DNA of 64,000 nucleotides from Serinicoccus sediminis (GTDB lineage Bacteria > Actinomycetota > Actinomycetes > Actinomycetales > Dermatophilaceae), in NCBI RefSeq assembly GCF_004153545.1, contig NZ_SDVA01000013.1, positions 1-64,000 of the forward strand, in the 5' to 3' direction. Position numbers and translations under genes: made by a program. A model generated the notes under the pieces. The model did no database searches and was not told the DNA's origin. It saw only the letters and a list, made by a program, of their open reading frames with translations. Below, piece after piece: positions 1 through 64,000 of this stretch; position 1 is the first letter of the stretch; each line of letters begins with the position of its first letter.

Positions 1-1
1 G

Positions 2-433
2 GCCCCGGCGGCCCCCGCGCAGCCGGAGCCCGCGCAGCAGGCCGCCCCGCAGGAGCCGGTGCAGCAGGCCGCCCCGCAGGAGCCGGTGCAGCAGGCCGCG
101 CCGCAGCAGGCTCCGGCGGCCGACCTGGCCGAGCACGTCATCGCGAGCGGCGAGACCACCGCGAAGATCGCGCGCCACCACGGCACCACGGTCGGCGAGC
201 TGGTCGGGATCAACGACCTCGCCCACGGCGGTGCGCTGATCTACGCCGGCGACGTCATGCTCGTGCCGGCGGGCGGCGCTCCTACGGCCGCGCAGAGCTA
301 CACCGTGCAGCACGGTGACACGCTGTCGGAGATCGCCGCACAGCACGGCACCGACGTGCACACCCTGGCGCAGGCCAACGACCTGGACGACCCGGACCTG
401 ATCATCACGGGCCAGACCCTGTCGATCCACTGA
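2..433 (+). CDS. LysM-repeat cell-wall protein, 5' end outside window
   Basis: The frame is open from base 2, so the N-terminus lies outside the window. The visible part has a Pro/Ala/Gln-rich linker (about the first 40 residues, with a QQAAPQEPV repeat), then two LysM modules. The first runs from EHVIASGETTAKIA to MLVPAG, the second from SYTVQHGDTLSEIA to the C-terminal TLSIH. LysM modules bind N-acetylglucosamine in peptidoglycan, so the product should be exported and wall-associated. The missing part may be a transglycosylase or peptidase, but nothing seen here proves that. A perfect hairpin follows the stop codon. Confidence 0.85.
   Translation, partial: APAAPAQPEPAQQAAPQEPVQQAAPQEPVQQAAPQQAPAADLAEHVIASGETTAKIARHHGTTVGELVGINDLAHGGALIYAGDVMLVPAGGAPTAAQSYTVQHGDTLSEIAAQHGTDVHTLAQANDLDDPDLIITGQTLSIH
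35..109 (+). repeat. 27-bp in-frame tandem repeat in LysM linker
   Basis: Two full copies (35-61, 62-88) and one partial copy of a 27-bp unit encode QQAAPQEPV. The length is a multiple of three, so unit gain or loss would keep the frame and change linker length. Confidence 0.85.
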
Positions 434-443
434 CGGACGCACC

Positions 444-492
444 GTGGCCCGGGTCCCGACCCCTCGTGCGAGGAGGTCGGGACCCGGGCCAC
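444..492. terminator. Bidirectional terminator hairpin
   Basis: An 18-bp perfect inverted repeat (444-461 with 475-492) with a 13-base loop sits between two convergent genes. No U-tract is obvious on either side, which is usual in high-GC actinobacteria. Confidence 0.8.
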
Positions 493-512
493 CAGTCTGT
501 CCGGGCCTGAGG

Positions 513-1013
513 TCAGGCCGCGCAGGCCTCCTCGAGCTCGGTCTGTGCCGCCTCGGAGTCGCTCACGTCGACGTCGGGGATCGGGATGACGTCCTCGGTG
601 CGCGTCCCCTCCTCGACGACCGCGTCGTTGACCTCCTCGAACGGGGCGTTGATGCGCTCCAGCAGGGTCGCCCGGTCCTCGTCCGCCTCCTCGGCCAGCG
701 TCATGATCCGGCCGGAGAGCAGGGTGACCTCGGAGAACGCGACCGGGTCGAGGTCGTCGCCGGAGCCCACGACGTCGCGCTGCGTCGCCGCGCGCTCGCT
801 CAGCGGGGTCCCCTGGCCGGCGAAGAAGCCCTGGCAGGCGGGGTCGTCGGCGACGGCCATACCCTCCTCGCCGGACTCCATCTCCTGGTCCTGGGTGTCC
901 TCCTGCTCGGAGGCGGTCTCGGCGGTGCTGCCCGCGTCCTCGTCCTCGGCCGAGCACGCGGCGGTCAGGATCGCCAGGCTCATCACGGTGGCCATGGTCA
1001 GGGCACGTCGCAT
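513..1013 (-). CDS. Small acidic lipoprotein, function unknown
   Basis: This encodes 166 residues. The N-terminus MRRALTMATVMSLAILTAAC is a lipoprotein signal with the lipidated Cys at residue 20. A very acidic linker rich in Glu/Asp/Gln follows (about 21-50), then a mostly helical domain with two further Cys. The start was chosen because AAGGAGG lies just upstream and the signal peptide begins there; a longer frame to 1076 adds no recognisable sequence. It is probably anchored on the outer face of the membrane. I do not recognise the mature domain. Confidence 0.8.
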   Translation of the reverse strand: MRRALTMATVMSLAILTAACSAEDEDAGSTAETASEQEDTQDQEMESGEEGMAVADDPACQGFFAGQGTPLSERAATQRDVVGSGDDLDPVAFSEVTLLSGRIMTLAEEADEDRATLLERINAPFEEVNDAVVEEGTRTEDVIPIPDVDVSDSEAAQTELEEACAA

Positions 1014-1162
1014 CAGGTCATTCCTCCTTGGGTGGATGGTCGCCGTCCGACCTGGACGGCACGAGCCGCCCGCCACGGCGCCCCCCAGGCACCGTCACGC
1101 GCGGACCTCCATCCTGCCTCACGGTCCCGGCGGAGCCGTGGCCGGGGTCGGGCAGCTCGGGG

Positions 1163-1666
1163 CTACCAGCCCTGCGTGCCCTCGGCGCCCTTGAACGGGC
1201 CCTGCACCCGGGAGGTGATCCACCCGCCGTAGAACCCGCCCTCCTGCGGTCGGACCCGCTCGCCGTCGACGTAGCAGCCGTCCTCGGGGTCGATCGCACC
1301 GTCGATGGCGCTGGGCATGACCGCGGCGTAGTCGGCGATCTCCCGGAACGCGGGGGTGGGGTCGGGGTAGGTCCACGCCGCCCGGCTCAACCGGGTCTGG
1401 TCGACGACCAGGTCGAAGTAGGTGGCCGAGCCCTTGAACTCGCACGTCGTGCGTCGGTTGTCCCGGGCCGGCTGGAGCACCCCCGTGACGAAGGCGCCGA
1501 GCGGCAGGTAGTAGGTCGGCGGGTGCGACGTCTCCAGCACCCGGATGGCCGCCACCGTCTCGGCCACCGTCTGCCCGCCCACCCGGATCACCACGTGCTC
1601 ACCGCCGGAGGTGTCGACCGCCGGGGGTCGCGGGTAGTCCCAGACGGACTCGGTCTGTGCAGGCAT
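1163..1666 (-). CDS. DUF427 family protein
   Basis: This encodes 167 residues. The core matches the DUF427 fold by pattern: VWDYPRPPAV near the start, a block with STYFDL-like sequence (KGSATYFDLVV), AAWTYPDP, and DGCYVDGERVRPQEGGFYGGW near the end. The family is common in actinobacteria and has no settled biochemical role. The start at 1666 is supported by a -10 box seven bases upstream; an in-frame ATG at 1678 would lie inside that box. It is a single-gene unit running toward the lipoprotein gene. Confidence 0.82.
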   Translation of the reverse strand: MPAQTESVWDYPRPPAVDTSGGEHVVIRVGGQTVAETVAAIRVLETSHPPTYYLPLGAFVTGVLQPARDNRRTTCEFKGSATYFDLVVDQTRLSRAAWTYPDPTPAFREIADYAAVMPSAIDGAIDPEDGCYVDGERVRPQEGGFYGGWITSRVQGPFKGAEGTQGW

Positions 1667-1673
1667 ACCCCTG

Positions 1674-1679
1674 ACCATA
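1674..1679 (-). promoter_or_regulatory. Leaderless -10 box (TATGGT) of DUF427 gene
   Basis: The TANNNT hexamer on the minus strand ends seven bases before the ATG at 1666. Confidence 0.55.
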
Positions 1680-1715
1680 GGGGCGGGTGGCCGGTCGTGA
1701 CCAACCGATCGCCCC

Positions 1716-3722
1716 TCAGCGCCGACCGGGGAGGGACGCGGAGAGGGCCTCGCCCAGCGGCGACGCGAGCTCCAGGGACCGGGTCCGGCTGAGGTGGTTG
1801 CCGTCGGCCCACACCAGGGTGGACCCGTCCACCGCCGGGCACCAGCCGTCCGGGCACAGCTCGTCGGTGAGGTCGAGCAGCCCGACCTCGGGCGCCTGCT
1901 CGAGGGCCAGCCCCACGGGGGCCCACGTCCGCGCCAGCGCCTCCTCGAGCGGCTCGCCGCAGGACACCGGGTCGTCGCGGTGCTCGGCCACGCACTCGGG
2001 CGGGTCCGCTCCCATGCGCGGCGTGGGGGCGACGGTCAGGACCGGCGCACCGGCGGCGCCCAGCCGCTCCCAGGTCCGCACCATCCCGGCCGCCATGAGC
2101 GGGTGGCCGTCGTCCGACCGGACCACCTCGCCGTCGACCCACAGCCGGGGGATGGGCACCTGCGCCGTCACCACCGCGTCGGGAGGGTCGGCGGCGAGCG
2201 CCTCGGTGACCTCCCCCAGCCAGTCAAGGCAGTCCTCCCGGGGGTCCGTCCCGGCCATGGGTATGACGTCCGCGGCCGGGCAGGACGTCCGCGCCACGAG
2301 CTCGACCCGCCACCCGCGCTGCGCACCGGCGGCGGCCAGCGCCGGCATCCACATCACCGCGTGCGAGTCGCCCACGAGGACCACCCGGGTGTCGCCGTCG
2401 ACGTCCCCGTCCACGCAGACCGTGGCCCGCTCGGTGCCCGCCAGCCCCGCGCAGCCGTCGTAGAAGGGGGCGTAGACGTCGTCCCGCGCCACCTCGGGGG
2501 CCGGGCTGACCTGCTGCGCCTGCGCCGGGACCCTGGACGCGACCCCTCCCGGTGCGAGCGTGCCCAGCGCCACGAGCACCGCGCCGACCCCCGCGGCGCA
2601 GCTCACGGCATACCCGGTCACGGGGCGCAGCAGCGCCCGCGCCGTCGCCCGCACGGGGGCCCTCGCGACGCGGCCGCCGAACGGGGCCTCGACGAAGCGG
2701 TAGGACAACCATGCCACCGGGAGGGTGAGGGTCAGGACCAGCAGGCCCACGGCCCACGGGAGGGTCTCGGCGCCGACCACCGCGGTGGCCGCGACGAGCA
2801 GCGGCCAGTGCCAGAGGTAGAGCGAGTAGGACACGTCCCCCAGCCACCGGGCCGGCCGCAGGTCCAGGCCGCGCTCGACCACGCCGCCGGGGCGGACGAA
2901 GGGGCCGCCGAGCAGGACGCCCACCGTGCCGAGCGTCGGCACCAGGGCCGCGGTGCCCGGGAACGCCGTCTGCGCGTCGAGGACCACGGCGGAGCCGAGG
3001 ACGGCGGCGAGCCCGGCGAGCACGAGCACGGCGGCCGCCCGCGGGCCCGGGCGCCGGGCCACCCACCGCGGCCAGAGGGCCGCGAGGACGGCACCCAGCG
3101 CGAGCTCCCAGACGCGGGTGGTCGTGACGAGGTAGGCGCGACCCGGGTCCGCCTGCGACAGCCACGCCGACCATGCCAGCGAGAGCGTCCCGGCCACCCC
3201 GGCGACGAGGGCCACCCGGGCCGCCGCCGACCCGCGCCCCCGCCGCACCGGTGACACCACCGCCAGGGCCAGCACCACGGGCCACACGAGGTAGAACTGC
3301 TCCTCCACCGCCAGGGACCAGAAGTGCTGCAGCGGCGAGGGTGCCGCGTCCGCGGCGAGGTAGTCCACCGAGCGCTCGGCGAACCGCCAGTTGACGAGGT
3401 AGACCGCGCTCGCGGCGATGTCGCCCGCGACGTCCCGCCACCGGGTGCTGGGCAGCAGCGTGAGGGTGATCAGCACGACGCCGAGGACCGTCGCCCCGGC
3501 GGCGGGCAGCAGCCGCCGGGCGCGTCGCAGGTAGAACCGCGGGAGGTCGAGCCGGCCGTGCTCGGTGATCTCGGCCAGCAGGATCCGGGTCATGAGGAAG
3601 CCGGAGACGACCAGGAAGACGTCGACCCCGACATACCCCCCGGCCAGCCCCGGGAGGCCCGCGTGCCACAGCAGCACCAGCGCCACCGCGACCGCCCGGA
3701 GGGTCTGGATATCTGCGCGCAT
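1716..3722 (-). CDS. OafA/YrhL-type acyltransferase with C-terminal SGNH domain
   Basis: This encodes 668 residues in the usual layout of this family. An N-terminal acyltransferase-3 membrane domain begins MRADIQTLRAVAV..LLWHAG and has about ten hydrophobic helices. It is followed by an extracytoplasmic SGNH hydrolase-like domain with GDSH around residue 451 and a C-terminal DGNH near 642 that can supply the Asp-His of the catalytic set. Such enzymes O-acetylate surface polysaccharides, peptidoglycan or lipids. The substrate is not evident because no polysaccharide cluster is nearby. An ATG six codons upstream (3740) is also possible. It is divergent from the DUF3806 gene. Confidence 0.85.
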   Translation of the reverse strand: MRADIQTLRAVAVALVLLWHAGLPGLAGGYVGVDVFLVVSGFLMTRILLAEITEHGRLDLPRFYLRRARRLLPAAGATVLGVVLITLTLLPSTRWRDVAGDIAASAVYLVNWRFAERSVDYLAADAAPSPLQHFWSLAVEEQFYLVWPVVLALAVVSPVRRGRGSAAARVALVAGVAGTLSLAWSAWLSQADPGRAYLVTTTRVWELALGAVLAALWPRWVARRPGPRAAAVLVLAGLAAVLGSAVVLDAQTAFPGTAALVPTLGTVGVLLGGPFVRPGGVVERGLDLRPARWLGDVSYSLYLWHWPLLVAATAVVGAETLPWAVGLLVLTLTLPVAWLSYRFVEAPFGGRVARAPVRATARALLRPVTGYAVSCAAGVGAVLVALGTLAPGGVASRVPAQAQQVSPAPEVARDDVYAPFYDGCAGLAGTERATVCVDGDVDGDTRVVLVGDSHAVMWMPALAAAGAQRGWRVELVARTSCPAADVIPMAGTDPREDCLDWLGEVTEALAADPPDAVVTAQVPIPRLWVDGEVVRSDDGHPLMAAGMVRTWERLGAAGAPVLTVAPTPRMGADPPECVAEHRDDPVSCGEPLEEALARTWAPVGLALEQAPEVGLLDLTDELCPDGWCPAVDGSTLVWADGNHLSRTRSLELASPLGEALSASLPGRR

Positions 3723-3773
3723 CGAGCCGTGCCCCCGCATCGTCGTGGTCCCCGTGGATCCTACGCCGGGCGC

Positions 3774-3779
3774 TACGCT
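3774..3779 (+). promoter_or_regulatory. Leaderless -10 box (TACGCT) of DUF3806 gene
   Basis: The hexamer ends six bases before the ATG at 3786. A TAGGAT on the opposite strand (3758-3763) may serve the divergent acyltransferase. Confidence 0.55.
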
Positions 3780-3785
3780 TCCCCG

Positions 3786-4319
3786 ATGAGCGAACGTGGA
3801 CGCCGTGTCTCCGCGGGCCTCGACAAGGTCCGCACCCTGCTGGGCCGGTCGCGGTCGGAGCGGGACGAGCCCCGGGTGCGCACCCTCCCGGACCCGGGGG
3901 AGAGCTCGGTCGCCGAGCTGCCGCTCACCCCCGAGTCGCGCAAGATCGGGGAGGAGGAGCGGGCCCGGATCGACGCCGGTGTGGCCGCGGTGCAGCAGGA
4001 CGGGGTCGACATCGACGACCTGGCCTCCATCGGGGCCGGGTTGGACCGGGCGCTCGTCGCCTGGCTCGCCAGCAAGGGCGCCGACGAGCACCACGACGAG
4101 ATCGTGGAGCGGTATGCCGTGGCCGTCGGCGAGCACCTGCACCGCCACACCGACCTGGCCTGGGAGGTCGTCACCGACGTCTTCGGGACCGACCTCGCGG
4201 TGGCCGCGGGGGACTTCGTCGTGGTCCCCGGCAACCTCGTCGCCGTCCGCTGGATGCGGCGCGAGCGGGGGTGGGTCCCCCAGGTCGTGGGGCACATCGT
4301 CGAGGTGCGCAGCCGCTGA
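3786..4319 (+). CDS. DUF3806-type protein, function unknown
   Basis: This encodes 177 residues with no signal peptide or membrane segment, so it is probably cytoplasmic. The first 60 residues are basic then acidic and look flexible. The C-terminal half carries the pattern I associate with DUF3806 (LAWEVVTDVFGTDLAV..VPGNLVAVRW). The start is fixed by the -10 box six bases upstream. It converges on the potassium channel gene with an 18-base gap. No function is established for the family. Confidence 0.72.
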   Translation: MSERGRRVSAGLDKVRTLLGRSRSERDEPRVRTLPDPGESSVAELPLTPESRKIGEEERARIDAGVAAVQQDGVDIDDLASIGAGLDRALVAWLASKGADEHHDEIVERYAVAVGEHLHRHTDLAWEVVTDVFGTDLAVAAGDFVVVPGNLVAVRWMRRERGWVPQVVGHIVEVRSR

Positions 4320-4337
4320 CCCCCCGGTCCCGGTGCC

Positions 4338-6116
4338 TCAGTCCGCGTCCGGGGGCGGCACCGGCCCCCGCGAGGCCGGGTCCTGGGGCCGGCCGGTGAC
4401 CTTCTGCAGCTGGCGGAAGACCCAGGCCGTGGCGACCTCCCGCCCGGTCGCGACGTACTCCACCGCCGAGTCGTGGAAGACGGTGGAGCGCACGACCGCG
4501 AGGTCCAGCTCCCGGCCCAGCAGCAGGAGCGTGTCGCCCTCCTTGAGGGTCTCGTCCATGCCCGGGGTGAAGACGCGCCGCCCGGAGCGCACGAGCACGG
4601 CCGGGTAGACCGCGAGCCGGACGTCGCGCTCGTCCGGGTCGCGCAGCAGGTCCCCGAGGGTCAGCTCGTGCTCGGCCAGCCAGCGCACCACGGCCGGGGC
4701 GCTTGTGAAGTCGAGGTCCAGCCGGGTCGAGATCGGGGTCTCGTCGCCCACGACGGCGACGATCTCGTCCATGACCCGTCGGTCCCACTCGTCGTCCTCG
4801 TGCAGGACGTGGTCGATGAAGCTCCAGTAGTTCGGGGAGGTGATGCGGGCGACGGCCTCCCGGGCCAGCAGCTCGGTCGGGATGAAGACCGAGTCGGCGT
4901 CGAAGGCCTGCAGCGGCGCGGCGTTGACCGCGGAGTTCTGCCGCACGGCGATGAAGAGCTGGTCGTTCTCGATGCGGGCGTGGGCGGCGTTGGCCATGTT
5001 GACGATGTCGGACTCGGCGCCGGCGATGAACCCCACCGCGTCCGAGACGTCGGGGCGTCCGTCCGCGGGGTCGACGAGGATGACGTCCAGCCCGGCGCTC
5101 TCGAGGTCACGGGTCACCTCGAAGCCGAAGGTGCCGTCGGCGCAGACCACCCACTGCCCGTCGGTGAGGTGCGAGAGCCGGTGCGGCAGGTTGGAGCCGC
5201 GCTTGCTCATCAGCCAGGAGGCCAGGCGGAAGCCGGCGGGGCGGCGCAGCGCCATGACGAGGTAGGCGCCGTAGCGGTCGAAGGGGTTGATGATGACGTC
5301 GGCGGCGAAGTCGTGCATCTGCTGGGCGTGCTCGCGGTCGCTGCAGCGGGCGATGACCATGAGCTCGGGCCGGAGCAGGTTGACGGACATGACGACCGAC
5401 AGGTTGGTCTCGTCGCTGTCGGTGAGCGCGAGCACCGCCTCGCAGTGGTCGTGCCCCAGCCCGGCCAGGCCGAGCATGCGCGGGTCGCGCCCGCTGGCGG
5501 CGAAGCCGGGGTGGTCGCTGGAGTAGCCGTCGAGCGCGAGCTGCTGGACCCGCTCCGGGTCCTCGTCGAGGATGACGAAGTCGCGGCCCTGGTCCTCCAG
5601 CGCCCGGCAGACCGCCTCGCCGGCCTGGCCGTAGCCGACGACGAGGACGAAGGGGTTCTGGATGCCGCGCACCTTGCGGCCGAAGCGCTGCAGCCGGATG
5701 GCCTGGCGGAAGGTCTGCTCCTGCGACAGCGACAGCAGGGCGCCGATGCTGTAGGACCAGGCGATGACGCAGGCGTAGATGGTGGCGGTGACCCACATGC
5801 GCTGCGCGTAGCTGAACTCGTGCGGCACCTCGCCGTAGCCGATGGTGAGGCCCGTGTAGCTGATGACGTAGAAGCTGTCGAAGACGGCCAGCCGCTCCGG
5901 GTTCTCCTCGGTGCCCGGCATCATGCTCAGCCCGAAGGTCATGACGGCGAAGACGCTGACGATGACGACCAGCGGCGTCCGCATCCGGCGCAGCACGAGG
6001 AAGACGGCGTCGGTCGTCGGGAGGTCCGCCGGCACGTCGACGCGGTAGCGCCGCAGCGAGTCCGGGCGCGGGCGGGCGGGCTTGCCGCGCGCCAGGAGCT
6101 GAAGGAGGTTGGCCAT
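4338..6116 (-). CDS. Two-helix potassium channel with RCK/TrkA-N domains
   Basis: This encodes 592 residues. Residues 49-66 and about 107-129 are membrane helices around a pore loop with the filter TIGYG at 91-95, followed by Glu where Asp is usual. A Rossmann RCK domain follows (VLVVGYGQAGEAV from about 157), then a second RCK-like half and a TrkA-C-like tail (ARITSPNYWSF..GDTLLLLGRELDLAV). This is the MthK/Kch-like ion channel plan gated by nucleotide or cation binding. GAAGGAGGT-like sequence upstream supports the start. The gene follows the DUF6394-type membrane gene by 14 bases, so the two are probably cotranscribed. Confidence 0.88.
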   Translation of the reverse strand: MANLLQLLARGKPARPRPDSLRRYRVDVPADLPTTDAVFLVLRRMRTPLVVIVSVFAVMTFGLSMMPGTEENPERLAVFDSFYVISYTGLTIGYGEVPHEFSYAQRMWVTATIYACVIAWSYSIGALLSLSQEQTFRQAIRLQRFGRKVRGIQNPFVLVVGYGQAGEAVCRALEDQGRDFVILDEDPERVQQLALDGYSSDHPGFAASGRDPRMLGLAGLGHDHCEAVLALTDSDETNLSVVMSVNLLRPELMVIARCSDREHAQQMHDFAADVIINPFDRYGAYLVMALRRPAGFRLASWLMSKRGSNLPHRLSHLTDGQWVVCADGTFGFEVTRDLESAGLDVILVDPADGRPDVSDAVGFIAGAESDIVNMANAAHARIENDQLFIAVRQNSAVNAAPLQAFDADSVFIPTELLAREAVARITSPNYWSFIDHVLHEDDEWDRRVMDEIVAVVGDETPISTRLDLDFTSAPAVVRWLAEHELTLGDLLRDPDERDVRLAVYPAVLVRSGRRVFTPGMDETLKEGDTLLLLGRELDLAVVRSTVFHDSAVEYVATGREVATAWVFRQLQKVTGRPQDPASRGPVPPPDAD

Positions 6117-6130
6117 CGTGGGGCGGCCGC

Positions 6131-6517
6131 TCAGCGGCGGCGGTAGGAGACCGTCTCGATCACGAGCAGCACGATGGAGACGATGTTGGCCAGGAGGGCA
6201 CCGGCCGCGATGGAGACGACGCTGCTCATGTGCTGCCCGGTGAGGCCGCCCGGGTCGACGTGGCGGGCCCAGATCCACACCAGCGCGGCGACGATGAGCT
6301 GGATGCTCGCCACCAGCGAGGTGGCCAGGTGGACGGCACCGATCTGCGTGCGGTCGCCGAACTTGAGGATGGTCGCGATGATGTTGACCACGACCGCGGC
6401 GTACAGCTCGTAGACGTTGTGGAGCTTGGGGTTGTCGATGTCGCCGAGGACGTACCCGAAGTTCAGGGTCGCCGCCAGCAGGACGAAGAAGCCGAAGACG
6501 ACTTTCTCAAGGTTCAC
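6131..6517 (-). CDS. DUF6394-type membrane protein paired with K+ channel
   Basis: This encodes 128 residues with four predicted membrane helices: FGFFVLLAATLNFGYVLG, LYAAVVVNIIATILKF, LVASIQLIVAALVWIW and VVSIAAGALLANIVSIVLLVIE. It lies directly upstream of the channel gene in the same direction. I associate this small protein with DUF6394; a role as a channel partner is inferred from adjacency only. The GTG at 6517 is chosen because TATCGT lies seven bases upstream; GTG at 6523 is two codons longer. Confidence 0.75.
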   Translation of the reverse strand: MNLEKVVFGFFVLLAATLNFGYVLGDIDNPKLHNVYELYAAVVVNIIATILKFGDRTQIGAVHLATSLVASIQLIVAALVWIWARHVDPGGLTGQHMSSVVSIAAGALLANIVSIVLLVIETVSYRRR

Positions 6518-6524
6518 AGCCACG

Positions 6525-6530
6525 ACGATA
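6525..6530 (-). promoter_or_regulatory. Leaderless -10 box (TATCGT) of channel operon
   Basis: The minus-strand hexamer ends seven bases before GTG 6517. Confidence 0.5.
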
Positions 6531-6558
6531 ACGCCGCGGGTCTGTCGGCGCTGCTTTC

Positions 6559-6564
6559 TAGGAT
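6559..6564 (+). promoter_or_regulatory. Leaderless -10 box (TAGGAT) of SprT-like gene
   Basis: The hexamer ends seven bases before ATG 6572. A nearer ATG at 6563 overlaps the box and is rejected. Confidence 0.6.
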
Positions 6565-6571
6565 GACGGGC

Positions 6572-7093
6572 ATGGAACTCGAGGAGGCGGGGGCGCTGGC
6601 CCGGGGGTTGATGCGCCGGCACGGGCTGGCCGGCTGGGGGTTCGGCTTCGACCGGGCCAAGGTCCGGGCGGGGGCGTGCCACTGGACCGACCGGCGGATC
6701 ACCCTGAGCCGGGCGATCACGGCGGTGCACGACGAGGGTCAGGTCCGCGAGACCGTGCTGCACGAGGTCGCGCACGCGCTCGTCGGCCCCGGCCACGGCC
6801 ACGACGCGGTCTGGCGCGCCCGCGCCCGGTCCCTCGGGGCGAGCGGCGAGCGGTGCTACGCCGTGGGGGCGGAGGGGCCGGCCGTGCCGGGCCGCTGGGA
6901 GGGCCGGTGCGCCGCCGGGCACGTGGTCCAGCGGCACCGACGGCCGACCCGGGTGCTGGTCTGCACGCGCTGCCGCGGGGTCCCGACGCTCGAGCGGGTC
7001 ATCCGGTGGCGGCTCGACGGGCGCACCGTGGACGACCACGAGCTCGGCCCGCAGGTGCGGGCGGTGATGCGGCAGCTCGAGCGGTTGACGTAG
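6572..7093 (+). CDS. SprT-like zinc metallopeptidase domain protein
   Basis: This encodes 173 residues, cytoplasmic. It shows the SprT pattern: an N-terminal helical region with W-G-F-GFDRAK, then VLHEVAHAL giving HExxH at residues 64-68. A C-terminal zinc-ribbon-like part has GRCAAGH and VCTRCRG. SprT/Spartan relatives cleave DNA-protein crosslinks in eukaryotes; the bacterial role is poorly defined. It is transcribed alone and divergent from the channel operon. Confidence 0.82.
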   Translation: MELEEAGALARGLMRRHGLAGWGFGFDRAKVRAGACHWTDRRITLSRAITAVHDEGQVRETVLHEVAHALVGPGHGHDAVWRARARSLGASGERCYAVGAEGPAVPGRWEGRCAAGHVVQRHRRPTRVLVCTRCRGVPTLERVIRWRLDGRTVDDHELGPQVRAVMRQLERLT

Positions 7094-7266
7094 CGGCAGG
7101 TGGGACGTTCCACGGGGGCGTCCGACGGTCCGGTCCGTGACCAAAGCGTGACCTCTCCCGGGCTGAATGCTCCCTGTGTCTGCGCTAGTTTGCCAGTGAG
7201 TTGCTCATGTGATGCACCCCTGTTCCGTCAGGCGGTGGCCGTGGGCGCTGATGGAGAGAGGAGCCA
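7094..7266 (+). promoter_or_regulatory. Upstream region of sugar ABC operon
   Basis: This 173-base gap is less G+C rich than its surroundings, especially 7160-7235. GAGAGGAG lies six bases before the ATG of the binding protein. I could not find a clear LacI-type palindrome or a convincing -35/-10 pair. Confidence 0.4.
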
Positions 7267-8643
7267 ATGGTGGCGACGACGAGGTGGCGACATGCCACGA
7301 TCCCAGCGCTCGCAGCAGCGCTCGGCCTGACCCTGACGGGATGTCTGCAGAACCCCGAGGCCGGGTCGGGGGGTGCAGTCGGGGCGGTGGGTGCCGAGCC
7401 CGAGGAGGGTGACGGGAGCGTGAGCATCCTGGGCGCCTTCGGCGGCGCCGAGGAGGAGCTGTTCAACGCCTCCCTCGAGGAGTTCGAGCAGGAGTCGGGC
7501 ATCAGCATCGACTACGTCTCCGACCAGGACTTCACCAACACCATCCAGGTCCGGGTCGACGCCGGTGACAAGCCGGACATCGGGCTCTTCCCGCAGCCCG
7601 GCGGTGTGCTAAACCTCGCCGAGCGAGGAGAGCTGGTGCCGATCGACGCGATGCTCGACTACGACGAGATCGACCGCACCCTGGTCAACGGGTTCCTCGA
7701 CTCCGCCCGGTTCGACGGCCGCGTCTACGCCGCCCCGATGCGGATGGCCGTCAAGTCCATCGTCTGGTACCCCAAGGGCGCCTACGAGGAGGGCGGCTGG
7801 AACACCGAGCCGGCGAACCTCGACGAGCTGGACCAGGTCGCCGACCAGATCCGGACCGACGCCGACACCCCGCCCTGGTGCATCGGGTGGCAGTCCGACC
7901 AGGCGACCGGGTGGGTCGGGACCGACTGGGTCGAGGAGTACATGCTCCGCCTGCACGGCCCGGACGTCTACGACGACTGGATCTACCACCGCATCCCGTT
8001 CAACGACGAGCGGGTCGTCGAGGCGATCGAGGCCTACGGCCAGCTCGCCAACGAGGAGGGCAACGTCCTCGGCGGCTCCCGGGGCATCCTCAACACCCCG
8101 TTCGCCGAGGCGATGAACCCCGCCTTCAACGACGACCCCGGCTGCTACCTCATGCGGCAGGGCAACTTCGCCACCACGTTCTTCCCCCAGGACGTCCAGG
8201 ACAACCTCGACGAGGAGGTCGGCATCTTCGTCTTCCCGCCGGCGGCGGACGGCTACGACGGCCAGCCCATCCTGGGCGGCGGCGACCTCGCGGCGGCGTT
8301 CACCTACGACACCGACGTGGCCGCGGTGATGGAGTTCCTCTCCTCCGACGAGTTCGGCGGCCCGTGGGCGGAGGCCGGTGGGTGGCTCAGCCCGCACACC
8401 AGCTTCGACATGGACCTCTACCCCGACGAGGTCACCCGGCGGATCGCCGAGTTCGGCTACACCTCGGACGTGTTCCGCTACGACGGCTCGGACGTCATGC
8501 CCCGTGAGGTGGGCTCGGGCTCCTTCTGGACCGGCATGGTCGAGTTCCAGAGCGGGGAGAAGACCCCCCAGGAGGTCGCGGACGACATCGAGGAAGGCTG
8601 GCCGGAGTCGGCCGACGCGAGCGAGGAGGGCGAGGACCAGTGA
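7267..8643 (+). CDS. Sugar ABC transporter solute-binding lipoprotein
   Basis: This encodes 458 residues. The signal peptide ends with lipobox LTGC (Cys about residue 26), and mature sequence begins after a Gly-rich linker. The rest has the family-1 extracellular solute-binding pattern (VSILGAFGGAEEELFNASLEEFEQESGI.., DKPDIGLFPQPGGVLNLAERGELVP). It resembles alpha-glucoside-binding proteins of the AglE type. It delivers sugar to the two permeases encoded downstream, with which it overlaps by four bases. An amylosucrase-like gene follows, pointing to sucrose or another alpha-glucoside. No ATPase gene is in the cluster; a shared MsiK-type ATPase elsewhere would be typical of actinobacteria. Confidence 0.88.
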   Translation: MVATTRWRHATIPALAAALGLTLTGCLQNPEAGSGGAVGAVGAEPEEGDGSVSILGAFGGAEEELFNASLEEFEQESGISIDYVSDQDFTNTIQVRVDAGDKPDIGLFPQPGGVLNLAERGELVPIDAMLDYDEIDRTLVNGFLDSARFDGRVYAAPMRMAVKSIVWYPKGAYEEGGWNTEPANLDELDQVADQIRTDADTPPWCIGWQSDQATGWVGTDWVEEYMLRLHGPDVYDDWIYHRIPFNDERVVEAIEAYGQLANEEGNVLGGSRGILNTPFAEAMNPAFNDDPGCYLMRQGNFATTFFPQDVQDNLDEEVGIFVFPPAADGYDGQPILGGGDLAAAFTYDTDVAAVMEFLSSDEFGGPWAEAGGWLSPHTSFDMDLYPDEVTRRIAEFGYTSDVFRYDGSDVMPREVGSGSFWTGMVEFQSGEKTPQEVADDIEEGWPESADASEEGEDQ

Positions 8644-9842
8644 GCACGACGTCATCGACCCCTCCCGTCGGGGAGGAGGTACCCCAGGCGCCCTCGGACG
8701 AGGGCCCGGGCGGGGCGGGCAACGTCGGACCCTCCGACGCCGGGCTCCAGCCGGCCAGGCTCGTCCTCGGCGTGCTCGGCATCGCCGTCTCGGTCTGGCT
8801 GATCGGCAACCTGTTCCTCGCGTTCGCGTGGTACCCGCAGTGGTTCTTCGACAGCAAGATCCTCATGGGTGTCCTGGGCCTGGTCGTGGGCGTGGGTGGT
8901 GCCGCCCTACTGTTCTGGTTCCTCAACATGGCGATCGAGGCGCTGCCGCGGCGGCTGGAGCACGGGGTCATGCCCTACGCCTTCCTGCTGCCGGGCTTCT
9001 CCCTCATCGGGCTCATGCTGCTGTTCCCCACGGTGCAGACGATCCACTACAGCTTCGCCAACCGGGACTCCACCGCCTACGTCGACCCCATCTGGGCGAA
9101 CTTCACCAGCCTGTTCCGCAGCGGCGACTTCTGGTCGGCGATGTTCAACAACCTGCTGTGGATCGCCATCGTGCCCGCGGTCACGGTGTCCCTCGGCGTG
9201 GTCGTCGCGGTGCTGGCCGACAAGCTCTCGTCGGCCAGCGAGAAGTGGTCGAAGAGCTTCATCTTCATGCCGATGGCCATCAGCTTCGTCGCCGCCTCGG
9301 CGATCTGGCTGACGACGGTCTACGGCTACCGTCCCCCGGGTGAGCCGCAGACCGCGGCGCTCAACGCCATCTGGGTCAACTGGTTCGGCCAGGACCCGGC
9401 CAGCTGGCTGGACATCGACACCGCCCGCCTCAACAGCATCCTGCTCATGGTGATCCTCATCTGGCTGCAGACGGGCTTCGCCATGGTGCTGCTGAGCTCG
9501 GCGATCAAGGGCGTCCCCGAGGACACCCTCGAGGCGGCCCGGATCGACGGCGCGTCCGAGTGGCAGATCTTCTGGCAGGTCACCATCCCGCAGATCTGGG
9601 GCACCATCGTCACCGTCTTCATCACGGTGCTCATCCTGGTGATGAAGGTCTTCGACATCGTCTACGTGCTCACCAACGGGCGCAACAACACCGATGTCAT
9701 CGCCAACATGTTCTTCCGGGAGATGTTCACCAACCGCGACGCCGGTCGGGCGACGGCCCTCATCGTCGTCCTGCTCGTCGCCATCATCCCCATCCTGATC
9801 TACCAGGTCAGGGACTTCCGCAAGCAGGAGGCCATGCGATGA
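8640..9842 (+). CDS. Sugar ABC transporter permease (MalF/AglF type)
   Basis: This encodes 400 residues, longer than a minimal sugar permease because of an extra N-terminal part with two membrane helices before MPYAFLLPGFSLIGLMLLF. The EAA loop that contacts the ATPase is visible as DTLEAARIDGASEWQIFWQV near residue 300. It starts with GTG that overlaps the TGA of the binding-protein gene, so translation is probably coupled. With the next gene it forms the membrane channel of the importer. Confidence 0.9.
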   Translation: MSTTSSTPPVGEEVPQAPSDEGPGGAGNVGPSDAGLQPARLVLGVLGIAVSVWLIGNLFLAFAWYPQWFFDSKILMGVLGLVVGVGGAALLFWFLNMAIEALPRRLEHGVMPYAFLLPGFSLIGLMLLFPTVQTIHYSFANRDSTAYVDPIWANFTSLFRSGDFWSAMFNNLLWIAIVPAVTVSLGVVVAVLADKLSSASEKWSKSFIFMPMAISFVAASAIWLTTVYGYRPPGEPQTAALNAIWVNWFGQDPASWLDIDTARLNSILLMVILIWLQTGFAMVLLSSAIKGVPEDTLEAARIDGASEWQIFWQVTIPQIWGTIVTVFITVLILVMKVFDIVYVLTNGRNNTDVIANMFFREMFTNRDAGRATALIVVLLVAIIPILIYQVRDFRKQEAMR

Positions 9843-10702
9843 ACGCCGGACGGCTCAAGGACGGGCGCCAGCGCAGCCCCGTCTCGATGGTGACCATGCT
9901 GCTGCTGGCCCTGCTGTGGACGCTGCCGACCCTGGGCCTGCTCGTCACCAGCTTCCGCAGCCGCGACGACGCCCTCAACAGCGGCTGGTGGTCGGCGATC
10001 GTCAACCCCTTCGGCACCTCGTGGACCTTCAGCAACTACACCGAGGTCTTCGAGCGGGCGGACATGGGCAACGCCTTCCTCAACGGCATCGTGGTGGCGG
10101 TCCCGGCGACGATCATCCCCATCATGTTCGCCGCCTTCGCCGCCTACGCGTTCACCTTCCTGCAGTTCCGGTTCAAGGAGACGCTGTTCATCATCATCGT
10201 GGCGGTCATGGTGGTCCCCATCCACGTGGCCTTCCAGCCGTTGCTGAACCTCTTCGGCCCCAACGGCCTGGGCATCGCGGGCCAGTACCTCGCGGTGTGG
10301 CTGCTCCACACCGGGTTCGGCATGCCGCTGTGCATCTACGTGCTGCGCAACTACATGTCCTCGCTGCCCTACAGCGTGGTGGAGTCCGCCCGGATCGACG
10401 GCTGCTCGAACTTCCAGATCTTCTGGAAGCTGGTGGCGCCGATGGCCATGCCGGCGATGGCGGCCTTCGCCACCCTGCAGTTCCTCTGGGTGTGGAACGA
10501 CCTGCTCATCGCCAAGCTGTTCCTCAGCAACGACAACACCACGGTGATCGTCAAGCTCCAGCAGCTGCTGGGCACCCAGGGCCAGGGCGCCGAGCTGCTG
10601 ACCGCGGGCGCCTTCATCTCCATGGTGCTGCCGATGATCGTCTTCTTCGCGCTCCAGAACTTCCTGGTCCGCGGCATGACGAGCGGCGCCGTCAAGGGCT
10701 GA
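9839..10702 (+). CDS. Sugar ABC transporter permease (MalG/AglG type)
   Basis: This encodes 287 residues with six membrane helices. The EAA loop VVESARIDGCSNFQIFWKLV is near residue 182. The ATG overlaps the stop of the first permease (ATGA), so the three genes form one tightly coupled transcription unit. A strong hairpin follows the stop. Confidence 0.9.
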   Translation: MNAGRLKDGRQRSPVSMVTMLLLALLWTLPTLGLLVTSFRSRDDALNSGWWSAIVNPFGTSWTFSNYTEVFERADMGNAFLNGIVVAVPATIIPIMFAAFAAYAFTFLQFRFKETLFIIIVAVMVVPIHVAFQPLLNLFGPNGLGIAGQYLAVWLLHTGFGMPLCIYVLRNYMSSLPYSVVESARIDGCSNFQIFWKLVAPMAMPAMAAFATLQFLWVWNDLLIAKLFLSNDNTTVIVKLQQLLGTQGQGAELLTAGAFISMVLPMIVFFALQNFLVRGMTSGAVKG

Positions 10703-10722
10703 CCTCCCCGGCCCGGCTCACC

Positions 10723-10770
10723 GACGAGCGGGCGGGAGCCCCCTCCTCCTGGGGCTCCCGCCCGCTCGTC
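10723..10770 (+). terminator. Terminator of sugar ABC operon
   Basis: A long GC-rich stem starts GACGAGCGGGCGGGAGCC and pairs with 10751-10770 around a short pyrimidine-rich loop. It separates the transporter operon from the amylosucrase gene. Confidence 0.82.
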
Positions 10771-10855
10771 ACGTCCCGGCCGCCCACGGCGAGGAGGGGC
10801 TGTCCGGGGCGCCGTGGGTGGTCCCGCCTCCCGGCCCGATGATTGGATGTGACCC

Positions 10856-12847
10856 GTGACACGTGAACTGCCCTGGCCCGTGGCACTGCCGCAGGAGGCC
10901 CGTGCCCGCACCGAGGCCGTCCTGGCCCCGCTGCCCGAGCACCGCCGCACCACCTTCGCCCTGCGTGTCGCCCGGTGGTGGGACGACCTCGTCGACGGGC
11001 TGGCGCCCTACCCCGACCCCGAGGCCGTGGCGGCGCGGGCGCTGGAGCTGGCGGCGACGGCATACCGCGACCGCGACGACGAGCTGCACCTGCTGGACCA
11101 GCGCCGTTCCCTGGAGCCGGACTGGTTCCAGCGCCCGGACGTCGTGGGCTACGCGGGCTACGCCGAGCGGCTCACCGAGGAGGGCACCCTCACGGCGCTC
11201 GCCGGGCTGGCCGACCACCTCACCGGGCTCGGGGTGCGCTACCTGCACCTCATGCCGCTGCTGCAGCCCCGCCCGGCGCCCAACGACGGGGGGTACGCCG
11301 TCGCCGACTACCGGTCGGTGCGCTCGGACCTCGGGTCCATGGACGACCTGCGCGAGCTCACCGCCCGGCTGCGCGAGCGCGGCATCAGCGTCTGCCTCGA
11401 CCTCGTCCTCAACCACGTCGCCCGGGAGCACGCGTGGGCGCGGGCCGCGCGGGAGGGCGACGAGCACTACCGGCGCTACTTCCACGTCTACCCCGACCGG
11501 GAGGTGCCCGACGCCTACGAGCGCTCGCTGCTGGAGGTCTTCCCCGACTTCGCGCCCGGCAACTTCACCTGGGACGAGGACCTCGACGGCTGGGTCTGGA
11601 CGACGTTCAACGACTACCAGTGGGACCTGGCCTGGGACAACCCCGACGTCTTCGCCGAGCTCGCCGACGTCATCCTCTTCCTCGCCAACCAGGGTGTGGA
11701 GATCCTGCGGCTGGACGCCATCGCCTTCCTCTGGAAGCGCATGGGGACCCAGTGCCAGAACGAGCCCGAGGTCCACCAGCTCACCCAGGCGCTGCGAGCG
11801 CTCGCCCGGATGGTCGCCCCGGCCCTGGTGTTCAAGGCGGAGGCCATCGTCGGCCCCAACGAGGTGGTGCACTACCTCGGCCAGGGTCAGCACCACGGCA
11901 AGGTCTCCGACCTCGCCTACCACAACAGCCTCATGGTGCAGATCTGGTCGATGCTCGCCGCCGGGGACGCCCGGCTGGCCACGCACGCGCTCGGCCGCTT
12001 CCCGGTGGTGCCGTCCAGCACCGCCTGGATCACCTACCTGCGCTGCCACGACGACATCGGCTGGGCCATCGACGACGACGACGCGCGCTCGGTCATGGTC
12101 GACGGCCACGCCCACCGCTCGTTCCTGTCCGACTACTACTCCGGGGTCTTCCCCGGCTCGGGGGCGAGCGGGCTGGTCTTCCAGCACAACCCCGCGACCG
12201 GCGACCGGCGCATCTCCGGGTCGGCCGCCGCCCTCACGGGGCTCGAGCGCGCCCTCGAGCTGGTCGACAGCGCGGTCGACGAGGAGGCCGCCGGTGAGGC
12301 CGAGCGCGCGGTCGACGAGGCGGTGGCCCGGCTGCTGCTGGGGTATGCCGTGGTCTACGGCTTCGGCGGCATCCCGGTGGTGTGGTCCGGTGACGAGGTC
12401 GCCAGCCTCGGCGACCCCGACTGGGCCTCCGTGCCCGAGCACGCCGCCGACAACCGCTGGGTCCACCGCCCGCGGCTGGACCCGGCCGAGGTGGCCGACG
12501 CGCTGGCCGACCCCACCTCGGCACCGGGCCGGGTGCTGCGGGGCATGCAGCACCTCGCCCGCACCCGTGCGTCGCTGCCGCACCTGCACGCCAGCGTGGG
12601 GGCCCAGGTCGTCGCGGCCCCGGACGCCGCGGTCTTCGTGGTCGTGCGCCGCCACCCGGTCGGGGTCATGGTGCAGCTCTACAACCTCACCGCCGAGCCG
12701 CGGACCGTGCCCGGGTGGTGGGTGCGTGAGCTGGGGCTGTCCGTCGACCGGACGGTCGACGCGCTCAACGGCTACCCGCCGAGCCTGACGGCGGACGGGT
12801 CGGTCTACCTGTCCACCTACCAGCCGGTGTGGCTCGTCCGTTCTTGA
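10856..12847 (+). CDS. Amylosucrase-type GH13 glucosyltransferase
   Basis: This encodes 663 residues, the size of amylosucrases. The order is a helical N-terminal domain (1-100), a TIM barrel and a C-terminal beta domain. Catalytic residues can be placed: nucleophile D287 in LRLDAIAF, acid/base E329 in FKAEAIV, and H398-D399 in RCHDDIGW. Amylosucrase makes alpha-1,4 glucan from sucrose and releases fructose; related enzymes hydrolyse or isomerise sucrose. There is no signal peptide, so it acts on imported sugar, matching the ABC operon just upstream. The GTG start has no clear SD; a weak TTGGAT lies seven bases before it. Confidence 0.85.
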   Translation: MTRELPWPVALPQEARARTEAVLAPLPEHRRTTFALRVARWWDDLVDGLAPYPDPEAVAARALELAATAYRDRDDELHLLDQRRSLEPDWFQRPDVVGYAGYAERLTEEGTLTALAGLADHLTGLGVRYLHLMPLLQPRPAPNDGGYAVADYRSVRSDLGSMDDLRELTARLRERGISVCLDLVLNHVAREHAWARAAREGDEHYRRYFHVYPDREVPDAYERSLLEVFPDFAPGNFTWDEDLDGWVWTTFNDYQWDLAWDNPDVFAELADVILFLANQGVEILRLDAIAFLWKRMGTQCQNEPEVHQLTQALRALARMVAPALVFKAEAIVGPNEVVHYLGQGQHHGKVSDLAYHNSLMVQIWSMLAAGDARLATHALGRFPVVPSSTAWITYLRCHDDIGWAIDDDDARSVMVDGHAHRSFLSDYYSGVFPGSGASGLVFQHNPATGDRRISGSAAALTGLERALELVDSAVDEEAAGEAERAVDEAVARLLLGYAVVYGFGGIPVVWSGDEVASLGDPDWASVPEHAADNRWVHRPRLDPAEVADALADPTSAPGRVLRGMQHLARTRASLPHLHASVGAQVVAAPDAAVFVVVRRHPVGVMVQLYNLTAEPRTVPGWWVRELGLSVDRTVDALNGYPPSLTADGSVYLSTYQPVWLVRS

Positions 12848-12873
12848 CATATACCCCCGGGGGTATCTAGGGT
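12844..12873 (+). promoter_or_regulatory. Promoter with CsoR-like palindromic operator
   Basis: TTGACA (12844-12849) overlaps the amylosucrase stop codon and TAGGGT lies at 12868-12873, an 18-base spacer. A perfect 16-bp palindrome ATACCCCCGGGGGTAT (12851-12866) fills the spacer. The same A/T-flanked C-run/G-run design occurs at the csoR promoter (34107-34123). A repressor bound here would block RNA polymerase. Confidence 0.75.
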
Positions 12874-12922
12874 GGAGCGTGGGACGCCACCCCGGCGTCC
12901 GCCGACCGACCGAGGAGCCACC

Positions 12923-13090
12923 GTGTGCCGAGCCGTCACCTGCCAGACCTGCGGAAGGACCACCTGGGCCGGCTGCGGCCAGCACGTCGACCAGGTCCGG
13001 CGCGGGGTGCCGGCGGGGCAGTGGTGCGGCGGGCACGAGGGTGCCGCCCAGCCCGCCGGGGGTCTGCTCACGCGCCTCCTCGGCCGCTGA
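12923..13090 (+). CDS. Five-cysteine miniprotein behind CsoR-like operator
   Basis: This encodes 55 residues starting MCRAVTCQTCGRTTWAGCGQ. Cys at 2, 7, 10, 18 and 35 and His at 21 and 38 could bind metal. Similar short proteins with the CRAVTC..CGKTTWAGCGQHV pattern are familiar from actinobacterial genomes but have no assigned function. GAGGAG (12912-12917) lies six bases before the GTG. The operator upstream suggests induction by copper or a related thiophilic signal; that is inference. Confidence 0.72.
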   Translation: MCRAVTCQTCGRTTWAGCGQHVDQVRRGVPAGQWCGGHEGAAQPAGGLLTRLLGR

Positions 13091-13215
13091 CGACCGCGAT
13101 CCCCTGCGCGGTCCCGACGCCGGCCGCCCTCGCCCCATCCCTGTCGCGACGGGCGGTCGGCGTCCCACCCCGGCGTGTGCCCGGTGAGCTCGTGGGGTCT
13201 GCGACGCACCGGACA

Positions 13216-13221
13216 TAGGGT
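13216..13221 (+). promoter_or_regulatory. Leaderless -10 box (TAGGGT) of Mur ligase gene
   Basis: The hexamer ends six bases before ATG 13228. The rest of 13091-13215 shows no gene or repeat. Confidence 0.6.
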
Positions 13222-13227
13222 GGCGGC

Positions 13228-14733
13228 ATGCAGCTGAGCGACCTCGCCGCGACCCTCGGGGCCACCCCCGACCCGGCCCCCGGCGCCGACGGCGTCCTCG
13301 TCACCGGCGTGAGCCACCAGGCCGACTGGGTCCGGCCGGGGGACGCGTTCGTGGCCATCCGCGGTGCCCGCTTCGACGGGCATACCTTCATCGACCAGGC
13401 CGTCGAGGCCGGTGCGGTCGCCGTCATCGGCGAGGGCCTGCCGGACGGAGCGGCCTGCCCCGTCCCCTACCTGCGCGTCGCGGCGGTGCGACCGGCCCTG
13501 GCCGACGCCGCGACCGCGCTCGCGGGGCGCCCCAGCGACCGGCTGCGGGTCATCGGGGTCACCGGCACCGACGGCAAGACCACCACCTCCTGCCTGGCGC
13601 TGCACCTGCTGCGGGAGGCGGGCCGCCCCACCGGGCTGCTCTCGACGATCGGCTACCAGCTGCCCGACGGGGTGCTGCGCCAGCCGCCGTCGCACTTCAC
13701 CACCCCCGAGGCCCCCCAGGTGCAGCAGATCCTGCGCGACCTCGTCGACGCCGAGGCCACCGACGCCGTCGTCGAGAGCTCCAGCCACGCGCTGGCGCTG
13801 GACCGGGTCCGCGGCGTCGACTACGACGTCGCGGTGTGGACCAACCTCACCGGCGAGCACCTGGACTTCCACGGCACGATGGAGCAGTACTTCGCCGACA
13901 AGGCCCGCCTCGTGCAGCGTGCCCGGCACAGCGTCCTCAACGTCGACGACCGGCCCTGGGTCGAGCAGCTGCTGCCGATGGCGACCGCCGACGGGCACGG
14001 GGTGAGCACCTACTCCGCGGAGGGGAGCCCGGCCGACTGGCGCGCCACCGACGTGGTCGAGGGGGCCGAGGCCATCACCTTCACCGTCCACGCACCCGGT
14101 GGTGAGGCCGCGGCGCGGCTGCCGATGATCGGCCGCTTCAACGTCGCCAACGCGCTGGCCGCCATGGCCGGGGTCGCCGCCACGGGGGTGCCGCTGGACC
14201 AGCTGGTCGCCGGGCTGGCGACCTTCGGCGGCGTCGCCGGGCGGATGGAGATGGTGGAGCGCGGGGAGGGCGACCCGCGGGTCATCGTCGACTTCGCCCA
14301 CACCCCGCCGAGCCTGGAGAAGGCGTTGGAGACGGTGCGGGTGACCACGCGGGGCCGGCTGTGGGTCGTGCTCGGATCGGCCGGCGGTCCGCGCGACCCC
14401 TCCAAGCGGGCGCCCCTCGGTCGGGTGGCCACCCAGCTCGCCGACCACGTCGTCCTCACCGAGGAGGACCACCGCACCACCCCGCTGCAGGACATCCTCG
14501 AGGAGATGGAGCGCGGCGCCCGGGAGGCAGGCCGCGACAACTTCGTCTCGATCGGCGACCGCACCGAGGCGATCAGGTATGCCGTCCGCGAGGCCGCCGC
14601 GGACGACACCGTCGTGCTCGCCGGCAAGGGGCCGGAGGAGACGATGGAGCGCGGCACCGAGCTGGTGCCCTGGGACGAGGTCGACGAGGCCCGCCGCGCC
14701 CTGGCGGCGCGGCGCGACGCGCGGGTCAGCTAG
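13228..14733 (+). CDS. MurE-like Mur ligase without the DNPR motif
   Basis: This encodes 501 residues with the three Mur ligase domains: an N-terminal UDP-binding part, a central ATPase with GVTGTDGKTTT (about 111-121) and the ESSSHALALDRVRG block, and a C-terminal domain. MurE adds the third amino acid to UDP-MurNAc-Ala-Glu. The loop that reads DNPR in meso-diaminopimelate enzymes is LTEEDHRTTP here, so the amino acid used may be lysine, ornithine or something else, or this may be a paralogue with another role. It is not in a division/cell-wall cluster. It converges on lgt with an 8-base overlap of the ends. Confidence 0.82.
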   Translation: MQLSDLAATLGATPDPAPGADGVLVTGVSHQADWVRPGDAFVAIRGARFDGHTFIDQAVEAGAVAVIGEGLPDGAACPVPYLRVAAVRPALADAATALAGRPSDRLRVIGVTGTDGKTTTSCLALHLLREAGRPTGLLSTIGYQLPDGVLRQPPSHFTTPEAPQVQQILRDLVDAEATDAVVESSSHALALDRVRGVDYDVAVWTNLTGEHLDFHGTMEQYFADKARLVQRARHSVLNVDDRPWVEQLLPMATADGHGVSTYSAEGSPADWRATDVVEGAEAITFTVHAPGGEAAARLPMIGRFNVANALAAMAGVAATGVPLDQLVAGLATFGGVAGRMEMVERGEGDPRVIVDFAHTPPSLEKALETVRVTTRGRLWVVLGSAGGPRDPSKRAPLGRVATQLADHVVLTEEDHRTTPLQDILEEMERGAREAGRDNFVSIGDRTEAIRYAVREAAADDTVVLAGKGPEETMERGTELVPWDEVDEARRALAARRDARVS

Positions 14734-15610
14734 CCGGCTCCTCGACCGGCTCGGCGGTCTCCACCTCGGGCCGGCGCAGGGCGCGGACGACGAGCACGGC
14801 GCCGGCCACGACGAGCGGGATGGTCAGCCACTGACCCATGTTGAGCCCGGTCGCCTCGGCGAACTCGGACAGCTGCGCATCCGGCTCCCGGAAGAACTCC
14901 ACGACGAAGCGGGACAGCCCGATGCCGATGGCGAAGACGCCCGCCAGCAGGCCGGGCCGCCACCGTGCGCGGGTCCGCCAGAAGAGCCAGAAGAGCACGA
15001 GGATGAGCAGCGCCCCCTCGAGCGCCGCCTCGTAGAGCTGGCTGGGGTGGCGGGGCTGCTCGCCCGCCCCGGGGAAGACCATCGCCCACGGCACGTCGCC
15101 GGGCCGCCCCCACAGCTCGCCGTTGATGAAGTTGGCGATGCGCCCGAGCATCATGCCGATGGGCACGTTGACCGCGATGTAGTCCGTGACCCGCAGCGGG
15201 CTGAGGTGGTGGCGCCAGGTGAACCACGCCATCGCGACGAGCACCCCGATGAGGCCGCCGTGGAAGCTCATGCCCCCGTTCCACGGCTGCAGGAGCTCCC
15301 ACGACGTCCACAGCGACGGGTTGTAGAAGGTGGCGTAGCCGAGCCGTCCCCCGATGATGATGCCGAAGGTCACCCCGATCATGAGGTCGTCGACCTGGCG
15401 CGGCGTGATCGGGCTGCCCGGCGCCTTGGCCATGCGCACGAAGTGCCAGTAGCCGAGCAGGATGCCGAGGAGGTAGGCCAGCGCGTAGTAGCGCAGGGTG
15501 AAGGGCCCGAGCTCGATGCCCTGGGACAGCCCCAGGTCCTCCCAGCGCAGCGGCGAGTCGTCGCCGGACGCGCTCGCGGCCAGCAGGGCGAGGTCGGTCA
15601 GGGTCGGCAC
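14726..15610 (-). CDS. lgt: Prolipoprotein diacylglyceryl transferase
   Basis: This encodes 294 residues with about seven membrane helices. The Lgt signature is visible as GRIANFINGELWGRPGDVPW, followed by RHPSQLYEA. Lgt transfers diacylglycerol from phosphatidylglycerol to the lipobox Cys of prolipoproteins in the membrane, the first step for lipoproteins such as those at 513 and 7267. It starts with GTG, with a -10 box seven bases upstream. The 3' end overlaps the convergent Mur ligase gene. Confidence 0.95.
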   Translation of the reverse strand: MPTLTDLALLAASASGDDSPLRWEDLGLSQGIELGPFTLRYYALAYLLGILLGYWHFVRMAKAPGSPITPRQVDDLMIGVTFGIIIGGRLGYATFYNPSLWTSWELLQPWNGGMSFHGGLIGVLVAMAWFTWRHHLSPLRVTDYIAVNVPIGMMLGRIANFINGELWGRPGDVPWAMVFPGAGEQPRHPSQLYEAALEGALLILVLFWLFWRTRARWRPGLLAGVFAIGIGLSRFVVEFFREPDAQLSEFAEATGLNMGQWLTIPLVVAGAVLVVRALRRPEVETAEPVEEPAS

Positions 15611-15617
15611 GCCCGAG

Positions 15618-15623
15618 ACGATA
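15618..15623 (-). promoter_or_regulatory. Leaderless -10 box (TATCGT) of lgt
   Basis: The minus-strand hexamer ends seven bases before GTG 15610. Confidence 0.55.
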
Positions 15624-15704
15624 TCGGGTGGGCCTGGGTATGCCGCCCGTCGCCGGGTCGGAGCGCGTCCGCCGCGGCGGCGGGGCCGGCGGACGCGGGA
15701 CGGC

Positions 15705-16829
15705 TCAGGTGCCGAAGGCGGCGAGCACCTCGGCCCGGGTGACGTCGGCCAGCGAGGCGTGCTGCCAGCGGGGCTGGCGGTCCTTGTCGACGAGCTGGGC
15801 GCGGACGCCCTCGACGAAGTCGGGGTGCGCGGCGAAGACCGGACCCAGCCGCAGGTCCTGGGCGAGCACCTCGGGCACGGTCATGGAGCCGGCCCGGCGC
15901 AGCGCCTCGAGGGTGACCGCCACCGAGTGCGGGGAGCGCGAGCCCACCAGCTCGGCCGCCTCCTGGGCGGCCGGCTCGGGGTGCTCGCGCAGCCGGCGCA
16001 GGATCTCCCCGGCGTCGTCCCCGCGGTAGCACTCGTCGATCCAGTGCCGCTGCTGCCCGAGCCAGGAGGCCTGGACCGACGCGGCCTCGTCCGCGGGGGA
16101 GGGCTCGGTGGGCGGCTCGCTGCCGCCCGTGGCGGAGCGTCCCGCCGCGACCGCGGCCAGGGCGGTGGCGTCCCGGGTCGGGTCCTCGCGCAGCGCGGCC
16201 AGGACGCGCTCCTGGGACGCCTCGCCGCTGGGCACCACCGCGTCGGCCATGCCGAGCAGCACCGCGTCCGCGCCGCCGACCGGCGCCCCGGTCAGCGCCA
16301 CGTGCGTGCCGGTCTCCCCGGGCGCGCGGGACAACGGGTGCAGACCGGCGACGTCGGGGAAGAAGCCGATGACGACCTCGGGCATGGCGAGCCGGGTGCG
16401 CTCGGTCACCAGGCGCACCGACCCGTGCGCCGAGATGCCGACGCCGCCGCCCATGACGATGCCGTCCATCCAGGCGACGTAGGGCTTGGGGTAGGCCGCG
16501 ACGAGGGCGTCCACCGCATACTCCGCCTCCCAGTAGTCGAGCGCCTCCTGCTGCCGGCCGGCGAGGACCGCCTCGCGCAGGGCGCGGACGTCACCGCCGG
16601 CGCAGAGCCCGCGCTCCCCGGCTCCGTCGAGCACCACGGCGTGGATCCGGTCGTCGTCGGCCCAGGCCCGCAGCTGGTGCAGCAGCGAGTCGACGCTGGC
16701 CCGGTCCAGCGCGTTGATGGCGCGGGGCCGGTCGAGCCGCACCCGGCCCAGCGGGCCGTCGACGGCATACACCACCCCGTCGCCGTGGCCCTCGGCCGGC
16801 TGCCAGGTCAGGGGGGCGTCGTCGCGCAT
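15705..16829 (-). CDS. 3-hydroxyisobutyryl-CoA hydrolase (crotonase family)
   Basis: This encodes 374 residues, longer than simple enoyl-CoA hydratases and typical of HIBCH. The crotonase fold shows GRVRLDRPRAINALDRASVDSLL, the oxyanion-hole region GLCAGGDVRALRE, and MPEVVIGFFPDVAG with the Glu and Asp expected of HIBCH. A C-terminal block has CYRGDDAGEILRRL. The enzyme releases 3-hydroxyisobutyrate in valine breakdown. No other valine-pathway gene is adjacent. It is divergent from the DUF5926 gene. Confidence 0.88.
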   Translation of the reverse strand: MRDDAPLTWQPAEGHGDGVVYAVDGPLGRVRLDRPRAINALDRASVDSLLHQLRAWADDDRIHAVVLDGAGERGLCAGGDVRALREAVLAGRQQEALDYWEAEYAVDALVAAYPKPYVAWMDGIVMGGGVGISAHGSVRLVTERTRLAMPEVVIGFFPDVAGLHPLSRAPGETGTHVALTGAPVGGADAVLLGMADAVVPSGEASQERVLAALREDPTRDATALAAVAAGRSATGGSEPPTEPSPADEAASVQASWLGQQRHWIDECYRGDDAGEILRRLREHPEPAAQEAAELVGSRSPHSVAVTLEALRRAGSMTVPEVLAQDLRLGPVFAAHPDFVEGVRAQLVDKDRQPRWQHASLADVTRAEVLAAFGT

Positions 16830-16853
16830 GCTGGCAGGCTCTCACGACGCACG

Positions 16854-16859
16854 TAGACT
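16854..16859 (+). promoter_or_regulatory. Leaderless -10 box (TAGACT) of DUF5926 gene
   Basis: The hexamer ends eight bases before ATG 16868. Confidence 0.5.
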
Positions 16860-16867
16860 CGCCCGCT

Positions 16868-17776
16868 ATGGGTAAGGCATCACGCAGGAAGCGGCAGGCC
16901 GGCGGCACGCAGGCGCAGGGGTCGGCTCGTCCGGCGCCCTTCGTCTCCCGGCCGTTCGAGGGGCTCGAGGGCGAGAGCGAGTGGGTGGCGATGCGGGAGA
17001 TCCTCCCGGCCGCTTCGGCGCCGGTGACGCTCACCGTGCCGGAGGGCACGACGGTCTCCGGTCGCGAGGTGCCCGCCGGCGAGCACGAGGTCACCCTCGT
17101 CACCGTCCTGCCGGCGGCCATGCCCGCGATCCACCGGGACAACGGCGAGGTGCTCGTCGCGCTGCAGTCGCGGACCAGCAGCGGTGACGCCTCCCGCGAC
17201 GTGGTCGCCGCGGCGTTCACGGCGCTCGCCAGCGAGGCGGGCACGTCGGTCAACTCCGTCCGCCCCGCGACCACCGACACCCCGCGGCTGCAGGACGTGC
17301 TCGCCGACGGCCAGCAGCTGGACGTCGAGGTCCACGAGGACTTCGGCTTCTGGCTGGGCGAGGACGCCAGCGAGGAGATGACGGCCGCCCTCGAGCAGAT
17401 GAACGAGTCGGCCGTGCCCATGGCCCGGGTCGAGGGGGTGCCGACCGCGTTCTGGTGCCACATGTCGGGACGCTCCTACATCCGGTGGATCCTCGACGAG
17501 GACGAGGACACCGCGCTGCAGGCGCTGGCGCGGTTGCAGGCCGCCCACGAGCACACCCTCGGGGAGGGCACCGACCTCATCGGCGCCTTCCGCGCCTGCG
17601 GGGTGCTCGTGCCCGTCCTCGAGGTGCCCGCCGACAGCACCGCCGAGGACCACGCCGAGGCGCTGACCGCGCTGCACGAGCGGTATGCCGCCGCCCTCGG
17701 CCAGGACGCGCCGCTCACCGAGCCCGAGCGCCGGGCCAGGAACGCCCTGGTCTCGCGCCAGGTCACGCTGCGCTGA
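16868..17776 (+). CDS. DUF5926 family protein
   Basis: This encodes 302 residues, soluble. The Lys/Arg-rich start MGKASRRKRQ is followed by a domain I recognise as DUF5926 (PFEGLEGESEWVAMREILPAASAPV). It is an actinobacterial family with no known function. The basic N-terminus could contact nucleic acid. The glycosyltransferase gene begins five bases after the stop, so the two probably form an operon. Confidence 0.82.
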   Translation: MGKASRRKRQAGGTQAQGSARPAPFVSRPFEGLEGESEWVAMREILPAASAPVTLTVPEGTTVSGREVPAGEHEVTLVTVLPAAMPAIHRDNGEVLVALQSRTSSGDASRDVVAAAFTALASEAGTSVNSVRPATTDTPRLQDVLADGQQLDVEVHEDFGFWLGEDASEEMTAALEQMNESAVPMARVEGVPTAFWCHMSGRSYIRWILDEDEDTALQALARLQAAHEHTLGEGTDLIGAFRACGVLVPVLEVPADSTAEDHAEALTALHERYAAALGQDAPLTEPERRARNALVSRQVTLR

Positions 17777-17781
17777 CCGCC

Positions 17782-18708
17782 ATGAGCGCGCCGCAGCCGC
17801 TGGAGGGGGTTCCGCAGGAGCTCGTCGTGGCCGTCGTGCCCGCCAAGGACGAGGAGGCGCGCATCGGCGCCACCGTCGCGGCGCTGCAGCGGCTGCCGCT
17901 GGTGGGGTCGGTGGTCGTCGTCGACGACGGCTCGACCGACCAGACGGCGCACGTCGCCGAGTGGGCCGGCCGGGTCGAGGTGGTCCGGCACGAGCGCAAC
18001 CGTGGCAAGGCCGCCGCCATGACGACCGGTGCCGCGCGGGCGCAGGAGCTGCGGCCCGGCGCCCCGGTGCTCTTCGTGGACGCCGACCTGGAGGACTCGG
18101 CCGCCGAGCTGGGCCCGATCATCACGCCCGTGCTCGTCGGCCAGGCCGACATGACCATCGCGGTCCTGCCCCCGCAGACCGGGGCGGCCGGGCTCGGGCT
18201 GGTGGTGCGGACCGCCGCCTCCGGCATCCGCCGGCTCACCGGCTGGGAGCCGACGCAGCCGCTGTCCGGTCAGCGCTGCCTCACCCGGGAGGCGCTGCTC
18301 GACGCGATGCCGCTGGCCCGCGGGTGGGGCGCCGAGGTCGGCCTGACCATCGACGTCATCCGGTCCGGTCGGCGGGTGCTCGAGATCCCCTGCGAGGTGC
18401 GGCACCGCGCCACCGGGCGGGACCTGTCCTCGCAGGCCCACCGGGCCCGGCAGCTGGCCGACGTCTCGCTGGCCCTGGCCGAGCGCTCCGGGGTGCCTGA
18501 CAAGGTCCGCGAGGGCGGCATCGAGGGCAGCCGCATCGCCCGGGAGCAGGGGGCGAGGCTCGCCCAGACGGCGCGGGAGCGCGGCGTGCCGCTGGCGCGG
18601 CGGACCGCCAGCCAGGTGGGCGAGCAGGTGCAGCGACACGGACGCCCGCTGCTCGACCGGGCGAGGGCGGCCTACGAGGAGCGTGCCCGGAGGCGGCCGG
18701 ACGCCTGA
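17782..18708 (+). CDS. Family 2 glycosyltransferase
   Basis: This encodes 308 residues. The GT-A fold is clear: VVPAKDEEARIGATVAAL, VVVVDDGSTDQT and LFVDADLED (the metal-binding DxD region), then LSGQRCLTREAL and GWGAEVGLTIDVIRSG. The last 80 residues are a charged helical tail rich in Arg and Ala. It resembles glucosyl-3-phosphoglycerate synthase-like and dolichol-phosphate transferase-like enzymes; the acceptor cannot be told. It probably shares a transcript with the DUF5926 gene. Confidence 0.82.
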   Translation: MSAPQPLEGVPQELVVAVVPAKDEEARIGATVAALQRLPLVGSVVVVDDGSTDQTAHVAEWAGRVEVVRHERNRGKAAAMTTGAARAQELRPGAPVLFVDADLEDSAAELGPIITPVLVGQADMTIAVLPPQTGAAGLGLVVRTAASGIRRLTGWEPTQPLSGQRCLTREALLDAMPLARGWGAEVGLTIDVIRSGRRVLEIPCEVRHRATGRDLSSQAHRARQLADVSLALAERSGVPDKVREGGIEGSRIAREQGARLAQTARERGVPLARRTASQVGEQVQRHGRPLLDRARAAYEERARRRPDA

Positions 18709-18722
18709 GCCGGCTCCGGCTC
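18707..18722 (+). terminator. Short hairpin at end of glycosyltransferase gene
   Basis: GAGCCG pairs with CGGCTC around a 4-base loop, overlapping the stop codon. It lies between convergent genes. Confidence 0.4.
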
Positions 18723-18805
18723 GTCGTGCCTGACCGACCGCGTGCGGCCCAGCACCAGCCCGGCAGCGGTCTCCTGCGCCGCCCCGGCGGTGTCGGGCAC
18801 CGGAG

Positions 18806-20992
18806 CTAGCGGGCCTCCACCTCCCCCTCGGGGGCCAGCACGATGATGCCCGTCGCGAGCAGCATGGTCAGGCACAGGGCGAGCGCCGCGATCCCGGAGT
18901 CGTTGAGGAGCCAGGCGAGGGTCATACCGACCAGGGCCGCGGCCGCGGCGGGCCCGACGCCCGGCTCGCGCCACAGCGGCGCGCTCCACGCCGGGCGACG
19001 GAGCGCCACCCAGGCCAGCCCCGCGAGAGCGAGGACCGCGAGCCACGAGAGGGGGTAGCCCACCAGGATGCCCAGGCTCTGGTCGAGCTTGCGGGCGACG
19101 ACGCCCCACGCCTCGCCGTCCAGCGCCGACTGCACGAAGGCGCCGAGATGGGTGCGACGGTCCGGTCCGCGCAGCCAGTCCAGCACCATCGCCAGCAGCG
19201 CGAGGACGACCGCGCCACCGGCCACCAGGAGCAGCGAGCGCCAGGTCCACCGGACCCGCAGGGCGGCGAGGAGCAGCATCCCGCTCACCACCGCGGTGGC
19301 CGGGACGCTGCCGAAGTCGGCACCGGCTCCGGGAGCGGCCCCCAGCAGCAGCGTCCCGCCACCGAGCAGGGCGACCGCGAGGGTGGCGGACCATCGGGGG
19401 AGCCAGCTCAGGACGGCGGCCAGCAGGACGACCAGGGCACCCAGCAGGATGCCGAAGCCGACGTTGCCCTGCCCGTAGAACCGACCCGCCGTCACCGGCT
19501 GCAGGCCCAGCACGCCGACGAGACCCAGTCGAGAGGACCAGAGGGTGTCGACCCCGAGCACCACCATCGTGGCGGCGGCGAGGACCGCGGGCAGGAGCAG
19601 CGAGCGGCGTCGGCGGCCGACCGCCGACGGGTCGACCCGATGGGTGAGGGCGACCGCCAGAGCGGCGACCACCGCCGCGACCGCGAGGACCGTGACGGTG
19701 AGGGCCGGCCACGGCTGCCCCGCCCGCCACCACGGCACGAGACCGGCGAGGAAGGTGGCGACGGGCACCGCCATGACCGTCGCGGTGGTCCCGACGAGCA
19801 GTCGACGGCTGCCGAGCAGCCCCGCGAGGCCGAGCAGCGGCAGCAGCACGGCGGCGAGGGCCCCCAGGGTCCACGGCGCGAGTCTCTTCGCCTCGCTCAC
19901 CGCGGCGGCCAGGTCCGCGGACTCCTGCGCCGGGGCGGCCGCGGAGGTGCGCACCACCGTGACCGGTGAGCCGGGGAGGTCGGCGGTGCTGCCGGCGCCG
20001 CCGGCCACCCCCGCCAGGGACAGCACGGTCGGGGTGAGGTCGAGCAGCTGCACCAGCCCGGTCTGCCGGGTGGAGCCCGAGGTCAGCTGGGCGGGCGCCG
20101 CGGACTCCTGGCCGGTCGGGCCGTGGACGACGAGCGCCTGCGCCTCCGCCCGGCCGGCGGTCTGCCCCATACCGCTGACTACGAGCGTGCTGCCGGGAGG
20201 GAGGTCGGCGACGAGCTCGGCGAGTGCGGCGTCGGCGGCCTCCAGCACGTCCGAGCGGTCACCCTCGAGGACGGCCGGCGCGGCCACGAGGTGGACGGTG
20301 CAGGCGGGGTCGAGGGCCGGCCCGGCGAGCAGCCCCGCAGCCTCGGTGTCGAGCTGCGGGCGACCGCTCGCGTCGGGGGCCGCGGTGAGGCCGTACGTCG
20401 CCACGCACCCCCCGGCCTCCTCGAGCGGCCCGGTCAGGGCGCCCAGGTCGGGCTCGGTGGCGTCCTCCCTCCCCCAGGGAGGTGTGGCGTCCGGGCCGCA
20501 GCCCAGGGCGTCCCGGTCGGTGCGGGTGCCGGTGCCCAGCGTCAGCCACGCGTCGGGGGCGCAGGTCACCTCGTCCGGCCCGCGCGCCACGAGCGCCGCG
20601 GTGCCCCCGGTCCGCGCCAGCGCCTGCAGGGTGGGGGTGTCGTCGTCCACGAGGTCCCACGTCAGCCCCGGTATGCCGACGACCACCACCTGCGGGTCCG
20701 TCGCCGTCGGCAGCGGCCTCGTGGCGGGGGCGTGGGCGGGAGCGACGCCCGCCACCACGGCGGCCGCGGCGAGGCACCACGACCCGAGCACGGCCACGAC
20801 CAGCCCCCACGTGACCCCGCGCAGGCGGCCGCCCGCACCGTGCTCCCCGGCGTCCGGGCGCGGCGGGGCGTCCGAAGCCTGCTCCTCGGCGTCCCGGTTC
20901 AGCGGGTCGTCGGCACGATGCCTCGCGACGCCCTGTGCCGTGGCGCGCGGCTGCGGCGCGTCACCCGGCTCGGGCCGCCCGACGTCTCCCAT
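18806..20992 (-). CDS. Alkaline-phosphatase-like domain fused to multi-helix membrane domain
   Basis: This encodes 728 residues. A 55-residue acidic cytoplasmic head is followed by one membrane helix. An external domain of about 300 residues has the alkaline phosphatase/sulfatase outline (VVVVGIPGLTWDLVDDDTPTL.., STLVVSGMGQ, LVQLLDLTPTVLSLAG). The usual metal and nucleophile residues are not obvious, so it may be inactive. About ten membrane helices make up the C-terminal half. GGGAGG eight bases before the ATG at 20992 supports the start. No function can be assigned. Confidence 0.75.
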   Translation of the reverse strand: MGDVGRPEPGDAPQPRATAQGVARHRADDPLNRDAEEQASDAPPRPDAGEHGAGGRLRGVTWGLVVAVLGSWCLAAAAVVAGVAPAHAPATRPLPTATDPQVVVVGIPGLTWDLVDDDTPTLQALARTGGTAALVARGPDEVTCAPDAWLTLGTGTRTDRDALGCGPDATPPWGREDATEPDLGALTGPLEEAGGCVATYGLTAAPDASGRPQLDTEAAGLLAGPALDPACTVHLVAAPAVLEGDRSDVLEAADAALAELVADLPPGSTLVVSGMGQTAGRAEAQALVVHGPTGQESAAPAQLTSGSTRQTGLVQLLDLTPTVLSLAGVAGGAGSTADLPGSPVTVVRTSAAAPAQESADLAAAVSEAKRLAPWTLGALAAVLLPLLGLAGLLGSRRLLVGTTATVMAVPVATFLAGLVPWWRAGQPWPALTVTVLAVAAVVAALAVALTHRVDPSAVGRRRRSLLLPAVLAAATMVVLGVDTLWSSRLGLVGVLGLQPVTAGRFYGQGNVGFGILLGALVVLLAAVLSWLPRWSATLAVALLGGGTLLLGAAPGAGADFGSVPATAVVSGMLLLAALRVRWTWRSLLLVAGGAVVLALLAMVLDWLRGPDRRTHLGAFVQSALDGEAWGVVARKLDQSLGILVGYPLSWLAVLALAGLAWVALRRPAWSAPLWREPGVGPAAAAALVGMTLAWLLNDSGIAALALCLTMLLATGIIVLAPEGEVEAR

Positions 20993-21191
20993 GGTGCACC
21001 TCCCGGCTGCATGGTCCCACGGGCACCACCCGGGCCTCTGAGAGCCGTCCTGGAGCATCCTCGTGCATCGTGTCGTGCAGGAGGTCGTGACCCGGGCGTT
21101 CTCCCGGGCACGTCTGGGTCGCGAGGAGACGCACCAGCGTGCGCGGCGGCGCGGCAGGGCGTGCGCGGCGGGTGGGCGGGACGCGACCGCA

Positions 21192-21197
21192 TACCCT
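21192..21197 (+). promoter_or_regulatory. Leaderless -10 box (TACCCT) of DUF4446 gene
   Basis: The hexamer ends six bases before GTG 21204. Confidence 0.55.
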
Positions 21198-21203
21198 GAG
21201 CGC

Positions 21204-21659
21204 GTGGATGCCGCACGCCTGGACCCCGAGCTCGTCGCCTGGACCGCGACCGCGGTCGCGCTCCTCGCGCTGCTGGTCACGGCCGTGGTCTGGCGGCGTC
21301 TGCGGGTGGTCGACCGACGGCTCGCCCAGCTGGTCGAGGCGGGCGCGCCCACCACGCCCGAGCGCGCCCGGATCGAGGCGCTGGAGGGGGAGCTGGCCGG
21401 GGTCCGGGGTGACCTCGCGCAGGCGCTGAGGCACGTGGCGGTGGTGCGCTACGACGCCTTCGGCGACATGGGCGGGCGCATGAGCTTCTCGGCGGCGGTG
21501 GTCGACGACACGGGCGACGGCATGGTCATCAGCTCGATCCACGCCCGCGGGGAGAGCCGCACCTACGCCAAGGGCATCGTCGGCGGCGACTCCGAGATCG
21601 TCCTCACCCCGGAGGAGCGACAGGCCCTCGACGCCGCCCGGACCGGCCAGGACACCTGA
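21204..21659 (+). CDS. DUF4446 family membrane-anchored protein
   Basis: This encodes 151 residues. One N-terminal membrane helix (about 11-30) is followed by a coiled-coil-prone stretch (VVDRRLAQLVEAG..IEALEGELAGVRGDL). The C-terminal domain has ALRHVAVVRYDAFGDMGGRMSFSAA and the IHARGESRTYAKGI block I associate with DUF4446. The role is unknown. The ORF runs toward the diacylglycerol kinase-like gene, with the repeat arrays filling the gap. Confidence 0.85.
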   Translation: MDAARLDPELVAWTATAVALLALLVTAVVWRRLRVVDRRLAQLVEAGAPTTPERARIEALEGELAGVRGDLAQALRHVAVVRYDAFGDMGGRMSFSAAVVDDTGDGMVISSIHARGESRTYAKGIVGGDSEIVLTPEERQALDAARTGQDT

Positions 21660-21667
21660 CAGCCCCC

Positions 21668-21799
21668 GCACCGGACGCGCCGTCTGGCCGCACCGGACGC
21701 GCCGTCTGGCCGCACAGGACGCGCCGTCGGGCCGCACCGGACGCGCCGTCTGGCCGCACCGGACGCGCCGTCTGGCCGCACCGGACGCGCCGTCTGGCC
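21668..21799. repeat. 22-bp tandem repeat, array 1 (six units)
   Basis: Six head-to-tail 22-bp units begin at 21668, 21690, 21712, 21734, 21756 and 21778. Each starts GCAC(C/A)GGACGCG and continues with CCGTC(T/G)GGCC. Only unit 3 differs noticeably. Since 22 is not a multiple of three, the array is unlikely to code for protein. It lies just after the DUF4446 stop. Confidence 0.92.
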
Positions 21800-21821
21800 G
21801 CAGAGAACCGCCCAGGGTGCC

Positions 21822-21931
21822 TCGGTGTGTGCCGAGGACGCGTTCTGTGTGTGCCGAGGACGCGTCCGGTGTGTGCTGAGGACGCGTTCTGTGTGTGCTG
21901 AGGACGCGTCCGGTGTATGCCTAGCGCGCGT
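21822..21931. repeat. 22-bp tandem repeat, array 2 (inverted orientation, five units)
   Basis: Five 22-bp units begin at 21822, 21844, 21866, 21888 and 21910. Read on the minus strand they carry the same CACCGGACGCG core (alternating with CACAGAACGCG), followed by TCCTC(A/G)GCACA. The array faces array 1 across a 22-base gap. The last unit contains the stop codon of the diacylglycerol kinase-like gene. Confidence 0.9.
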
Positions 21932-23027
21932 CCGGTGCGGAGGAGCCGGAGCCGCTGGTGGCGTGGCGGAGCTCGCGGCCGAGGGAGCGCAGGTCGTGGC
22001 GGCGGGTGCGGGACTCCTGGGGGAGGCGGACCAGCAGGCTCCCGGGGTCGACCTGGATCCGGATGGCGGACACCGAGCCGATGGTGTCGCCGTCGATCTC
22101 CAGCTCCACCGGCTTGTCCGACACGATGCGCACCTCGGGGGCCTGGAAGTGCTCCACCCGCTTGTGCCCGACCCGCCGGCGGGTGGTGAGCTGGGCGACG
22201 GTCGCCGCCCAGCCGACGACGCCCTCAGGGGAGAGCAGCACCGCGTCCATGGTGCCGTCGTCGGCGAGCGCGTCGGGCAGCAGCTCCATCCCGCCCTGCA
22301 GCTTGCCGACGTTGCCGACCATGACCGAGCGGACCCGGCGGCGCACCGGGGCGGAGTCCGGCATGCGCAGGTCGACGGTGAACTGCGGGCCCTTGAGGTG
22401 CTGCAGCCCGGTGACGAGGTAGGCCAGCCAGCCCACCCTGGCCTTGAGCTTCTCCGGTGCGGCAGCCATGACCTCGGCGTCGAACCCCAGCCCGGCCATG
22501 ACGAGGAACCGGTGCTCCTCGCGCACGTCCGGGCTGGTCCGGTCGTCGACGGCGTCGTCGAGGTCCACGCTCTTGGAGGGCTGGCCCTCCTCGTCGCGCA
22601 GCCTCGCCTCCAGCTGGGGCGTCGTCGGCCGGACGAGCTCGAGCCGGCAGGTGTCGATGGGGGCGGTGCGCCCGGTGAGGGCGATCTCCAGGGCTCGGTC
22701 GAGCGACTCGACCGGCAGCTCGAGGTTGCGGGCGAGCAGGTTGCCGGTGCCCCCGGGCAGCAGCCCCACCGGCACCCCCGAGTCGGCCATCGCCGCGCCG
22801 ACGGCCCGGACCGTCCCGTCCCCGCCGAGCGGGCAGACGACGTCGACCCCGGCGTCCAGCGCCTCTGCGGTCTGGCCGGGCCCCGGGTCCTCCGCCGTGG
22901 TCTCCAGCCAGAGCGGTTCGGCGTAGCCGTGCCGACGGCACACCTCCTCCACCCGGCGGCGCACGCGGGTCACGTCCCCGAACTTCGTGGGATTGACGAT
23001 GACGGCCGCGCGGCCTGCAGAATCCAT
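21921..23027 (-). CDS. Diacylglycerol kinase / lipid kinase family protein
   Basis: This encodes 368 residues. The DAGK catalytic domain shows AAVIVNPTKFGDV, CPLGGDGTVRAVG (the GGDGT ATP motif) and VGLLPGGTGNLLARNL, then the C-terminal beta sandwich with FLVMAGLGFDAEVM and ELEIDGDTIG. Family members phosphorylate diacylglycerol, sphingosine-like lipids or undecaprenol. The C-terminal residues lie within repeat array 2, so the repeat has run into the end of the gene. Confidence 0.88.
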   Translation of the reverse strand: MDSAGRAAVIVNPTKFGDVTRVRRRVEEVCRRHGYAEPLWLETTAEDPGPGQTAEALDAGVDVVCPLGGDGTVRAVGAAMADSGVPVGLLPGGTGNLLARNLELPVESLDRALEIALTGRTAPIDTCRLELVRPTTPQLEARLRDEEGQPSKSVDLDDAVDDRTSPDVREEHRFLVMAGLGFDAEVMAAAPEKLKARVGWLAYLVTGLQHLKGPQFTVDLRMPDSAPVRRRVRSVMVGNVGKLQGGMELLPDALADDGTMDAVLLSPEGVVGWAATVAQLTTRRRVGHKRVEHFQAPEVRIVSDKPVELEIDGDTIGSVSAIRIQVDPGSLLVRLPQESRTRRHDLRSLGRELRHATSGSGSSAPDAR

Positions 23028-23033
23028 GCCGCG

Positions 23034-23039
23034 ACCCTA
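23034..23039 (-). promoter_or_regulatory. Leaderless -10 box (TAGGGT) of lipid kinase gene
   Basis: The minus-strand hexamer ends six bases before ATG 23027. The divergent serS box is only 13 bases away. Confidence 0.55.
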
Positions 23040-23051
23040 CAGACCCGCCAT

Positions 23052-23057
23052 TAGGCT
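23052..23057 (+). promoter_or_regulatory. Leaderless -10 box (TAGGCT) of serS
   Basis: The hexamer ends six bases before ATG 23064. Confidence 0.6.
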
Positions 23058-23063
23058 TGCCGC

Positions 23064-24344
23064 ATGATCGACCTCCGCGACCTGCGCACCGACCCCGACC
23101 GTGTCCGCACCAGCCAGCAGGCCCGTGGTGAGGACCCCTCCGTCGTCGACCAGGTGCTGTCCGCGGACGAGACCCACCGCCGCGCCCTCGCCGGGTTCGA
23201 GCAGGCCCGGGCCGAGCAGAAGGCCTTCGGCAAGAAGGTCGCCCAGGCGCAGGGCGAGGAGAAGCAGGCGCTGCTCGCCGAGGTGAAGGACCTCGCGGCC
23301 CGCGTGAAGGCCCTGGACGCGGAGGCGGGTGAGGCCGCCACCGCGCGGGACGCGGCGATGCGCCGCATCGGCAACGTCATCATCGACGGCGTCCCGGTCG
23401 GCGGCGAGGACGACTTCGTCACGCTCGAGGAGGTCGGCACGAGGCGGGACTTCGCCGCCGAGGGCTTCGAGCCCCGCGACCACCTCGAGCTGGGCGAGGG
23501 CCTGGGCGCGATCGACATGGCGCGTGGGGCCAAGGTCGCCGGCGCCCGCTTCTACTACCTGCTCGGTGACGGCGCCCGGCTCGAGCAGGCGCTCATGGGG
23601 CTGGCCCAGCAGATCGCCCAGGAGGAGGGCTTCGTGCCGGCGATCGTCCCCAACCTCGTCCGTCCGGAGACCATGGCCGGCGCCGGCTTCCTCGACGCGC
23701 ACGCCGACGAGGTCTACCGGCTGGAGGCCGACGACCTCTACCTCACCGGCACCTCCGAGGTCGCCCTGGCCGGGCTGCACGCCGACGAGATCCTGGACCT
23801 GAGCGACGGCCCGCTGCGCTACGTCGCGACCTCCACCTGCTACCGCCGCGAGGCCGGCTCCTACGGCAAGGACACCAAGGGCATCTTCCGGGTGCACCAG
23901 TTCACCAAGACCGAGATGTTCGTCTACTGCCGCGTCGAGGACGCCGAGGCCCAGCACCAGGACCTGCTGCGCATCGAGCGTCGCCTGCTGGACGCGCTCG
24001 AGCTGCCCTACCGCGTCATCGACGTGGCGGCCGGGGACCTGGGCGGTCCGGCGGCGCGCAAGTTCGACTGCGAGGCGTGGGTGCCGACGCAGGAGCGCTA
24101 CCGCGAGCTCACCTCCACCTCCAACTGCACGACCTTCCAGGCGCGCCGCCTCGGCACCCGCGAGCGCGACCCGCACGGCTCGGGGACCCGTGCCGTCGCG
24201 ACCCTCAACGGCACGGTCGCCACGAGCACCCGCCCGATCGTCGCCCTCCTCGAGAACCACCAGCAGGCCGACGGCAGCGTCCGGGTGCCCGAGGCGCTGC
24301 GCCCGTTCCTCGGCGGTATGGAGTCGCTCACCCCACGCGGGTGA
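23064..24344 (+). CDS. serS: Seryl-tRNA synthetase
   Basis: This encodes 426 residues, normal length. The N-terminal long coiled-coil arm that grips the tRNA-Ser variable arm covers about 25-95. The class II core has the [10 protein letters not shown] block, motif 2 with [20 protein letters not shown] and [11 protein letters not shown], and motif 3 with [15 protein letters not shown]. It charges tRNA-Ser (and tRNA-Sec precursors where present) with serine. It forms a single-gene unit with a leaderless promoter. Confidence 0.97.
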
Positions 24345-24368
24345 CCTCGACCCGGGCCCGACCAGGAT

Positions 24369-24386
24369 CTCCGCCGTGCGGCGGAG
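24369..24386 (+). terminator. Hairpin after serS
   Basis: CTCCGCC pairs with GGCGGAG around GTGC. It lies 24 bases after the serS stop and before the next promoter. Confidence 0.5.
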
Positions 24387-24408
24387 GCGCGGCAGCGACG
24401 CGCCTGCC

Positions 24409-24414
24409 TAGGCT
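24409..24414 (+). promoter_or_regulatory. -10 box (TAGGCT) of two-component operon
   Basis: The hexamer ends six bases before a GTG at 24421, which opens an 11-codon reading frame rather than the kinase itself. Confidence 0.5.
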
Positions 24415-24420
24415 GGTGCC

Positions 24421-24456
24421 GTGGTGAAGCACGAGCGAGGGACGGGACGGCCGTGA
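24421..24456 (+). CDS. Putative leaderless 11-codon upstream ORF
   Basis: GTG GTG AAG begins at the position expected for a leaderless start. The frame (MVKHERGTGRP) ends in TGA at 24454-24456, which overlaps the GTG start of the histidine kinase as GTGA. The kinase start lacks a good SD, so it could depend on ribosomes ending this mini-ORF. It is inferred from position only. Confidence 0.45.
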   Translation: MVKHERGTGRP

Positions 24457-25922
24457 TCCGGGCGGTGGAGGTCTGGTTCGGGGTCGACGAGCGCTGGGTG
24501 CGCCCGGCCCCCGGCCCCGGCGAGCTGCGCACCGACGTCCGGTGGGCCCTGGTGGCGCTGCTGACGATCGTCGCGTCGCAGGAGCTCACCCGGTCGATCG
24601 GGCTGCTGCAGGACGAGCGCTACGGGCCGGTGTGGCAGTACGCCGGCATCCTCACCCTCTGCGCCATGGTCGTCGTGCGGCGCCGGCTCCCGGTGCTCGT
24701 CACGCTCACGGCGGGCATCCACATGATCGTCATGTCCCTGGTCATGCCCATGACGATGATGCAGCTGCCCACCCAGATGGCCTACTTCCTGCTCATCTTC
24801 TCCGGGATGGCCTGGGCGCGGAACCGGCGGGCGCTCGCCGGCGCGGTGGCCGTCGTGCTCGTGCTGCTGGTCCTGCTCTTCGCCTGGACGTATGCCCTCG
24901 GCTCCGGCATCGAGGACATCCGCCGCAACCTCGGCGAGTCGGACGTCGAGCAGGTGGGGCCGCTGCCGACCGTGCTCGCGGTGGTGCTCTTCTCGGTCCT
25001 CGGCAACACCATCTTCTTCGGCTTCGCCATCGGGCTGGGCCAGGTGGCCTGGCGCGGGGCGATGCGCCAGGCCCAGGTGGAGGAGCAGGCGGCCACCATC
25101 CGGGCCCAGACGGCGCAGCTGACCGACCAGGCGGTGGTGGCCGAGCGGCTGCGGATCGCGCGCGAGCTGCACGACGTCGTCGCCCACCACGTCTCGGTCA
25201 TGGGGGTGCAGGCGGCCGCCGCCCGGCGGGTCATGGAGCGCGACCCCGAGGCCGCGCGCGACTCGCTCACCGCGATCGAGCGGGCCGCCCGCGACGGGGT
25301 GGGCCAGATGCGCGACCTCCTGGGCACGCTGCGGGTCGCCGACGGTGACGCCGGCGCCGGGGCGGGCGCTGCTGCCCAGGAGGGTGCCGACCGGGCACCG
25401 CAGCCGACGCTGGCGACCCTGCCCGACCTCGTCGAGCAGGCCAGCACCCCGCTGTGCCAGGTCACCGGCCAGGTGGTCGAGTCGGCACCGGGCGCGGCCG
25501 GCCGGGTCCCGCCGCCGCTGCAGCTGTCCGCCTACCGGATCGTGCAGGAGGCGCTGGCCAACGTGCGTCGTCACTCCACGGCCCGGACCGCCCGCGCCAC
25601 CGTCCGGGTCGACGAGGACGCCCAGACGGTCGAGGTGGAGGTCGTCGACGACGGGTCCCCCCGGGTCGGCACGTCCGGCACCGGGCTCGGGCTGCAGGGG
25701 ATGCGCGAGCGGGCCGCCTACCTGGGTGGTGGGGTCGAGGCGGGGCCCCGGGCCGGCGGCCAGGGCTGGCGGGTGCGGGTGTGGCTGCCGCTGGACGGGC
25801 GTCGCCCGGTCCCCGCGGGCACCGCTGCCACCGGCACCGCCGCCTCCGGGGGCACCGCCGCCCAGGCAGGCAACGCCGACCGCACCGCCCCCGTCGACAC
25901 CTCCGCGGGGATGCCCCGGTGA
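24453..25922 (+). CDS. Sensor histidine kinase (NarL-system, HisKA_3)
   Basis: This encodes 489 residues. Four to five membrane helices occupy about 30-200, with no large outside sensor domain. The dimerisation/phosphoacceptor domain has ERLRIARELHDVVAHHVSVM with H240 as the phosphorylated His. A HATPase part follows (YRIVQEALANVRRHS, then GTGLGLQGMRERA). The tail is Ala/Thr/Gly-rich and looks disordered. It pairs with the response regulator whose GTG overlaps its stop. An ABC exporter follows, a common arrangement in drug- or envelope-stress systems. Confidence 0.9.
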   Translation: MIRAVEVWFGVDERWVRPAPGPGELRTDVRWALVALLTIVASQELTRSIGLLQDERYGPVWQYAGILTLCAMVVVRRRLPVLVTLTAGIHMIVMSLVMPMTMMQLPTQMAYFLLIFSGMAWARNRRALAGAVAVVLVLLVLLFAWTYALGSGIEDIRRNLGESDVEQVGPLPTVLAVVLFSVLGNTIFFGFAIGLGQVAWRGAMRQAQVEEQAATIRAQTAQLTDQAVVAERLRIARELHDVVAHHVSVMGVQAAAARRVMERDPEAARDSLTAIERAARDGVGQMRDLLGTLRVADGDAGAGAGAAAQEGADRAPQPTLATLPDLVEQASTPLCQVTGQVVESAPGAAGRVPPPLQLSAYRIVQEALANVRRHSTARTARATVRVDEDAQTVEVEVVDDGSPRVGTSGTGLGLQGMRERAAYLGGGVEAGPRAGGQGWRVRVWLPLDGRRPVPAGTAATGTAASGGTAAQAGNADRTAPVDTSAGMPR

Positions 25923-26614
25923 CCGGCACCCGGCTGCGGGTCCTGCTCGTCGACGACCAGCCGCTGCTCCTGCAGGGCTTCTCGATGATCCTGTCCACCG
26001 AGCCCGACGTCGAGGTGGTCGGCCGGGCCGGCAACGGACTGGAGGCCATCGCGTCGGTGGCCGCCCAGCGGCCGGACGTCGTGCTCATGGACGTGCAGAT
26101 GCCGGTGCTGGACGGCATCGAGGCGACGCGGCGCATCGTGGCCGAGCACCCGCAGGTCAAGGTCGTCATCCTCACCACCTTCGACCGCGACGACTACCTC
26201 TTCGACGCGCTGGAGGCGGGCGCCAGCGGCTTCCTGCTCAAGAACGCCGAGGCGGACGACCTCGTCGACGCCGTGCGGGCGGCGGCCGACGGTCACGCCC
26301 TGCTCGCTCCCGAGGTGACGATGCGGGTCATCGACCGGATGACCACCGGCCCGCGTGCCGACGGCACCGGGGCCGCGCCCGACCCGGCGACGGCGCTCCC
26401 GCAGCTCACCGACCGCGAGCGCGAGGTGCTGCGGATGATGGCCCGCGGGTTGTCCAACGCCGAGATCGCGGCCGAGGCCTTCGTCAGCGAGGCCACCGTG
26501 AAGACCCACGTGTCGAACGTCCTGGCCAAGCTGCTCGTCCGGGACCGGGTGCAGGCCGTCGTCGCCGCCTACGAGGCCGGCCTGGTCCGGCCCGGGGAGT
26601 CGTCTCCGTCCTGA
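25919..26614 (+). CDS. NarL/FixJ-type response regulator
   Basis: This encodes 231 residues. The receiver domain has LLVDDQPLLLQGF with acidic pocket residues and phosphoacceptor D58 in VVLMDVQMPV, the Thr in ILTTFDR and the Lys in FLLKNA. A Gly/Ala-rich linker leads to a LuxR-type helix-turn-helix (LTDREREVLRMMARGLSNAEIA..SEATVKTHVSNVLAKL). It is translated by overlap with the kinase gene and probably controls the ABC genes just downstream. Confidence 0.92.
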   Translation: MTGTRLRVLLVDDQPLLLQGFSMILSTEPDVEVVGRAGNGLEAIASVAAQRPDVVLMDVQMPVLDGIEATRRIVAEHPQVKVVILTTFDRDDYLFDALEAGASGFLLKNAEADDLVDAVRAAADGHALLAPEVTMRVIDRMTTGPRADGTGAAPDPATALPQLTDREREVLRMMARGLSNAEIAAEAFVSEATVKTHVSNVLAKLLVRDRVQAVVAAYEAGLVRPGESSPS

Positions 26615-26666
26615 GGAGGAGCCCAGGATCGGCGGCGCGACCGATCCCCGGCGCCGCGGCGCGGAC

Positions 26667-26672
26667 TAGCGT
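26667..26672 (+). promoter_or_regulatory. Possible -10 box (TAGCGT) of ABC exporter
   Basis: A TANNNT hexamer lies in the gap after the response regulator. It would give a leader of about 48 bases, which ends in AAAGGGGAG before GTG 26727. Confidence 0.4.
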
Positions 26673-26726
26673 GAGCGGCATACCAGCCGCTGCCCCACCG
26701 GGTCGCGGCCGACGAAAGGGGAGCAC

Positions 26727-27608
26727 GTGCTGGAGCTGGACGGACTGAGCCGGAGGTATGGCGACCACCTCGCCGTGGACGAGGTGAGCTTCACCGTCCC
26801 CGCCGGCCGGATGGTGGGCTTCGTCGGCGGCAACGGCGCCGGCAAGACCACGACGATGCGGATGATCATGGGCGTGCTGGCCCCCAGCGCCGGTCAGGTG
26901 CGGTGGGACGGCGAGCCGGTCACCCGGGCCGACCGGGTGCGCTTCGGCTACATGCCCGAGGAGCGCGGCCTCTACCCCAAGCAGCCGGTCCTGGCCCAGC
27001 TCACCTACCTCGGGCAGCTGCACGGCATGACGCAGTCGAGCGCCCGGCAGCGCTCCGAGGAGCTGCTCACCCGGTTCGGGCTCGGCGAGCGGCTCACCAG
27101 CAAGGTGGAGACCCTCTCGCTGGGCAACCAGCAGCGCGCCCAGATCATCGCCTCGGTGCTCGGCGAGCCCAAGATGCTCGTGCTGGACGAGCCGTTCAGC
27201 GGCCTCGACCCCGCGGCCGTGGACCAGATGAGCGAGCTCCTGCGCGAGCACACCGCCGCCGGCACCCCGGTCCTCTTCTCCTCACACCAGCTCGACCTCG
27301 TCGACCGGCTCTGCGACTCCATCGTGGTCCTGCACGGGGGCCGGGTCGTGGCCGAGGGCACCTCGGAGGGCCTGCGGGCCAGCGCCCCGCTGCGCTACCG
27401 CCTCGTCATGACCGGCGACACCGGGTGGGTGCGCGGCAGCACCGGGGTCGACGTCATCGACCTGGACGGGCCCACCGCGCTCGTGCAGCCCGAGGACGAG
27501 CAGACCGCCGAGCGGCTGCTCGCCGACGCCGTCGCCCGCGGCGGGGTCCGGGAGTTCAGCCGCATCCGCCCCACCCTGTCCGAGATCTACCGAGAGGTGG
27601 CCGCATGA
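26727..27608 (+). CDS. ABC exporter ATP-binding protein (NatA type)
   Basis: This encodes 293 residues. Walker A is GGNGAGKTT near residue 37, the signature is LSLGNQQRAQ, Walker B is MLVLDEPFSGLDP, and the H-loop is SSHQLD. The C-terminal extension (DTGWVRGSTGVDVIDLDG..FSRIRPTLSEIYREV) is typical of the DUF4162 tail of NatA-like exporters. The ATG of the permease overlaps its end. It is probably under control of the upstream two-component system. Confidence 0.9.
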   Translation: MLELDGLSRRYGDHLAVDEVSFTVPAGRMVGFVGGNGAGKTTTMRMIMGVLAPSAGQVRWDGEPVTRADRVRFGYMPEERGLYPKQPVLAQLTYLGQLHGMTQSSARQRSEELLTRFGLGERLTSKVETLSLGNQQRAQIIASVLGEPKMLVLDEPFSGLDPAAVDQMSELLREHTAAGTPVLFSSHQLDLVDRLCDSIVVLHGGRVVAEGTSEGLRASAPLRYRLVMTGDTGWVRGSTGVDVIDLDGPTALVQPEDEQTAERLLADAVARGGVREFSRIRPTLSEIYREVAA

Positions 27609-28786
27609 GCACCCGCGCCCCCTGGACCCTGGTCGCCGCCCGCGAGATCCAGGTCAAGCTCACCGACAAGAACTTCCTCATCGGCACCGGGCTCACCATC
27701 TTGCTGCTGCTGGCCGTGCTGGTCGTGCCCAGCTTCCTCGGGTCGTCGTCGGCCGACTACGACGTCGCGGTGACCGACGACCGCGGGGCCGCCGTCGTGG
27801 GGGAGGTCGACGCCACCCTGCGGGAGCAGGACGAGGAGAGCTCGGCGACCGCGGTGCGGGTGGCCGACCGGGACGCCGCGGAGACCGCGGTCCTGGAAGG
27901 TGACGTGGACGCCGGCCTGGTCGCCGGCGACGACCGGTGGGAGCTGCTCTCCGACGGGCCCGACCTGGGCGAGCTGCAGCCGCTGCTCACCGAGCAGGTG
28001 CGGGCCGACGCGCTCGCCGACAACGCCCGCACGGCCGGCACGACGGTCGAGGAGCTCACCGCCGGCGCCGAGGTCGGGGTCGTCGACGTCGCCGAGCAGG
28101 AGGGCGGTATGCCGCCGGTGCTCGCCTACGTGCTGGGCTTCGCCTTCGCGGCGCTGTTCTACTTCGCCGCCATCATGTTCGGGATGCAGATCGCCAACAG
28201 CGTGGTGGAGGAGAAGCAGTCCCGGATCATCGAGATCCTGGCCGCCAAGATCCCCACCCGCCAGCTGCTGCTGGGCAAAGTCCTGGGCAACACCGTCCTC
28301 GCCTTCGGCCAGCTCGCGCTCATCGCCGCGGTCAGCCTCGTCGGGATGACCTTCGTCGACCTCGACGTCGCGCTGCCGGGCATCGCCGGGGCCATCGCGT
28401 GGTACCTCCCGTTCTTCCTGCTGGGCTTCCTGGCCCTGGCCTGCGTCTGGGCGGCCGCCGGGGCGCTGGCCTCGCGGACCGAGGACCTGCAGCAGACGAC
28501 GATGCCGCTCACGATGGTCCTCGTCGTGCTCTTCATCGTCGGGATCAACCTCGACGGCGTCGCCCGGCAGGTCTTCTCCTTCGTCCCCGTGGCCTCGACG
28601 CTGGTCATGCCCATGCGCATCCTCGAGGGCGACACGCAGCTGTGGGAGCCCGTGCTGGCGCTGGCGCTGGTCGTGGTGTTCTGCGCCCTGACCATCGTCC
28701 TGGGGTCGCGGCTCTACGAGCGGGCCCTGCTGCACACCTCGGGCAGCCTGTCGTGGCGCAAGGCCATGCAGCTGTCGAAGGACTGA
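27605..28786 (+). CDS. ABC exporter permease (NatB type)
   Basis: This encodes 393 residues. One N-terminal helix (about 24-44) is followed by an external region of some 130 residues. Five C-terminal membrane helices follow, with VVEEKQSRIIEILAAKIPTRQLLLGKVLG in the first cytoplasmic loop, the ABC2_membrane_3 pattern. NatAB-like exporters move Na+, peptides or drugs; the substrate is not evident here. Confidence 0.88.
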   Translation: MSTRAPWTLVAAREIQVKLTDKNFLIGTGLTILLLLAVLVVPSFLGSSSADYDVAVTDDRGAAVVGEVDATLREQDEESSATAVRVADRDAAETAVLEGDVDAGLVAGDDRWELLSDGPDLGELQPLLTEQVRADALADNARTAGTTVEELTAGAEVGVVDVAEQEGGMPPVLAYVLGFAFAALFYFAAIMFGMQIANSVVEEKQSRIIEILAAKIPTRQLLLGKVLGNTVLAFGQLALIAAVSLVGMTFVDLDVALPGIAGAIAWYLPFFLLGFLALACVWAAAGALASRTEDLQQTTMPLTMVLVVLFIVGINLDGVARQVFSFVPVASTLVMPMRILEGDTQLWEPVLALALVVVFCALTIVLGSRLYERALLHTSGSLSWRKAMQLSKD

Positions 28787-28817
28787 GCCTGCGCGGAGCG
28801 GGCGCGGGGCCGGTGGC

Positions 28818-28823
28818 TAGGCT
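28818..28823 (+). promoter_or_regulatory. Leaderless -10 box (TAGGCT) of HAD gene
   Basis: The hexamer ends seven bases before GTG 28831. Confidence 0.6.
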
Positions 28824-28830
28824 GGCCGGC

Positions 28831-29682
28831 GTGAGCGACCCCGACCCGTTCGACCCCGCCTCCGCCTCCGCGTCGCCGCTGCTCGTGGCCCTGGACGTCG
28901 ACGGCACGATCGTCCACCACGACGGCTACCTGGCGCCCCGGGTGCGGGAGGCGGTCCAGGCGCTCGCGGCGCTCCCGCACGTGACCGTGATGATCGCCAC
29001 CGGACGCTCGGTGCTCTCGACGCTGCCGGTCATGGACGAGCTCGGGCTGACCACCCCGGGCCGGCCGGCGGTGTGCTCCAACGGTGCGGTGACGATCAGC
29101 GCGGCCCCGGACGTGGCGGAGGGCTACGAGCTGGTCGACATCGTCACCTTCGACCCGGCCCCGGCCATCGCCCTGGTGCACACCCACCTGCCCTCAGCGC
29201 TCGTCGCGGTGGAGGAGATCGGGGTCGGGTTCAAGGTCAGCACCCCGTTCCCCCCGGGGGAGCTGTGGGGCGAGGAGCGGGTCGTGCCGGTCGAGGAGCT
29301 GAGCGCCCGCCCCGCCACCCGGGTGACCTTCCGCGAGCCGACCCTCAGTTCGACGGACTTCACCGCGCTGGTGGAGCGGATGGGGCTGCACGGGGTGTCC
29401 TACGCCGTGGGCTACAGCGCCTGGCTGGACCTCGCCCCGGAGGGCGTCTCCAAGGCGTCGGCGCTGGAGCTGGTGCGGCGACGGCTCGGCGTCGAGCCGC
29501 ACCGGACGGTCGCCGTCGGCGACCAGCGCAACGACCTCGAGATGCTGCACTGGGCGGCCGTCGGGTATGCCATGGGCCAGGCCCCCGACGAGGTGATCCG
29601 CGTGGCGGACCGCACCACCGGGGCGGTCGAGGAGGACGGTCTGGCCGACGCCCTCGACGAGGTCCTGGCCGAGCTGGCCTGA
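28831..29682 (+). CDS. HAD family hydrolase (Cof/type IIB)
   Basis: This encodes 283 residues. Motif I is LVALDVDGTIV with D22 and D24. Motif II is in MIATGRS. A large cap covers about 85-200. Motifs III/IV are SKASALELV and VAVGDQRNDLEMLHWA. Cof-type enzymes dephosphorylate sugar phosphates, pyridoxal phosphate or flavin precursors. The rRNA methyltransferase gene starts two bases after its stop. Confidence 0.88.
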   Translation: MSDPDPFDPASASASPLLVALDVDGTIVHHDGYLAPRVREAVQALAALPHVTVMIATGRSVLSTLPVMDELGLTTPGRPAVCSNGAVTISAAPDVAEGYELVDIVTFDPAPAIALVHTHLPSALVAVEEIGVGFKVSTPFPPGELWGEERVVPVEELSARPATRVTFREPTLSSTDFTALVERMGLHGVSYAVGYSAWLDLAPEGVSKASALELVRRRLGVEPHRTVAVGDQRNDLEMLHWAAVGYAMGQAPDEVIRVADRTTGAVEEDGLADALDEVLAELA

Positions 29683-29684
29683 CC

Positions 29685-30485
29685 ATGATCGTCACCTCGC
29701 CCGCGAACCCCCGGATCAAGGCGGTCGCCGGCCTCCGCCGACGCCGGGCCCGGGACCTGGAGCGGCGCACCGTCGTGGAGGGCCACGAGGAGCTCAGCCT
29801 GGCGCTCGAGGCGGGGGTCGTCCCCGAGCTGCTGCTCGTCTGCCCCGAGCTCATGGCCGACGGCGTGCTGGAGGACGTGCTGGCCCGGGCCGGCGCGCTG
29901 GGGGTGGAGACGGTGGAGGCCTCGCGGGCGGCCTTCGAGAAGGCGGCCTACCGCGAGGGGCCGGACGGGGTGCTCGCCGTGGTGCCGACCACGCGGCGCC
30001 GGCCCGCCGAGCTCACCCTGCCGCCCGACGCGCTGGTGCTGGTCTGCGAGGGGGTGGAGAAGCCGGGCAACCTCGGCGCCGTGCTGCGGACCGCTGACGC
30101 CGCCGGGGTGGACGCGGTGGTGGCGGCCGACCCGGTGACCGACTGGGGCAACCCCAACACGGTCCGGGCCTCCAAGGGCACCGTCTTCTCGGTGCCGGTC
30201 GCCGCGGACGGCACCGCGGCGACCCTGGACTGGCTGGACGGGCACGGCATACCGCTCGTCGCGGCCACCCCCGACACCGAGCTGCTGCACACGTCGGTGG
30301 ACTACCGCGGCCCGGTCGCGGTCGCCGTCGGCACCGAGAAGACCGGTCTCACCGACCTGGTCCTGGAGCGCGCCGCCCACCGGGTGCGCATCCCCATGGC
30401 CGGCCGCGTCAACTCCCTCAACGTCGCGACGTCGGCCGCGATCATCGTCTACGAGGCGGTCCGGCAGCGGGGTCGAGGTCGATGA
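29685..30485 (+). CDS. TrmH/SpoU family RNA 2'-O-methyltransferase
   Basis: This encodes 266 residues. An N-terminal substrate-binding domain (SPANPRIKAVAGLRRRRAR..VVEG) precedes the SPOUT fold. Motif 1 is KPGNLGAVLRTADAAGVDAVV, motif 2 is VGTEKTGL and motif 3 is IPMAGRVNSLNVATSAAIIVYEA. It methylates a ribose in rRNA or tRNA using S-adenosylmethionine; the target is unknown. It is cotranscribed with the HAD gene. Confidence 0.92.
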   Translation: MIVTSPANPRIKAVAGLRRRRARDLERRTVVEGHEELSLALEAGVVPELLLVCPELMADGVLEDVLARAGALGVETVEASRAAFEKAAYREGPDGVLAVVPTTRRRPAELTLPPDALVLVCEGVEKPGNLGAVLRTADAAGVDAVVAADPVTDWGNPNTVRASKGTVFSVPVAADGTAATLDWLDGHGIPLVAATPDTELLHTSVDYRGPVAVAVGTEKTGLTDLVLERAAHRVRIPMAGRVNSLNVATSAAIIVYEAVRQRGRGR

Positions 30486-30507
30486 CCTCCCCGAAACACG
30501 GGTGTGT

Positions 30508-30513
30508 CACGAT
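30508..30513 (+). promoter_or_regulatory. Possible leaderless -10 box (CACGAT) of VOC gene
   Basis: The hexamer ends seven bases before ATG 30521. The galE gene has the same CACGATGA-type sequence before its start. Confidence 0.4.
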
Positions 30514-30520
30514 GAGCGCC

Positions 30521-31168
30521 ATGCGTATCGACCACGTGAGTTATGCGGCCGGGCCGGAGGGGCTCACGGCCACGGCGGAGCGCCTCGCGGCGCAGCTCGG
30601 GGTCACGCCGCACGACGGCGGGGTCCACCCTCGGTTCGGCACCCGCAACGTCGTCCTCCCGCTCGCGCAGGAGCGCTACGTCGAGGTCGTCGAGGTGCTC
30701 GACCACCCCGCCTCGGACAAGGCGCCGTTCGGCCAGGCCGTGCGCGCCCGTTCTGCCGCCGGCGGGGGCTGGATGGCCTGGGTCGTCGCGGTCGACGACC
30801 TCGGCCCGGTCGAGGAGCGGCTGGGGCGGCCGGCGGTCGAGGGGCACCGTCACACGCCGGAGGGCATCCAGCTGAGGTGGCGTCAGATCGGGGTCAAGAA
30901 CGTCATCGACCACGGCAACCGCCCGTTCTTCGTCCACTGGGACTCCGACGCGGACCACCACCCCTCCCGGCTGGCGGAGTCGGCGACCCGGCTCACCGGC
31001 CTCACCATCGGCGGGGACGTCCCCGAGGTGCGCGAGTGGCTCGGTCTGACCGGCGAGCCGCAGGGGTCCTTCGAGAGCGACATCGAGTTCGGCTTCCTCG
31101 AGGACGACGACTGCCCCTGCCTCGTCGAGGTCTCCTTCGAGACGCCCCAGGGGCCGGTCACCATCTGA
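30521..31168 (+). CDS. VOC/glyoxalase-like protein
   Basis: This encodes 215 residues. It starts MRIDHVSYAAGPEGL and has the glyoxalase-like layout of a beta-alpha-beta-beta-beta unit (GTRNVVLPLAQERYVEVVEVLDH), then RPFFVHWDSDADHH. Metal ligands cannot be placed with confidence. In-frame ATGs at 30482 (overlapping the methyltransferase stop) and 30512 are alternatives; I prefer 30521 because of the -10 box and typical N-termini. It converges on copA. Confidence 0.78.
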   Translation: MRIDHVSYAAGPEGLTATAERLAAQLGVTPHDGGVHPRFGTRNVVLPLAQERYVEVVEVLDHPASDKAPFGQAVRARSAAGGGWMAWVVAVDDLGPVEERLGRPAVEGHRHTPEGIQLRWRQIGVKNVIDHGNRPFFVHWDSDADHHPSRLAESATRLTGLTIGGDVPEVREWLGLTGEPQGSFESDIEFGFLEDDDCPCLVEVSFETPQGPVTI

Positions 31169-31262
31169 GCCTTCGCGGCTCCACCCCCGCGGGCCGACGC
31201 GACGCGCGGCTCAGCCGCGGCCGTCGTCGGTCACCGGCCAGGGTCGGCTGCGACCCGGCGGG

Positions 31263-33476
31263 TCACCCGCGGGTGTAGCCCTTCAGCCGCAGGCTGTTGA
31301 GCACGACCAGCACCGAGCTCATCGCCATCGCGCCGCCGGCGATGACCGGCGTCAGCAGCCCGAAGGCGGCCAGCGGGATGGCCAGGGTGTTGTACCCGAA
31401 CGCCCACACCAGGTTCTGCTTGATGATGCGCAGCGTGTGCCGGGACAGCCCGATCGCGTCGGCCACGGTCTGCACGTCCGGGCGCATGAGCACGATGTCG
31501 GCGGACTCGGCGGCCACGTCGGTGCCCGAGCCCATGGCCATCCCGAGGTCCGCCTGGGCCAGCGCCGCGGCGTCGTTGACGCCGTCGCCGACCATCGCGA
31601 CGACATACCCCTGCTCCTGCAGCGCCCGGACGTGGTCGAACTTGTGCTGCGGCAGCACGCCGGCGGTGACGTGCTCCGGGTCGATCCCCACCTGCTCGGC
31701 GACCGCGGCGGCGGTGCGCTCGTTGTCGCCGGTCAGCAGGTATGGCGTGAGGCCGAGCCCGCGCAGCCGCTCCACGGCCGCGGCGCTGGTCTCCCGCGGG
31801 GTGTCGGCGACGGTGATCGCGGCCCGGGCGGTGCCCTCCCAGCCGACGAGGACGACGGTGCCCTCGGCGCGGGCCAGCGCCTCGTGCAGGACCTCGGGGA
31901 CGACGTCGAAGAGGCTCGGGCGGCCGACCGTCACGACCATGCCGTTGACGTCGGCGCGCACGCCCTCGCCGGGCAGGTTGACGAACTCCTGGGCCGGGGC
32001 GAGGCGCACGCCGCGCTCACGGGCCCCGGCGACGACCGCCTGGGCCACCGGGTGCTCGCTGCCGGCCTCGACGCTGGCGGCCGCCTTGAGGGCGGCGTCG
32101 GCGGGCAGCGACCCGGCGACGCGGACGTCGGTGAGCACCGGGCGCCCGGTGGTCAGGGTGCCGGTCTTGTCGAGCACGACGGTGTCGACGGCCCGGGTGG
32201 ACTCCAGGATCTGGGGGCCCTTGATGAGGATGCCGAGCTGGGCCCCCCGGCCGGTGCCGGTGAGCAGGGCCGTCGGCGTGGCCAGCCCGAGCGCGCACGG
32301 GCAGGCGATGATGAGCACCGCGACGGCGGCCGCCAGGCCATCGGTGAAGGGGTTGCCGGTGGCCAGCCACAGCAGCAGGGTGAGGCCGGCGACGACGAGC
32401 ACCGCCGGCACGAACACCGCGGAGATCCGGTCGGCCAGCCGCTGGACGGGGGCCTTGCCGGTCTGCGCCTGCTCGACGAGCTGGGTGATCCGCGCGAGCG
32501 TCGTCTCGGCGCCGACCCGGCTGGCCCTGACGATGAGCCGGCCGTGGCCGTTGACGGTGGCGCCCGTGACCTGGTCGTCGGGGCCGACCTCGACCGGCAT
32601 GGACTCGCCGGTCACCATGGACGCGTCGATGGTCGACCGGCCGGAGAGGACGACGCCGTCGGTGGCGATCTTCTCGCCGGGACGCACGACGAACCGGTCG
32701 CCGACCACGAGCTCCTCGACCGGCACCCGGTGCTCCGTGGTGGACAGGGCACCGCCCTTGCCGGCGTCCTCGCGCAGGACGGCGACGTCCTTCGCGCCGA
32801 GCTCCAGCAGCGAGGTCAGCGCGGAACGGCCCTGGGCCTTGGCGCGCGCCTCGATGTAGCGCCCGATGAGCAGGAACGCGGTGACCACCGCCACGACCTC
32901 GAAGTACAGGTCGTGGGTGAAGCCGGTGAGCAGCGCGACGACCGACCAGCCCATCGCCGCCGTGGTGCCGACCGACACCAGGGTGTCCATCGTCGAGGCC
33001 CCGTGCCGCGCGTTGATCGCGGCCGCCCGGTGGAACGGCCAGGCCGCCCACAGGTAGACCGGCAGCGTGAGCACCAGCTGCAGCCAGTGCCCGACCGCCC
33101 CCAGGGCCTCCCGCGCCGGCGGCACCATGTGCAGCACCGCGACGACGAGGGCCAGCGCGCTGGCCACGACCATCCGCTGCCGCAGCGAGTCGTGGCCGAC
33201 GACGTCGTGGGTCATCGCCGGTCCCCGCCCCGGCCCGGACGCGCCGTCGGCCAGGGGGGTGGCGCCGTACCCCGTCTTCTCCACGGTCGCGACGATGTCG
33301 GCCACCGACAGCTCGGACGGGAAGGTGACGCTGGCCTTCTCGGTGGCGAGGTTGACGCTGGCCTCGACACCCTCCAGCTTGCCGAGCTTGCGCTCGATGC
33401 GGGCCGAGCAGGAGGCGCACGTCATGCCGGTGATGGCGAGGTCGACGTGCTGGGTGGCGGTCTCGGTGGTGCTCAT
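31263..33476 (-). CDS. copA: Copper-exporting P1B-type ATPase
   Basis: This encodes 737 residues. One N-terminal heavy-metal domain has GMTCASC (C20, C23). Eight membrane helices include the CPC motif in [13 protein letters not shown] near residue 393. The phosphorylation site is DKTGTLTTG near 435, with GDGVNDA and the HP motif in SEHPVA. It pumps Cu(I) out at the cost of ATP. GGAGGAG before the ATG supports this start over a longer frame. It is the last gene of the csoR-copZ-copA operon, 31 bases after copZ. Confidence 0.95.
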
Positions 33477-33507
33477 CGGCTCCTCCTGGAGCGGGGGTGG
33501 GGCAGGG

Positions 33508-33747
33508 TCAGACGCTGGCGGTGTAGCCGGCCTCCTCGACCGCCGACTGGGCGGCCCCGAGGTCGAGGGGGCCGTCGGAGACGACGAACACGTCGGTCTC
33601 GCCGCCCTTGACGAGGTCCTCGACACGGACCTCGAGGACGTTGTCGATCTCCTGGAGCTCCTCGGTGACCGAGGCCACGCAGTGCTCGCAGGTCATGCCG
33701 GAGACGACGACCTTGGTGGTCTGGTTCTGCAGCGGGGTGTCGGTCAT
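33508..33747 (-). CDS. copZ: Copper chaperone (HMA domain)
   Basis: This encodes 79 residues, a single heavy-metal-associated domain with GMTCEHC (C20, C23) that can hold Cu(I). It should pass copper to CopA or CsoR in the cytoplasm. GAGGAG lies upstream of the ATG. It sits between csoR and copA in the same direction. Confidence 0.9.
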
Positions 33748-33809
33748 GGTGCTCTCCTCGGTATGCGGTGCGCCGGCACGCTAGGACGCGCGCCTGGGTG
33801 GGTGCTGGG

Positions 33810-34097
33810 TCAGCTGCGGACGAGCCGGGCGATGGCCGCGGAGGCCTCGCGGACCTTCTCGTCCTTGGCCTCCTCGGACTCCGCGGCGGCGTCGACGACG
33901 CAGTGGCTGATGTGGTCCTCGAGCAGGCCGAGGCTCACCGACTGCAGCGCCTTGGTGGCCGCGCTCACCTGGGTGAGCACGTCGATGCAGTAGGTGTCGT
34001 CCTCGACCATCCGCGCGATGCCGCGGACCTGGCCCTCGATGCGGCGCAGCCGCTTGAGGTAGTCCTCCTTGGACCCGGTGTACCCGTTCACAGCCAT
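33810..34097 (-). CDS. csoR: Copper-sensing repressor CsoR
   Basis: This encodes 95 residues, all helical. The three Cu(I) ligands are present at C37 (TYCIDVL), H62 (DHISHC) and C66. The N-terminal KEDYLKRLRRIEGQVRGI gives the DNA-contacting Arg residues. CsoR binds a GC-rich dyad without copper and leaves when Cu(I) binds. A matching dyad lies 10 bases before its own start, so the operon is autoregulated. Confidence 0.93.
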   Translation of the reverse strand: MAVNGYTGSKEDYLKRLRRIEGQVRGIARMVEDDTYCIDVLTQVSAATKALQSVSLGLLEDHISHCVVDAAAESEEAKDEKVREASAAIARLVRS

Positions 34098-34103
34098 GCC
34101 AAC

Positions 34104-34123
34104 AGCATACCCCCTGAGGGTAT
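34104..34123 (-). promoter_or_regulatory. csoR promoter and CsoR operator
   Basis: The dyad ATACCCCCTGAGGGTAT (34107-34123) overlaps the minus-strand -10 box TATGCT (34104-34109), which ends six bases before the csoR ATG. Binding would block the promoter. Confidence 0.78.
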
Positions 34124-34170
34124 TTCAGAAGCCGGGCCACCTGTGCCATCGTCCCAGGCGTCGCGCGCCG

Positions 34171-34176
34171 TAGGGT
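34171..34176 (+). promoter_or_regulatory. Leaderless -10 box (TAGGGT) of hydrolase gene
   Basis: The hexamer ends six bases before GTG 34183. Confidence 0.55.
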
Positions 34177-34182
34177 CGGAGC

Positions 34183-34866
34183 GTGCCGACCTTCGTGCTG
34201 CTGCCGAGCCCCCTGCTGCCGGCGGCGGCGTACTCGGACCTGGCCGGTGCCCTCGGGCGGCTGGGGGCGTCGGCGCGGGTGGCCCCGGTCGAGGCCGGGC
34301 CCGACCTGGACCCGCACGAGCTCGTCGAGGCGTGGGCTGCGCTGGTCGAACCGGGGGCGACCCTCGTCGCGCACAGCAACTCCGGCTACCTCGCGCCCGC
34401 CGTCAGGGCCGCGGCGACGACCGCGGGCCGTCACGTCGGCGGGGTGGTCTTCGTGGACGCCGCCCTGCCGCCGGAGTCCGGACCGGCCCCGCTGGCCCCG
34501 CCGCGCTTCCGGGAGCACCTCGCCGGCCTCGCGGACGCCGACGGCGTGCTGCCCCCGTGGACCCGCTGGTGGCCCCGGGAGGCGCTGGAGGAGATCCTCC
34601 CCGCCGGCCGTCTCACCGAGCTCGACCGTGAGTGCCCGCGGCTGCCGGTGGGCTACTTCCACACCGAGCTGACGCCGCCGCGCGGCTGGGTGGGCGAGCC
34701 GTCGGCATACCTGGCGTTCGGGACGACGTATGCCGACGAGCTCGCCGCGGCGCGCGGCTGGGGGTGGCCGCACCGGGAGATCCCCGGTGGCCACCTGCAC
34801 CTGCTCGTCGATCCGGCGGCCGTGGCGCACGAGGTCGTCGCACTGCGCGAGCAGCTGCCGGGCTGA
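34183..34866 (+). CDS. Alpha/beta hydrolase
   Basis: This encodes 227 residues, soluble. The nucleophile elbow is probably AHSNSGY near residue 64. A GGVVFVDAALP strand follows, and IPGGHLHLLVDP near the end offers the catalytic His. The N-terminus MPTFVLLPSPLLPAAAY matches small hydrolases annotated only by fold. It is divergent from csoR, with the operator between them; it has its own promoter further in, so copper control of it is doubtful. Confidence 0.78.
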   Translation: MPTFVLLPSPLLPAAAYSDLAGALGRLGASARVAPVEAGPDLDPHELVEAWAALVEPGATLVAHSNSGYLAPAVRAAATTAGRHVGGVVFVDAALPPESGPAPLAPPRFREHLAGLADADGVLPPWTRWWPREALEEILPAGRLTELDRECPRLPVGYFHTELTPPRGWVGEPSAYLAFGTTYADELAAARGWGWPHREIPGGHLHLLVDPAAVAHEVVALREQLPG

Positions 34867-34888
34867 CGCCCTCGGTGCGGCCCGGCCC

Positions 34889-35776
34889 CTAGCGGGCGGA
34901 CCGGACGTCTCCGTGGACTGCTGGCTCGGCGGTGCGCTCGTGGCTCTCGGGCTCGGCGGCGGCGCGTCGCTGCGCCACGCCCCGCGCCTGCGCGGCGTGG
35001 ATGTCGCGGACCCACTCCCAGCCCTCGGGCACGTCGGGGCCGAGCCGCGGGTCGTCGGGCTCCACCCCGTCGCGCAGGGCGTGGAGGTAGGCGCGGTCCC
35101 GCTCGATCCGGGCGCGCACCTCGGGCCCCCGGGCGACCGACCCGTGGCCGGGGACGACGGCGTCGACCCGGTCCGCGACGGACTCGAGCACGCGCAGCCC
35201 GGCGAGGTAGTCCTCGACCGGGTCGCTGCCCTCCCGGGCATGGTCGAGCATGGGGACGAAGAGGTCGGACAGCATGTCGCCGGCGACGAGGACGCGGCTG
35301 TCGACGACGACGAGCGCCGCGTGGCCGACGGAGTGCGCCCGGTGCTCGTGGACCGTGACCGTCGGCCCCTGCCACGGCAGGTGGGTCGTGCCCTCGGGCA
35401 GCCCGGTGATGAGGCCGAACGGCTCGACCGGCACCTCGTCGGCGATCTCGGGCGGCAGGCCCTCGACGACCTGGGCCTGCCAGTCGGGCTGCGCGCGCAG
35501 GTCGCGCAGGAAGGCGGCGCACCGGGCGGTGCCGAACCGCGGCGCGTCGCCGAGCTCGGGGTGCCACAGCGCGTGGTCCCAGTCGGGGTGGGTCGCGAAG
35601 CCGGCCACCACCGGGTCGCCGAGGTCGCGCAGGTCCCGGGCGAGAGAGCGCAGCTCGGCGTCGGTGATGCCGGGGTCGACGATCAGCACCCCGGAGAGGC
35701 CGCGCACCACCACGGTGTTGTTGCGGAGCAGCTCACTCTGGTGGACCAGGACGTCATCGGTGACCTGCTGCAGCAT
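34889..35776 (-). CDS. Metallo-beta-lactamase fold hydrolase
   Basis: This encodes 295 residues. The first metal-binding motif reads THPDWDH, so the usual second His of HxHxDH is Asp. The second His is likely in HSVGHAALVV, followed by LVAGDMLSD (bridging Asp) and VVPGHGSV (last His). The substrate is unknown; the C-terminal tail of about 60 residues is polar. GAGGAG before ATG 35776 supports the start. Confidence 0.85.
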   Translation of the reverse strand: MLQQVTDDVLVHQSELLRNNTVVVRGLSGVLIVDPGITDAELRSLARDLRDLGDPVVAGFATHPDWDHALWHPELGDAPRFGTARCAAFLRDLRAQPDWQAQVVEGLPPEIADEVPVEPFGLITGLPEGTTHLPWQGPTVTVHEHRAHSVGHAALVVVDSRVLVAGDMLSDLFVPMLDHAREGSDPVEDYLAGLRVLESVADRVDAVVPGHGSVARGPEVRARIERDRAYLHALRDGVEPDDPRLGPDVPEGWEWVRDIHAAQARGVAQRRAAAEPESHERTAEPAVHGDVRSAR

Positions 35777-36004
35777 GGGTTCTCCTCGTCAGGGGGCGGA
35801 CCGCCGAGTGGGGGCCTCGGAGTCGACATACCCGGGGGTGCGTCTCCTGTGACCTCGCCATGGGGCGCGACTCATCGGTGCGCGGAGATGGTCGATGGTG
35901 GCCGGGTCGGCGGAGGCCGCACCGAGCGGCGGGGCCGGGCGATGAGGATGGCGGGCGGGCGCGGTCCGACCACCAGAGAACCGGCCCGAGGAGAGTGGAC
36001 CACT
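35777..36004. other. Divergent intergenic region
   Basis: This 228-base gap separates the MBL-fold gene and the reductase gene. It holds the SD of both genes and an imperfect CsoR-like sequence ATACCCGGGGGTGC near 35828. I see no gene or repeat in it. Confidence 0.4.
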
Positions 36005-36568
36005 GTGCGCACCCTGACCTTCGCGATGAACGTCAGCCTGGACGGCTACGTCGCCACGCCCGACGGAGACCTCGGCTGGAGCGCACCGAGCGACGAGCTG
36101 TTCCAGTGGTGGTCCGACCGGGTGGGGGCCACGGAGCTGTCCCTCTACGGGCGCCGGCTGTGGGAGGACATGAGCTCCCACTGGCCCACCGCCGACCAGC
36201 AGCCCGGTGTCACCCCAACGCACCGCGAGTACGCGCGCCGCTGGCGCGCCATGCCCAAGGTCGTCTTCTCGTCGACGAGCCTCCCGGTCGACGGGAACAC
36301 CAGGTTGGTCACGGGGGACGCGGTGAGCGAGATCCGGCGGCTCAAGGGTGAGGACGGCGGGCCGATGGACATCGGTGGCGCCACCCTGGCCGGCGCCGCC
36401 ATGCGAGCAGGCCTCGTCGACGAGTTCGTCCTGGTCACCGTGCCGGTCCTGGTGGGTGGGGGACGACCCTTCTTCGCGGCCCTGGACGGGTGGGTGCAGC
36501 TGGACCTCGTCGAGACCAGGACCTTCCCCGGCGGCGTCCTGATGACCCGCTACGCCACGCGCCACTGA
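36005..36568 (+). CDS. Dihydrofolate reductase-like (RibD C-terminal) protein
   Basis: This encodes 187 residues. It has the RibD_C/DHFR-like pattern: MNVSLDGYVATPDGDLGW, SLYGRRLWEDM, KVVFSSTSL, and DIGGATLAGAAMRAGLVDEF. Such small actinobacterial proteins use NADPH with unknown substrates and are not the folate enzyme. The GTG start follows GAGGAG. Confidence 0.85.
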   Translation: MRTLTFAMNVSLDGYVATPDGDLGWSAPSDELFQWWSDRVGATELSLYGRRLWEDMSSHWPTADQQPGVTPTHREYARRWRAMPKVVFSSTSLPVDGNTRLVTGDAVSEIRRLKGEDGGPMDIGGATLAGAAMRAGLVDEFVLVTVPVLVGGGRPFFAALDGWVQLDLVETRTFPGGVLMTRYATRH

Positions 36569-37065
36569 CGGTGGCTCAGCGACGGGACGGCCCGGCGCAG
36601 GCGCCCAGCCCCGGCCAGGACCGGAGCGCGATCTCGTCCCTCAACCCCCGGACACGTCACACTGAGTCACCGACTGAATCAGTCCGCCGTTGATGCGCCG
36701 GGTGACTCAGCGGCGGACTGAGTCGGGTGGTGACTCAGCCGCGCGGTGAGTCGAGCACAGACTCAGGGGCGGGCTGATTCGGTGGGTGACTCAATGTCAC
36801 GTCTCCGGACGGTCGTGCTGCCGCCCCGGGTCCCGGACGAGAGCCGGCACCGGTCGTCGGACCGAGGGCGAGTCACGGCAGGGGCAGGTGCTCGCGAACC
36901 TGTGTGGGGTGGCCAGGCGGGCGGGCCAGGCAGAGGCAGGCCAGAGGTCCGGGCGGGGCACTACAGTGACGAGAAGCAGAGGGCGTGGGCGTCAGTCATG
37001 GGCGCGGATCACGGTGTCCGGCGCCACCCGGTCGAGCATCGAGGACCACGTCGAGAGGAGAGGCG
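36569..37065. other. 497-base gap with repeat array
   Basis: No convincing gene lies here. It contains the 28-bp dyad array (36663-36802). A possible -10 box TACAGT (36962-36967) may give a long leader for the small membrane protein at 37066. Confidence 0.55.
36663..36802. repeat. 28-bp tandem array of TGAGTC/GACTCA dyads (five units)
   Basis: Units start at 36663, 36691, 36719, 36747 and 36775. Each has a TGA(G/T)TC-like site and, 12 bases on, a TGACTCA-like site; the two are inverted copies, so every unit is a dyad. Unit 2 has a degenerate first site (TGATGC). The sequence between sites is not conserved; the 12/16-base spacing is. Confidence 0.85.
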
Positions 37066-37440
37066 ATGTCGACACCTGCGAGGACGGTCACCGCAGTGGG
37101 TCTTGGTGGGGTGGCGGCGTTCCAGCTGGCGCTCGCGCTGGGTGCGCCGTGGGGCCGGGCGAGCTACGGCGGCCAGCACGAGGGGGTGCTGCCGCAGAGG
37201 CTCAGGATGGTCAGCGCCGGGGCCGTGGTGGCCTACGCCGCGCTGGCGGTCACCGTCGCGAGCGAGCGGACGTCACCACAGGTGCGGCGCGGCGTCCTCA
37301 CCGCGGTGGCCGGGCTGATGTCGGTGGCTGCCGTCCCGAATGCCATCTCGCGCTCTCGGCTGGAGCGGACGATCTGGACGCCCACCACCCTCGCGCTCGC
37401 GTATGCCGCGTGGCGGGCGCGCGACACCGCCGCGGGTTGA
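37066..37440 (+). CDS. Small membrane protein, function unknown
   Basis: This encodes 124 residues with about four membrane helices (AVGLGGVAAFQLALALG, LRMVSAGAVVAYAALAVTV, LTAVAGLMSVAAVPNAI, TTLALAYAAW). GAGAGGAG precedes the ATG. It resembles uncharacterised actinobacterial membrane proteins. It converges on the methyltransferase-like gene with a 16-base gap. Confidence 0.75.
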   Translation: MSTPARTVTAVGLGGVAAFQLALALGAPWGRASYGGQHEGVLPQRLRMVSAGAVVAYAALAVTVASERTSPQVRRGVLTAVAGLMSVAAVPNAISRSRLERTIWTPTTLALAYAAWRARDTAAG

Positions 37441-37456
37441 CGCCCCTCCGTCGGCG

Positions 37457-38074
37457 TCATCGCAGCTGGAAGAGGTAGGCGAAGGCCTCTCGCGTGTAGG
37501 CGATCCCCCGACCCGTGGCGCGGATGCGGCGGGGGTCCGCGAGCTCGGGGCGCCTCGGGACGAGATGCTGGTCCAGCCCGTCGGTGGTGACGCGGTAGCG
37601 ACGGTCGCGGTGGTGCACGAGGGCCACGAGCTCCCACGCCGGGTCCAGTGCGGCGAGGCTGGCGTCACCGTGGCTGGTGTTGGCCAGCAGCCACCCACCC
37701 GGGCGCAGGTAGGAACGGGTGTGGTCCGAGACAGGCCCGGCGTAGAGCGAGATGAGCAGGTCGGTGCTCGCGACCTCCAGATCGAGCGGCGCGGTGTAGT
37801 CGGCCGGCAGGAACTCCACCTGCCTCCCCGCGCCCTGGCGTGTGCGGCCCGCGAGCTCCTGCTCGACGAGGTCGCGATCGGCGAAGAACCTGGCCGCACG
37901 GTCGTCGGTGTCCACGTAGGTGACCGATGCGAAGGCGGTGGACGGCGAGAGGTCGACGTAGCTGCCGGGATAGAGGGCGTGGTCGACCTGGACCAGGTCG
38001 GCGATGGCGGCGAACAGCTCGGACCGGTCCCCGATGGACTCCCTGTACTGCGACCACGTCGCGCGGCGTGCCAC
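37457..38074 (-). CDS. SAM-dependent methyltransferase-like protein
   Basis: This encodes 205 residues. WSQYRESIGDRSELFAAIADL is followed by YPGSYVDLSPSTAFASVTYVDTD, which looks like the S-adenosylmethionine-binding loop and acidic motif II, and by DLLISLYAGPVS with LRPGGWLLAN (motif post-I/III). GTG 38074 follows GGGAGG; a TTG four codons upstream is possible. It lies 25 bases after the ribonuclease gene and may be the last gene of that operon. Confidence 0.68.
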   Translation of the reverse strand: MARRATWSQYRESIGDRSELFAAIADLVQVDHALYPGSYVDLSPSTAFASVTYVDTDDRAARFFADRDLVEQELAGRTRQGAGRQVEFLPADYTAPLDLEVASTDLLISLYAGPVSDHTRSYLRPGGWLLANTSHGDASLAALDPAWELVALVHHRDRRYRVTTDGLDQHLVPRRPELADPRRIRATGRGIAYTREAFAYLFQLR

Positions 38075-38099
38075 CCTCCCATCCAACCAGCAGGACGCG

Positions 38100-38600
38100 T
38101 CAGCCGGCCGGGGCGAACTCGCAGAAGCTCTGGTAGTGGTCGTCCGTGAAGTACCAGACCTCAGGGTCGACCTCGCCCCCGGTGACGACGCGCCGGGCGC
38201 CGCGGGTCGCCAGGCCGGGGGTCTGCACGGTGAACTCCCGGTAGTACCCGCGGTCCTCCTGCGGCAGGAGGTCCTCGCGGTTGTCGAAGGTCGACCCGTC
38301 CCGGTCCGGGTATGCGTAGGGCCCGTCGTCCTCGATGTCGTCGACGACCGGGTCCAGCTCCCGGGGCAGGGCGCTGTCGTCGCAGGCGTCGACGTCGTCC
38401 CAGTCGCGGGTGTCGGCACCGCGAGCGCCCTCCGCGGCCCCGGACGCCGGCGTGGGTCCCGAGGGTGCGGCAGAGCCCGTCGGCGAGGACGCTCCGCCCG
38501 CGGGCATGCCCCCACCGCCCTGCTCGCCGACGACGAGCCACAGCACCAGGGCGGCCAGCAGGGCCAGGGCCAGGGCGGAGAGCGCCTGCGACCGGCTCAC
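38100..38600 (-). CDS. Secreted guanyl-specific ribonuclease (RNase Sa/barnase family)
   Basis: This encodes 166 residues. The N-terminal hydrophobic segment (6-24) is a signal peptide or anchor, and a Pro/Ser/Gly linker runs to about 65. The catalytic domain matches RNase Sa: E122 in YYREFTV, R133 and R137 in TRGARRVVTG and H155 in DDHYQSF, with spacing like E54, R65, R69 and H85 of RNase Sa. It cleaves RNA after G. GTG overlaps the stop of the inhibitor gene, so the inhibitor is made first. Confidence 0.9.
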   Translation of the reverse strand: MSRSQALSALALALLAALVLWLVVGEQGGGGMPAGGASSPTGSAAPSGPTPASGAAEGARGADTRDWDDVDACDDSALPRELDPVVDDIEDDGPYAYPDRDGSTFDNREDLLPQEDRGYYREFTVQTPGLATRGARRVVTGGEVDPEVWYFTDDHYQSFCEFAPAG

Positions 38601-38956
38601 GGCTGGTCGGTGTCCCGGGCCGGTCCGAGCGCCACGACGGCCAGCGCCTCGGCGTCGTCGAGGATCTCCGACAGGATCCACCACGCCCGGCCGTCGCGGG
38701 CCGCCAGCGCACCGGCCTCTCTCCACAGCAGCGCTACGTCGCGCCCGTCCCACAGCTCGCGCAGGTCCCGCAGCGCGTCGGCCATGGCGTCCAGGTTGGT
38801 GGACGCCGGCTCGGGCAGCCGCAGGGCCGCGCAGAGCTGCGCCTGCGTCTCCCGCAGCCCACCGCCGCGGGGTGTGGTGGCCTCGGTGACGGCATACCCC
38901 GACTGGGCGAAGTGCCCCTGGGCGTCCTCGAGACGCTCCGCCGGGAGGATGATCAC
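38597..38956 (-). CDS. Barstar-family ribonuclease inhibitor
   Basis: This encodes 119 residues. It has the barstar pattern: short beta start (IILPAERL), helix, then STNLDAMADALRDL (the conserved NLDA-DxL region that enters the RNase active site) and VALLWREAGAL..WWILSEIL. It should protect the cytoplasm from the RNase encoded next. The GTG overlaps the TGA of purB, and its own TGA overlaps the GTG of the RNase gene. Confidence 0.88.
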   Translation of the reverse strand: MIILPAERLEDAQGHFAQSGYAVTEATTPRGGGLRETQAQLCAALRLPEPASTNLDAMADALRDLRELWDGRDVALLWREAGALAARDGRAWWILSEILDDAEALAVVALGPARDTDQP

Positions 38957-40431
38957 GCGTCCCCCAGGTGCTCCACCAGCTGCGGCGCCAGCCCGACGTA
39001 GGTCGCCGGGGTCAGCGCCACCAGCCGCTCCTCCTCCTGCGCCGGCAGCCCCAGCCCCCGCACGAACTCCACCAGCTCGTCCTGCCCGATCCGGCGCCCG
39101 CGGGTGAGCTCCTTGAGCCGCTCGTAGGGGTTGCTCATCCCCTCCACACCCCGGGCCGCCAGCGCCCGCATGACCGACTGGACCGGCTCGGCGAGCACCT
39201 CCCAGTTGGCGTCGAGGTCGGCGGTCATGGCCTCCGGGACGGCGTCCAGCCCGGCGAGACCGCGGCTCACGTTGTCCAGCGCCAGAAGCCCGTGCCCGAG
39301 GGCGGAGCCGATGTTGCGCTGCATGGAGGAGTCGGTGAGGTCGCGCTGCAGCCGGCTGGTGACCAGGGTCGTGGCCAGCACGTCGAGCAGGGCGTTGCTG
39401 ACCTCCAGGTTGGCCTCGGCGTTCTCGAACCGGATCGGGTTGACCTTGTGCGGCATCGTGCTCGAGCCGACCGTCCCCTGACCGCGGACCTGCGCGAAGT
39501 AGCCCATGGAGATGTAGGTCCACATGTCCGTCGCCAGGTTGTGCAGGATGCGCTGGAAGCGCGCGACGTCGGCGTACAGCTCGGCCTGCCAGTCGTGGCT
39601 CTCGATCTGGGTGGTGAGCGGGTTCCACTCCAGACCGAGGTGCTCGACGAAGGAACGGCTGATCTGCTGCCAGTCCGCGCCCGGGACCGCCTCGACGTGC
39701 GCCCCGTAGGTGCCGGTCGCCCCGTTGAGCTTGCCCAGGTATGCCGCCCCGTCGACCCGGCGCAGCTGTCGCGTCAGCCGGTGCGCCAGCACCGCCAGCT
39801 CCTTGCCCATCGTCGTCGGCGTGGCCGGCTGCCCGTGCGTGTGCGCGAGCAGCGGGACCTCGGCGAGCTCGCGCGCCATGGCCGACAGCTGGTCGACCAG
39901 CGCGCGCGCCCGCGGCAGCCACACCTCCTGCACCGCGCCCTGCACCATGAGCGCGTACGACGTGTTGTTGATGTCCTCGCTGGTGCAGGCGAAGTGGATA
40001 AGCTGCCCCAGCGCGTCGGCCCTGGCGGTCCCCTCGGCGCTCCCGCCGCCGCCCTCGCTCCCGGCGTCCGCCCCGGCCAGCAGGTCGGTGAGCCGACCGC
40101 GCAGGAAGTACTCGATGGCCTTCACGTCGTGCACGGTCTCGGCCTCGATGACCTTCAGCTCGCCGATCGAGTCGGCGTCGAAGTCGACGACCAGCGCCCG
40201 CAGGGCCTCCTGCTCCTGCGCCGAGAGGCCAGGGGCGCCGGGCACCACCTCGTGCTCCACCAGGTGCAGCAGCCACTCCACCTCGACGTGCAGCCGCGCC
40301 CGGTTCAGCGCCGCCTCGGAGAGGTGGTCGACGAGCGGCGCGACCGCCCCGCGGTACCTCCCGTCCAGGGCACCCAGGGCGATGCTGGGGGAGAGCTCGG
40401 CGAGCGGCGTGCGGGCAGCGGGGAGCGGCAT
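38953..40431 (-). CDS. purB: Adenylosuccinate lyase
   Basis: This encodes 492 residues of the longer PurB class. ALGALDGRYRG, FACTSEDINNTSYALM, AHTHGQPATPTTMGKELA and the signature GSSTMPHKVNPIRFENAE are all present. It makes AICAR and AMP in purine synthesis. ATG 40431 is preferred over a frame to 40497 because homologues start near LAELSPSIALGALDGRY. CAAGAT six bases upstream may be a leaderless -10. Barstar and RNase genes follow in the same transcript. Confidence 0.96.
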   Translation of the reverse strand: MPLPAARTPLAELSPSIALGALDGRYRGAVAPLVDHLSEAALNRARLHVEVEWLLHLVEHEVVPGAPGLSAQEQEALRALVVDFDADSIGELKVIEAETVHDVKAIEYFLRGRLTDLLAGADAGSEGGGGSAEGTARADALGQLIHFACTSEDINNTSYALMVQGAVQEVWLPRARALVDQLSAMARELAEVPLLAHTHGQPATPTTMGKELAVLAHRLTRQLRRVDGAAYLGKLNGATGTYGAHVEAVPGADWQQISRSFVEHLGLEWNPLTTQIESHDWQAELYADVARFQRILHNLATDMWTYISMGYFAQVRGQGTVGSSTMPHKVNPIRFENAEANLEVSNALLDVLATTLVTSRLQRDLTDSSMQRNIGSALGHGLLALDNVSRGLAGLDAVPEAMTADLDANWEVLAEPVQSVMRALAARGVEGMSNPYERLKELTRGRRIGQDELVEFVRGLGLPAQEEERLVALTPATYVGLAPQLVEHLGDA

Positions 40432-40488
40432 ACGCCCATCTTGGCAGGGGACCGGCAGGACGCCGAACGGTGCGGCACACCGGTGTCC

Positions 40489-40534
40489 TGTCAACACGAC
40501 GTTGACAAGACGGTGATGTCAACATATTGTTGAC
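40489..40534 (+). promoter_or_regulatory. Leaderless promoter with two GTCAAC-N5-GTTGAC operators
   Basis: Two inverted repeats with identical arms lie at 40490-40506 and 40518-40534, centres 28 bp apart. The -35 TTGACA (40502-40507) is formed by the first operator and the -10 TATTGT (40525-40530) by the second, spacer 17. The ATG at 40537 is six bases after the -10. A repressor would cover both promoter boxes. Confidence 0.82.
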
Positions 40535-40536
40535 GC

Positions 40537-40827
40537 ATGACCTCCAGCACCGCCACGGCCATGGCTCAGGTCCGCCTCACCGCCGGCCTGAGCGCCATCG
40601 CCGTCGGTTTCGTCACCTTCTGGCTCAGCCGCGTCGTCGACTCCGGCTTCGTGCACGGCTTCTTGCAGGGCGCCACGCTGGCGCTCATGGTCGCGGGCGC
40701 CTACCTGGTCGGGGCCGCGGTGTGGCACCGACGCAGCCGGGGCCAGGTCGAGGACGACCGGCACTGGCTGCCCAGCCGCGACGGCGCCGGCGACGGGCCC
40801 GCCGCCGAGCACCGGGGCCCGCGGTGA
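40537..40827 (+). CDS. Small two-helix membrane protein
   Basis: This encodes 96 residues. Two membrane helices (about 14-29 and 42-63) are followed by a charged tail. The sequence LSAIAVGFVTFWLSRVVDSGFVHGFLQGATLALMVAGAYLVGA contains no domain I recognise. It is the first gene behind the double operator and starts on a leaderless transcript. Its stop overlaps the GTG of the HTH gene. Confidence 0.78.
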   Translation: MTSSTATAMAQVRLTAGLSAIAVGFVTFWLSRVVDSGFVHGFLQGATLALMVAGAYLVGAAVWHRRSRGQVEDDRHWLPSRDGAGDGPAAEHRGPR

Positions 40828-41423
40828 AACAGGCGCACGCCGAGGGCGACCTCGCCGCCCAGATCGGGCACATCATCCTCGACGAGGGACACGGGCCTGT
40901 CGGACACACGCTGGACGCCGACGACCACCTCCGCCTGGTGCGCCGCGCCGCGCTGGCCCACGAGGTCAGCGGCGAGCTCCTGCAGCAGGCGGTGACCGCC
41001 GCCCGCGCCGGCGGCCAGAGCTGGGCCACCCTCGGTCAGGAGCTGGGGCTGAGCAGGCAGGGCGCCCAGCAGCGTTTCGGTGGAGCCGGGCGTCGGACCA
41101 CGGCCGCCGACGACGCCGACGCCGACGCCGACACCGACACCGAGTCGCCGGAGCGTCGGGACGAGCGGTGGCTCGGTCCGGTCACCGCCGTCGACGAGCT
41201 GGGCGAGCTGGAGCTGGCCGGCCAGCTCGGTTGGCACACCGTCGAGGCCGGCATGTTCCGGCACCGGATGGTGCGGACCCCCACCTGCTGGGAGCACCGG
41301 CGGGTGCTGTGGACGCGCACCACCTCGAGCTACCTCGTCGACGGGTGGCAGGTGGGGGCCCGAGCGTTCCCCTGGCTCTATCTCGTGCGGGACACCGGGC
41401 GGCCGGTGGGCGACCCCACCTGA
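40824..41423 (+). CDS. HTH protein with conserved aromatic C-terminal domain
   Basis: This encodes 199 residues. The N-terminal half has a helix-turn-helix of the type AHEVSGELLQQAVTAAR..SWATLGQELGLSRQGAQQRF (about 45-90). An Asp-Ala-Thr repeat linker follows (ADADADTDTES). The C-terminal domain (DERWLGPVTAVDELGELELA.., WEHRRVLWTRTTSSYLVDGWQV, FPWLYLVRD) is rich in Trp and is of unknown function. GTG overlaps the TGA of the membrane gene. It is the obvious candidate to bind the double operator; that is inference. Confidence 0.78.
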   Translation: MKQAHAEGDLAAQIGHIILDEGHGPVGHTLDADDHLRLVRRAALAHEVSGELLQQAVTAARAGGQSWATLGQELGLSRQGAQQRFGGAGRRTTAADDADADADTDTESPERRDERWLGPVTAVDELGELELAGQLGWHTVEAGMFRHRMVRTPTCWEHRRVLWTRTTSSYLVDGWQVGARAFPWLYLVRDTGRPVGDPT

Positions 41424-41439
41424 GCCGCCGGCGGCGCGG

Positions 41440-41778
41440 TCAGCGCTTCTTGGCGTCCGGGTCGATCTCGTCGGCGCTCACGTAGTCGCCGGTGACGCGG
41501 TCGCGGTGCTCGCGGGCGATGCGGGTGGCCTCCTCGGCCTCCTGGTGCAGCTTGTCGGCGTGCTGCTGAGCCTCGCGCGCCTTGGCCTGCAGCTCGCGCG
41601 CCCGATCCTCCGCGCTCTGGGCGTACGACTCGCCCGACTGCGCCTTCTCGCGCAGCCCCGCCGCCTCCTCGCGGGCGGCCGCCAGCCGCTTGTTGCGGGC
41701 CATCACCGCCCAGACGGCCAGCGCCGCCACCACGACGACGGCGATGACGACGATCCAGACGATGGTCGAGGTGTCCAT
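41440..41778 (-). CDS. Membrane-anchored coiled-coil protein
   Basis: This encodes 112 residues. One membrane helix (6-26) is followed by a charged coiled coil (KRLAAAREEAAGLREKA through EEATRIAREHRDRV) and a short acidic-basic tail. It should have its tail in the cytoplasm. The function is unknown. The promoter overlaps the end of cydDC, so it can be made separately from that operon. Confidence 0.78.
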   Translation of the reverse strand: MDTSTIVWIVVIAVVVVAALAVWAVMARNKRLAAAREEAAGLREKAQSGESYAQSAEDRARELQAKAREAQQHADKLHQEAEEATRIAREHRDRVTGDYVSADEIDPDAKKR

Positions 41779-41785
41779 GACCGGA

Positions 41786-41791
41786 AACCTA
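41786..41791 (-). promoter_or_regulatory. Leaderless -10 box (TAGGTT) of coiled-coil gene
   Basis: The minus-strand hexamer ends seven bases before ATG 41778 and includes the cydDC stop codon. Confidence 0.55.
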
Positions 41792-44700
41792 GCCGATGTA
41801 GTGCGGGACCGCTCGGCCGTCCGCTGCGTCCGCGGCGCCGCGGCCGACCCGGTGCTCGGTCCAGCGCCCGGTCACCGGCTCGGTATGGCTGACGAGCACG
41901 ACCGCCCGGCCACCGCCCACCCGGTCCAACAGGCCGCCCAGGGCCCGCTGCGCCGTCGCGTCGTCGAGGTGCGCCGCCGGCTCGTCGAGCAGGACGACCG
42001 GCCGCCCCGAGAGCAGCGCCCGGGCCAGCGCGAGCCGGCTCCGCTCGCCGCCGGACAGCCCGGTCAGCGGGGTGTCGAGGCCCTGCGGCAGCGTGCCGAA
42101 CCACCCGCCCAGGTCGACCGCCTCGACGGCGTCCAGCAGCTGCTCGTCGGTGGCGCCCGGTGCCGCGAGGGCGAGGTTGGCGCGCACCGACCCGGCGAAG
42201 GCGTGCGGCTCGTCGTCGACGACGGCCATCAGCGCTCGGGTCTGCTCCACGTCCAGGGCGCGCACGTCCGAGCCGCACCGGCACCCTTGATCCGCGTCCA
42301 CGCCGGCCAGCAGGTAGTCCCCGCCACTCGGGTCGAGGTGGCGCGCGAGCACGGCGAGCGCGGTCGACTTGCCGGCGCCGTTGGGTCCGCTGAGGCGGAT
42401 GCGGTCGCCCGGCTCCACGACGAGGTCCAGCAGGTGCAGGTCGGGCACGCCAGCGCCCGGCACCCAGCGGGCCGACGCCTCGCGCAGCTCCAGCACGGGC
42501 GGTGCGGCCGGCACCGGGGCGGTGCCCCGGCCGGCGACGGCCGGCTCCTGACCGACGAGCGCGTCCAGGCGTGCCGCCGCCGACCGGGCGCGGGCGCGGG
42601 CACCCTCCACCTCCGGCAGGCCGGCCCGGGCGTCGGCCAGCGCGAGCGGCACCAGCGCGACGAGCGCGGCGTAGGGCCCGCTCAGCGTCCCCTCCGCCCG
42701 CGCACCCCAGACGAGCAGGCCCACGAGCGTCGCGGTGGCGGCCACGACCACCCACGTGGCGGCGAGCCCGGCGGCCCGGGCCCGGGTGAGCCGGGCCTCG
42801 CTGCGTCGCTGCGCCCCCTCCGCCCGCAGGACCGGGGTGAGCAGCTGACGGTGCCCACCGGCGGTCCCGGCGACGGCCTGGACCGCGAGCAGGTTCGCCA
42901 CCAGGGCGGTGACCCGGTCCCGGACCTCGCCGCGCTGCGCCACGGCGGCGTCCTGCGCGGGGCGCTCCACGGCATACCCGAGGACGGCGAGGAGGGCGAC
43001 GACCAGACCACCGGCGGCCACGACCAGACCGGCGGCCGGCAGGTGCCAGCCCGCGATGACCGCCCCGACGAGGGTGGCGAGGAGGGTGGACCAGGCGGGC
43101 ACGCTCACCCGCACGTGCTCGTCGACGACGTCCTCGAGGTCGCGGGCGGCGGCGGTGAGCACCTGCCCCCGGCTGCGTCGCCCCAGCCGGGCGGGGGTGA
43201 GCGGGGTGAGCGCGGCGTAGAGGTCGGCCCGCCGCCGGGACAGGTCGTCGAGGGCCACGTCGTGGCTGACCACCCGCTCGGCGTAGCGGAACACCGGCCG
43301 GAAGATGCCGAACGCGCGCACCCCGACGATCGCCACGAGCAGGGTCAGCACGACGGGCATGGTCGAGGCCTGCACGATGAGCCACCCCGAGGTCGCGGTC
43401 AGCGCCACCCCGCAGCCGACCGACGCACCGCCGAGGAGGCAGGCCAGCGCGAGCCCGCGGCGGCCGCGCGGGGTGCGCAGGGGCGCGACCTCGCCGGGGC
43501 GGTGACCGTTCGTCGGCTCCTGGTCAGCCCCGGTCGGGTGGGGTGCCGCGACCGGGTCGGTCGGACGGCCCTCCTGCGGAGCCGGGGTCGCAACGGTCGG
43601 CCCACCCCGATGGCCGGCCTGCTGAGCCGGCGTCGCTGCGGCGTCGAGGCGCCACCGGTCGTCGGCGAGCGCGGCCAGGTAGCAGTCGTGGGTCACGACG
43701 ACGAGCCGCCGGGTGTGGGCGAGCCCGGTGATGACCTGGTGCAGGACGGGTATGCCGTCCACCGCCACGTTGGCCGTCGGCTCGTCCAGCAGGAGCAGCG
43801 GCGCCGGGGAGAGGGTGGCGCGGGCGAGGGCGAGCCGGGCCCGCTGACCGGCCGACAGGCCGAACCCGTCGTCCCCGAGCCGGGTGTCCAGCCCGTGCCG
43901 GTCGGCCAGCTGCGCCCACAGCCCGACCTCGGTCAGCGCCGCGGTCATCGCGGAGTCGGTCGCGTCCGGGGCGGCGGTCGCGAGGTTGTCGCGCACGGTG
44001 CCCGGCAGCAGCAGCGGCCGCTGCGTCGCCAGGTGCGCCGCGGGGGCGCTGACCGTCCCGGACGCGGGGGTGCGCAGCCCGGCGAGCAGCTCCAGCACCG
44101 TCGTCTTGCCGGCCCCGCTGGGCCCGGTCAGCACGGTCAGGCCGGGCTCGGACGACGTCGCGAGGGTGAGCCCGTCCAGGGTGCGGACCCGGCCGGGGTG
44201 GGCGTAGGACACCCCGCCGAGGCCGATCGACCCCCCGGCCGGTGTCGCCGGACGGGCACCACGGGCACCACGGGCCTCCCCCAGCACCCCGTCGTCGGCC
44301 AGTTCCTGCAGCACCTGCGCCCCGTCGGCGGCGTTGTGGAACTCGGCGCCGACCCGGCGGACCGGCCAGTACGCCTCGGGCGCCAGCAGGATCGCGGTGA
44401 GCCCGACGACGAGGTCCATCCCGCCGTGCGCCAGCCGCAGCCCGACCGCCACCGCCACCATCGCCACCGAGATCGTCGCCAGCAGCTCCAGTGCGGCCGT
44501 CGACAGGAAGGCCGTCCGCAGCGTGGCGACGCTCGCCCGCCGGTGCCGCTCCCCGACCTCGCGCACCACGTCCACCTGCGCCCGCGCCCGCCCGTAGGCC
44601 ACCAGCGTCGGCAGGCCCCGCATCACGTCGAGGAAGTGCCCGGCCAGCAGCTCCATCGCACCCCACCGCCGCGCCGTCTCGTCACGCGTGTGCATGCCGA

Positions 44701-45220
44701 TGAGCGCCGCGAAGACCGGCAGCAGCGGCAGCGTCAGCACGACGATGAGCGCGCTCCACGGGTCCACCACCAGGAGGGCGACCAGCGCCAGCGCCGGCAC
44801 CACGGCCGCGGTGACGAGCGCGGGGAGGTAGCGGGCGACATACGGCTCGAGGGCGGAGACCCCGTCGGTGGCGCGGGTCAGCGCGACCTCGGTGCCCGGC
44901 CGCCCCTCCACCGGCCGTGCCAGCCAGTGCCGCAGCAACGCCTCCCGCACGATCCCGACCACGCGCAGCCCGGCGCGTCGGGCCACGAGCTCGCCCGCGC
45001 CGGCGAGCAGCCCGCGCATCACCAGCAGCGCGACCAGCCAGGCGAGGTATGCCGTGAGCTCCTCGCGCTCGCCCCGCACCACCGCGCCGACGACGAGGGC
45101 GAGGGTCACCGCCTGCGCGATCGCGACGACCCCCGAGAGGACGCCGACCACGGACAGCGAGGCCACCGGGCCGCGGGTCGCCGGGAGGGCCCGCAGCAGG
45201 GCGGGGTCGAAGGGCCGCAC
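41789..45220 (-). CDS. cydDC: Fused CydD-CydC ABC exporter
   Basis: This encodes 1143 residues: two complete half-transporters in one chain. Each has six membrane helices and an ATPase. Half one has [23 protein letters not shown] and [11 protein letters not shown]. Half two has [23 protein letters not shown] and [13 protein letters not shown] linker of about 60 residues rich in Pro/Thr/Gly joins them. CydDC exports cysteine/glutathione (and may handle haem) and is needed for assembly of cytochrome bd. It follows cydB by 27 bases. The GTG start has no strong SD. Confidence 0.93.
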
Positions 45221-45247
45221 GCGGCTCAGCGTTCCTGGGCGCCCACG

Positions 45248-46327
45248 TCAGCGACCCGCCCCGGCCCGGTCGCCGTTGTCGACGACCGCCGCGTGGTGGA
45301 CCTCGGTCGGGATGTGGTGGCCGGACACCCGCTTGCGGAACGCCCAGTAGCTCCAGGCGGTGTAGAGCAGCATGATCGGCGTGAAGACCAGCGCCACGAC
45401 CGTCATGATGCCGAGCGTCTTCTGGCTGGAGCTGGCGTTCTCCGCGGTGAGCGACCAGGCCGGGTCGAGGCTGGAGGGCATGACGTCGGGGAAGAGCGCG
45501 AGGAAGAGCGAGGCGGTCGCCAGCCCGATGGCGACGAAGGTGCCGGTGAAGGCCCAGCCCTCGCGGCCCCGGGCCGCCATGAGCAGGCCCCCGACCAGGC
45601 CGGCCGCGGCCACCCCGGCGACCAGCCAGGAGGCGGTCGTCCCGGTCCGCAGGTGCAGGATGCCCAGCCACAGGACCGCCAGCACGGCGCTCGCGGCCCC
45701 GAGCCGCAGCGCCAGCGCGCGGGCGTCGTGGCGCAGCTGCCCGTCGGTCTTGAGCGCGACGAAGAGGGCGCCGTGGGTGAGGAAGAGGGTGAGCGTGGTC
45801 AGCCCGCCCAGCAGGGCCACCGGTCCGAGGAGGTTCCAGAAGCCGCCGACGTACTCCATGTCGGCGTCGATCGGCACCCCGAGCACGATGTTGGTGAAGG
45901 CGACGCCCCACAGCAGCGCCGGGACGAACGACCCGACGACGACCATGGCGTCCATCCGGGCCCGCCAGGCGGGGGAGTCGACCTTGCCGCGGTACTCCAG
46001 CCCGACCCCGCGCAGGATGAGCCCGACGAGGATGAGCAGCAGCGGCAGGTAGAACCCGGAGAAGAGGGTGGCGTACCAGTGCGGGAAGGCCGCGAAGATC
46101 GCCCCGCCCGCGGTGAGCAGCCAGACCTCGTTGCCGTCCCAGAACGGGCCGATGGCCGAGAGCATCTGCCGCTTGCGCGTCTCGCCGGTGTGCGGGGTCT
46201 CGCCCTCGGTCTCGTCGCGGCCCAGGACCGGCAGCAGCATGCCGACCCCGTAGTCGAAGCCCTCGAGGCAGAAGTAGCCGATCCACAGGACGGCGATGAG
46301 GATGAACCAGATCGTGGTGAGTTCCAT
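45248..46327 (-). CDS. cydB: Cytochrome bd oxidase subunit II
   Basis: This encodes 359 residues with about nine membrane helices. The subunit II pattern is clear at WFILIAVLWIGYFCLEGFDYGVGMLLP and IGPFWDGNEVWLLTAGGAIFAAFP. With CydA it forms the high-affinity quinol oxidase that works at low oxygen. AAGGA precedes the ATG. It lies 19 bases after cydA. Confidence 0.95.
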   Translation of the reverse strand: MELTTIWFILIAVLWIGYFCLEGFDYGVGMLLPVLGRDETEGETPHTGETRKRQMLSAIGPFWDGNEVWLLTAGGAIFAAFPHWYATLFSGFYLPLLLILVGLILRGVGLEYRGKVDSPAWRARMDAMVVVGSFVPALLWGVAFTNIVLGVPIDADMEYVGGFWNLLGPVALLGGLTTLTLFLTHGALFVALKTDGQLRHDARALALRLGAASAVLAVLWLGILHLRTGTTASWLVAGVAAAGLVGGLLMAARGREGWAFTGTFVAIGLATASLFLALFPDVMPSSLDPAWSLTAENASSSQKTLGIMTVVALVFTPIMLLYTAWSYWAFRKRVSGHHIPTEVHHAAVVDNGDRAGAGR

Positions 46328-46346
46328 GGCAGTCCTTCTCGCGGTC

Positions 46347-47810
46347 TCAGTAGGTGAAGACGAAGGCGTCGTCGTCGTCGCGGTGGCGTGGGTCGTAGGA
46401 GGCGTCCTCGGGGACCTGCTCGGCGCCGGCCCGGCCGTAGCGGAGCAGGAGACCGACCTCGACGACGGCGAGTGCGCCGTAGAGGAGGGTGAAGACGGTC
46501 ATCGAGGTCAGCACCTCGCCCGCGGTGGTGCCCGGGGAGACGCCGGTCTGCGTCGTCATGAGCCCCATGACCAGCCAGGGCTGGCGGCCCATCTCGGTGA
46601 ACACCCACCCGAAGGTGTTGGCGAGCAGCGGCAGCAGCAGCACCGCGAGCCCGGCCCAGGCCCACAGCGGGTGGCTCATCCGGGTCTCCTCGGTCTCGCT
46701 GCCCCGCCCGCGCAGCACCCACAGGACGGCGGCCGCGATCGCCATGGCGGCGAAGCCCAGGCCCATCATGAGCCGGAAGCTCCAGTAGGTGACCGGGATG
46801 ACCGGGCGGTAGTCCTCGGCGGCGGTCAGCTCGGACCCGGCGTAGGTGAGCTCGTAGCGGTCCTGGATATGGTCGATGCCCTCGACGGCGCCCTCGAGGC
46901 TGCCGGTGGCCAGGTAGGACAGCAGCTTCGGCACGGTGAGCGCCCAGACCTCCTCGCTCCCGTCGAGGGTGCCGACGGTGATGATCGAGAAGGGGGCGCC
47001 CTCACCCTCCGGGACGTCCTCGTAGAGCGCCTCGGCGGCGGCCATCTTCATCGGCTGCACCTCGGTCATCACCTTGCCCTGCACGTCGCCGGTGACGATG
47101 ACGCCGAGTGAGGCGACGAGGACGGTGACCGCGCCGAGCTTGGCGGCCTTGCGGTACATCGGCTTGTCCGTCGCCGGGGTCGCCTTCCGGGCCAGGTGCC
47201 ACATCGCGAAGGTGAGGACGAAGGCGCCACCGGTCATGTAGGCGGCGGTGACGACGTGCGGGTAGGCGACGAGCTGCACCGGGTTGTTGAGCACGGCCAG
47301 GAAGTCGGTGAGCTCGGCGCGGCCGGTCTCCGGGTTGAGCTCGTAGCCGACCGGGTTCTGCATGAAGGAGTTGGCCGCCAGGATGAAGTAGGCCGACAGC
47401 AGCGTCCCGATGTGCACCAGCCAGATCGCGGCGGCGTGCAGCTTCTCCGGGATCCGGCCCCACCCAAAGATCCACAGGCCGAGGAAGGTCGACTCGAGGA
47501 AGAAGGCCAGCAGCGCCTCGATGGCGAGCGGGGCGCCGAAGATGTCACCGACGAAGCGCGAGTAGTCCGACCAGTTCATCCCGAACTGGAACTCCTGGAC
47601 GATGCCGGTGACCAGGCCCAGCGCGAAGTTGATGGTGAAGAGCTTGCCGTAGAACTTCGTCAGCCGCAGCCACCGCGGGTCCCGGGTGCGCATCCACTGC
47701 GTCTGCATGATGGCGACGAGCAGGCTGAGCCCGATCGTGATCGGCACGAAGAAGTAGTGGTAGACGGTCGTGATGCCGAACTGCCACCGGGCCAGGTCGA
47801 GTGCCTCCAC
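46347..47810 (-). CDS. cydA: Cytochrome bd oxidase subunit I
   Basis: This encodes 487 residues. LARWQFGITTVYHYFFVPITIGLS carries the haem-ligand His region. GMNWSDYSRFVGDIFGAPLAIEAL follows, and the quinol site has GRQPWLV. The Q-loop is the short type common in Gram-positives. It binds three haems and oxidises menaquinol. GTG 47810 follows GGAGG. It heads cydA-cydB-cydDC; dyads lie over its promoter. Confidence 0.96.
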   Translation of the reverse strand: MEALDLARWQFGITTVYHYFFVPITIGLSLLVAIMQTQWMRTRDPRWLRLTKFYGKLFTINFALGLVTGIVQEFQFGMNWSDYSRFVGDIFGAPLAIEALLAFFLESTFLGLWIFGWGRIPEKLHAAAIWLVHIGTLLSAYFILAANSFMQNPVGYELNPETGRAELTDFLAVLNNPVQLVAYPHVVTAAYMTGGAFVLTFAMWHLARKATPATDKPMYRKAAKLGAVTVLVASLGVIVTGDVQGKVMTEVQPMKMAAAEALYEDVPEGEGAPFSIITVGTLDGSEEVWALTVPKLLSYLATGSLEGAVEGIDHIQDRYELTYAGSELTAAEDYRPVIPVTYWSFRLMMGLGFAAMAIAAAVLWVLRGRGSETEETRMSHPLWAWAGLAVLLLPLLANTFGWVFTEMGRQPWLVMGLMTTQTGVSPGTTAGEVLTSMTVFTLLYGALAVVEVGLLLRYGRAGAEQVPEDASYDPRHRDDDDAFVFTY

Positions 47811-47839
47811 GGGCGCCTCCAGTCTGCGCGGACGTCGAA

Positions 47840-47874
47840 CTACGTGACGTCGTAGATGCTACTCCTCGTCGTAG
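47840..47874 (-). promoter_or_regulatory. cydA promoter with CTAC/GTAG dyads
   Basis: CTACG-N6-CGTAG (47840-47855) and GTAG-ATG-CTAC (47852-47862) overlap, with one more GTAG at 47871-47874. The minus-strand -10 TAGCAT (47857-47862) lies within them. A dimeric repressor could bind here; BlaI-type sites have TAC/GTA dyads and a blaI-like gene is next door, but that match is only suggestive. Confidence 0.55.
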
Positions 47875-47883
47875 CGGGCGCGG

Positions 47884-48747
47884 TCACCAGGAGAGCGTGA
47901 GAAGGGTCACGGTGGTGGCGACGGGGAGGGCGAGCACGCCGGCGGCCAGGAGGGTGACGCCGATCCGGGTATGCCGTGGCGCCGGCGGCCGGCTGAGCAG
48001 CCGGACCCGGGCGGTGATCTCGGGGGTGGCGGCCGGGGCCATGGCCACGAGGGCCCGCGCGAGGTCGGTGTGCCCGGTGCGCTGCTCGGCGATGCGGTCC
48101 GCGAGCGCCTCGGTCAGCAGCTGCACCTCGGTCAGGGCGGCGGGCACCCGCAGGCCGGAGGGCACCGCCTCGTGCAGCACCGTGAACAGCTCGAGCAGCA
48201 GGTCGTGGCGGGCGTCGAGGTGGCCCTGCTCGTGCGCGAGGACGGCGCGCAGCTCGACGGTCCCGAGGCGGTCGAGGGCGGCACGGGTCAGGATGATGCG
48301 GTTCCCGCGCCCCGGGAGGCAGTAGGCGCTGGGGTTGCCCAGCGCCAGGACCGTGACGTCGGGCCGGGCGATGCCGGCGGCGTCACGGGCCAGGGTGTCG
48401 TCGAGGTGGTCCCCGACGAGGTCGATGAGCTCCCGGTGCTGGGCGCGGCGGCGGCGCAGGTCGGTGCCGACCCGGTGCCCCGCGGTGAGCAGCCGCACGA
48501 GCATGACGCCGGACACGACGAGCGCCAGGCCCAGGAGCAGCGGCTGGGACAGGCCGGTGGTGAGCACGGCCGTCGGTGCGGCCAGCAGCGCGCAGAGGGC
48601 ACCGGCCACGCTGATGGACTGCCAGAGCAGCAGACCCGGCCCGGGCATGCGGCGCAGCGCGGTCCACGAGGGCAGCACACGGGGGGCGAGGAGGACCAGG
48701 ACGAGGGCGAGGGCGACGACCGCGGCGGTCAGCAGCGGGCCGCCCAT
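47884..48747 (-). CDS. M56 (BlaR1-like) membrane metallopeptidase
   Basis: This encodes 287 residues. Three N-terminal membrane helices precede a catalytic loop with LAHEQGHLDARHD, giving HExxH. A final helix lies near the C-terminus. There is no external sensor domain, unlike BlaR1. Members cleave partner repressors of the BlaI/MecI type, and the BlaI-like gene ends 18 bases upstream. Confidence 0.88.
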   Translation of the reverse strand: MGGPLLTAAVVALALVLVLLAPRVLPSWTALRRMPGPGLLLWQSISVAGALCALLAAPTAVLTTGLSQPLLLGLALVVSGVMLVRLLTAGHRVGTDLRRRRAQHRELIDLVGDHLDDTLARDAAGIARPDVTVLALGNPSAYCLPGRGNRIILTRAALDRLGTVELRAVLAHEQGHLDARHDLLLELFTVLHEAVPSGLRVPAALTEVQLLTEALADRIAEQRTGHTDLARALVAMAPAATPEITARVRLLSRPPAPRHTRIGVTLLAAGVLALPVATTVTLLTLSW

Positions 48748-48765
48748 GGCTGCGGGGTGGTCGGC

Positions 48766-49158
48766 TCAGGCGCCGCGTCGACGCTCGACCTCGGCGAGCG
48801 CGGCCCGCAGGTCGTCGAGCTCGCCGGCGCTGGCGTCGTCCAGGAAGTGCAGCATGGCGGCCGTGCGGTCCGCCTTGACGGTGTCGAGGGCGGAGCGCAG
48901 CGCGGTCGCGGCGAGCTGCTCGCGGCTGGCGGCGGCGGAGTACTGCCATGCCCGCCCCTCGCGGGTCCGCTCGGCGATGCCCTTCTTGGCCAGCCGGTCC
49001 AGCACGGTCATGATGGTCGTGTAGGCCAGCTCCTTGTGGTGCTCCCGCCGCTCCAGCTGGTCCAGGACGTCCCGGACCGACAGGCCGGAGTCGTCGGACC
49101 AGAGGATCTCCATGACGGCGCGCTCCAGGTCGCCGAGGGAGGAACTGCGAAGGGGCAT
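48766..49158 (-). CDS. BlaI/MecI/CopY-family repressor
   Basis: This encodes 130 residues. The winged helix has LGDLERAVMEILWSDDSGLSVRDVLDQL and AYTTIMTVLDRLAKKGIAERTREGRAWQYSA, then a dimerisation tail. In this family a partner M56 peptidase cleaves or relieves the repressor. Targets are unknown; the pair lies just upstream of the cyd operon. Its promoter is leaderless and has no CTAC/GTAG dyad. Confidence 0.92.
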   Translation of the reverse strand: MPLRSSSLGDLERAVMEILWSDDSGLSVRDVLDQLERREHHKELAYTTIMTVLDRLAKKGIAERTREGRAWQYSAAASREQLAATALRSALDTVKADRTAAMLHFLDDASAGELDDLRAALAEVERRRGA

Positions 49159-49165
49159 GCTCGCG

Positions 49166-49171
49166 AGTTTA
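49166..49171 (-). promoter_or_regulatory. Leaderless -10 box (TAAACT) of blaI-like gene
   Basis: The minus-strand hexamer ends seven bases before ATG 49158. Repeat array 3 starts 33 bases further upstream. Confidence 0.6.
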
Positions 49172-49203
49172 CGCCCCCTCCCTGGGAGTCGCCCCTCGTT
49201 CCC

Positions 49204-49313
49204 GCACCGGACGCGTGCTCAGGCCGCACAGGACGCGTGCTCAGGCCGCACAGGACGCGTGCTCGGGCCGCACAGGACGCGTGGTCAGGTCGCACCGGAC
49301 GCGTGCTCGGGCC
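49204..49313. repeat. 22-bp tandem repeat, array 3 (five units)
   Basis: Units start at 49204, 49226, 49248, 49270 and 49292. Each begins GCAC(C/A)GGACGCG, as in array 1, but continues TG(C/G)TC(A/G)GG(C/T)C. It fills the gap between galE and the blaI-like promoter. Confidence 0.92.
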
Positions 49314-49331
49314 GGTCGCACCGGTATGCCG

Positions 49332-50348
49332 TCAGTCGGGGTAGCCCTGCGGGTTCGCCTGCTGCCACCGCCACGTGTCGGCGCACATGTCCTCCACCGA
49401 CCGGGTCGCCCGCCAGCCCAGCTCGGACTCCGCGAGCGAGGGGTCGGCATACGAGCTGGCGATGTCACCCGGCCGGCGCGCGACGACGTCGTACGGGATC
49501 TCCCGGCCGCTGGCCCGCTCGAACGCCGACACGAGCTCGAGCACGGAGGTGCCGCGTCCGGTGCCGAGGTTCCACACCGACAGCGGCCGGTCGTGCGTGC
49601 TGATCCACTCCAGCGCCGCGACGTGGCCCTCGGCGAGGTCCTCGACGTGGATGTAGTCGCGCACGCCGGTCCCGTCGACGGTGTCGTAGTCGTCGCCGAA
49701 GACCGAGAGCCGCTCTCGCCGCCCGACGGCGACCTGCGCGATGAACGGCATGAGGTTGTTGGGGATGTCGCTCGGGTCTTCGCCGATCCGCCCCGAGGGG
49801 TGCGCGCCGACCGGGTTGAAGTAGCGCAGCAGCGCCACCTTGAGCTGCGGGTAGGCGTGCGTCACGTCGCGCAGGATCTGCTCGTTCATGACCTTGGTCC
49901 AGCCGTAGGGGTTAGTCGCCGAGGTCGGCAGCCCCTCGGTCATCGGGACCGGCGCGTCCTCGCCGTAGACGGTGGCGCTCGAGGAGAAGACCAGGTGGGG
50001 GACACCGCGGTCGACCATCGCCTCGACGAGGCGCAGCGTGGCGCCGATGTTGTTGCGGTAGTAGTCGATCGGCTTCTCGACCGACTCACCCACCGCCTTG
50101 AACGCGGCGAAGTGGATCACCGCGTCGAAGGACTCCTGCGCCAGCAGCGAGTCGAGCTTGTCGCCGTCGGCGAGGTCGAAGGCGTGCACCGGCACGGGGA
50201 TGCCGGCCAGCTCCTCGAGGCGCGGGGTCACCGAGGGCTTGCTGTTGGAGAAGTCGTCGACGACGACGACCTCGTGCCCGGCGCGGGCCAGGGCGATGAC
50301 GGTGTGGGACCCGATGTAGCCGGCGCCGCCGGTGACGAGAACGCGCAT
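49332..50348 (-). CDS. galE: UDP-glucose 4-epimerase
   Basis: This encodes 338 residues. The NAD motif is TGGAGYIGSHT at the start. DDFSNS, the SSSATVYG block and the catalytic YGWTK (YxxxK) follow, then RYFNPVGAHPSG. It interconverts UDP-glucose and UDP-galactose. No other gal gene is adjacent, so the product probably feeds surface polysaccharide. CACGAT six bases before ATG may be a leaderless -10. Confidence 0.95.
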   Translation of the reverse strand: MRVLVTGGAGYIGSHTVIALARAGHEVVVVDDFSNSKPSVTPRLEELAGIPVPVHAFDLADGDKLDSLLAQESFDAVIHFAAFKAVGESVEKPIDYYRNNIGATLRLVEAMVDRGVPHLVFSSSATVYGEDAPVPMTEGLPTSATNPYGWTKVMNEQILRDVTHAYPQLKVALLRYFNPVGAHPSGRIGEDPSDIPNNLMPFIAQVAVGRRERLSVFGDDYDTVDGTGVRDYIHVEDLAEGHVAALEWISTHDRPLSVWNLGTGRGTSVLELVSAFERASGREIPYDVVARRPGDIASSYADPSLAESELGWRATRSVEDMCADTWRWQQANPQGYPD

Positions 50349-50423
50349 GGCGTCATCGTGTCAGACCGCCCAGCGGGTATGCCGTGACTCACCCGGTCCG
50401 TGGTTCCGCCCGCGGCGGACGGG

Positions 50424-51026
50424 TCAGGGACGCAGCAGACGGAGCCCGGGGCGCGCCTTGGGGTAGCCCGAGACCACGACGGAGCCGAACATCAGGTCGT
50501 GCACCGCCCGGCGCTGGTGGTCGCGCAGCGGCCAGAGGCTGTTGACCAGGAGGAAGAGGAAGCCGGTCAGGACGGCGAGGAACCACAGCGTCCCCGTGCG
50601 CAGCACCCCCACCACGCCGCCGAGACAGGTGCCGTCCTCGTCGCGCAGCACCTTCAGCCCCAGCACCGCCTTGCCGGGCGACTGGCCCCTCGACCCGTTG
50701 AGCCAGCCCAGGTAGCCGACCGCCCCGAACCACACCAACCCGGCGAGGTGCTCGAGCGGCGCGACGACGTCCGACAGCACGGCCAGAACCATGAGCAGCG
50801 CGAACGCGACGACGCCGTCGATCGTGGTGGCCGCCACCCGCTCCCCCCAGTCGGCGTAGCGCAGCCGCGGGGGAGGCGGCGGTGCGGGGGCCACGTCCTG
50901 CGGGCCCGCCGCGCTGGCGGCACCGGGGACGTAGGGGGGCAGCGGCGGGGCGGAGTCCCACGGCGCGGCGTCGGTGGGGCCGTCGGCCCGGCCGTGGTCG
51001 GGTGGCGGTGGGGGTGACCAGCTCAT
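50424..51026 (-). CDS. RDD family membrane protein
   Basis: This encodes 200 residues. A Pro-rich N-terminal tail (about 50 residues) is followed by the RDD domain: RYADWGERVAATTIDGVVAF, GRGQSPGKAVLGLKVL-like sequence (SRGQSPGKAVLGLKV) and RRAVHDLMFGSVVV. Three membrane helices are predicted. The role is unknown; some RDD proteins are Na+/H+ antiporters. GAGGAGG lies before the ATG. Confidence 0.9.
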   Translation of the reverse strand: MSWSPPPPPDHGRADGPTDAAPWDSAPPLPPYVPGAASAAGPQDVAPAPPPPPRLRYADWGERVAATTIDGVVAFALLMVLAVLSDVVAPLEHLAGLVWFGAVGYLGWLNGSRGQSPGKAVLGLKVLRDEDGTCLGGVVGVLRTGTLWFLAVLTGFLFLLVNSLWPLRDHQRRAVHDLMFGSVVVSGYPKARPGLRLLRP

Positions 51027-51099
51027 GCGACGCCTCCTCGGGGGTGAGGTCGAGGATAGAACGGCTCCCTGGACCCTGCTCGGGGTGGTGGCAGCGGCA

Positions 51100-51105
51100 T
51101 ACCCT
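51100..51105 (+). promoter_or_regulatory. Leaderless -10 box (TACCCT) of deaminase gene
   Basis: The hexamer ends seven bases before ATG 51113. It partly overlaps a GGCATACC octamer. Confidence 0.55.
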
Positions 51106-51112
51106 GACGGAC

Positions 51113-51604
51113 ATGGCCGAGCGCACGAGCATCTCCGAGACCGACCGGACCCACCTCCTCCGGGCCGTCGAGCTGGCCGAGGCCGCGGTCGACGCCGGCG
51201 ACGAGCCCTTCGGCTCGCTGCTCGTGTCGGCTGACGGCGAGGTGCTCCTCGAGGACCACAACCACGTGTCCGGCGGCGACCACACCCAGCACCCGGAGCT
51301 CGCGATCGCCCGGTGGGCGGCGCAGCACCTCTCGCCGCAGGAGCGCGCGGCGAGTACGGTCTACACCTCTGGCGAGCACTGCCCGATGTGCGCCGCCGCG
51401 CACGGCTGGGTGGGCCTGGGCCGCATCGTCTACGCCTCCTCCACCGAGCAGCTGACGAGGTGGGGCGCCGAGCTGGGGCGGCAGCCGGGCCCGGTCGCGC
51501 CGCTGCCCATCACCACCCTCGTCCCGGACGCCGTCGTCGCCGGCCCGGACGAGGAGCTCGCCGAGCGGGTCCGGGCGCTGCACGCCCGCAAGGCCGGGTC
51601 CTGA
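51113..51604 (+). CDS. Nucleoside/guanine deaminase-type CDA protein
   Basis: This encodes 163 residues. The cytidine deaminase fold has zinc-binding HPELAIARWA (H-x-E, with Glu as the proton shuttle) and TSGEHCPMCAAA (PCxxC). FGSLLVSADGEVLLEDHNHV matches guanine deaminase-like proteins. It is cytoplasmic and single-gene. The purine or pyrimidine substrate cannot be told from the sequence. Confidence 0.88.
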   Translation: MAERTSISETDRTHLLRAVELAEAAVDAGDEPFGSLLVSADGEVLLEDHNHVSGGDHTQHPELAIARWAAQHLSPQERAASTVYTSGEHCPMCAAAHGWVGLGRIVYASSTEQLTRWGAELGRQPGPVAPLPITTLVPDAVVAGPDEELAERVRALHARKAGS

Positions 51605-51640
51605 CGGGTATGCCGTGACGCGCGTCCTCGGTCCGCGCCA

Positions 51641-51747
51641 CTGACCGGGGGAGTGCTGCCCCGGCGAGGATGTGCCGGTCGGGCGTGGGGGGCTCGGCGC
51701 TGCTGACCGTGGGAGTGCTGCCCGGGCGACGGTTCGCCGGTCGGCTG
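51641..51747. repeat. Interspersed hairpin repeat, copies A and B
   Basis: Two direct copies of about 45 bases (51641-51685, 51703-51747) share CTGACCG(G/T)GGGAGTGCTGCCC and a small inverted repeat (CCGGC..GCCGG; GGCGA..TCGCC). They are 62 bases apart and lie downstream of the small membrane gene. Confidence 0.75.
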
Positions 51748-51757
51748 GACGTGGGGG

Positions 51758-52078
51758 TCACCACCGGTCTCGGCGCGTCCTGTTCTTCTCCCGTGTCTCG
51801 AGACGGGTGGGCGGCGGCCGTCGGATCAGCACGGCGAGCAGGACGAGCCCGACTGACGCGACCACGGCCAGACCGATGGCCGAGAGCGACCAGTTGGTCA
51901 GGAATCCGACGACCAGCACCACGACCGCCAGGGCCGCACAGCCCACCCCGAGCAGACGCGAGGGCGGCGTGCGGCTGCTCGCCCCGCCCGGCCTCGGCCC
52001 GAGAAGACTCTCGCCCTGCGGCTGGTCCGACGGGTGCTCCTCTCCCGGCATCATCACTCCTCGCCCCGGCTCGGGCAT
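51758..52078 (-). CDS. Small two-helix membrane protein, hypothetical
   Basis: This encodes 106 residues. A Pro/Gly-rich head (about 1-42) is followed by two membrane helices (LLGVGCAALAVVVLVVGFL, LSAIGLAVVASVGLVLLAVLI) and a basic tail. Starts at 52078 or at an ATG with GAGGAG near 52051 are both possible. It is flanked by copies of the hairpin repeat. No function is known. Confidence 0.6.
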   Translation of the reverse strand: MPEPGRGVMMPGEEHPSDQPQGESLLGPRPGGASSRTPPSRLLGVGCAALAVVVLVVGFLTNWSLSAIGLAVVASVGLVLLAVLIRRPPPTRLETREKNRTRRDRW

Positions 52079-52140
52079 CGCCCTTGGTCACGACCGTAGT
52101 TCGGGTCCGGGGCGCCGTCGACCGCAGGAACGGAGGCAGG

Positions 52141-52185
52141 TCGACCGTGGGAGTGCCGCCCCGGCGACGATCCGCCGGTCCACCG
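52141..52185. repeat. Interspersed hairpin repeat, copy C
   Basis: The third copy has TCGACCGTGGGAGTGCCGCC and the 6-bp stem CCGGCG-ACGATC-CGCCGG. It lies just past the 3' end of the ABC ATPase gene. Confidence 0.72.
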
Positions 52186-52194
52186 CCGGTCGGC

Positions 52195-52914
52195 TCAGAC
52201 CCGCCGGCCGTCGTGCAGCTCGACGACCTGGTCGGCCCGCTCGATGAGCACCGGGTCGTGGGTGGACACCACGGACGCGATGCCGCGCTCGTGGGTCAGC
52301 CGGACCAGCAGGTCCATGATCATCGCGCCGGTGTCGGAGTCCAGCTGCCCGGTCGGCTCGTCGGCGACGAGGATGTCCGGCTCGCCGACGAGGGCCCGCG
52401 CGATCCCGACGCGCTGCTGCTGGCCGCCGGACAGTTCGTACGGCCGCTGCCTGCTGTGCCGGGCCAGCCCGACGAGCTCCAGCGCCTCCTCGACCCGGCG
52501 GGCCCGCTCGCCCACCGCGGTCCGCCGTAGCCGCAGCGGCACCTCGACGTTCTCGGCCGCCGACAGCACGGGCACCAGCCCGAAGCTCTGGAAGACGTAG
52601 CCGATCCGCTCCCGGCGCACCGCCAGGACCTCCTTCTCCGGCAGCTCGGACAGCACCCTCCCGTCGTCGAGCAGCACCTGCCCGGCGTCCGGCCGGTCGA
52701 GCCCTCCCAGCAGGTTGAGCAGGGTCGTCTTGCCCGACCCGGACGGGCCGCGCACCACGGTCAGCCGCCCGGCGGGCACGTCCAGGTCGACCCCCGCGAC
52801 GGCGTGGACCTGGGTGGCGCCGCTCCCGAAGGTCCGGCGCAGCCCGGCCCCGACCAGGACCGCGCGCGGCCCCTCGACCTCCTCGTCCGTCCGGTATGCC
52901 GTCGGCTCACTCAT
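52195..52914 (-). CDS. ABC ATPase of MacB/LolD type
   Basis: This encodes 239 residues. Walker A is GPSGSGKTT, the signature is LSGGQQQRVGIARAL, Walker B is ILVADEPTGQLD and the H-loop is STHDP. It works with FtsX-type permeases to move lipids, peptides or lipoproteins by mechanotransmission. The start overlaps the end of the second ATPase gene, making four genes in one unit. Confidence 0.92.
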   Translation of the reverse strand: MSEPTAYRTDEEVEGPRAVLVGAGLRRTFGSGATQVHAVAGVDLDVPAGRLTVVRGPSGSGKTTLLNLLGGLDRPDAGQVLLDDGRVLSELPEKEVLAVRRERIGYVFQSFGLVPVLSAAENVEVPLRLRRTAVGERARRVEEALELVGLARHSRQRPYELSGGQQQRVGIARALVGEPDILVADEPTGQLDSDTGAMIMDLLVRLTHERGIASVVSTHDPVLIERADQVVELHDGRRV

Positions 52915-53998
52915 CGTCGTCCTCCTGCGTGTCGACCGCGCGCCCGGTGCGGGGCGCCGGCGTCGCGCCGCCGTCGTCCGGCGACTGCGACCCCTGCCCC
53001 GTCTGGTGCTCCTCGTCGTCCGGCCAGACCTGCACGTGGGTGTCCTCCTGCTCCAGCCGCACCCGGTCGCGCAGGCCCAGCCCCTCGACGTGCGCCTTCG
53101 GCAGCTGGATCCGCCCGGCCCGGTCGATGACGGTGTACTCCCGCGCGACCTGCCGCTGCTCGCCCGACTCGTCGGTCACGACATACCGGAGCACCTCGGT
53201 CGAGGTGCGGCCGTCGCGGATGGCGACCGTGCGGCGCACGTGGTCGGAGACGGTCGGGTCGTGGGTGACGACGAGCACGGTGGTGCCGAGGCTGCCGGCG
53301 GCCTCCCGCATGACCTCCAGCACCTGGGCGGAGGCGGCGTCGTCGAGCTCGCCGGTCGGCTCGTCCGCGAGGAGCACCGCCGGGGAGTTCGCGAGGGCGG
53401 TCGCGATCGCGACCCGCTGCTGCTGCCCGCCGGACAGCTCGGTCGGGCGCCGCGCGGCGCAGTCGGCGATGCCGAGCAGGTCGAGCAGGTCCGCGACCCG
53501 GCGGGCCCGCTCGCGCCGCCCGGAGATGACCATGGGGAGGGCGACGTTCTCGGCCGCGGTGAGGAAGGGCAGCAGGTTGCGGGAGGTCTGCTGCCAGACG
53601 AAGCCGACGGTGTGCCGCTGGTAGTCCACCCGCTGCGCGCGGCTCATGGACAGCAGGTCCACCCCCGCCACCCGGGCGCGGCCGCCGGTCGGCCGGTCGA
53701 GCCCGGAGAGGATGCCGAGCAGGGTCGACTTGCCGGAGCCGCTGGCCCCGACGAGCGCGACGACGTCGCCGGGGTCGACGACGAGGTTGAGCCCCTGGAG
53801 GGCCTGCACCTCGACCCCCTCGGTGGAGTAGATGCGCACCAGGTCCTCGCACCAGATGTCCGGGCCCTGGTGCTCGCGCACCGTCCCGAGCGCGGGACGG
53901 TCGGACGCCGTCGCGGGCGTGGCGTCGTCGTCCCCCGTCGTGGGGGCGTCGCGATCCTCCGGCGCGCGGTCGTCGTGGGTCTGAGGGGTCGTGCTCAT
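52907..53998 (-). CDS. ABC ATPase with C-terminal AbrB-like domain
   Basis: This encodes 363 residues. After a 45-residue acidic head comes a MacB-type ATPase: GASGSGKST, LSGGQQQRVAIATAL, VLLADEPTGELD and VTHDP. About 75 residues follow that look like a SpoVT/AbrB swapped-hairpin half (EYTVIDRAGRIQLPKAHVEGLGL.DRVRLE..VQVWP), then an acidic tail. Such a domain usually binds DNA as a dimer, so it may be structural here or allow feedback. ATGA overlap with the permease gene. Confidence 0.88.
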   Translation of the reverse strand: MSTTPQTHDDRAPEDRDAPTTGDDDATPATASDRPALGTVREHQGPDIWCEDLVRIYSTEGVEVQALQGLNLVVDPGDVVALVGASGSGKSTLLGILSGLDRPTGGRARVAGVDLLSMSRAQRVDYQRHTVGFVWQQTSRNLLPFLTAAENVALPMVISGRRERARRVADLLDLLGIADCAARRPTELSGGQQQRVAIATALANSPAVLLADEPTGELDDAASAQVLEVMREAAGSLGTTVLVVTHDPTVSDHVRRTVAIRDGRTSTEVLRYVVTDESGEQRQVAREYTVIDRAGRIQLPKAHVEGLGLRDRVRLEQEDTHVQVWPDDEEHQTGQGSQSPDDGGATPAPRTGRAVDTQEDDDE

Positions 53999-56799
53999 CG
54001 GTCCTCCCCGACGCGCAGGGCCTGCGCGAGGTTGGTGCGCCCGGCGAGCCAGGCGCTGGTGGTGACGGCGGTCAGGACGGTCAGGACCACCGCGCCGAGC
54101 ACGGCGGCCAGCAGCGGCAGGTCGAGGTGGAGGGCGGGCTGGGCGGTGCCGCCGGTCAGCCCGGTGAGGTCGAGGCCGCGCAGCAGCACCCACGGCACGG
54201 CGAGCCCGAGCAGCGACCCGACGACGAGCGAGGTCACCAGCAGCGGGGCGAGCTCCCAGGCCGTGAGCGCCCGGGTCTGCCCCGGGGCCAGCCCGAGGGT
54301 GCGCAGGGTCGCGAGCAGCCGAGTCCGCGCGCCGGACCCCGTGAGCTGCACCACGACCACCGCCAGGACGGTCAGCAGCGCGGAGACCGCGGTCGCCCCG
54401 ACGAACAGCTGCCGCAGCCCGGTCGTCACCGGTGCCTCGGTGAAGGTCTCCAGCCGGGACGACACCGTCGTCACCACGCCACCGGTGCCGACGACCTCCC
54501 GGACCGCCTCGGCGACCGCCTCCGGGTCGGCGCCGTCCTCGACCCCGATGAGCGTCGTCGACACGCTGGGCAAGCTCCCCCCGGCCGCGACCCACCGGTC
54601 CCCGTCGACGAGCACCCCGGCTCCGGTGACCCGCACGCCCGGGACCTCGTCGAGGTGGCCGAGCACCTCGACCTGCCCGAGGCCCGAGACGGCGACCTCG
54701 GTCGCGGCGTCGGGGACCACGTCGTCCGCCGAGCGCAGCGTCATCACCCCAGGTATGCCGTCGCCCGACCAGAACGCGGACGGCGGGCCGTCGACGAGGT
54801 CGGAGGAGGCATACACCTGCTCCACCTGCGGCTCGACCACCCAGACGCGGACGGCCTCCCGTTCACCGTCGACGACCAGGTCCTGGGTCGCGCCGCTGTC
54901 GGCGACGCCCCCGACGGCCCCGACCCCGGGGACGGCCCCGATCTCGGCGCGCAGCTCGTCGGTGAGGACGGGACCGGTGAGCCGCACCGGGGCGCCGTTC
55001 TCCTGCCATGCGGCGACCTGGGCGCCCCGGGTCACGGTCGACAGCAGCACCGCGCTGACGAGCGCGACGGCGGTGCCGAGGACGACGGCCAGGGTCGGGA
55101 CGAGGCCACCGGCCGGGTCGCGCAGGGCGCGGGCCGACCCCAGGAACGGGGTGAGCGAGGGCCGGCCGCGCAGCACCCTCGTCAGCGCGGCCAGGGGGAG
55201 GGGGTAGAGGCGCAGGGTGAGGAGGCACGCGGCGAGCGCGAGCAGCACCGGGGTGGCCGCGGCCAGCAGGTCGATGCCCGTCGCGGCAGCATCGTCCCCG
55301 CGCGCCCCGCGCCCCAGCAGCCGCCAGGTCGCGACCCCGGCCAGCGCGACGACGGCGATCTCCACCACCCAGCGCCACCGGCTCCGGCTGCGACTGGCGA
55401 GGTCCTGGCGCCGCGTCAGCAGCGAGGCGTCGTCGACCGAGACGGCCAGCGCGAGCGACGGGACGAGCGCGACCACCCCCGAGACCACCCACTGCCACCA
55501 GGGGGTCGGCCCGGGCACGAGCAGCATCGCGGCGAGGTGCCCGAGCGCGGCGGCCGGCACCCCGAGCAGCACACCCTCGGCGGCGATGAGCCGGCGCAGC
55601 TGGGCCGGGGAGGCGCCCCGGGCGAGGGTCATCGCCAGGCTCTGCTGACGCCGCTGCACCACGAGCCGGGCGCCCAGCGCCGCGACGGCCAGGGCGACCC
55701 CGAGTGGGCCGGCCGCCACGACCGCCAGCATCGAGCTGGTCGCCCGCTGCTGGCCGGCGATGCGGTCGAGGGCCTCGGTGAGGTCGGTGGTGAAGAGGGG
55801 GAGCTGGGCGGCCCGCGCATCGCCCAGCTGGTCGGCCGTGGCGAGCGGGTGCTGGGCCGCCAGGAAGCCGTTGACCTGCGCGGTCAGCGCCTCGACCTGG
55901 CCGGTGGTGCCGGTGATCGCGGAGGGGTCGACGGGGTACCAGACGCGCATCGCGACGGTGGCCGGCGGACCGGTGCTGCCGCGGTTGTCCGGGGAGAGGA
56001 AGCCGGTGAGGAACGCGGCCTCGCCCCGGTTGGGGTCGTAGAGCGTGCCCATGACCGCGGCGTTGTCGACGTGCTGCCACCGGGGGTCGTCGGGGTCGCG
56101 GGGGACGTAGGTGCCGCTGACGACGAGGTCGGTCTGCGGCACCGTGTCGCCCACCCCGAGGTGCAGCTCCTGCGCCGTCTCCTCGAGGAGCACGACCGGC
56201 ACCTCCGGGGCGTCCTCGGGCTCCTGCGGTCCGTCCGGAGGCGGCGGATCGTCCGCCGGCTCTCCCGCTCCCACCAGCGGTGACGGCCCGACGACCAGCT
56301 CGGGCCAGTCACCCTCGACGAGCTCCACGTGCTCGCGCAGGTCGGGGTCGACGGCGAGGCTGAGGGTCGCGGTGTAGTAGCCGGACTCGATGTCCGGGGT
56401 GAAGGGCACCTCCGACTGCAGCCGGGCCAGGAACTGCGGCGGGCCCAGCACGTCGCGCAGCGGTGCGGGCTGCTCGCTCCGGACCCGCTCCGCACCCTCG
56501 ACCAGGGGCGCCCACCCGTCGGCGCCGGGGTCGCCGGTCAGGTCCTCGGCGCTGCCGAAGAAGACGGTGCGCTGCCAGTCGCCGCGCAGGTCGCGCTGCG
56601 CCGCGGACAGGGCGCCGATCTCCTGCTCGAGCTGTCGGCCCTGCACGTCGACGAGGCCGCGCGGCGCCGCCGTGAGCAGCAGGGCCACCAGGCCGATGAG
56701 GAGGGCCAGGCCGACCGACACCCAGGGGTCGGCGGCGAACTGGCGCCGGGCCAGCCGGCCCGCGCCCGGGGCCCGGGGTATGCGGTGCCGCGGGCTCAC
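53995..56799 (-). CDS. FtsX-like permease
   Basis: This encodes 934 residues. One N-terminal helix is followed by a large external domain of about 320 residues. Two FtsX-type blocks follow (LAVVAAGPLGVALAVAALGARL..RGASPAQLRRLIAAEGVLLG; ALLTVLAVVVVQLTGSGARTRLLATLRTLGLAPGQTRAL) with a second external domain between. About ten membrane helices in all. GTG overlaps the TGA of the other permease. It forms a heterodimer with it by inference. Confidence 0.85.
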   Translation of the reverse strand: MSPRHRIPRAPGAGRLARRQFAADPWVSVGLALLIGLVALLLTAAPRGLVDVQGRQLEQEIGALSAAQRDLRGDWQRTVFFGSAEDLTGDPGADGWAPLVEGAERVRSEQPAPLRDVLGPPQFLARLQSEVPFTPDIESGYYTATLSLAVDPDLREHVELVEGDWPELVVGPSPLVGAGEPADDPPPPDGPQEPEDAPEVPVVLLEETAQELHLGVGDTVPQTDLVVSGTYVPRDPDDPRWQHVDNAAVMGTLYDPNRGEAAFLTGFLSPDNRGSTGPPATVAMRVWYPVDPSAITGTTGQVEALTAQVNGFLAAQHPLATADQLGDARAAQLPLFTTDLTEALDRIAGQQRATSSMLAVVAAGPLGVALAVAALGARLVVQRRQQSLAMTLARGASPAQLRRLIAAEGVLLGVPAAALGHLAAMLLVPGPTPWWQWVVSGVVALVPSLALAVSVDDASLLTRRQDLASRSRSRWRWVVEIAVVALAGVATWRLLGRGARGDDAAATGIDLLAAATPVLLALAACLLTLRLYPLPLAALTRVLRGRPSLTPFLGSARALRDPAGGLVPTLAVVLGTAVALVSAVLLSTVTRGAQVAAWQENGAPVRLTGPVLTDELRAEIGAVPGVGAVGGVADSGATQDLVVDGEREAVRVWVVEPQVEQVYASSDLVDGPPSAFWSGDGIPGVMTLRSADDVVPDAATEVAVSGLGQVEVLGHLDEVPGVRVTGAGVLVDGDRWVAAGGSLPSVSTTLIGVEDGADPEAVAEAVREVVGTGGVVTTVSSRLETFTEAPVTTGLRQLFVGATAVSALLTVLAVVVVQLTGSGARTRLLATLRTLGLAPGQTRALTAWELAPLLVTSLVVGSLLGLAVPWVLLRGLDLTGLTGGTAQPALHLDLPLLAAVLGAVVLTVLTAVTTSAWLAGRTNLAQALRVGEDR

Positions 56800-59700
56800 C
56801 GGATCTCCTCCCGGTAGCCGCGGTCCAGGGCCTGAGCCCGGACGCGCCGCGCGACCAGGAGCGTGAGGACACCGGCGCTGACCAGGGTGACGGCCAGCAG
56901 CACCGCCCACGGCAGCGCCTCCAGCCGGAGCGCCGCGGGGAGCCGGAGCCGGCCGGGGGCCGTGGTCGACGAGGCCAGCTCCGGCACCACCGCCCCGCCC
57001 ACGAGCCAGCCGGCGACCAGGCCGAAGACCGCCGCGACCAGCACCACCCCGGCCAGCTCGAGGGCGCGCGAGCGCGCCTGGGCGGCGGGCGGCATCCCCA
57101 GCGCGCGGAGCACCGCGACCTCCGCGCGGCGTGCGGAGAGCAGGGTGGCCGCCACGGCCGCGACCCCGGTCAGCGCCAGCAGGACCGCGCCGGCCGAGGC
57201 GACCCAGAAGACCAGGCGGGCCGCGCTCGTCGCGTCCGTCACCGGGACCGTCCCCGGCCCGGTGACGGCGCGCAGGTCCTCGCGGGCGGCGAGGGCCTCG
57301 ACGGCGGGCTCAGCCCCGGCGGAGGGGGCGGCCCAGACCTCGTCCGGCCAGGTGAGGCTGCGCTGCTTCTCGGCGAGGACGCGGGTCGCGACCCGGGAGT
57401 CCGCGAGGGCGGCGGTCTCGCCCTGCTGGCCGGGGAGTGCGGGCACGACCTGGGCGACCACCGCCGGCACGGTGGTGCCGACGAGGCGCAGGGCCACCGG
57501 GTCGCCGACGCCCAGGTCGGCCGCGTCGGCGGCCTGCCGGGTCAGCGCCAAGGGGACGGTGGCGGCCGGTGGATCGTCCTCGGGGGTGGTCGTCCCGGCG
57601 TCCTGCCCGAGCACCGGGGCGGCGCGGTAGGTCACGTCCGGTGCCACGGCGACCTCGAGCGGGTCCTGCCGCAGGTCTGGGACCTGCAGGTGCCAGGTGG
57701 CGGCGGTGGTGTCCACCCAGGGCGGGACGTCGACCTCGTCGGTGGTCACCTCGGGGTCGATGAACGGCAGGCCCGTGCCCCGGGAGCGCTCCACGACCTC
57801 GATCGTCGTCTCGAAGGACGGGTCCTCGACCGCCGCGGCCTCCTCGAGCAGCGGGGCGACCTGGTCACGGCTCGCCGCGGACGAGCTGCCCCACGCGTCC
57901 GTCCCCGTGAGCAGCTCCTCACCCCCGGCGGTCAGTCCGAGGTCGAGGTCGAGGGTGGTCGAGCTGTAGCCGGAGAAGAGGTCGGGCGGCACGTCCTCGG
58001 CCGTCCCCGGCGTGCTGACGGTCACCGAGCGGATCCGGTGCCCGCGCCCCTCGGGGAGCGCGAAACGCAGGTCGGCGGTCGTCCGGGCGGGGGTGGAGGT
58101 CCAGCCGCCCAGCGCCTGCGGGTCGTAGGACAGCTGCGGGCCGTCGGCCCGGACCGCCTCGGAGGTGACGGACGACGTCAGGCCGGTGGCGACATCCTCG
58201 ACCAGCAGCGTCACGCGGAGCTCGACCGGCACCGCGGCGGCGGCCACCTCGCTGTCGAGCGTCTGGCGGATCGCGGCCCGGGAGTCGTCGAGGGCGTAGA
58301 TGAAGGACCCCCCGGCCGCCTCGGTCTGCGCCGGGTCCCAGCCGACGGCGGCCAGGCCCTGGACGAGGCTCTCCTGCGTGTCCGGGAGCTGCTCGAGCCG
58401 GGCCAGCTCCCACGCGTCCGTCCCCCGCTCGACGACGAGCTCGGCGGTGATCTCGTCGGCGTCCTCGGGCACGGTGACGGCCGAGTCGGCCAGGGGCTCC
58501 CCGTCGACGCCCACCGCCCGGTCCAGCCCGGTAGGCACCAGACCACCCGGTATGCCCTGGGGCACGTTCGAGACCGCGCCGAGCCCGCCACCGGCGGTGC
58601 CGGTGGGGGCCAGGGTGAGGGGCACGTCGACGTCGCCGATGCGGGCGTCCGGGTCGGACCAGACGAGGGCTGCCGCGTCGACCTCCGGCAGCGCGGAGAG
58701 GTCCGGGGGCGGCTCGGGCACGACGCCCGGTGCGACGGTGGCGGGCGGGCGGACCAGGTCGGCCCGCAGCGGCGCGCCCTCCCGCACGGCCGCGAGGTCG
58801 TCCCGCAGCTGCGCGCTCGTGCCGGAGAAGAGCGCCGCCAGGGTGGTCGCGCCCGCGGCGAGCACGACGAGGACGACGGGCACGGCATACACCTGGAGCC
58901 GGCGGCTGACCTGCGCGGCCGCGAGGTGCTGCGCGGCGGCCCGGGCGGGCCGGGTGCCCAGCTCGAGCAGCCGGGTGAGCGGGCCCAGGAGGGCGGTGGC
59001 GAGCACGGCGCTGGCGGCGAGGAGCAGCGCCGGGGCGGCCCCGGCCACCAGGTCGGTGCCCAGGGAGCCGTCCGCGGTGCGGGTGAGCGGAGACCCCGCG
59101 CGGCGCAGCTGCCACCAGCTGAGCGCGGCCGCGCCGAGGACGAGGGTGACGGCGGCGACCGTGGTCGCGGCCCGGACCCGACCGGACCGGTCGGCCACCG
59201 CCGCGCCGCCGGAGAGGCGACGCGCCTGCAGCGCCGCGATGAGCCACAGGGTCAGGGTGATGCCGCCCAGCGTCAGGAGGGCGGCGACGACGAGCCGCCC
59301 CAGCAGCCCCTCGCCACCGGGCACGACCTGCATCGCCGCCCAGGCGGTGAGGGTGCCGAGCACGGCGCCGAGCACCGCGACGAGCACCGACTCGACCAGA
59401 CCGGTCAGCAGGACCTGCCGGCGGGAGGCCCCGCGCGCGACGAGCAGCTGGGCCTGCGGCTCCCGGGTGGCGGCCAGCAGCCGGGCCAGCTGGGTGACCG
59501 CGAGCCCGGTGACGAGCACGAGCACCGACAGCGGGATGACCCCCAGGGCCCGGGCGGTGGCGAGGTTGGTCGACGCCTGGCCGGCGGTGGGGGCGAGGTC
59601 GCCCTCGACCTGCACCCCCCGGACGGCCACCCCGTCGGCGTCCCGCAGGTCCGAGCGCAGGCTCGCGGCGCCGGTCGCGAGGACGCCGAGGTCGTCGGGG

Positions 59701-60428
59701 GTGATGCGGTCGACGTCGGGCCGCACCGGCCAGCGCACGAAGGGCGACCCCAGCTGCTGCGCCAGCGCCTCGTCCACCACGAGCGGACCGAGGACGGCCC
59801 CGTCGTCGGCCGCCCCGGCGCGGACCAGCTCGTCGCCGAACCAGAAGGCGTCGGCGGGGTCGACCGGCTGCCAGAGCGCGGTGACCTCGACGGTGCGGTC
59901 GTCCACGGTGAGGGTGTCGCCGACCGACACGTCCAGCGCCCGCGCGGCCCCGACGTGCAGGGCGCCCGGCGCCGCGGCGTCCTCGCCGCCACCCTCGTCC
60001 CCCACGGGCCAGGTCCCCTCCAGGACCGTGACCAGGTCGCCGGGTGCCTCACCCGGCGCCAGCTCCGGGCCGCCGACGAGCACGAGCTCGCCGTCCACCT
60101 CCGCGCCGTCGACGGCGGCCGGGCGTGGCTCGGTCACCACGAGCCGGCCGACGGTGACCGGGGCAGGGGCGAAGGCCTGCGTGATGGTGCGCCGCGCCTG
60201 CTCGTCCTGGCGCCCCGGGTTCTCGGCGAGCCGGGTCTGCACCTGCACCCCGGTCTCGGTGGGCTCGCCCTCGGTCAGCGCGCCGCGGGCGGCGGTGCTG
60301 GCCGCGGCGGCGGAGTAGCCGACCGTCCCCGCGATGATCGCCGTCGTGACGGTCACGAGCGCGAGCAGCGTGAGCACCAGCCCCAGGGAGGACCGTGCCC
60401 GCGCCCTCGCGAAGCTCGCCCACGTCAT
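56796..60428 (-). CDS. Large FtsX-like permease
   Basis: This encodes 1210 residues. It begins ARARSSLGLVLTLLALVTVTTAII, with a long external domain. FtsX blocks are visible at LARLLAATREPQAQLLVARGASRRQVLLTGLVESVLV and near the C-terminus (LLSARRAEVAVLRALGMPPAAQARSRALELAG). The outside loops are unusually large. It is the first gene of the four-gene ABC system, with a leaderless -10 box. The cargo is unknown. Confidence 0.85.
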   Translation of the reverse strand: MTWASFARARARSSLGLVLTLLALVTVTTAIIAGTVGYSAAAASTAARGALTEGEPTETGVQVQTRLAENPGRQDEQARRTITQAFAPAPVTVGRLVVTEPRPAAVDGAEVDGELVLVGGPELAPGEAPGDLVTVLEGTWPVGDEGGGEDAAAPGALHVGAARALDVSVGDTLTVDDRTVEVTALWQPVDPADAFWFGDELVRAGAADDGAVLGPLVVDEALAQQLGSPFVRWPVRPDVDRITPDDLGVLATGAASLRSDLRDADGVAVRGVQVEGDLAPTAGQASTNLATARALGVIPLSVLVLVTGLAVTQLARLLAATREPQAQLLVARGASRRQVLLTGLVESVLVAVLGAVLGTLTAWAAMQVVPGGEGLLGRLVVAALLTLGGITLTLWLIAALQARRLSGGAAVADRSGRVRAATTVAAVTLVLGAAALSWWQLRRAGSPLTRTADGSLGTDLVAGAAPALLLAASAVLATALLGPLTRLLELGTRPARAAAQHLAAAQVSRRLQVYAVPVVLVVLAAGATTLAALFSGTSAQLRDDLAAVREGAPLRADLVRPPATVAPGVVPEPPPDLSALPEVDAAALVWSDPDARIGDVDVPLTLAPTGTAGGGLGAVSNVPQGIPGGLVPTGLDRAVGVDGEPLADSAVTVPEDADEITAELVVERGTDAWELARLEQLPDTQESLVQGLAAVGWDPAQTEAAGGSFIYALDDSRAAIRQTLDSEVAAAAVPVELRVTLLVEDVATGLTSSVTSEAVRADGPQLSYDPQALGGWTSTPARTTADLRFALPEGRGHRIRSVTVSTPGTAEDVPPDLFSGYSSTTLDLDLGLTAGGEELLTGTDAWGSSSAASRDQVAPLLEEAAAVEDPSFETTIEVVERSRGTGLPFIDPEVTTDEVDVPPWVDTTAATWHLQVPDLRQDPLEVAVAPDVTYRAAPVLGQDAGTTTPEDDPPAATVPLALTRQAADAADLGVGDPVALRLVGTTVPAVVAQVVPALPGQQGETAALADSRVATRVLAEKQRSLTWPDEVWAAPSAGAEPAVEALAAREDLRAVTGPGTVPVTDATSAARLVFWVASAGAVLLALTGVAAVAATLLSARRAEVAVLRALGMPPAAQARSRALELAGVVLVAAVFGLVAGWLVGGAVVPELASSTTAPGRLRLPAALRLEALPWAVLLAVTLVSAGVLTLLVARRVRAQALDRGYREEIR

Positions 60429-60436
60429 ACCCGTGG

Positions 60437-60442
60437 ACCCTA
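60437..60442 (-). promoter_or_regulatory. Leaderless -10 box (TAGGGT) of FtsX/ABC operon
   Basis: The minus-strand hexamer ends eight bases before ATG 60428. Confidence 0.55.
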
Positions 60443-60467
60443 GGCGGCCACGCGAGGACGACCTACA

Positions 60468-60487
60468 CCGGCCGTCATGTCGGCCGG
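60468..60487 (-). terminator. Terminator hairpin after paaK
   Basis: CCGGCCG pairs with CGGCCGG around a 6-base loop, just after the paaK stop and before the FtsX promoter. Confidence 0.6.
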
Positions 60488-60490
60488 GGG

Positions 60491-61813
60491 TCAGCCCTGA
60501 CGCTGGTCCACGATGCGGCGCGCCTTGCCGACCGAGCGCTCGACCCCGCCCTCGGCGAGCACGACCACCTGCGCGCTGGTGCCGATGCGCGACTTCACCT
60601 GGGCCGCGAGCTCGCGGCCCAGGCGCTCACGCTCCTCGCTGCCCAGCCCCGGCTCGCCCTCCACGTTGATGGTGAGCTGGTCCATCCGTCCTGGTCGGGA
60701 CAGGACGCACTGGAAGTGCGGCGTCAGCCCGGGCAGCGCGAGCACCAGCTCCTCGATCTGCGTGGGGAAGACGTTGACCCCGCGGACGATCATGAGGTCG
60801 TCGCTGCGGCCGGTGATCTTGGCGAGCCGCCGCATACCGGGCCGGGCGGTGCCGGGGAGCAGCCGGGTGAGGTCGCGCGTGCGGTAGCGCAGCACCGGCA
60901 TCGCCTCACGGGTCATCGCGGTGAGGACGAGCTCGCCCTCCTCGCCGTCCGGGACGGGCTCGTCGGTCAGCGGGTCGACGATCTCGGGGTAGAAGTGGTC
61001 CTCCCACAGCGTGAGCCCGTCCTTGGTCTCGACGCACTCCTGCGCGACGCCGGGCCCCATCATCTCGGAGAGCCCGAAGATGTCGGTCGCGTGCATGCCG
61101 CAGCGCTGCTCGATCTCGGCGCGCATGGCCTCCGTCCACGGCTCGGCCCCGAAGACGCCGACCTCCAGCGAGGTGCTGGCCGGGTCGACGCCGCGCTCGG
61201 TCATCGCGTCGACGAGGGCGAGGAAGTAGGACGGCGTGACCATGATGACGCGGGGCCCGAAGTCCTCGATGAGCTGCAGCTGCTTCTCGGTCTGCCCGCC
61301 GCTCATCGGGACGACGGTGCAGCCCAGCCGCTCGGCGCCGTAGTGGGCGCCCAGTCCGCCGGTGAACAGGCCGTAGCCGTAGGCGACGTGGACGAGGTCG
61401 CCCGGGCGGGTGCCGGCCGCGCGCAGCGACCGGGCGACGAGGCCGGCCCAGGTGTCGATGTCGCCCTGGGTGTAGCCCACGACGGTCGGGCGGCCGGTGG
61501 TGCCCGAGCTGGCGTGCACCCGGACGCAGCGCTCGCGGGGCACCGCGAACATCCCGAACGGGTAGTTCTCCCGCAGGTCGGCCTTGGTGGTGAAGGGGAG
61601 CAGGCGCACGTCGTCGAGGCTGCGGATGTCGTCGGGGTGCACACCGCGCTCGTCGAGCCGCCGGCGGTAGTGCGGCACCCCGTCGTAGGCACGCCGGACG
61701 CACTCCTGCAGCCGGGTCAGCTGGGTCGCGCGGAGCTGGTCGACCGACCAGGTCTCCGCCTCGTCGTGCAGGTCGGGTCGGGGTGCGATCTCGGGCAGCT
61801 GCGGCGACGCCAT
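60491..61813 (-). CDS. paaK: Phenylacetate-CoA ligase
   Basis: This encodes 440 residues, the PaaK length. The AMP-binding signature is HASSGTTGRPTVVGYTQGD, with FGAEPWTEAMR and the C-terminal RSDDMIVRGVNVFPTQIE-like block (GRSDDLMIVRGVNVFPTQIE). It makes phenylacetyl-CoA from phenylacetate, CoA and ATP. Other paa genes upstream are paaI and paaH. A TACCCT -10 six bases before ATG suggests its own promoter in addition to readthrough. Confidence 0.95.
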   Translation of the reverse strand: MASPQLPEIAPRPDLHDEAETWSVDQLRATQLTRLQECVRRAYDGVPHYRRRLDERGVHPDDIRSLDDVRLLPFTTKADLRENYPFGMFAVPRERCVRVHASSGTTGRPTVVGYTQGDIDTWAGLVARSLRAAGTRPGDLVHVAYGYGLFTGGLGAHYGAERLGCTVVPMSGGQTEKQLQLIEDFGPRVIMVTPSYFLALVDAMTERGVDPASTSLEVGVFGAEPWTEAMRAEIEQRCGMHATDIFGLSEMMGPGVAQECVETKDGLTLWEDHFYPEIVDPLTDEPVPDGEEGELVLTAMTREAMPVLRYRTRDLTRLLPGTARPGMRRLAKITGRSDDLMIVRGVNVFPTQIEELVLALPGLTPHFQCVLSRPGRMDQLTINVEGEPGLGSEERERLGRELAAQVKSRIGTSAQVVVLAEGGVERSVGKARRIVDQRQG

Positions 61814-61819
61814 GACGGC

Positions 61820-61825
61820 AGGGTA
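61820..61825 (-). promoter_or_regulatory. Leaderless -10 box (TACCCT) of paaK
   Basis: The minus-strand hexamer ends six bases before ATG 61813. The gap 61814-61925 also holds two GGTATGCC-like octamers. Confidence 0.5.
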
Positions 61826-61925
61826 TGCCGTCGCTGCGACCCGCTCCCACCGGGCGTCGCCGGTGGACGTCTCTCGCGCGACGGACCGTCGCTCGTGGTG
61901 GTCCGTATGCCGCCCGGCGCGGCGG

Positions 61926-62372
61926 TCAGCGCCCCGGCTGAGGGCGCACCGCGCGGGAGTGCCCGCGGAACTCGGCGACGACGGCGTTGTCGGTGGCGCG
62001 GCATACCGTGACGTCCGTGATGCCGCTGCGGCCGTAGGTGACGCGCTCGACGGCCGTGGCGACGAGGACGTCGCCGAGGTGGGAGGGGAGGAGATAGGTG
62101 ATGTCGCAGCTGGCGGCGACCGTGGTGCGCCCGGTGGCGTTGCAGGCCAGCGCGAAGGTGGAGTCGGCGAGGGCGAAGACGTAGCCGCCGTGGGCGATGG
62201 CGTGACCGTTGACCATGACGTCGGTGACGGTCATCCGGGTGCGGGCGCGGCCCAGGCGCCGCCCGGAGCCCGTCGTCTCCACGTCGAGGTCCAGCAGCTC
62301 GATGCCGAGCGCCGCCGACGCCTTGTCCTGCTCCCACATGCGCCGGACGTGGGTGAGGTCAGGGGCCGTCAC
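61926..62372 (-). CDS. paaI: Hotdog-fold thioesterase PaaI
   Basis: This encodes 148 residues. The hotdog pattern is LGIELLDLDVETTGSGRR, NGHAIAHGGYVFALADSTFALACNATG (with the catalytic Asp in DSTFA) and AASCDITYLLPSHLGDVLVATA. PaaI removes CoA from stalled ring-epoxide intermediates of phenylacetate breakdown. The GTG start is upstream of VTAPDLTHVRRMWEQD. It lies 34 bases after paaH. Confidence 0.9.
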   Translation of the reverse strand: MTAPDLTHVRRMWEQDKASAALGIELLDLDVETTGSGRRLGRARTRMTVTDVMVNGHAIAHGGYVFALADSTFALACNATGRTTVAASCDITYLLPSHLGDVLVATAVERVTYGRSGITDVTVCRATDNAVVAEFRGHSRAVRPQPGR

Positions 62373-62406
62373 GAGGCACAGCCCTCGGTGAGGGTGCGGG
62401 CGGGGC

Positions 62407-63777
62407 TCACAGCGCCTCGCTCGGTCGGTAGCGGCCACCGGGGTAGAGCCGGTCCAGCTCGACGAGCTGGGCCCGCACGGTCTCGGCGCCGATCTGGTCG
62501 AGCCACTGGTGCGGCCCGCACGGGTAGTTGGTGCCCAGCGTCATCGCGGTGTCGACGTCCTCGGCGGTCGCCTCGCCGCGGTGGACGAGGTCGACACCCT
62601 CGTTGACGAGCATGGCCAGGGTCCGGGCGACCGGGTCGGTGCGCAGCGGCCCGCCGACGAGCTCGGACGCGCGCCGCGCGTCGGGCTCGGCGTCGACCGC
62701 CGCGCCGTCGGCATACGTGAAGACGCCCTGCCCGCTCTTGCGCCCCAGCCGGCCCTCGCGCACCAGCCGGCGCTGCCAGTCGGTGGGCTCGTAGCGCGGG
62801 TCCTCGCCCGTCTGCCGCCAGACGGACTCGCCGACGGCGAAGTTGACGTCCTGGCCGATGAGGTCGGTGAGCTCGAACGGGCCCATGCGGAAGCCGGCGT
62901 CCCGCAGCGCCAGGTCGATGGTGGCCGGGTCGGCGACGCCCTCCTCCACCATGCGCTGCGCCTCGCCGTAGAACGGGCGGGCGACCCGGTTGACGATGAA
63001 GCCGGGGGTGGAGGTGCAGCGGACCGGCACCTTGCCCCACCGGCGCATCAGCTCGGACGCGGCGTCGAGGACTGCGGCGTCCGAGGCGCGCCCGGTGATG
63101 ACCTCGACCAGCCTCATCAGCGGTGGCGGGTTGAAGAAGTGCAGCCCCACGACCCGCCCGGGGTGGGTCAGGGCGGGCGACGTGCCGCCGTGCATCGCCG
63201 CGTCGTGGCCGGTGGTCGCCCGCCCGACGATGTCGTCGATGGACAGCGAGGAGGTGTTGCTGGCCAGCACGGTGCGCGGGTCCTGGGCGCTCTCCAGCTG
63301 CCGGAAGATCGCCCGCTTGACGTCGAGGTGCTCGACGACCGCCTCGATGACGAGGCGGACGCCGGGCACGGTCGTCATGTCCGACGTCGTGTGCGGGGTG
63401 ACCCGGCCCAGGGTGGCCCGGGCGTCGTCCTCGGTGACCTTGCCCTTGGCCACGAGCCGGTCGAAGGTCCGGCCCAGCCGGTCCACCGCGGCCTCGGCCG
63501 CGCCGGGCTGGGCGTCCACGAGGACCACCGGGTGCCCGGCCTGGGCCGCGACCTGCGCGATGCCGGCGCCCATCGCCCCCGCGCCGACGACGGCGACCGC
63601 GACCTGGTCGGGCGGGTCGAGGAGAGGGTGCGGTGAGGCGGAGTCGGCCGGCGCGGCCGTGGAGTCGGCCGGTGGGGCGGCGGTGCCCTCGGCCGGTGGG
63701 GCGGCGGTGCCCTCGGCCGACGGGGCGGCGCTGTCGCGGTGCGGCTCGGGTGCGTCGACGTCGATCACGGCACCCAT
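62407..63777 (-). CDS. paaH: 3-hydroxyacyl-CoA dehydrogenase (PaaH type)
   Basis: This encodes 456 residues. After a low-complexity head of about 50 residues (repeats of EGTAAPPA) comes the NAD domain VAVVGAGAMGAGIAQVAAQAGH. HFFNPPPLMRLVEVI and VRCTSTPGFIVNRVARPFY (catalytic His and partner residues) follow, then a duplicated C-terminal domain with LGTNYPCGPHQWLD. It oxidises 3-hydroxyadipyl-CoA in phenylacetate breakdown. AGGAGG lies before ATG 63777. Confidence 0.92.
   Translation of the reverse strand: MGAVIDVDAPEPHRDSAAPSAEGTAAPPAEGTAAPPADSTAAPADSASPHPLLDPPDQVAVAVVGAGAMGAGIAQVAAQAGHPVVLVDAQPGAAEAAVDRLGRTFDRLVAKGKVTEDDARATLGRVTPHTTSDMTTVPGVRLVIEAVVEHLDVKRAIFRQLESAQDPRTVLASNTSSLSIDDIVGRATTGHDAAMHGGTSPALTHPGRVVGLHFFNPPPLMRLVEVITGRASDAAVLDAASELMRRWGKVPVRCTSTPGFIVNRVARPFYGEAQRMVEEGVADPATIDLALRDAGFRMGPFELTDLIGQDVNFAVGESVWRQTGEDPRYEPTDWQRRLVREGRLGRKSGQGVFTYADGAAVDAEPDARRASELVGGPLRTDPVARTLAMLVNEGVDLVHRGEATAEDVDTAMTLGTNYPCGPHQWLDQIGAETVRAQLVELDRLYPGGRYRPSEAL
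63667..63735 (-). repeat. 24-bp in-frame repeat in paaH head
   Basis: Two identical 24-bp units (63667-63690, 63691-63714) and a diverged third encode PAEGTAAP-type repeats in the disordered head. Confidence 0.75.
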
Positions 63778-63910
63778 GGTGCCAGCCCTCCTGCGGGCTG
63801 CGGACGAGGACCGACGCAGGCGGCCGTGCGCCGCGAGGTCTCGTCGAGAGGTCACCGGTGGGCGGGGAGACAGCCGACTCCCGGGACGTGCGCTGACATA
63901 CTCGGGCGGC

Positions 63911-64000
63911 ATGGGACTCGACATGGGGTTGGTGTATGTCCGTGGTGCCGCGATCCAGGACCTCGCCGCGATCGGGCTGGTCCCGACCGGGGAGCGGACG
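63911..64000 (+). CDS. Start of a gene running off the window
   Basis: Thirty codons are visible, starting MGLDMGLVYVRGAAIQDLA and continuing open to the edge. It is divergent from paaH. Too little is seen for a family call. Confidence 0.5.
   Translation, partial: MGLDMGLVYVRGAAIQDLAAIGLVPTGERT

Follow-up and report, generated by a model that had tools for sequence, protein, structure and literature searches.

A probably autorepressed gene pair of the ClpC2/RelI helix-turn-helix family, with a membrane miniprotein partner, in Serinicoccus sediminis

The described systems closest to the locus considered here are ClpC2, the RelS-RelI pair of M. tuberculosis and, by general plan, the LytTR regulatory systems. 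ClpC2 binds a pseudopalindrome, CGTCAAC-n5-GTTGACG, that lies 1-2 nt before its gene and has an upstream repeat in many of the analysed actinobacteria; the palindromes overlap putative -35 and -10 elements, and the promoter was judged to be leaderless. ClpC2 acts there as its own repressor, and cyclomarin A relieves the repression (PMC10030653). The C-terminal domain of ClpC2 (R185, R189) was proposed as its DNA-binding site, the R185A/R189A exchange weakening the binding; structures were solved for residues 4-72, a dimer, and for residues 94-252 (PMC10030653). In the literature that we found, binding to this type of operator is reported for ClpC2 only (PMC10030653). For RelS-RelI, according to the available text of PMC13284704, DNA binding was not in evidence, and the 1000 bp upstream contained neither inverted repeats nor other likely cis-acting elements; the paper also describes RelI homologues fused to 'DUF2812', typically as stand-alone genes. 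The LytTR regulatory systems are two-gene, autoregulated units of a DNA-binding and a membrane protein that work by positive feedback (PMC6193735).

The window, i.e. the whole stretch of DNA that was analysed, covers 64,000 nucleotides of Serinicoccus sediminis (contig NZ_SDVA01000013.1, positions 1 to 64,000). The unit under study is made up of the following features:

40490..40506, no strand: operator site 1, GTCAACACGACGTTGAC; its right arm is the source of the -35 element
40502..40507, plus strand: -35 element TTGACA, from an independent promoter scan
40518..40534, no strand: operator site 2, GTCAACATATTGTTGAC; the -10 element lies inside it
40525..40530, plus strand: -10 element TATTGT, 17-nt spacer from the -35, from the same independent scan
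40537..40827, plus strand: gene 1, 96-aa membrane miniprotein with a predicted leaderless start at its ATG (open reading frame, hydropathy, family alignments)
40765..40782, plus strand: codons of the WLPSRD tail of gene 1, residues 77-82 (conservation in the family)
40824..41423, plus strand: gene 2, 199-aa HTH protein with GTG start and C-terminal alpha/beta domain (open reading frame, structure model)
41022..41078, plus strand: HTH of gene 2, residues 67-85, helices 67-74 and 78-85 (model and profile match)
41163..41405, plus strand: C-terminal Trp-rich alpha/beta domain of gene 2, residues 114-194 (model)

A sequence-only reading of the window had pointed out two inverted repeats with identical arms and centres 28 bp apart, and indeed sites 1 and 2 are exact GTCAAC-N5-GTTGAC palindromes at that distance; only the start given for them, 40489, was one base early. 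That reading had also drawn the -35 TTGACA from the right arm of the first repeat and the -10 TATTGT from the second. An independent scan of positions 40400-41500 agrees: its one match is this sigma-70-like promoter (10 of 12 consensus positions), against a mean of 0.0 matches over 50 shuffles of the same region. The ATG of gene 1, at 40537, lies six bases past TATTGT as had been read, and because it sits where transcription is expected to start, the transcript is predicted to be leaderless. The overlap of the two genes by four bases was likewise correctly seen. On the minus strand a divergent adenylosuccinate-lyase-like gene (38953-40431; Lyase_1 1.2e-44, ASL_C 2.2e-40) has its probable ATG 58 bp from site 1, and its expression, too, could be influenced by the operator. 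A comparison of the neighbours of 21 loci for a third linked gene was blurred by shadow frames in the G+C-rich DNA.

A search for other genomic sites of the same motif, which the earlier reading had proposed, returned the exact GTCAAC-N5-GTTGAC sequence at two places in the 3.55 Mb assembly (97 contigs), both of them in this promoter, and no further copy of the 12-base motif elsewhere in these contigs. The looser single site, GTCAA-N7-TTGAC, hardly differs from background: it has one further copy in this genome versus one for the reversed control, and in 17 other genomes the counts range from 0 to 3 (for those lacking a double site) versus 0 to 5 for the control. In nine further genomes of the genus with the unit, two sites are present at its promoter, and one of the nine has a single extra site. 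A chance or artefactual origin of the double site was considered and rejected, given the uniqueness of the motif in the assembly, the double sites of relatives, and the class scan with reversed control described below.

Three sets of genomes were searched for relatives of gene 2: a set of 58, a set of 396 from the order (with a profile), and named genomes (27 loci). The relatives occur in Serinicoccus, Phycicoccus, Janibacter, Nostocoides, Nocardioides, Arthrobacter, Glaciihabitans, a record named Ilumatobacter, and others. From 67 examined rows we dropped 10 duplicates (identical in the last 300 bases of the gene), L073, which is the window again, having been excluded beforehand. Two exact GTCAA-N7-TTGAC sites lie upstream of 53 of the 57 distinct relatives, which include the window and many close kin, and the conservation of the operator before homologues of the 199-residue protein that the first reading expected is thus borne out. 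As for the remaining four, L092 has only 69 bp of upstream sequence, L027 and L100 have one exact site each, and L025, whose HTH gene has no membrane gene just upstream, has none. The centres of the 53 pairs are spaced by 28 bp (31 loci), 29 (13), 27 (8) or 30 (1), and this range of 27-30 bp corresponds to promoter spacers of 16-19 nt. An ATG or GTG follows the second site after 1-4 nt (2 nt in 34 loci, 3 nt in 17), the -35 reads TTGAC[A/G/T] throughout the 53, and 'TA' stands at the fixed position of the -10 core in 23 of the 53 second sites versus none of the 53 first sites. Both the spacing and the asymmetry of the sites match a promoter, on which the operator pair is built.

The same association is seen from the operator side. 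When 394 genomes of the class were scanned for two sites 9-14 bp apart, ignoring proteins altogether, 106 of them matched, and the reversed control scored 0 in all rows of the table; the double site stands clear of background. We examined 70 loci, 30 of them fetched and 40 chosen from the listed places before their genes were viewed. An open reading frame recognised by the HTH profile of the family lies downstream on the strand in 65 of them, in every case with an ATG or GTG 2-4 nt past the second site and a centre spacing of 26-29, and the 'TA' of the -10 is found in 58 of these second sites versus two of the first sites. The motif is therefore not mainly placed before unrelated genes, an outcome that would have told against the original reading. 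By script classes, plus three unsorted frames assigned by reading, the 65 comprise 55 ClpC2-type loci, seven of the gene 2 type (the window included), two with a ClpX-type zinc finger and one short HTH protein.

No HTH-family frame was found downstream in the other five loci (L119, L138, L160, L161, L163). In L119 a methyltransferase gene (Pfam 1.1e-16) starts 2 nt past the double operator (1501-1545), with no HTH. A frame with a PEP-utiliser domain (6.9e-25) lies 2 nt past the operator of L161, which also has a divergent FAD-binding gene (1.8e-18); the double operator of L160 is near a FAD gene that by eye resembles it. L163 has its double operator before a 176-aa frame near an MMPL transporter (3.1e-113). 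In three of the genomes of these four loci (G497, G457, G529) a ClpC2 gene is present too, behind a double site of its own, and ClpC2 might therefore act on further targets. In L138 a 421-aa frame begins 3 nt past the double operator; its HTH, if any, is unrecognised by the profile.

Gene 2 had been read as an HTH protein with a Trp-rich domain of no evident kind, and both halves of that description stand. Its structure model (mean pLDDT 86.1) has the two HTH helices, and the best solved relative of the HTH is RelI (PDB 9sdc_A; 3.1e-08 with the single sequence, 3.8e-16 with a profile), followed by the Rv2667 fragment of PDB 8ada, which is ClpC2 (0.0017, over the solved part). No solved fold matched gene 2 or its C-terminal domain at E <= 0.001, the best value being 0.76. 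Against Pfam, the C-terminal domain gave DUF4177 in three of 48 members (best E 0.0094; in L101, 13.3 bits versus a cut-off of 25) and DUF2812 in one of 48 (E 0.1), all below cut-off. A search for DUF2812 (PF11193) in 59 genomes of the order was uninformative, as it returned nothing there and nothing in 14 control genomes either. PADLOC holds no match to gene 2, and tblastn of gene 2 against a phage collection gave none; the HTH by itself resembles the phage HTH family phrog_686 (7.2e-07), as do that of a ClpC2-type protein (9.4e-08) and that of a zinc-finger type (5e-06).

The HTH profile of the family also finds ClpC2-type frames, mostly at 1e-9 to 1e-12, and the pattern V..AR..G.SW...G...G...QA.Q.RF is kept at 90% across 119 rows (a few loci appearing twice) from four architectures. 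ClpC2 and gene 2 are alike in a related N-terminal HTH, in the same, often doubled palindrome over the -35 and -10, and in a promoter judged or predicted to be leaderless. They differ in the C-terminal part, which in ClpC2 is a Clp_N domain that binds cyclomarin A (Clp_N scores 8.2e-18 in the ClpC2-type protein of L103), whereas gene 2 gave no Clp_N match, and neither Clp_N nor zf-C4_ClpX is among the 25 Pfam families listed for 48 members of its family; and the window unit opens with a membrane miniprotein gene. A ClpX-type zinc finger is fused to the same HTH in L112 (zf-C4_ClpX 2.5e-14), L117 and L040, of which L112 was tested with Pfam. The first two have a double operator in the form GTCAAG/CTTGAC, and no site was found within 1200 bp of L040; such fusions look like a ClpX counterpart of ClpC2. 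In L035 the HTH precedes a DUF3887-like domain (Pfam 5.7e-05, under the cut-off), with no exact operator within 1200 bp upstream.

RelS-RelI shares with the window unit the HTH and a two-gene order in which the HTH gene comes second. The double operator is found at some RelI-type loci too: among eight such loci of other genomes, five (L029, L030, L031, L036, L037) have two exact sites upstream, two (L028, L034) have one, and L038 has none. In L029, L031 and L036 a GTG 2-3 nt past the second site opens a 78-aa partner frame, and three partner frames match BrnT_toxin, all under the curated cut-off (L031 4.9e-08, L029 3.8e-06, L034 0.0022). RelI itself differs from gene 2 in being only about 85 aa long, with no comparable C-terminal domain, and in having a soluble RNase rather than a membrane protein as its partner; gene 1, with two hydrophobic segments and no Pfam match, does not resemble a RelS-like RNase. 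The RelI-DUF2812 fusions of actinomycetes, which like gene 2 join the HTH to an unplaced domain, may be of the same kind as gene 2 by this architecture; they are described as typically standing alone, the available text of PMC13284704 mentions neither the operator seen here nor a membrane partner, and the identity of the gene 2 domain with DUF2812 is only hinted at by the weak match above.

For gene 1, hydropathy, the only criterion applied, shows two hydrophobic segments, at residues 12-28 and 42-58, which fits the two-helix membrane protein proposed from the sequence. A frame of 73-106 aa takes the place of gene 1 in 50 of the 53 loci with an exact pair, and 47 of these 50 have exactly two such segments by the same criterion. 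In L093, L094 and L099 the operator is present and the HTH gene has no membrane gene ahead of it. Across the family the membrane segments vary and the tail is conserved. In an alignment of 34 members W77 and P79 are invariant, and L78, S80 and D82 are kept in at least 90%; W[LIR]P[ST] occurs near the C-terminus of 44 of the 50 frames, WLPSRD itself in 35, and four proteins (L050, L055, L059, L060) carry WLP twice. The six frames with no W[LIR]P[ST] are L101 (WRPA) and L072 and L095-L098 with an LD.LEPL-type tail, the class of L098 depending on the reading frame chosen; the latter tail is also found on three Streptomyces plasmids. The 76-aa frame ahead of the L027 gene has no WLPSRD-like tail. 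Searched with a profile of the membrane family, 392 genomes gave 17 strong matches, all adjoining an HTH gene, and two weak ones (2.4e-6, 2.9e-6) that do not. Gene 1 has no match in PADLOC, PHROG or Pfam; the 34 family members gave weak and scattered matches to Pfam and NCBIfam (best 0.00018, TIGR04222, in five members), and no family of these two collections clearly covers the protein. The string WLPSRD was absent from the open-licence papers searched.

A full-length relative of gene 2 is present in 11 of 31 genomes of the genus, and further relatives, annotated as hypothetical proteins, are carried by three Streptomyces and two Deinococcus plasmids. Two exact sites precede the plasmid loci L193, L194 and L195; of the two sites of L196, one is exact and the other differs at one position. 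In L192, on a plasmid of Deinococcus sp. QL22, three sites 28 bp apart are followed by a very short frame and then by the HTH gene. Gene 1 is annotated, with 93-95 aa, in L193, L194 and L196; in L195 a short hydrophobic protein is encoded by an unannotated frame past the sites (by eye).

The main rival to a membrane-relieved repressor is a toxin-antitoxin pair, in which the miniprotein would be a growth-inhibiting membrane toxin, and the HTH protein would serve as its antitoxin and repress the pair, on the model of RelS and RelI. The HTH, the double operator and the partner-first gene order are all as in RelS-RelI type loci, the strong membrane-family matches always adjoin an HTH gene, and the unit is patchily distributed and found on plasmids too. 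Against it, the start region of the same divergent neighbour gene lies upstream of the unit in several genomes of the genus (by eye), so that there the unit seems to have a stable chromosomal place, PADLOC does not recognise it, and variable membrane segments with a conserved tail suit a binding peptide; we regard the toxin-antitoxin reading as unlikely. LytTR systems offer another model, since they share with the window unit the plan of an autoregulated DNA-binding protein with a small membrane partner (PMC6193735), and a membrane partner is present and conserved beside the gene 2 family; gene 2 would on this model be an activator held back by the membrane protein. LytTR proteins, however, have their own DNA-binding domain, for which Pfam gave no match in gene 2 and its family, an HTH being present instead, and they act by positive feedback from direct repeats just upstream of the -35, whereas the repeats here are inverted and lie over the -35 and -10, an operator from which ClpC2 represses. 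We consider an activator very improbable.

Other doubts concern which protein, or which part of it, reads the operator. The palindromes might belong to an unrelated regulator with gene 2 merely nearby, and the few double sites before HTH-less genes (L119, L160, L161, L163) could be taken that way; yet operator and HTH associate in both directions, in 53 of 57 cases starting from the protein and 65 of 70 starting from the operator, and in two phyla, and most of those exceptions come from genomes with a ClpC2 that has a double site of its own. We give this explanation the least credit of all. It is also very improbable that the C-terminal part reads the DNA, as proposed for ClpC2 R185/R189, with the HTH region serving for dimerisation alone. 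The reduced binding of R185A/R189A and the dimeric 4-72 fragment (PMC10030653) speak for this, and the exchange argues for a role of the C-terminal domain in DNA binding by ClpC2 that an HTH reader leaves to be explained. Four kinds of protein that share the HTH (ClpC2, the ClpX-zinc-finger fusion, the RelI types and the gene 2 family) nevertheless stand behind the same operator with otherwise different parts, so from sequence the HTH is the likely reader, more so than the C-terminal domain. Moreover, the solved ClpC2 chain (8ada) ends at residue 72, just before a helix predicted at 74-81, the position expected of a recognition helix, in the model of the ClpC2 relative of L103.

We therefore favour the reading of a unit of the ClpC2/RelI HTH family that represses itself and is released from repression by way of its membrane partner, and put the probability of this reading at about 0.68. 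The autorepressor step taken alone is, on comparative grounds, highly probable; the repressor part is strong by comparison, and the membrane part is what we infer. A dimer of the 199-aa protein would bind each GTCAA-N7-TTGAC site through its N-terminal HTH, as suggested by the HTH and operator that it shares with the family. So bound, it would block RNA polymerase, since the -35 is overlapped by site 1, and site 2 extends over the -10 and ends close to the predicted leaderless start; repression of this kind is published for ClpC2. The C-terminal domain would be the sensor: on binding its partner, the protein would leave the DNA, and more of both proteins would be made. The partner here is most likely the co-transcribed membrane miniprotein, acting through its WLPSRD tail as ligand or tether, and the tail is probably cytoplasmic, as suggested by the hydrophobic segments and nearby basic residues. 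A membrane change, or an excess of free miniprotein, would then set the level of the unit.

What points to a contact between tail and C-terminal domain is conservation, and adjacent genes are inherited together anyway. The tail types (WLPS versus LD.LEPL) are clustered on the gene 2 tree, with 4 and 2 changes against shuffled means of 16.2 and 7.6 (L098 was labelled by hand, and the label for no membrane gene was also given to L027, L092 and L100, which lack an exact pair and whose membrane gene was unscored); because linked genes are co-inherited, we do not count this clustering in favour of contact. The earlier view of a self-contained, autoregulated unit is well supported by the ClpC2 precedent (PMC10030653) and by the two-way association, i.e. 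an operator conserved before homologues and not mainly placed before unrelated genes. Where that view has to be amended is the operator type, which is not new: ClpC2 already provides both this operator and its fusion with a promoter judged leaderless (PMC10030653).

The operator block and the HTH being of known kinds, what is new is an HTH protein whose C-terminal domain could not be placed and whose partner is an undescribed membrane miniprotein ending in WLPSRD. Neither this pairing, nor the tail motif, nor an operator common to the several architectures was found in the open-licence literature searched. More tentatively, the HTH module and its promoter-operator block might form a portable circuit to 'sense your own target', fitted with varied partner-binding parts: a ClpC domain (the drug sponge), a ClpX zinc finger, a toxin partner, or the WLPSRD membrane miniprotein. 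Binding of the partner would pull the repressor off the DNA and so yield more decoy or partner. Were this so, the window unit would be the membrane-sensing version, a new two-protein report of attack on the membrane.

The analysis links the ClpC2 drug sponge, the RelS-RelI toxin-antitoxin pair and an unnamed membrane-protein/HTH pair, which had been described apart; this last pair occurs in many actinomycetes and is plasmid-borne in Deinococcus. It predicts that the DNA-reading part of ClpC2 is the stretch missing from both solved fragments, and that some RelS-RelI relatives are autoregulated. It also defines a family of membrane miniproteins whose short conserved tail looks like a docking peptide.
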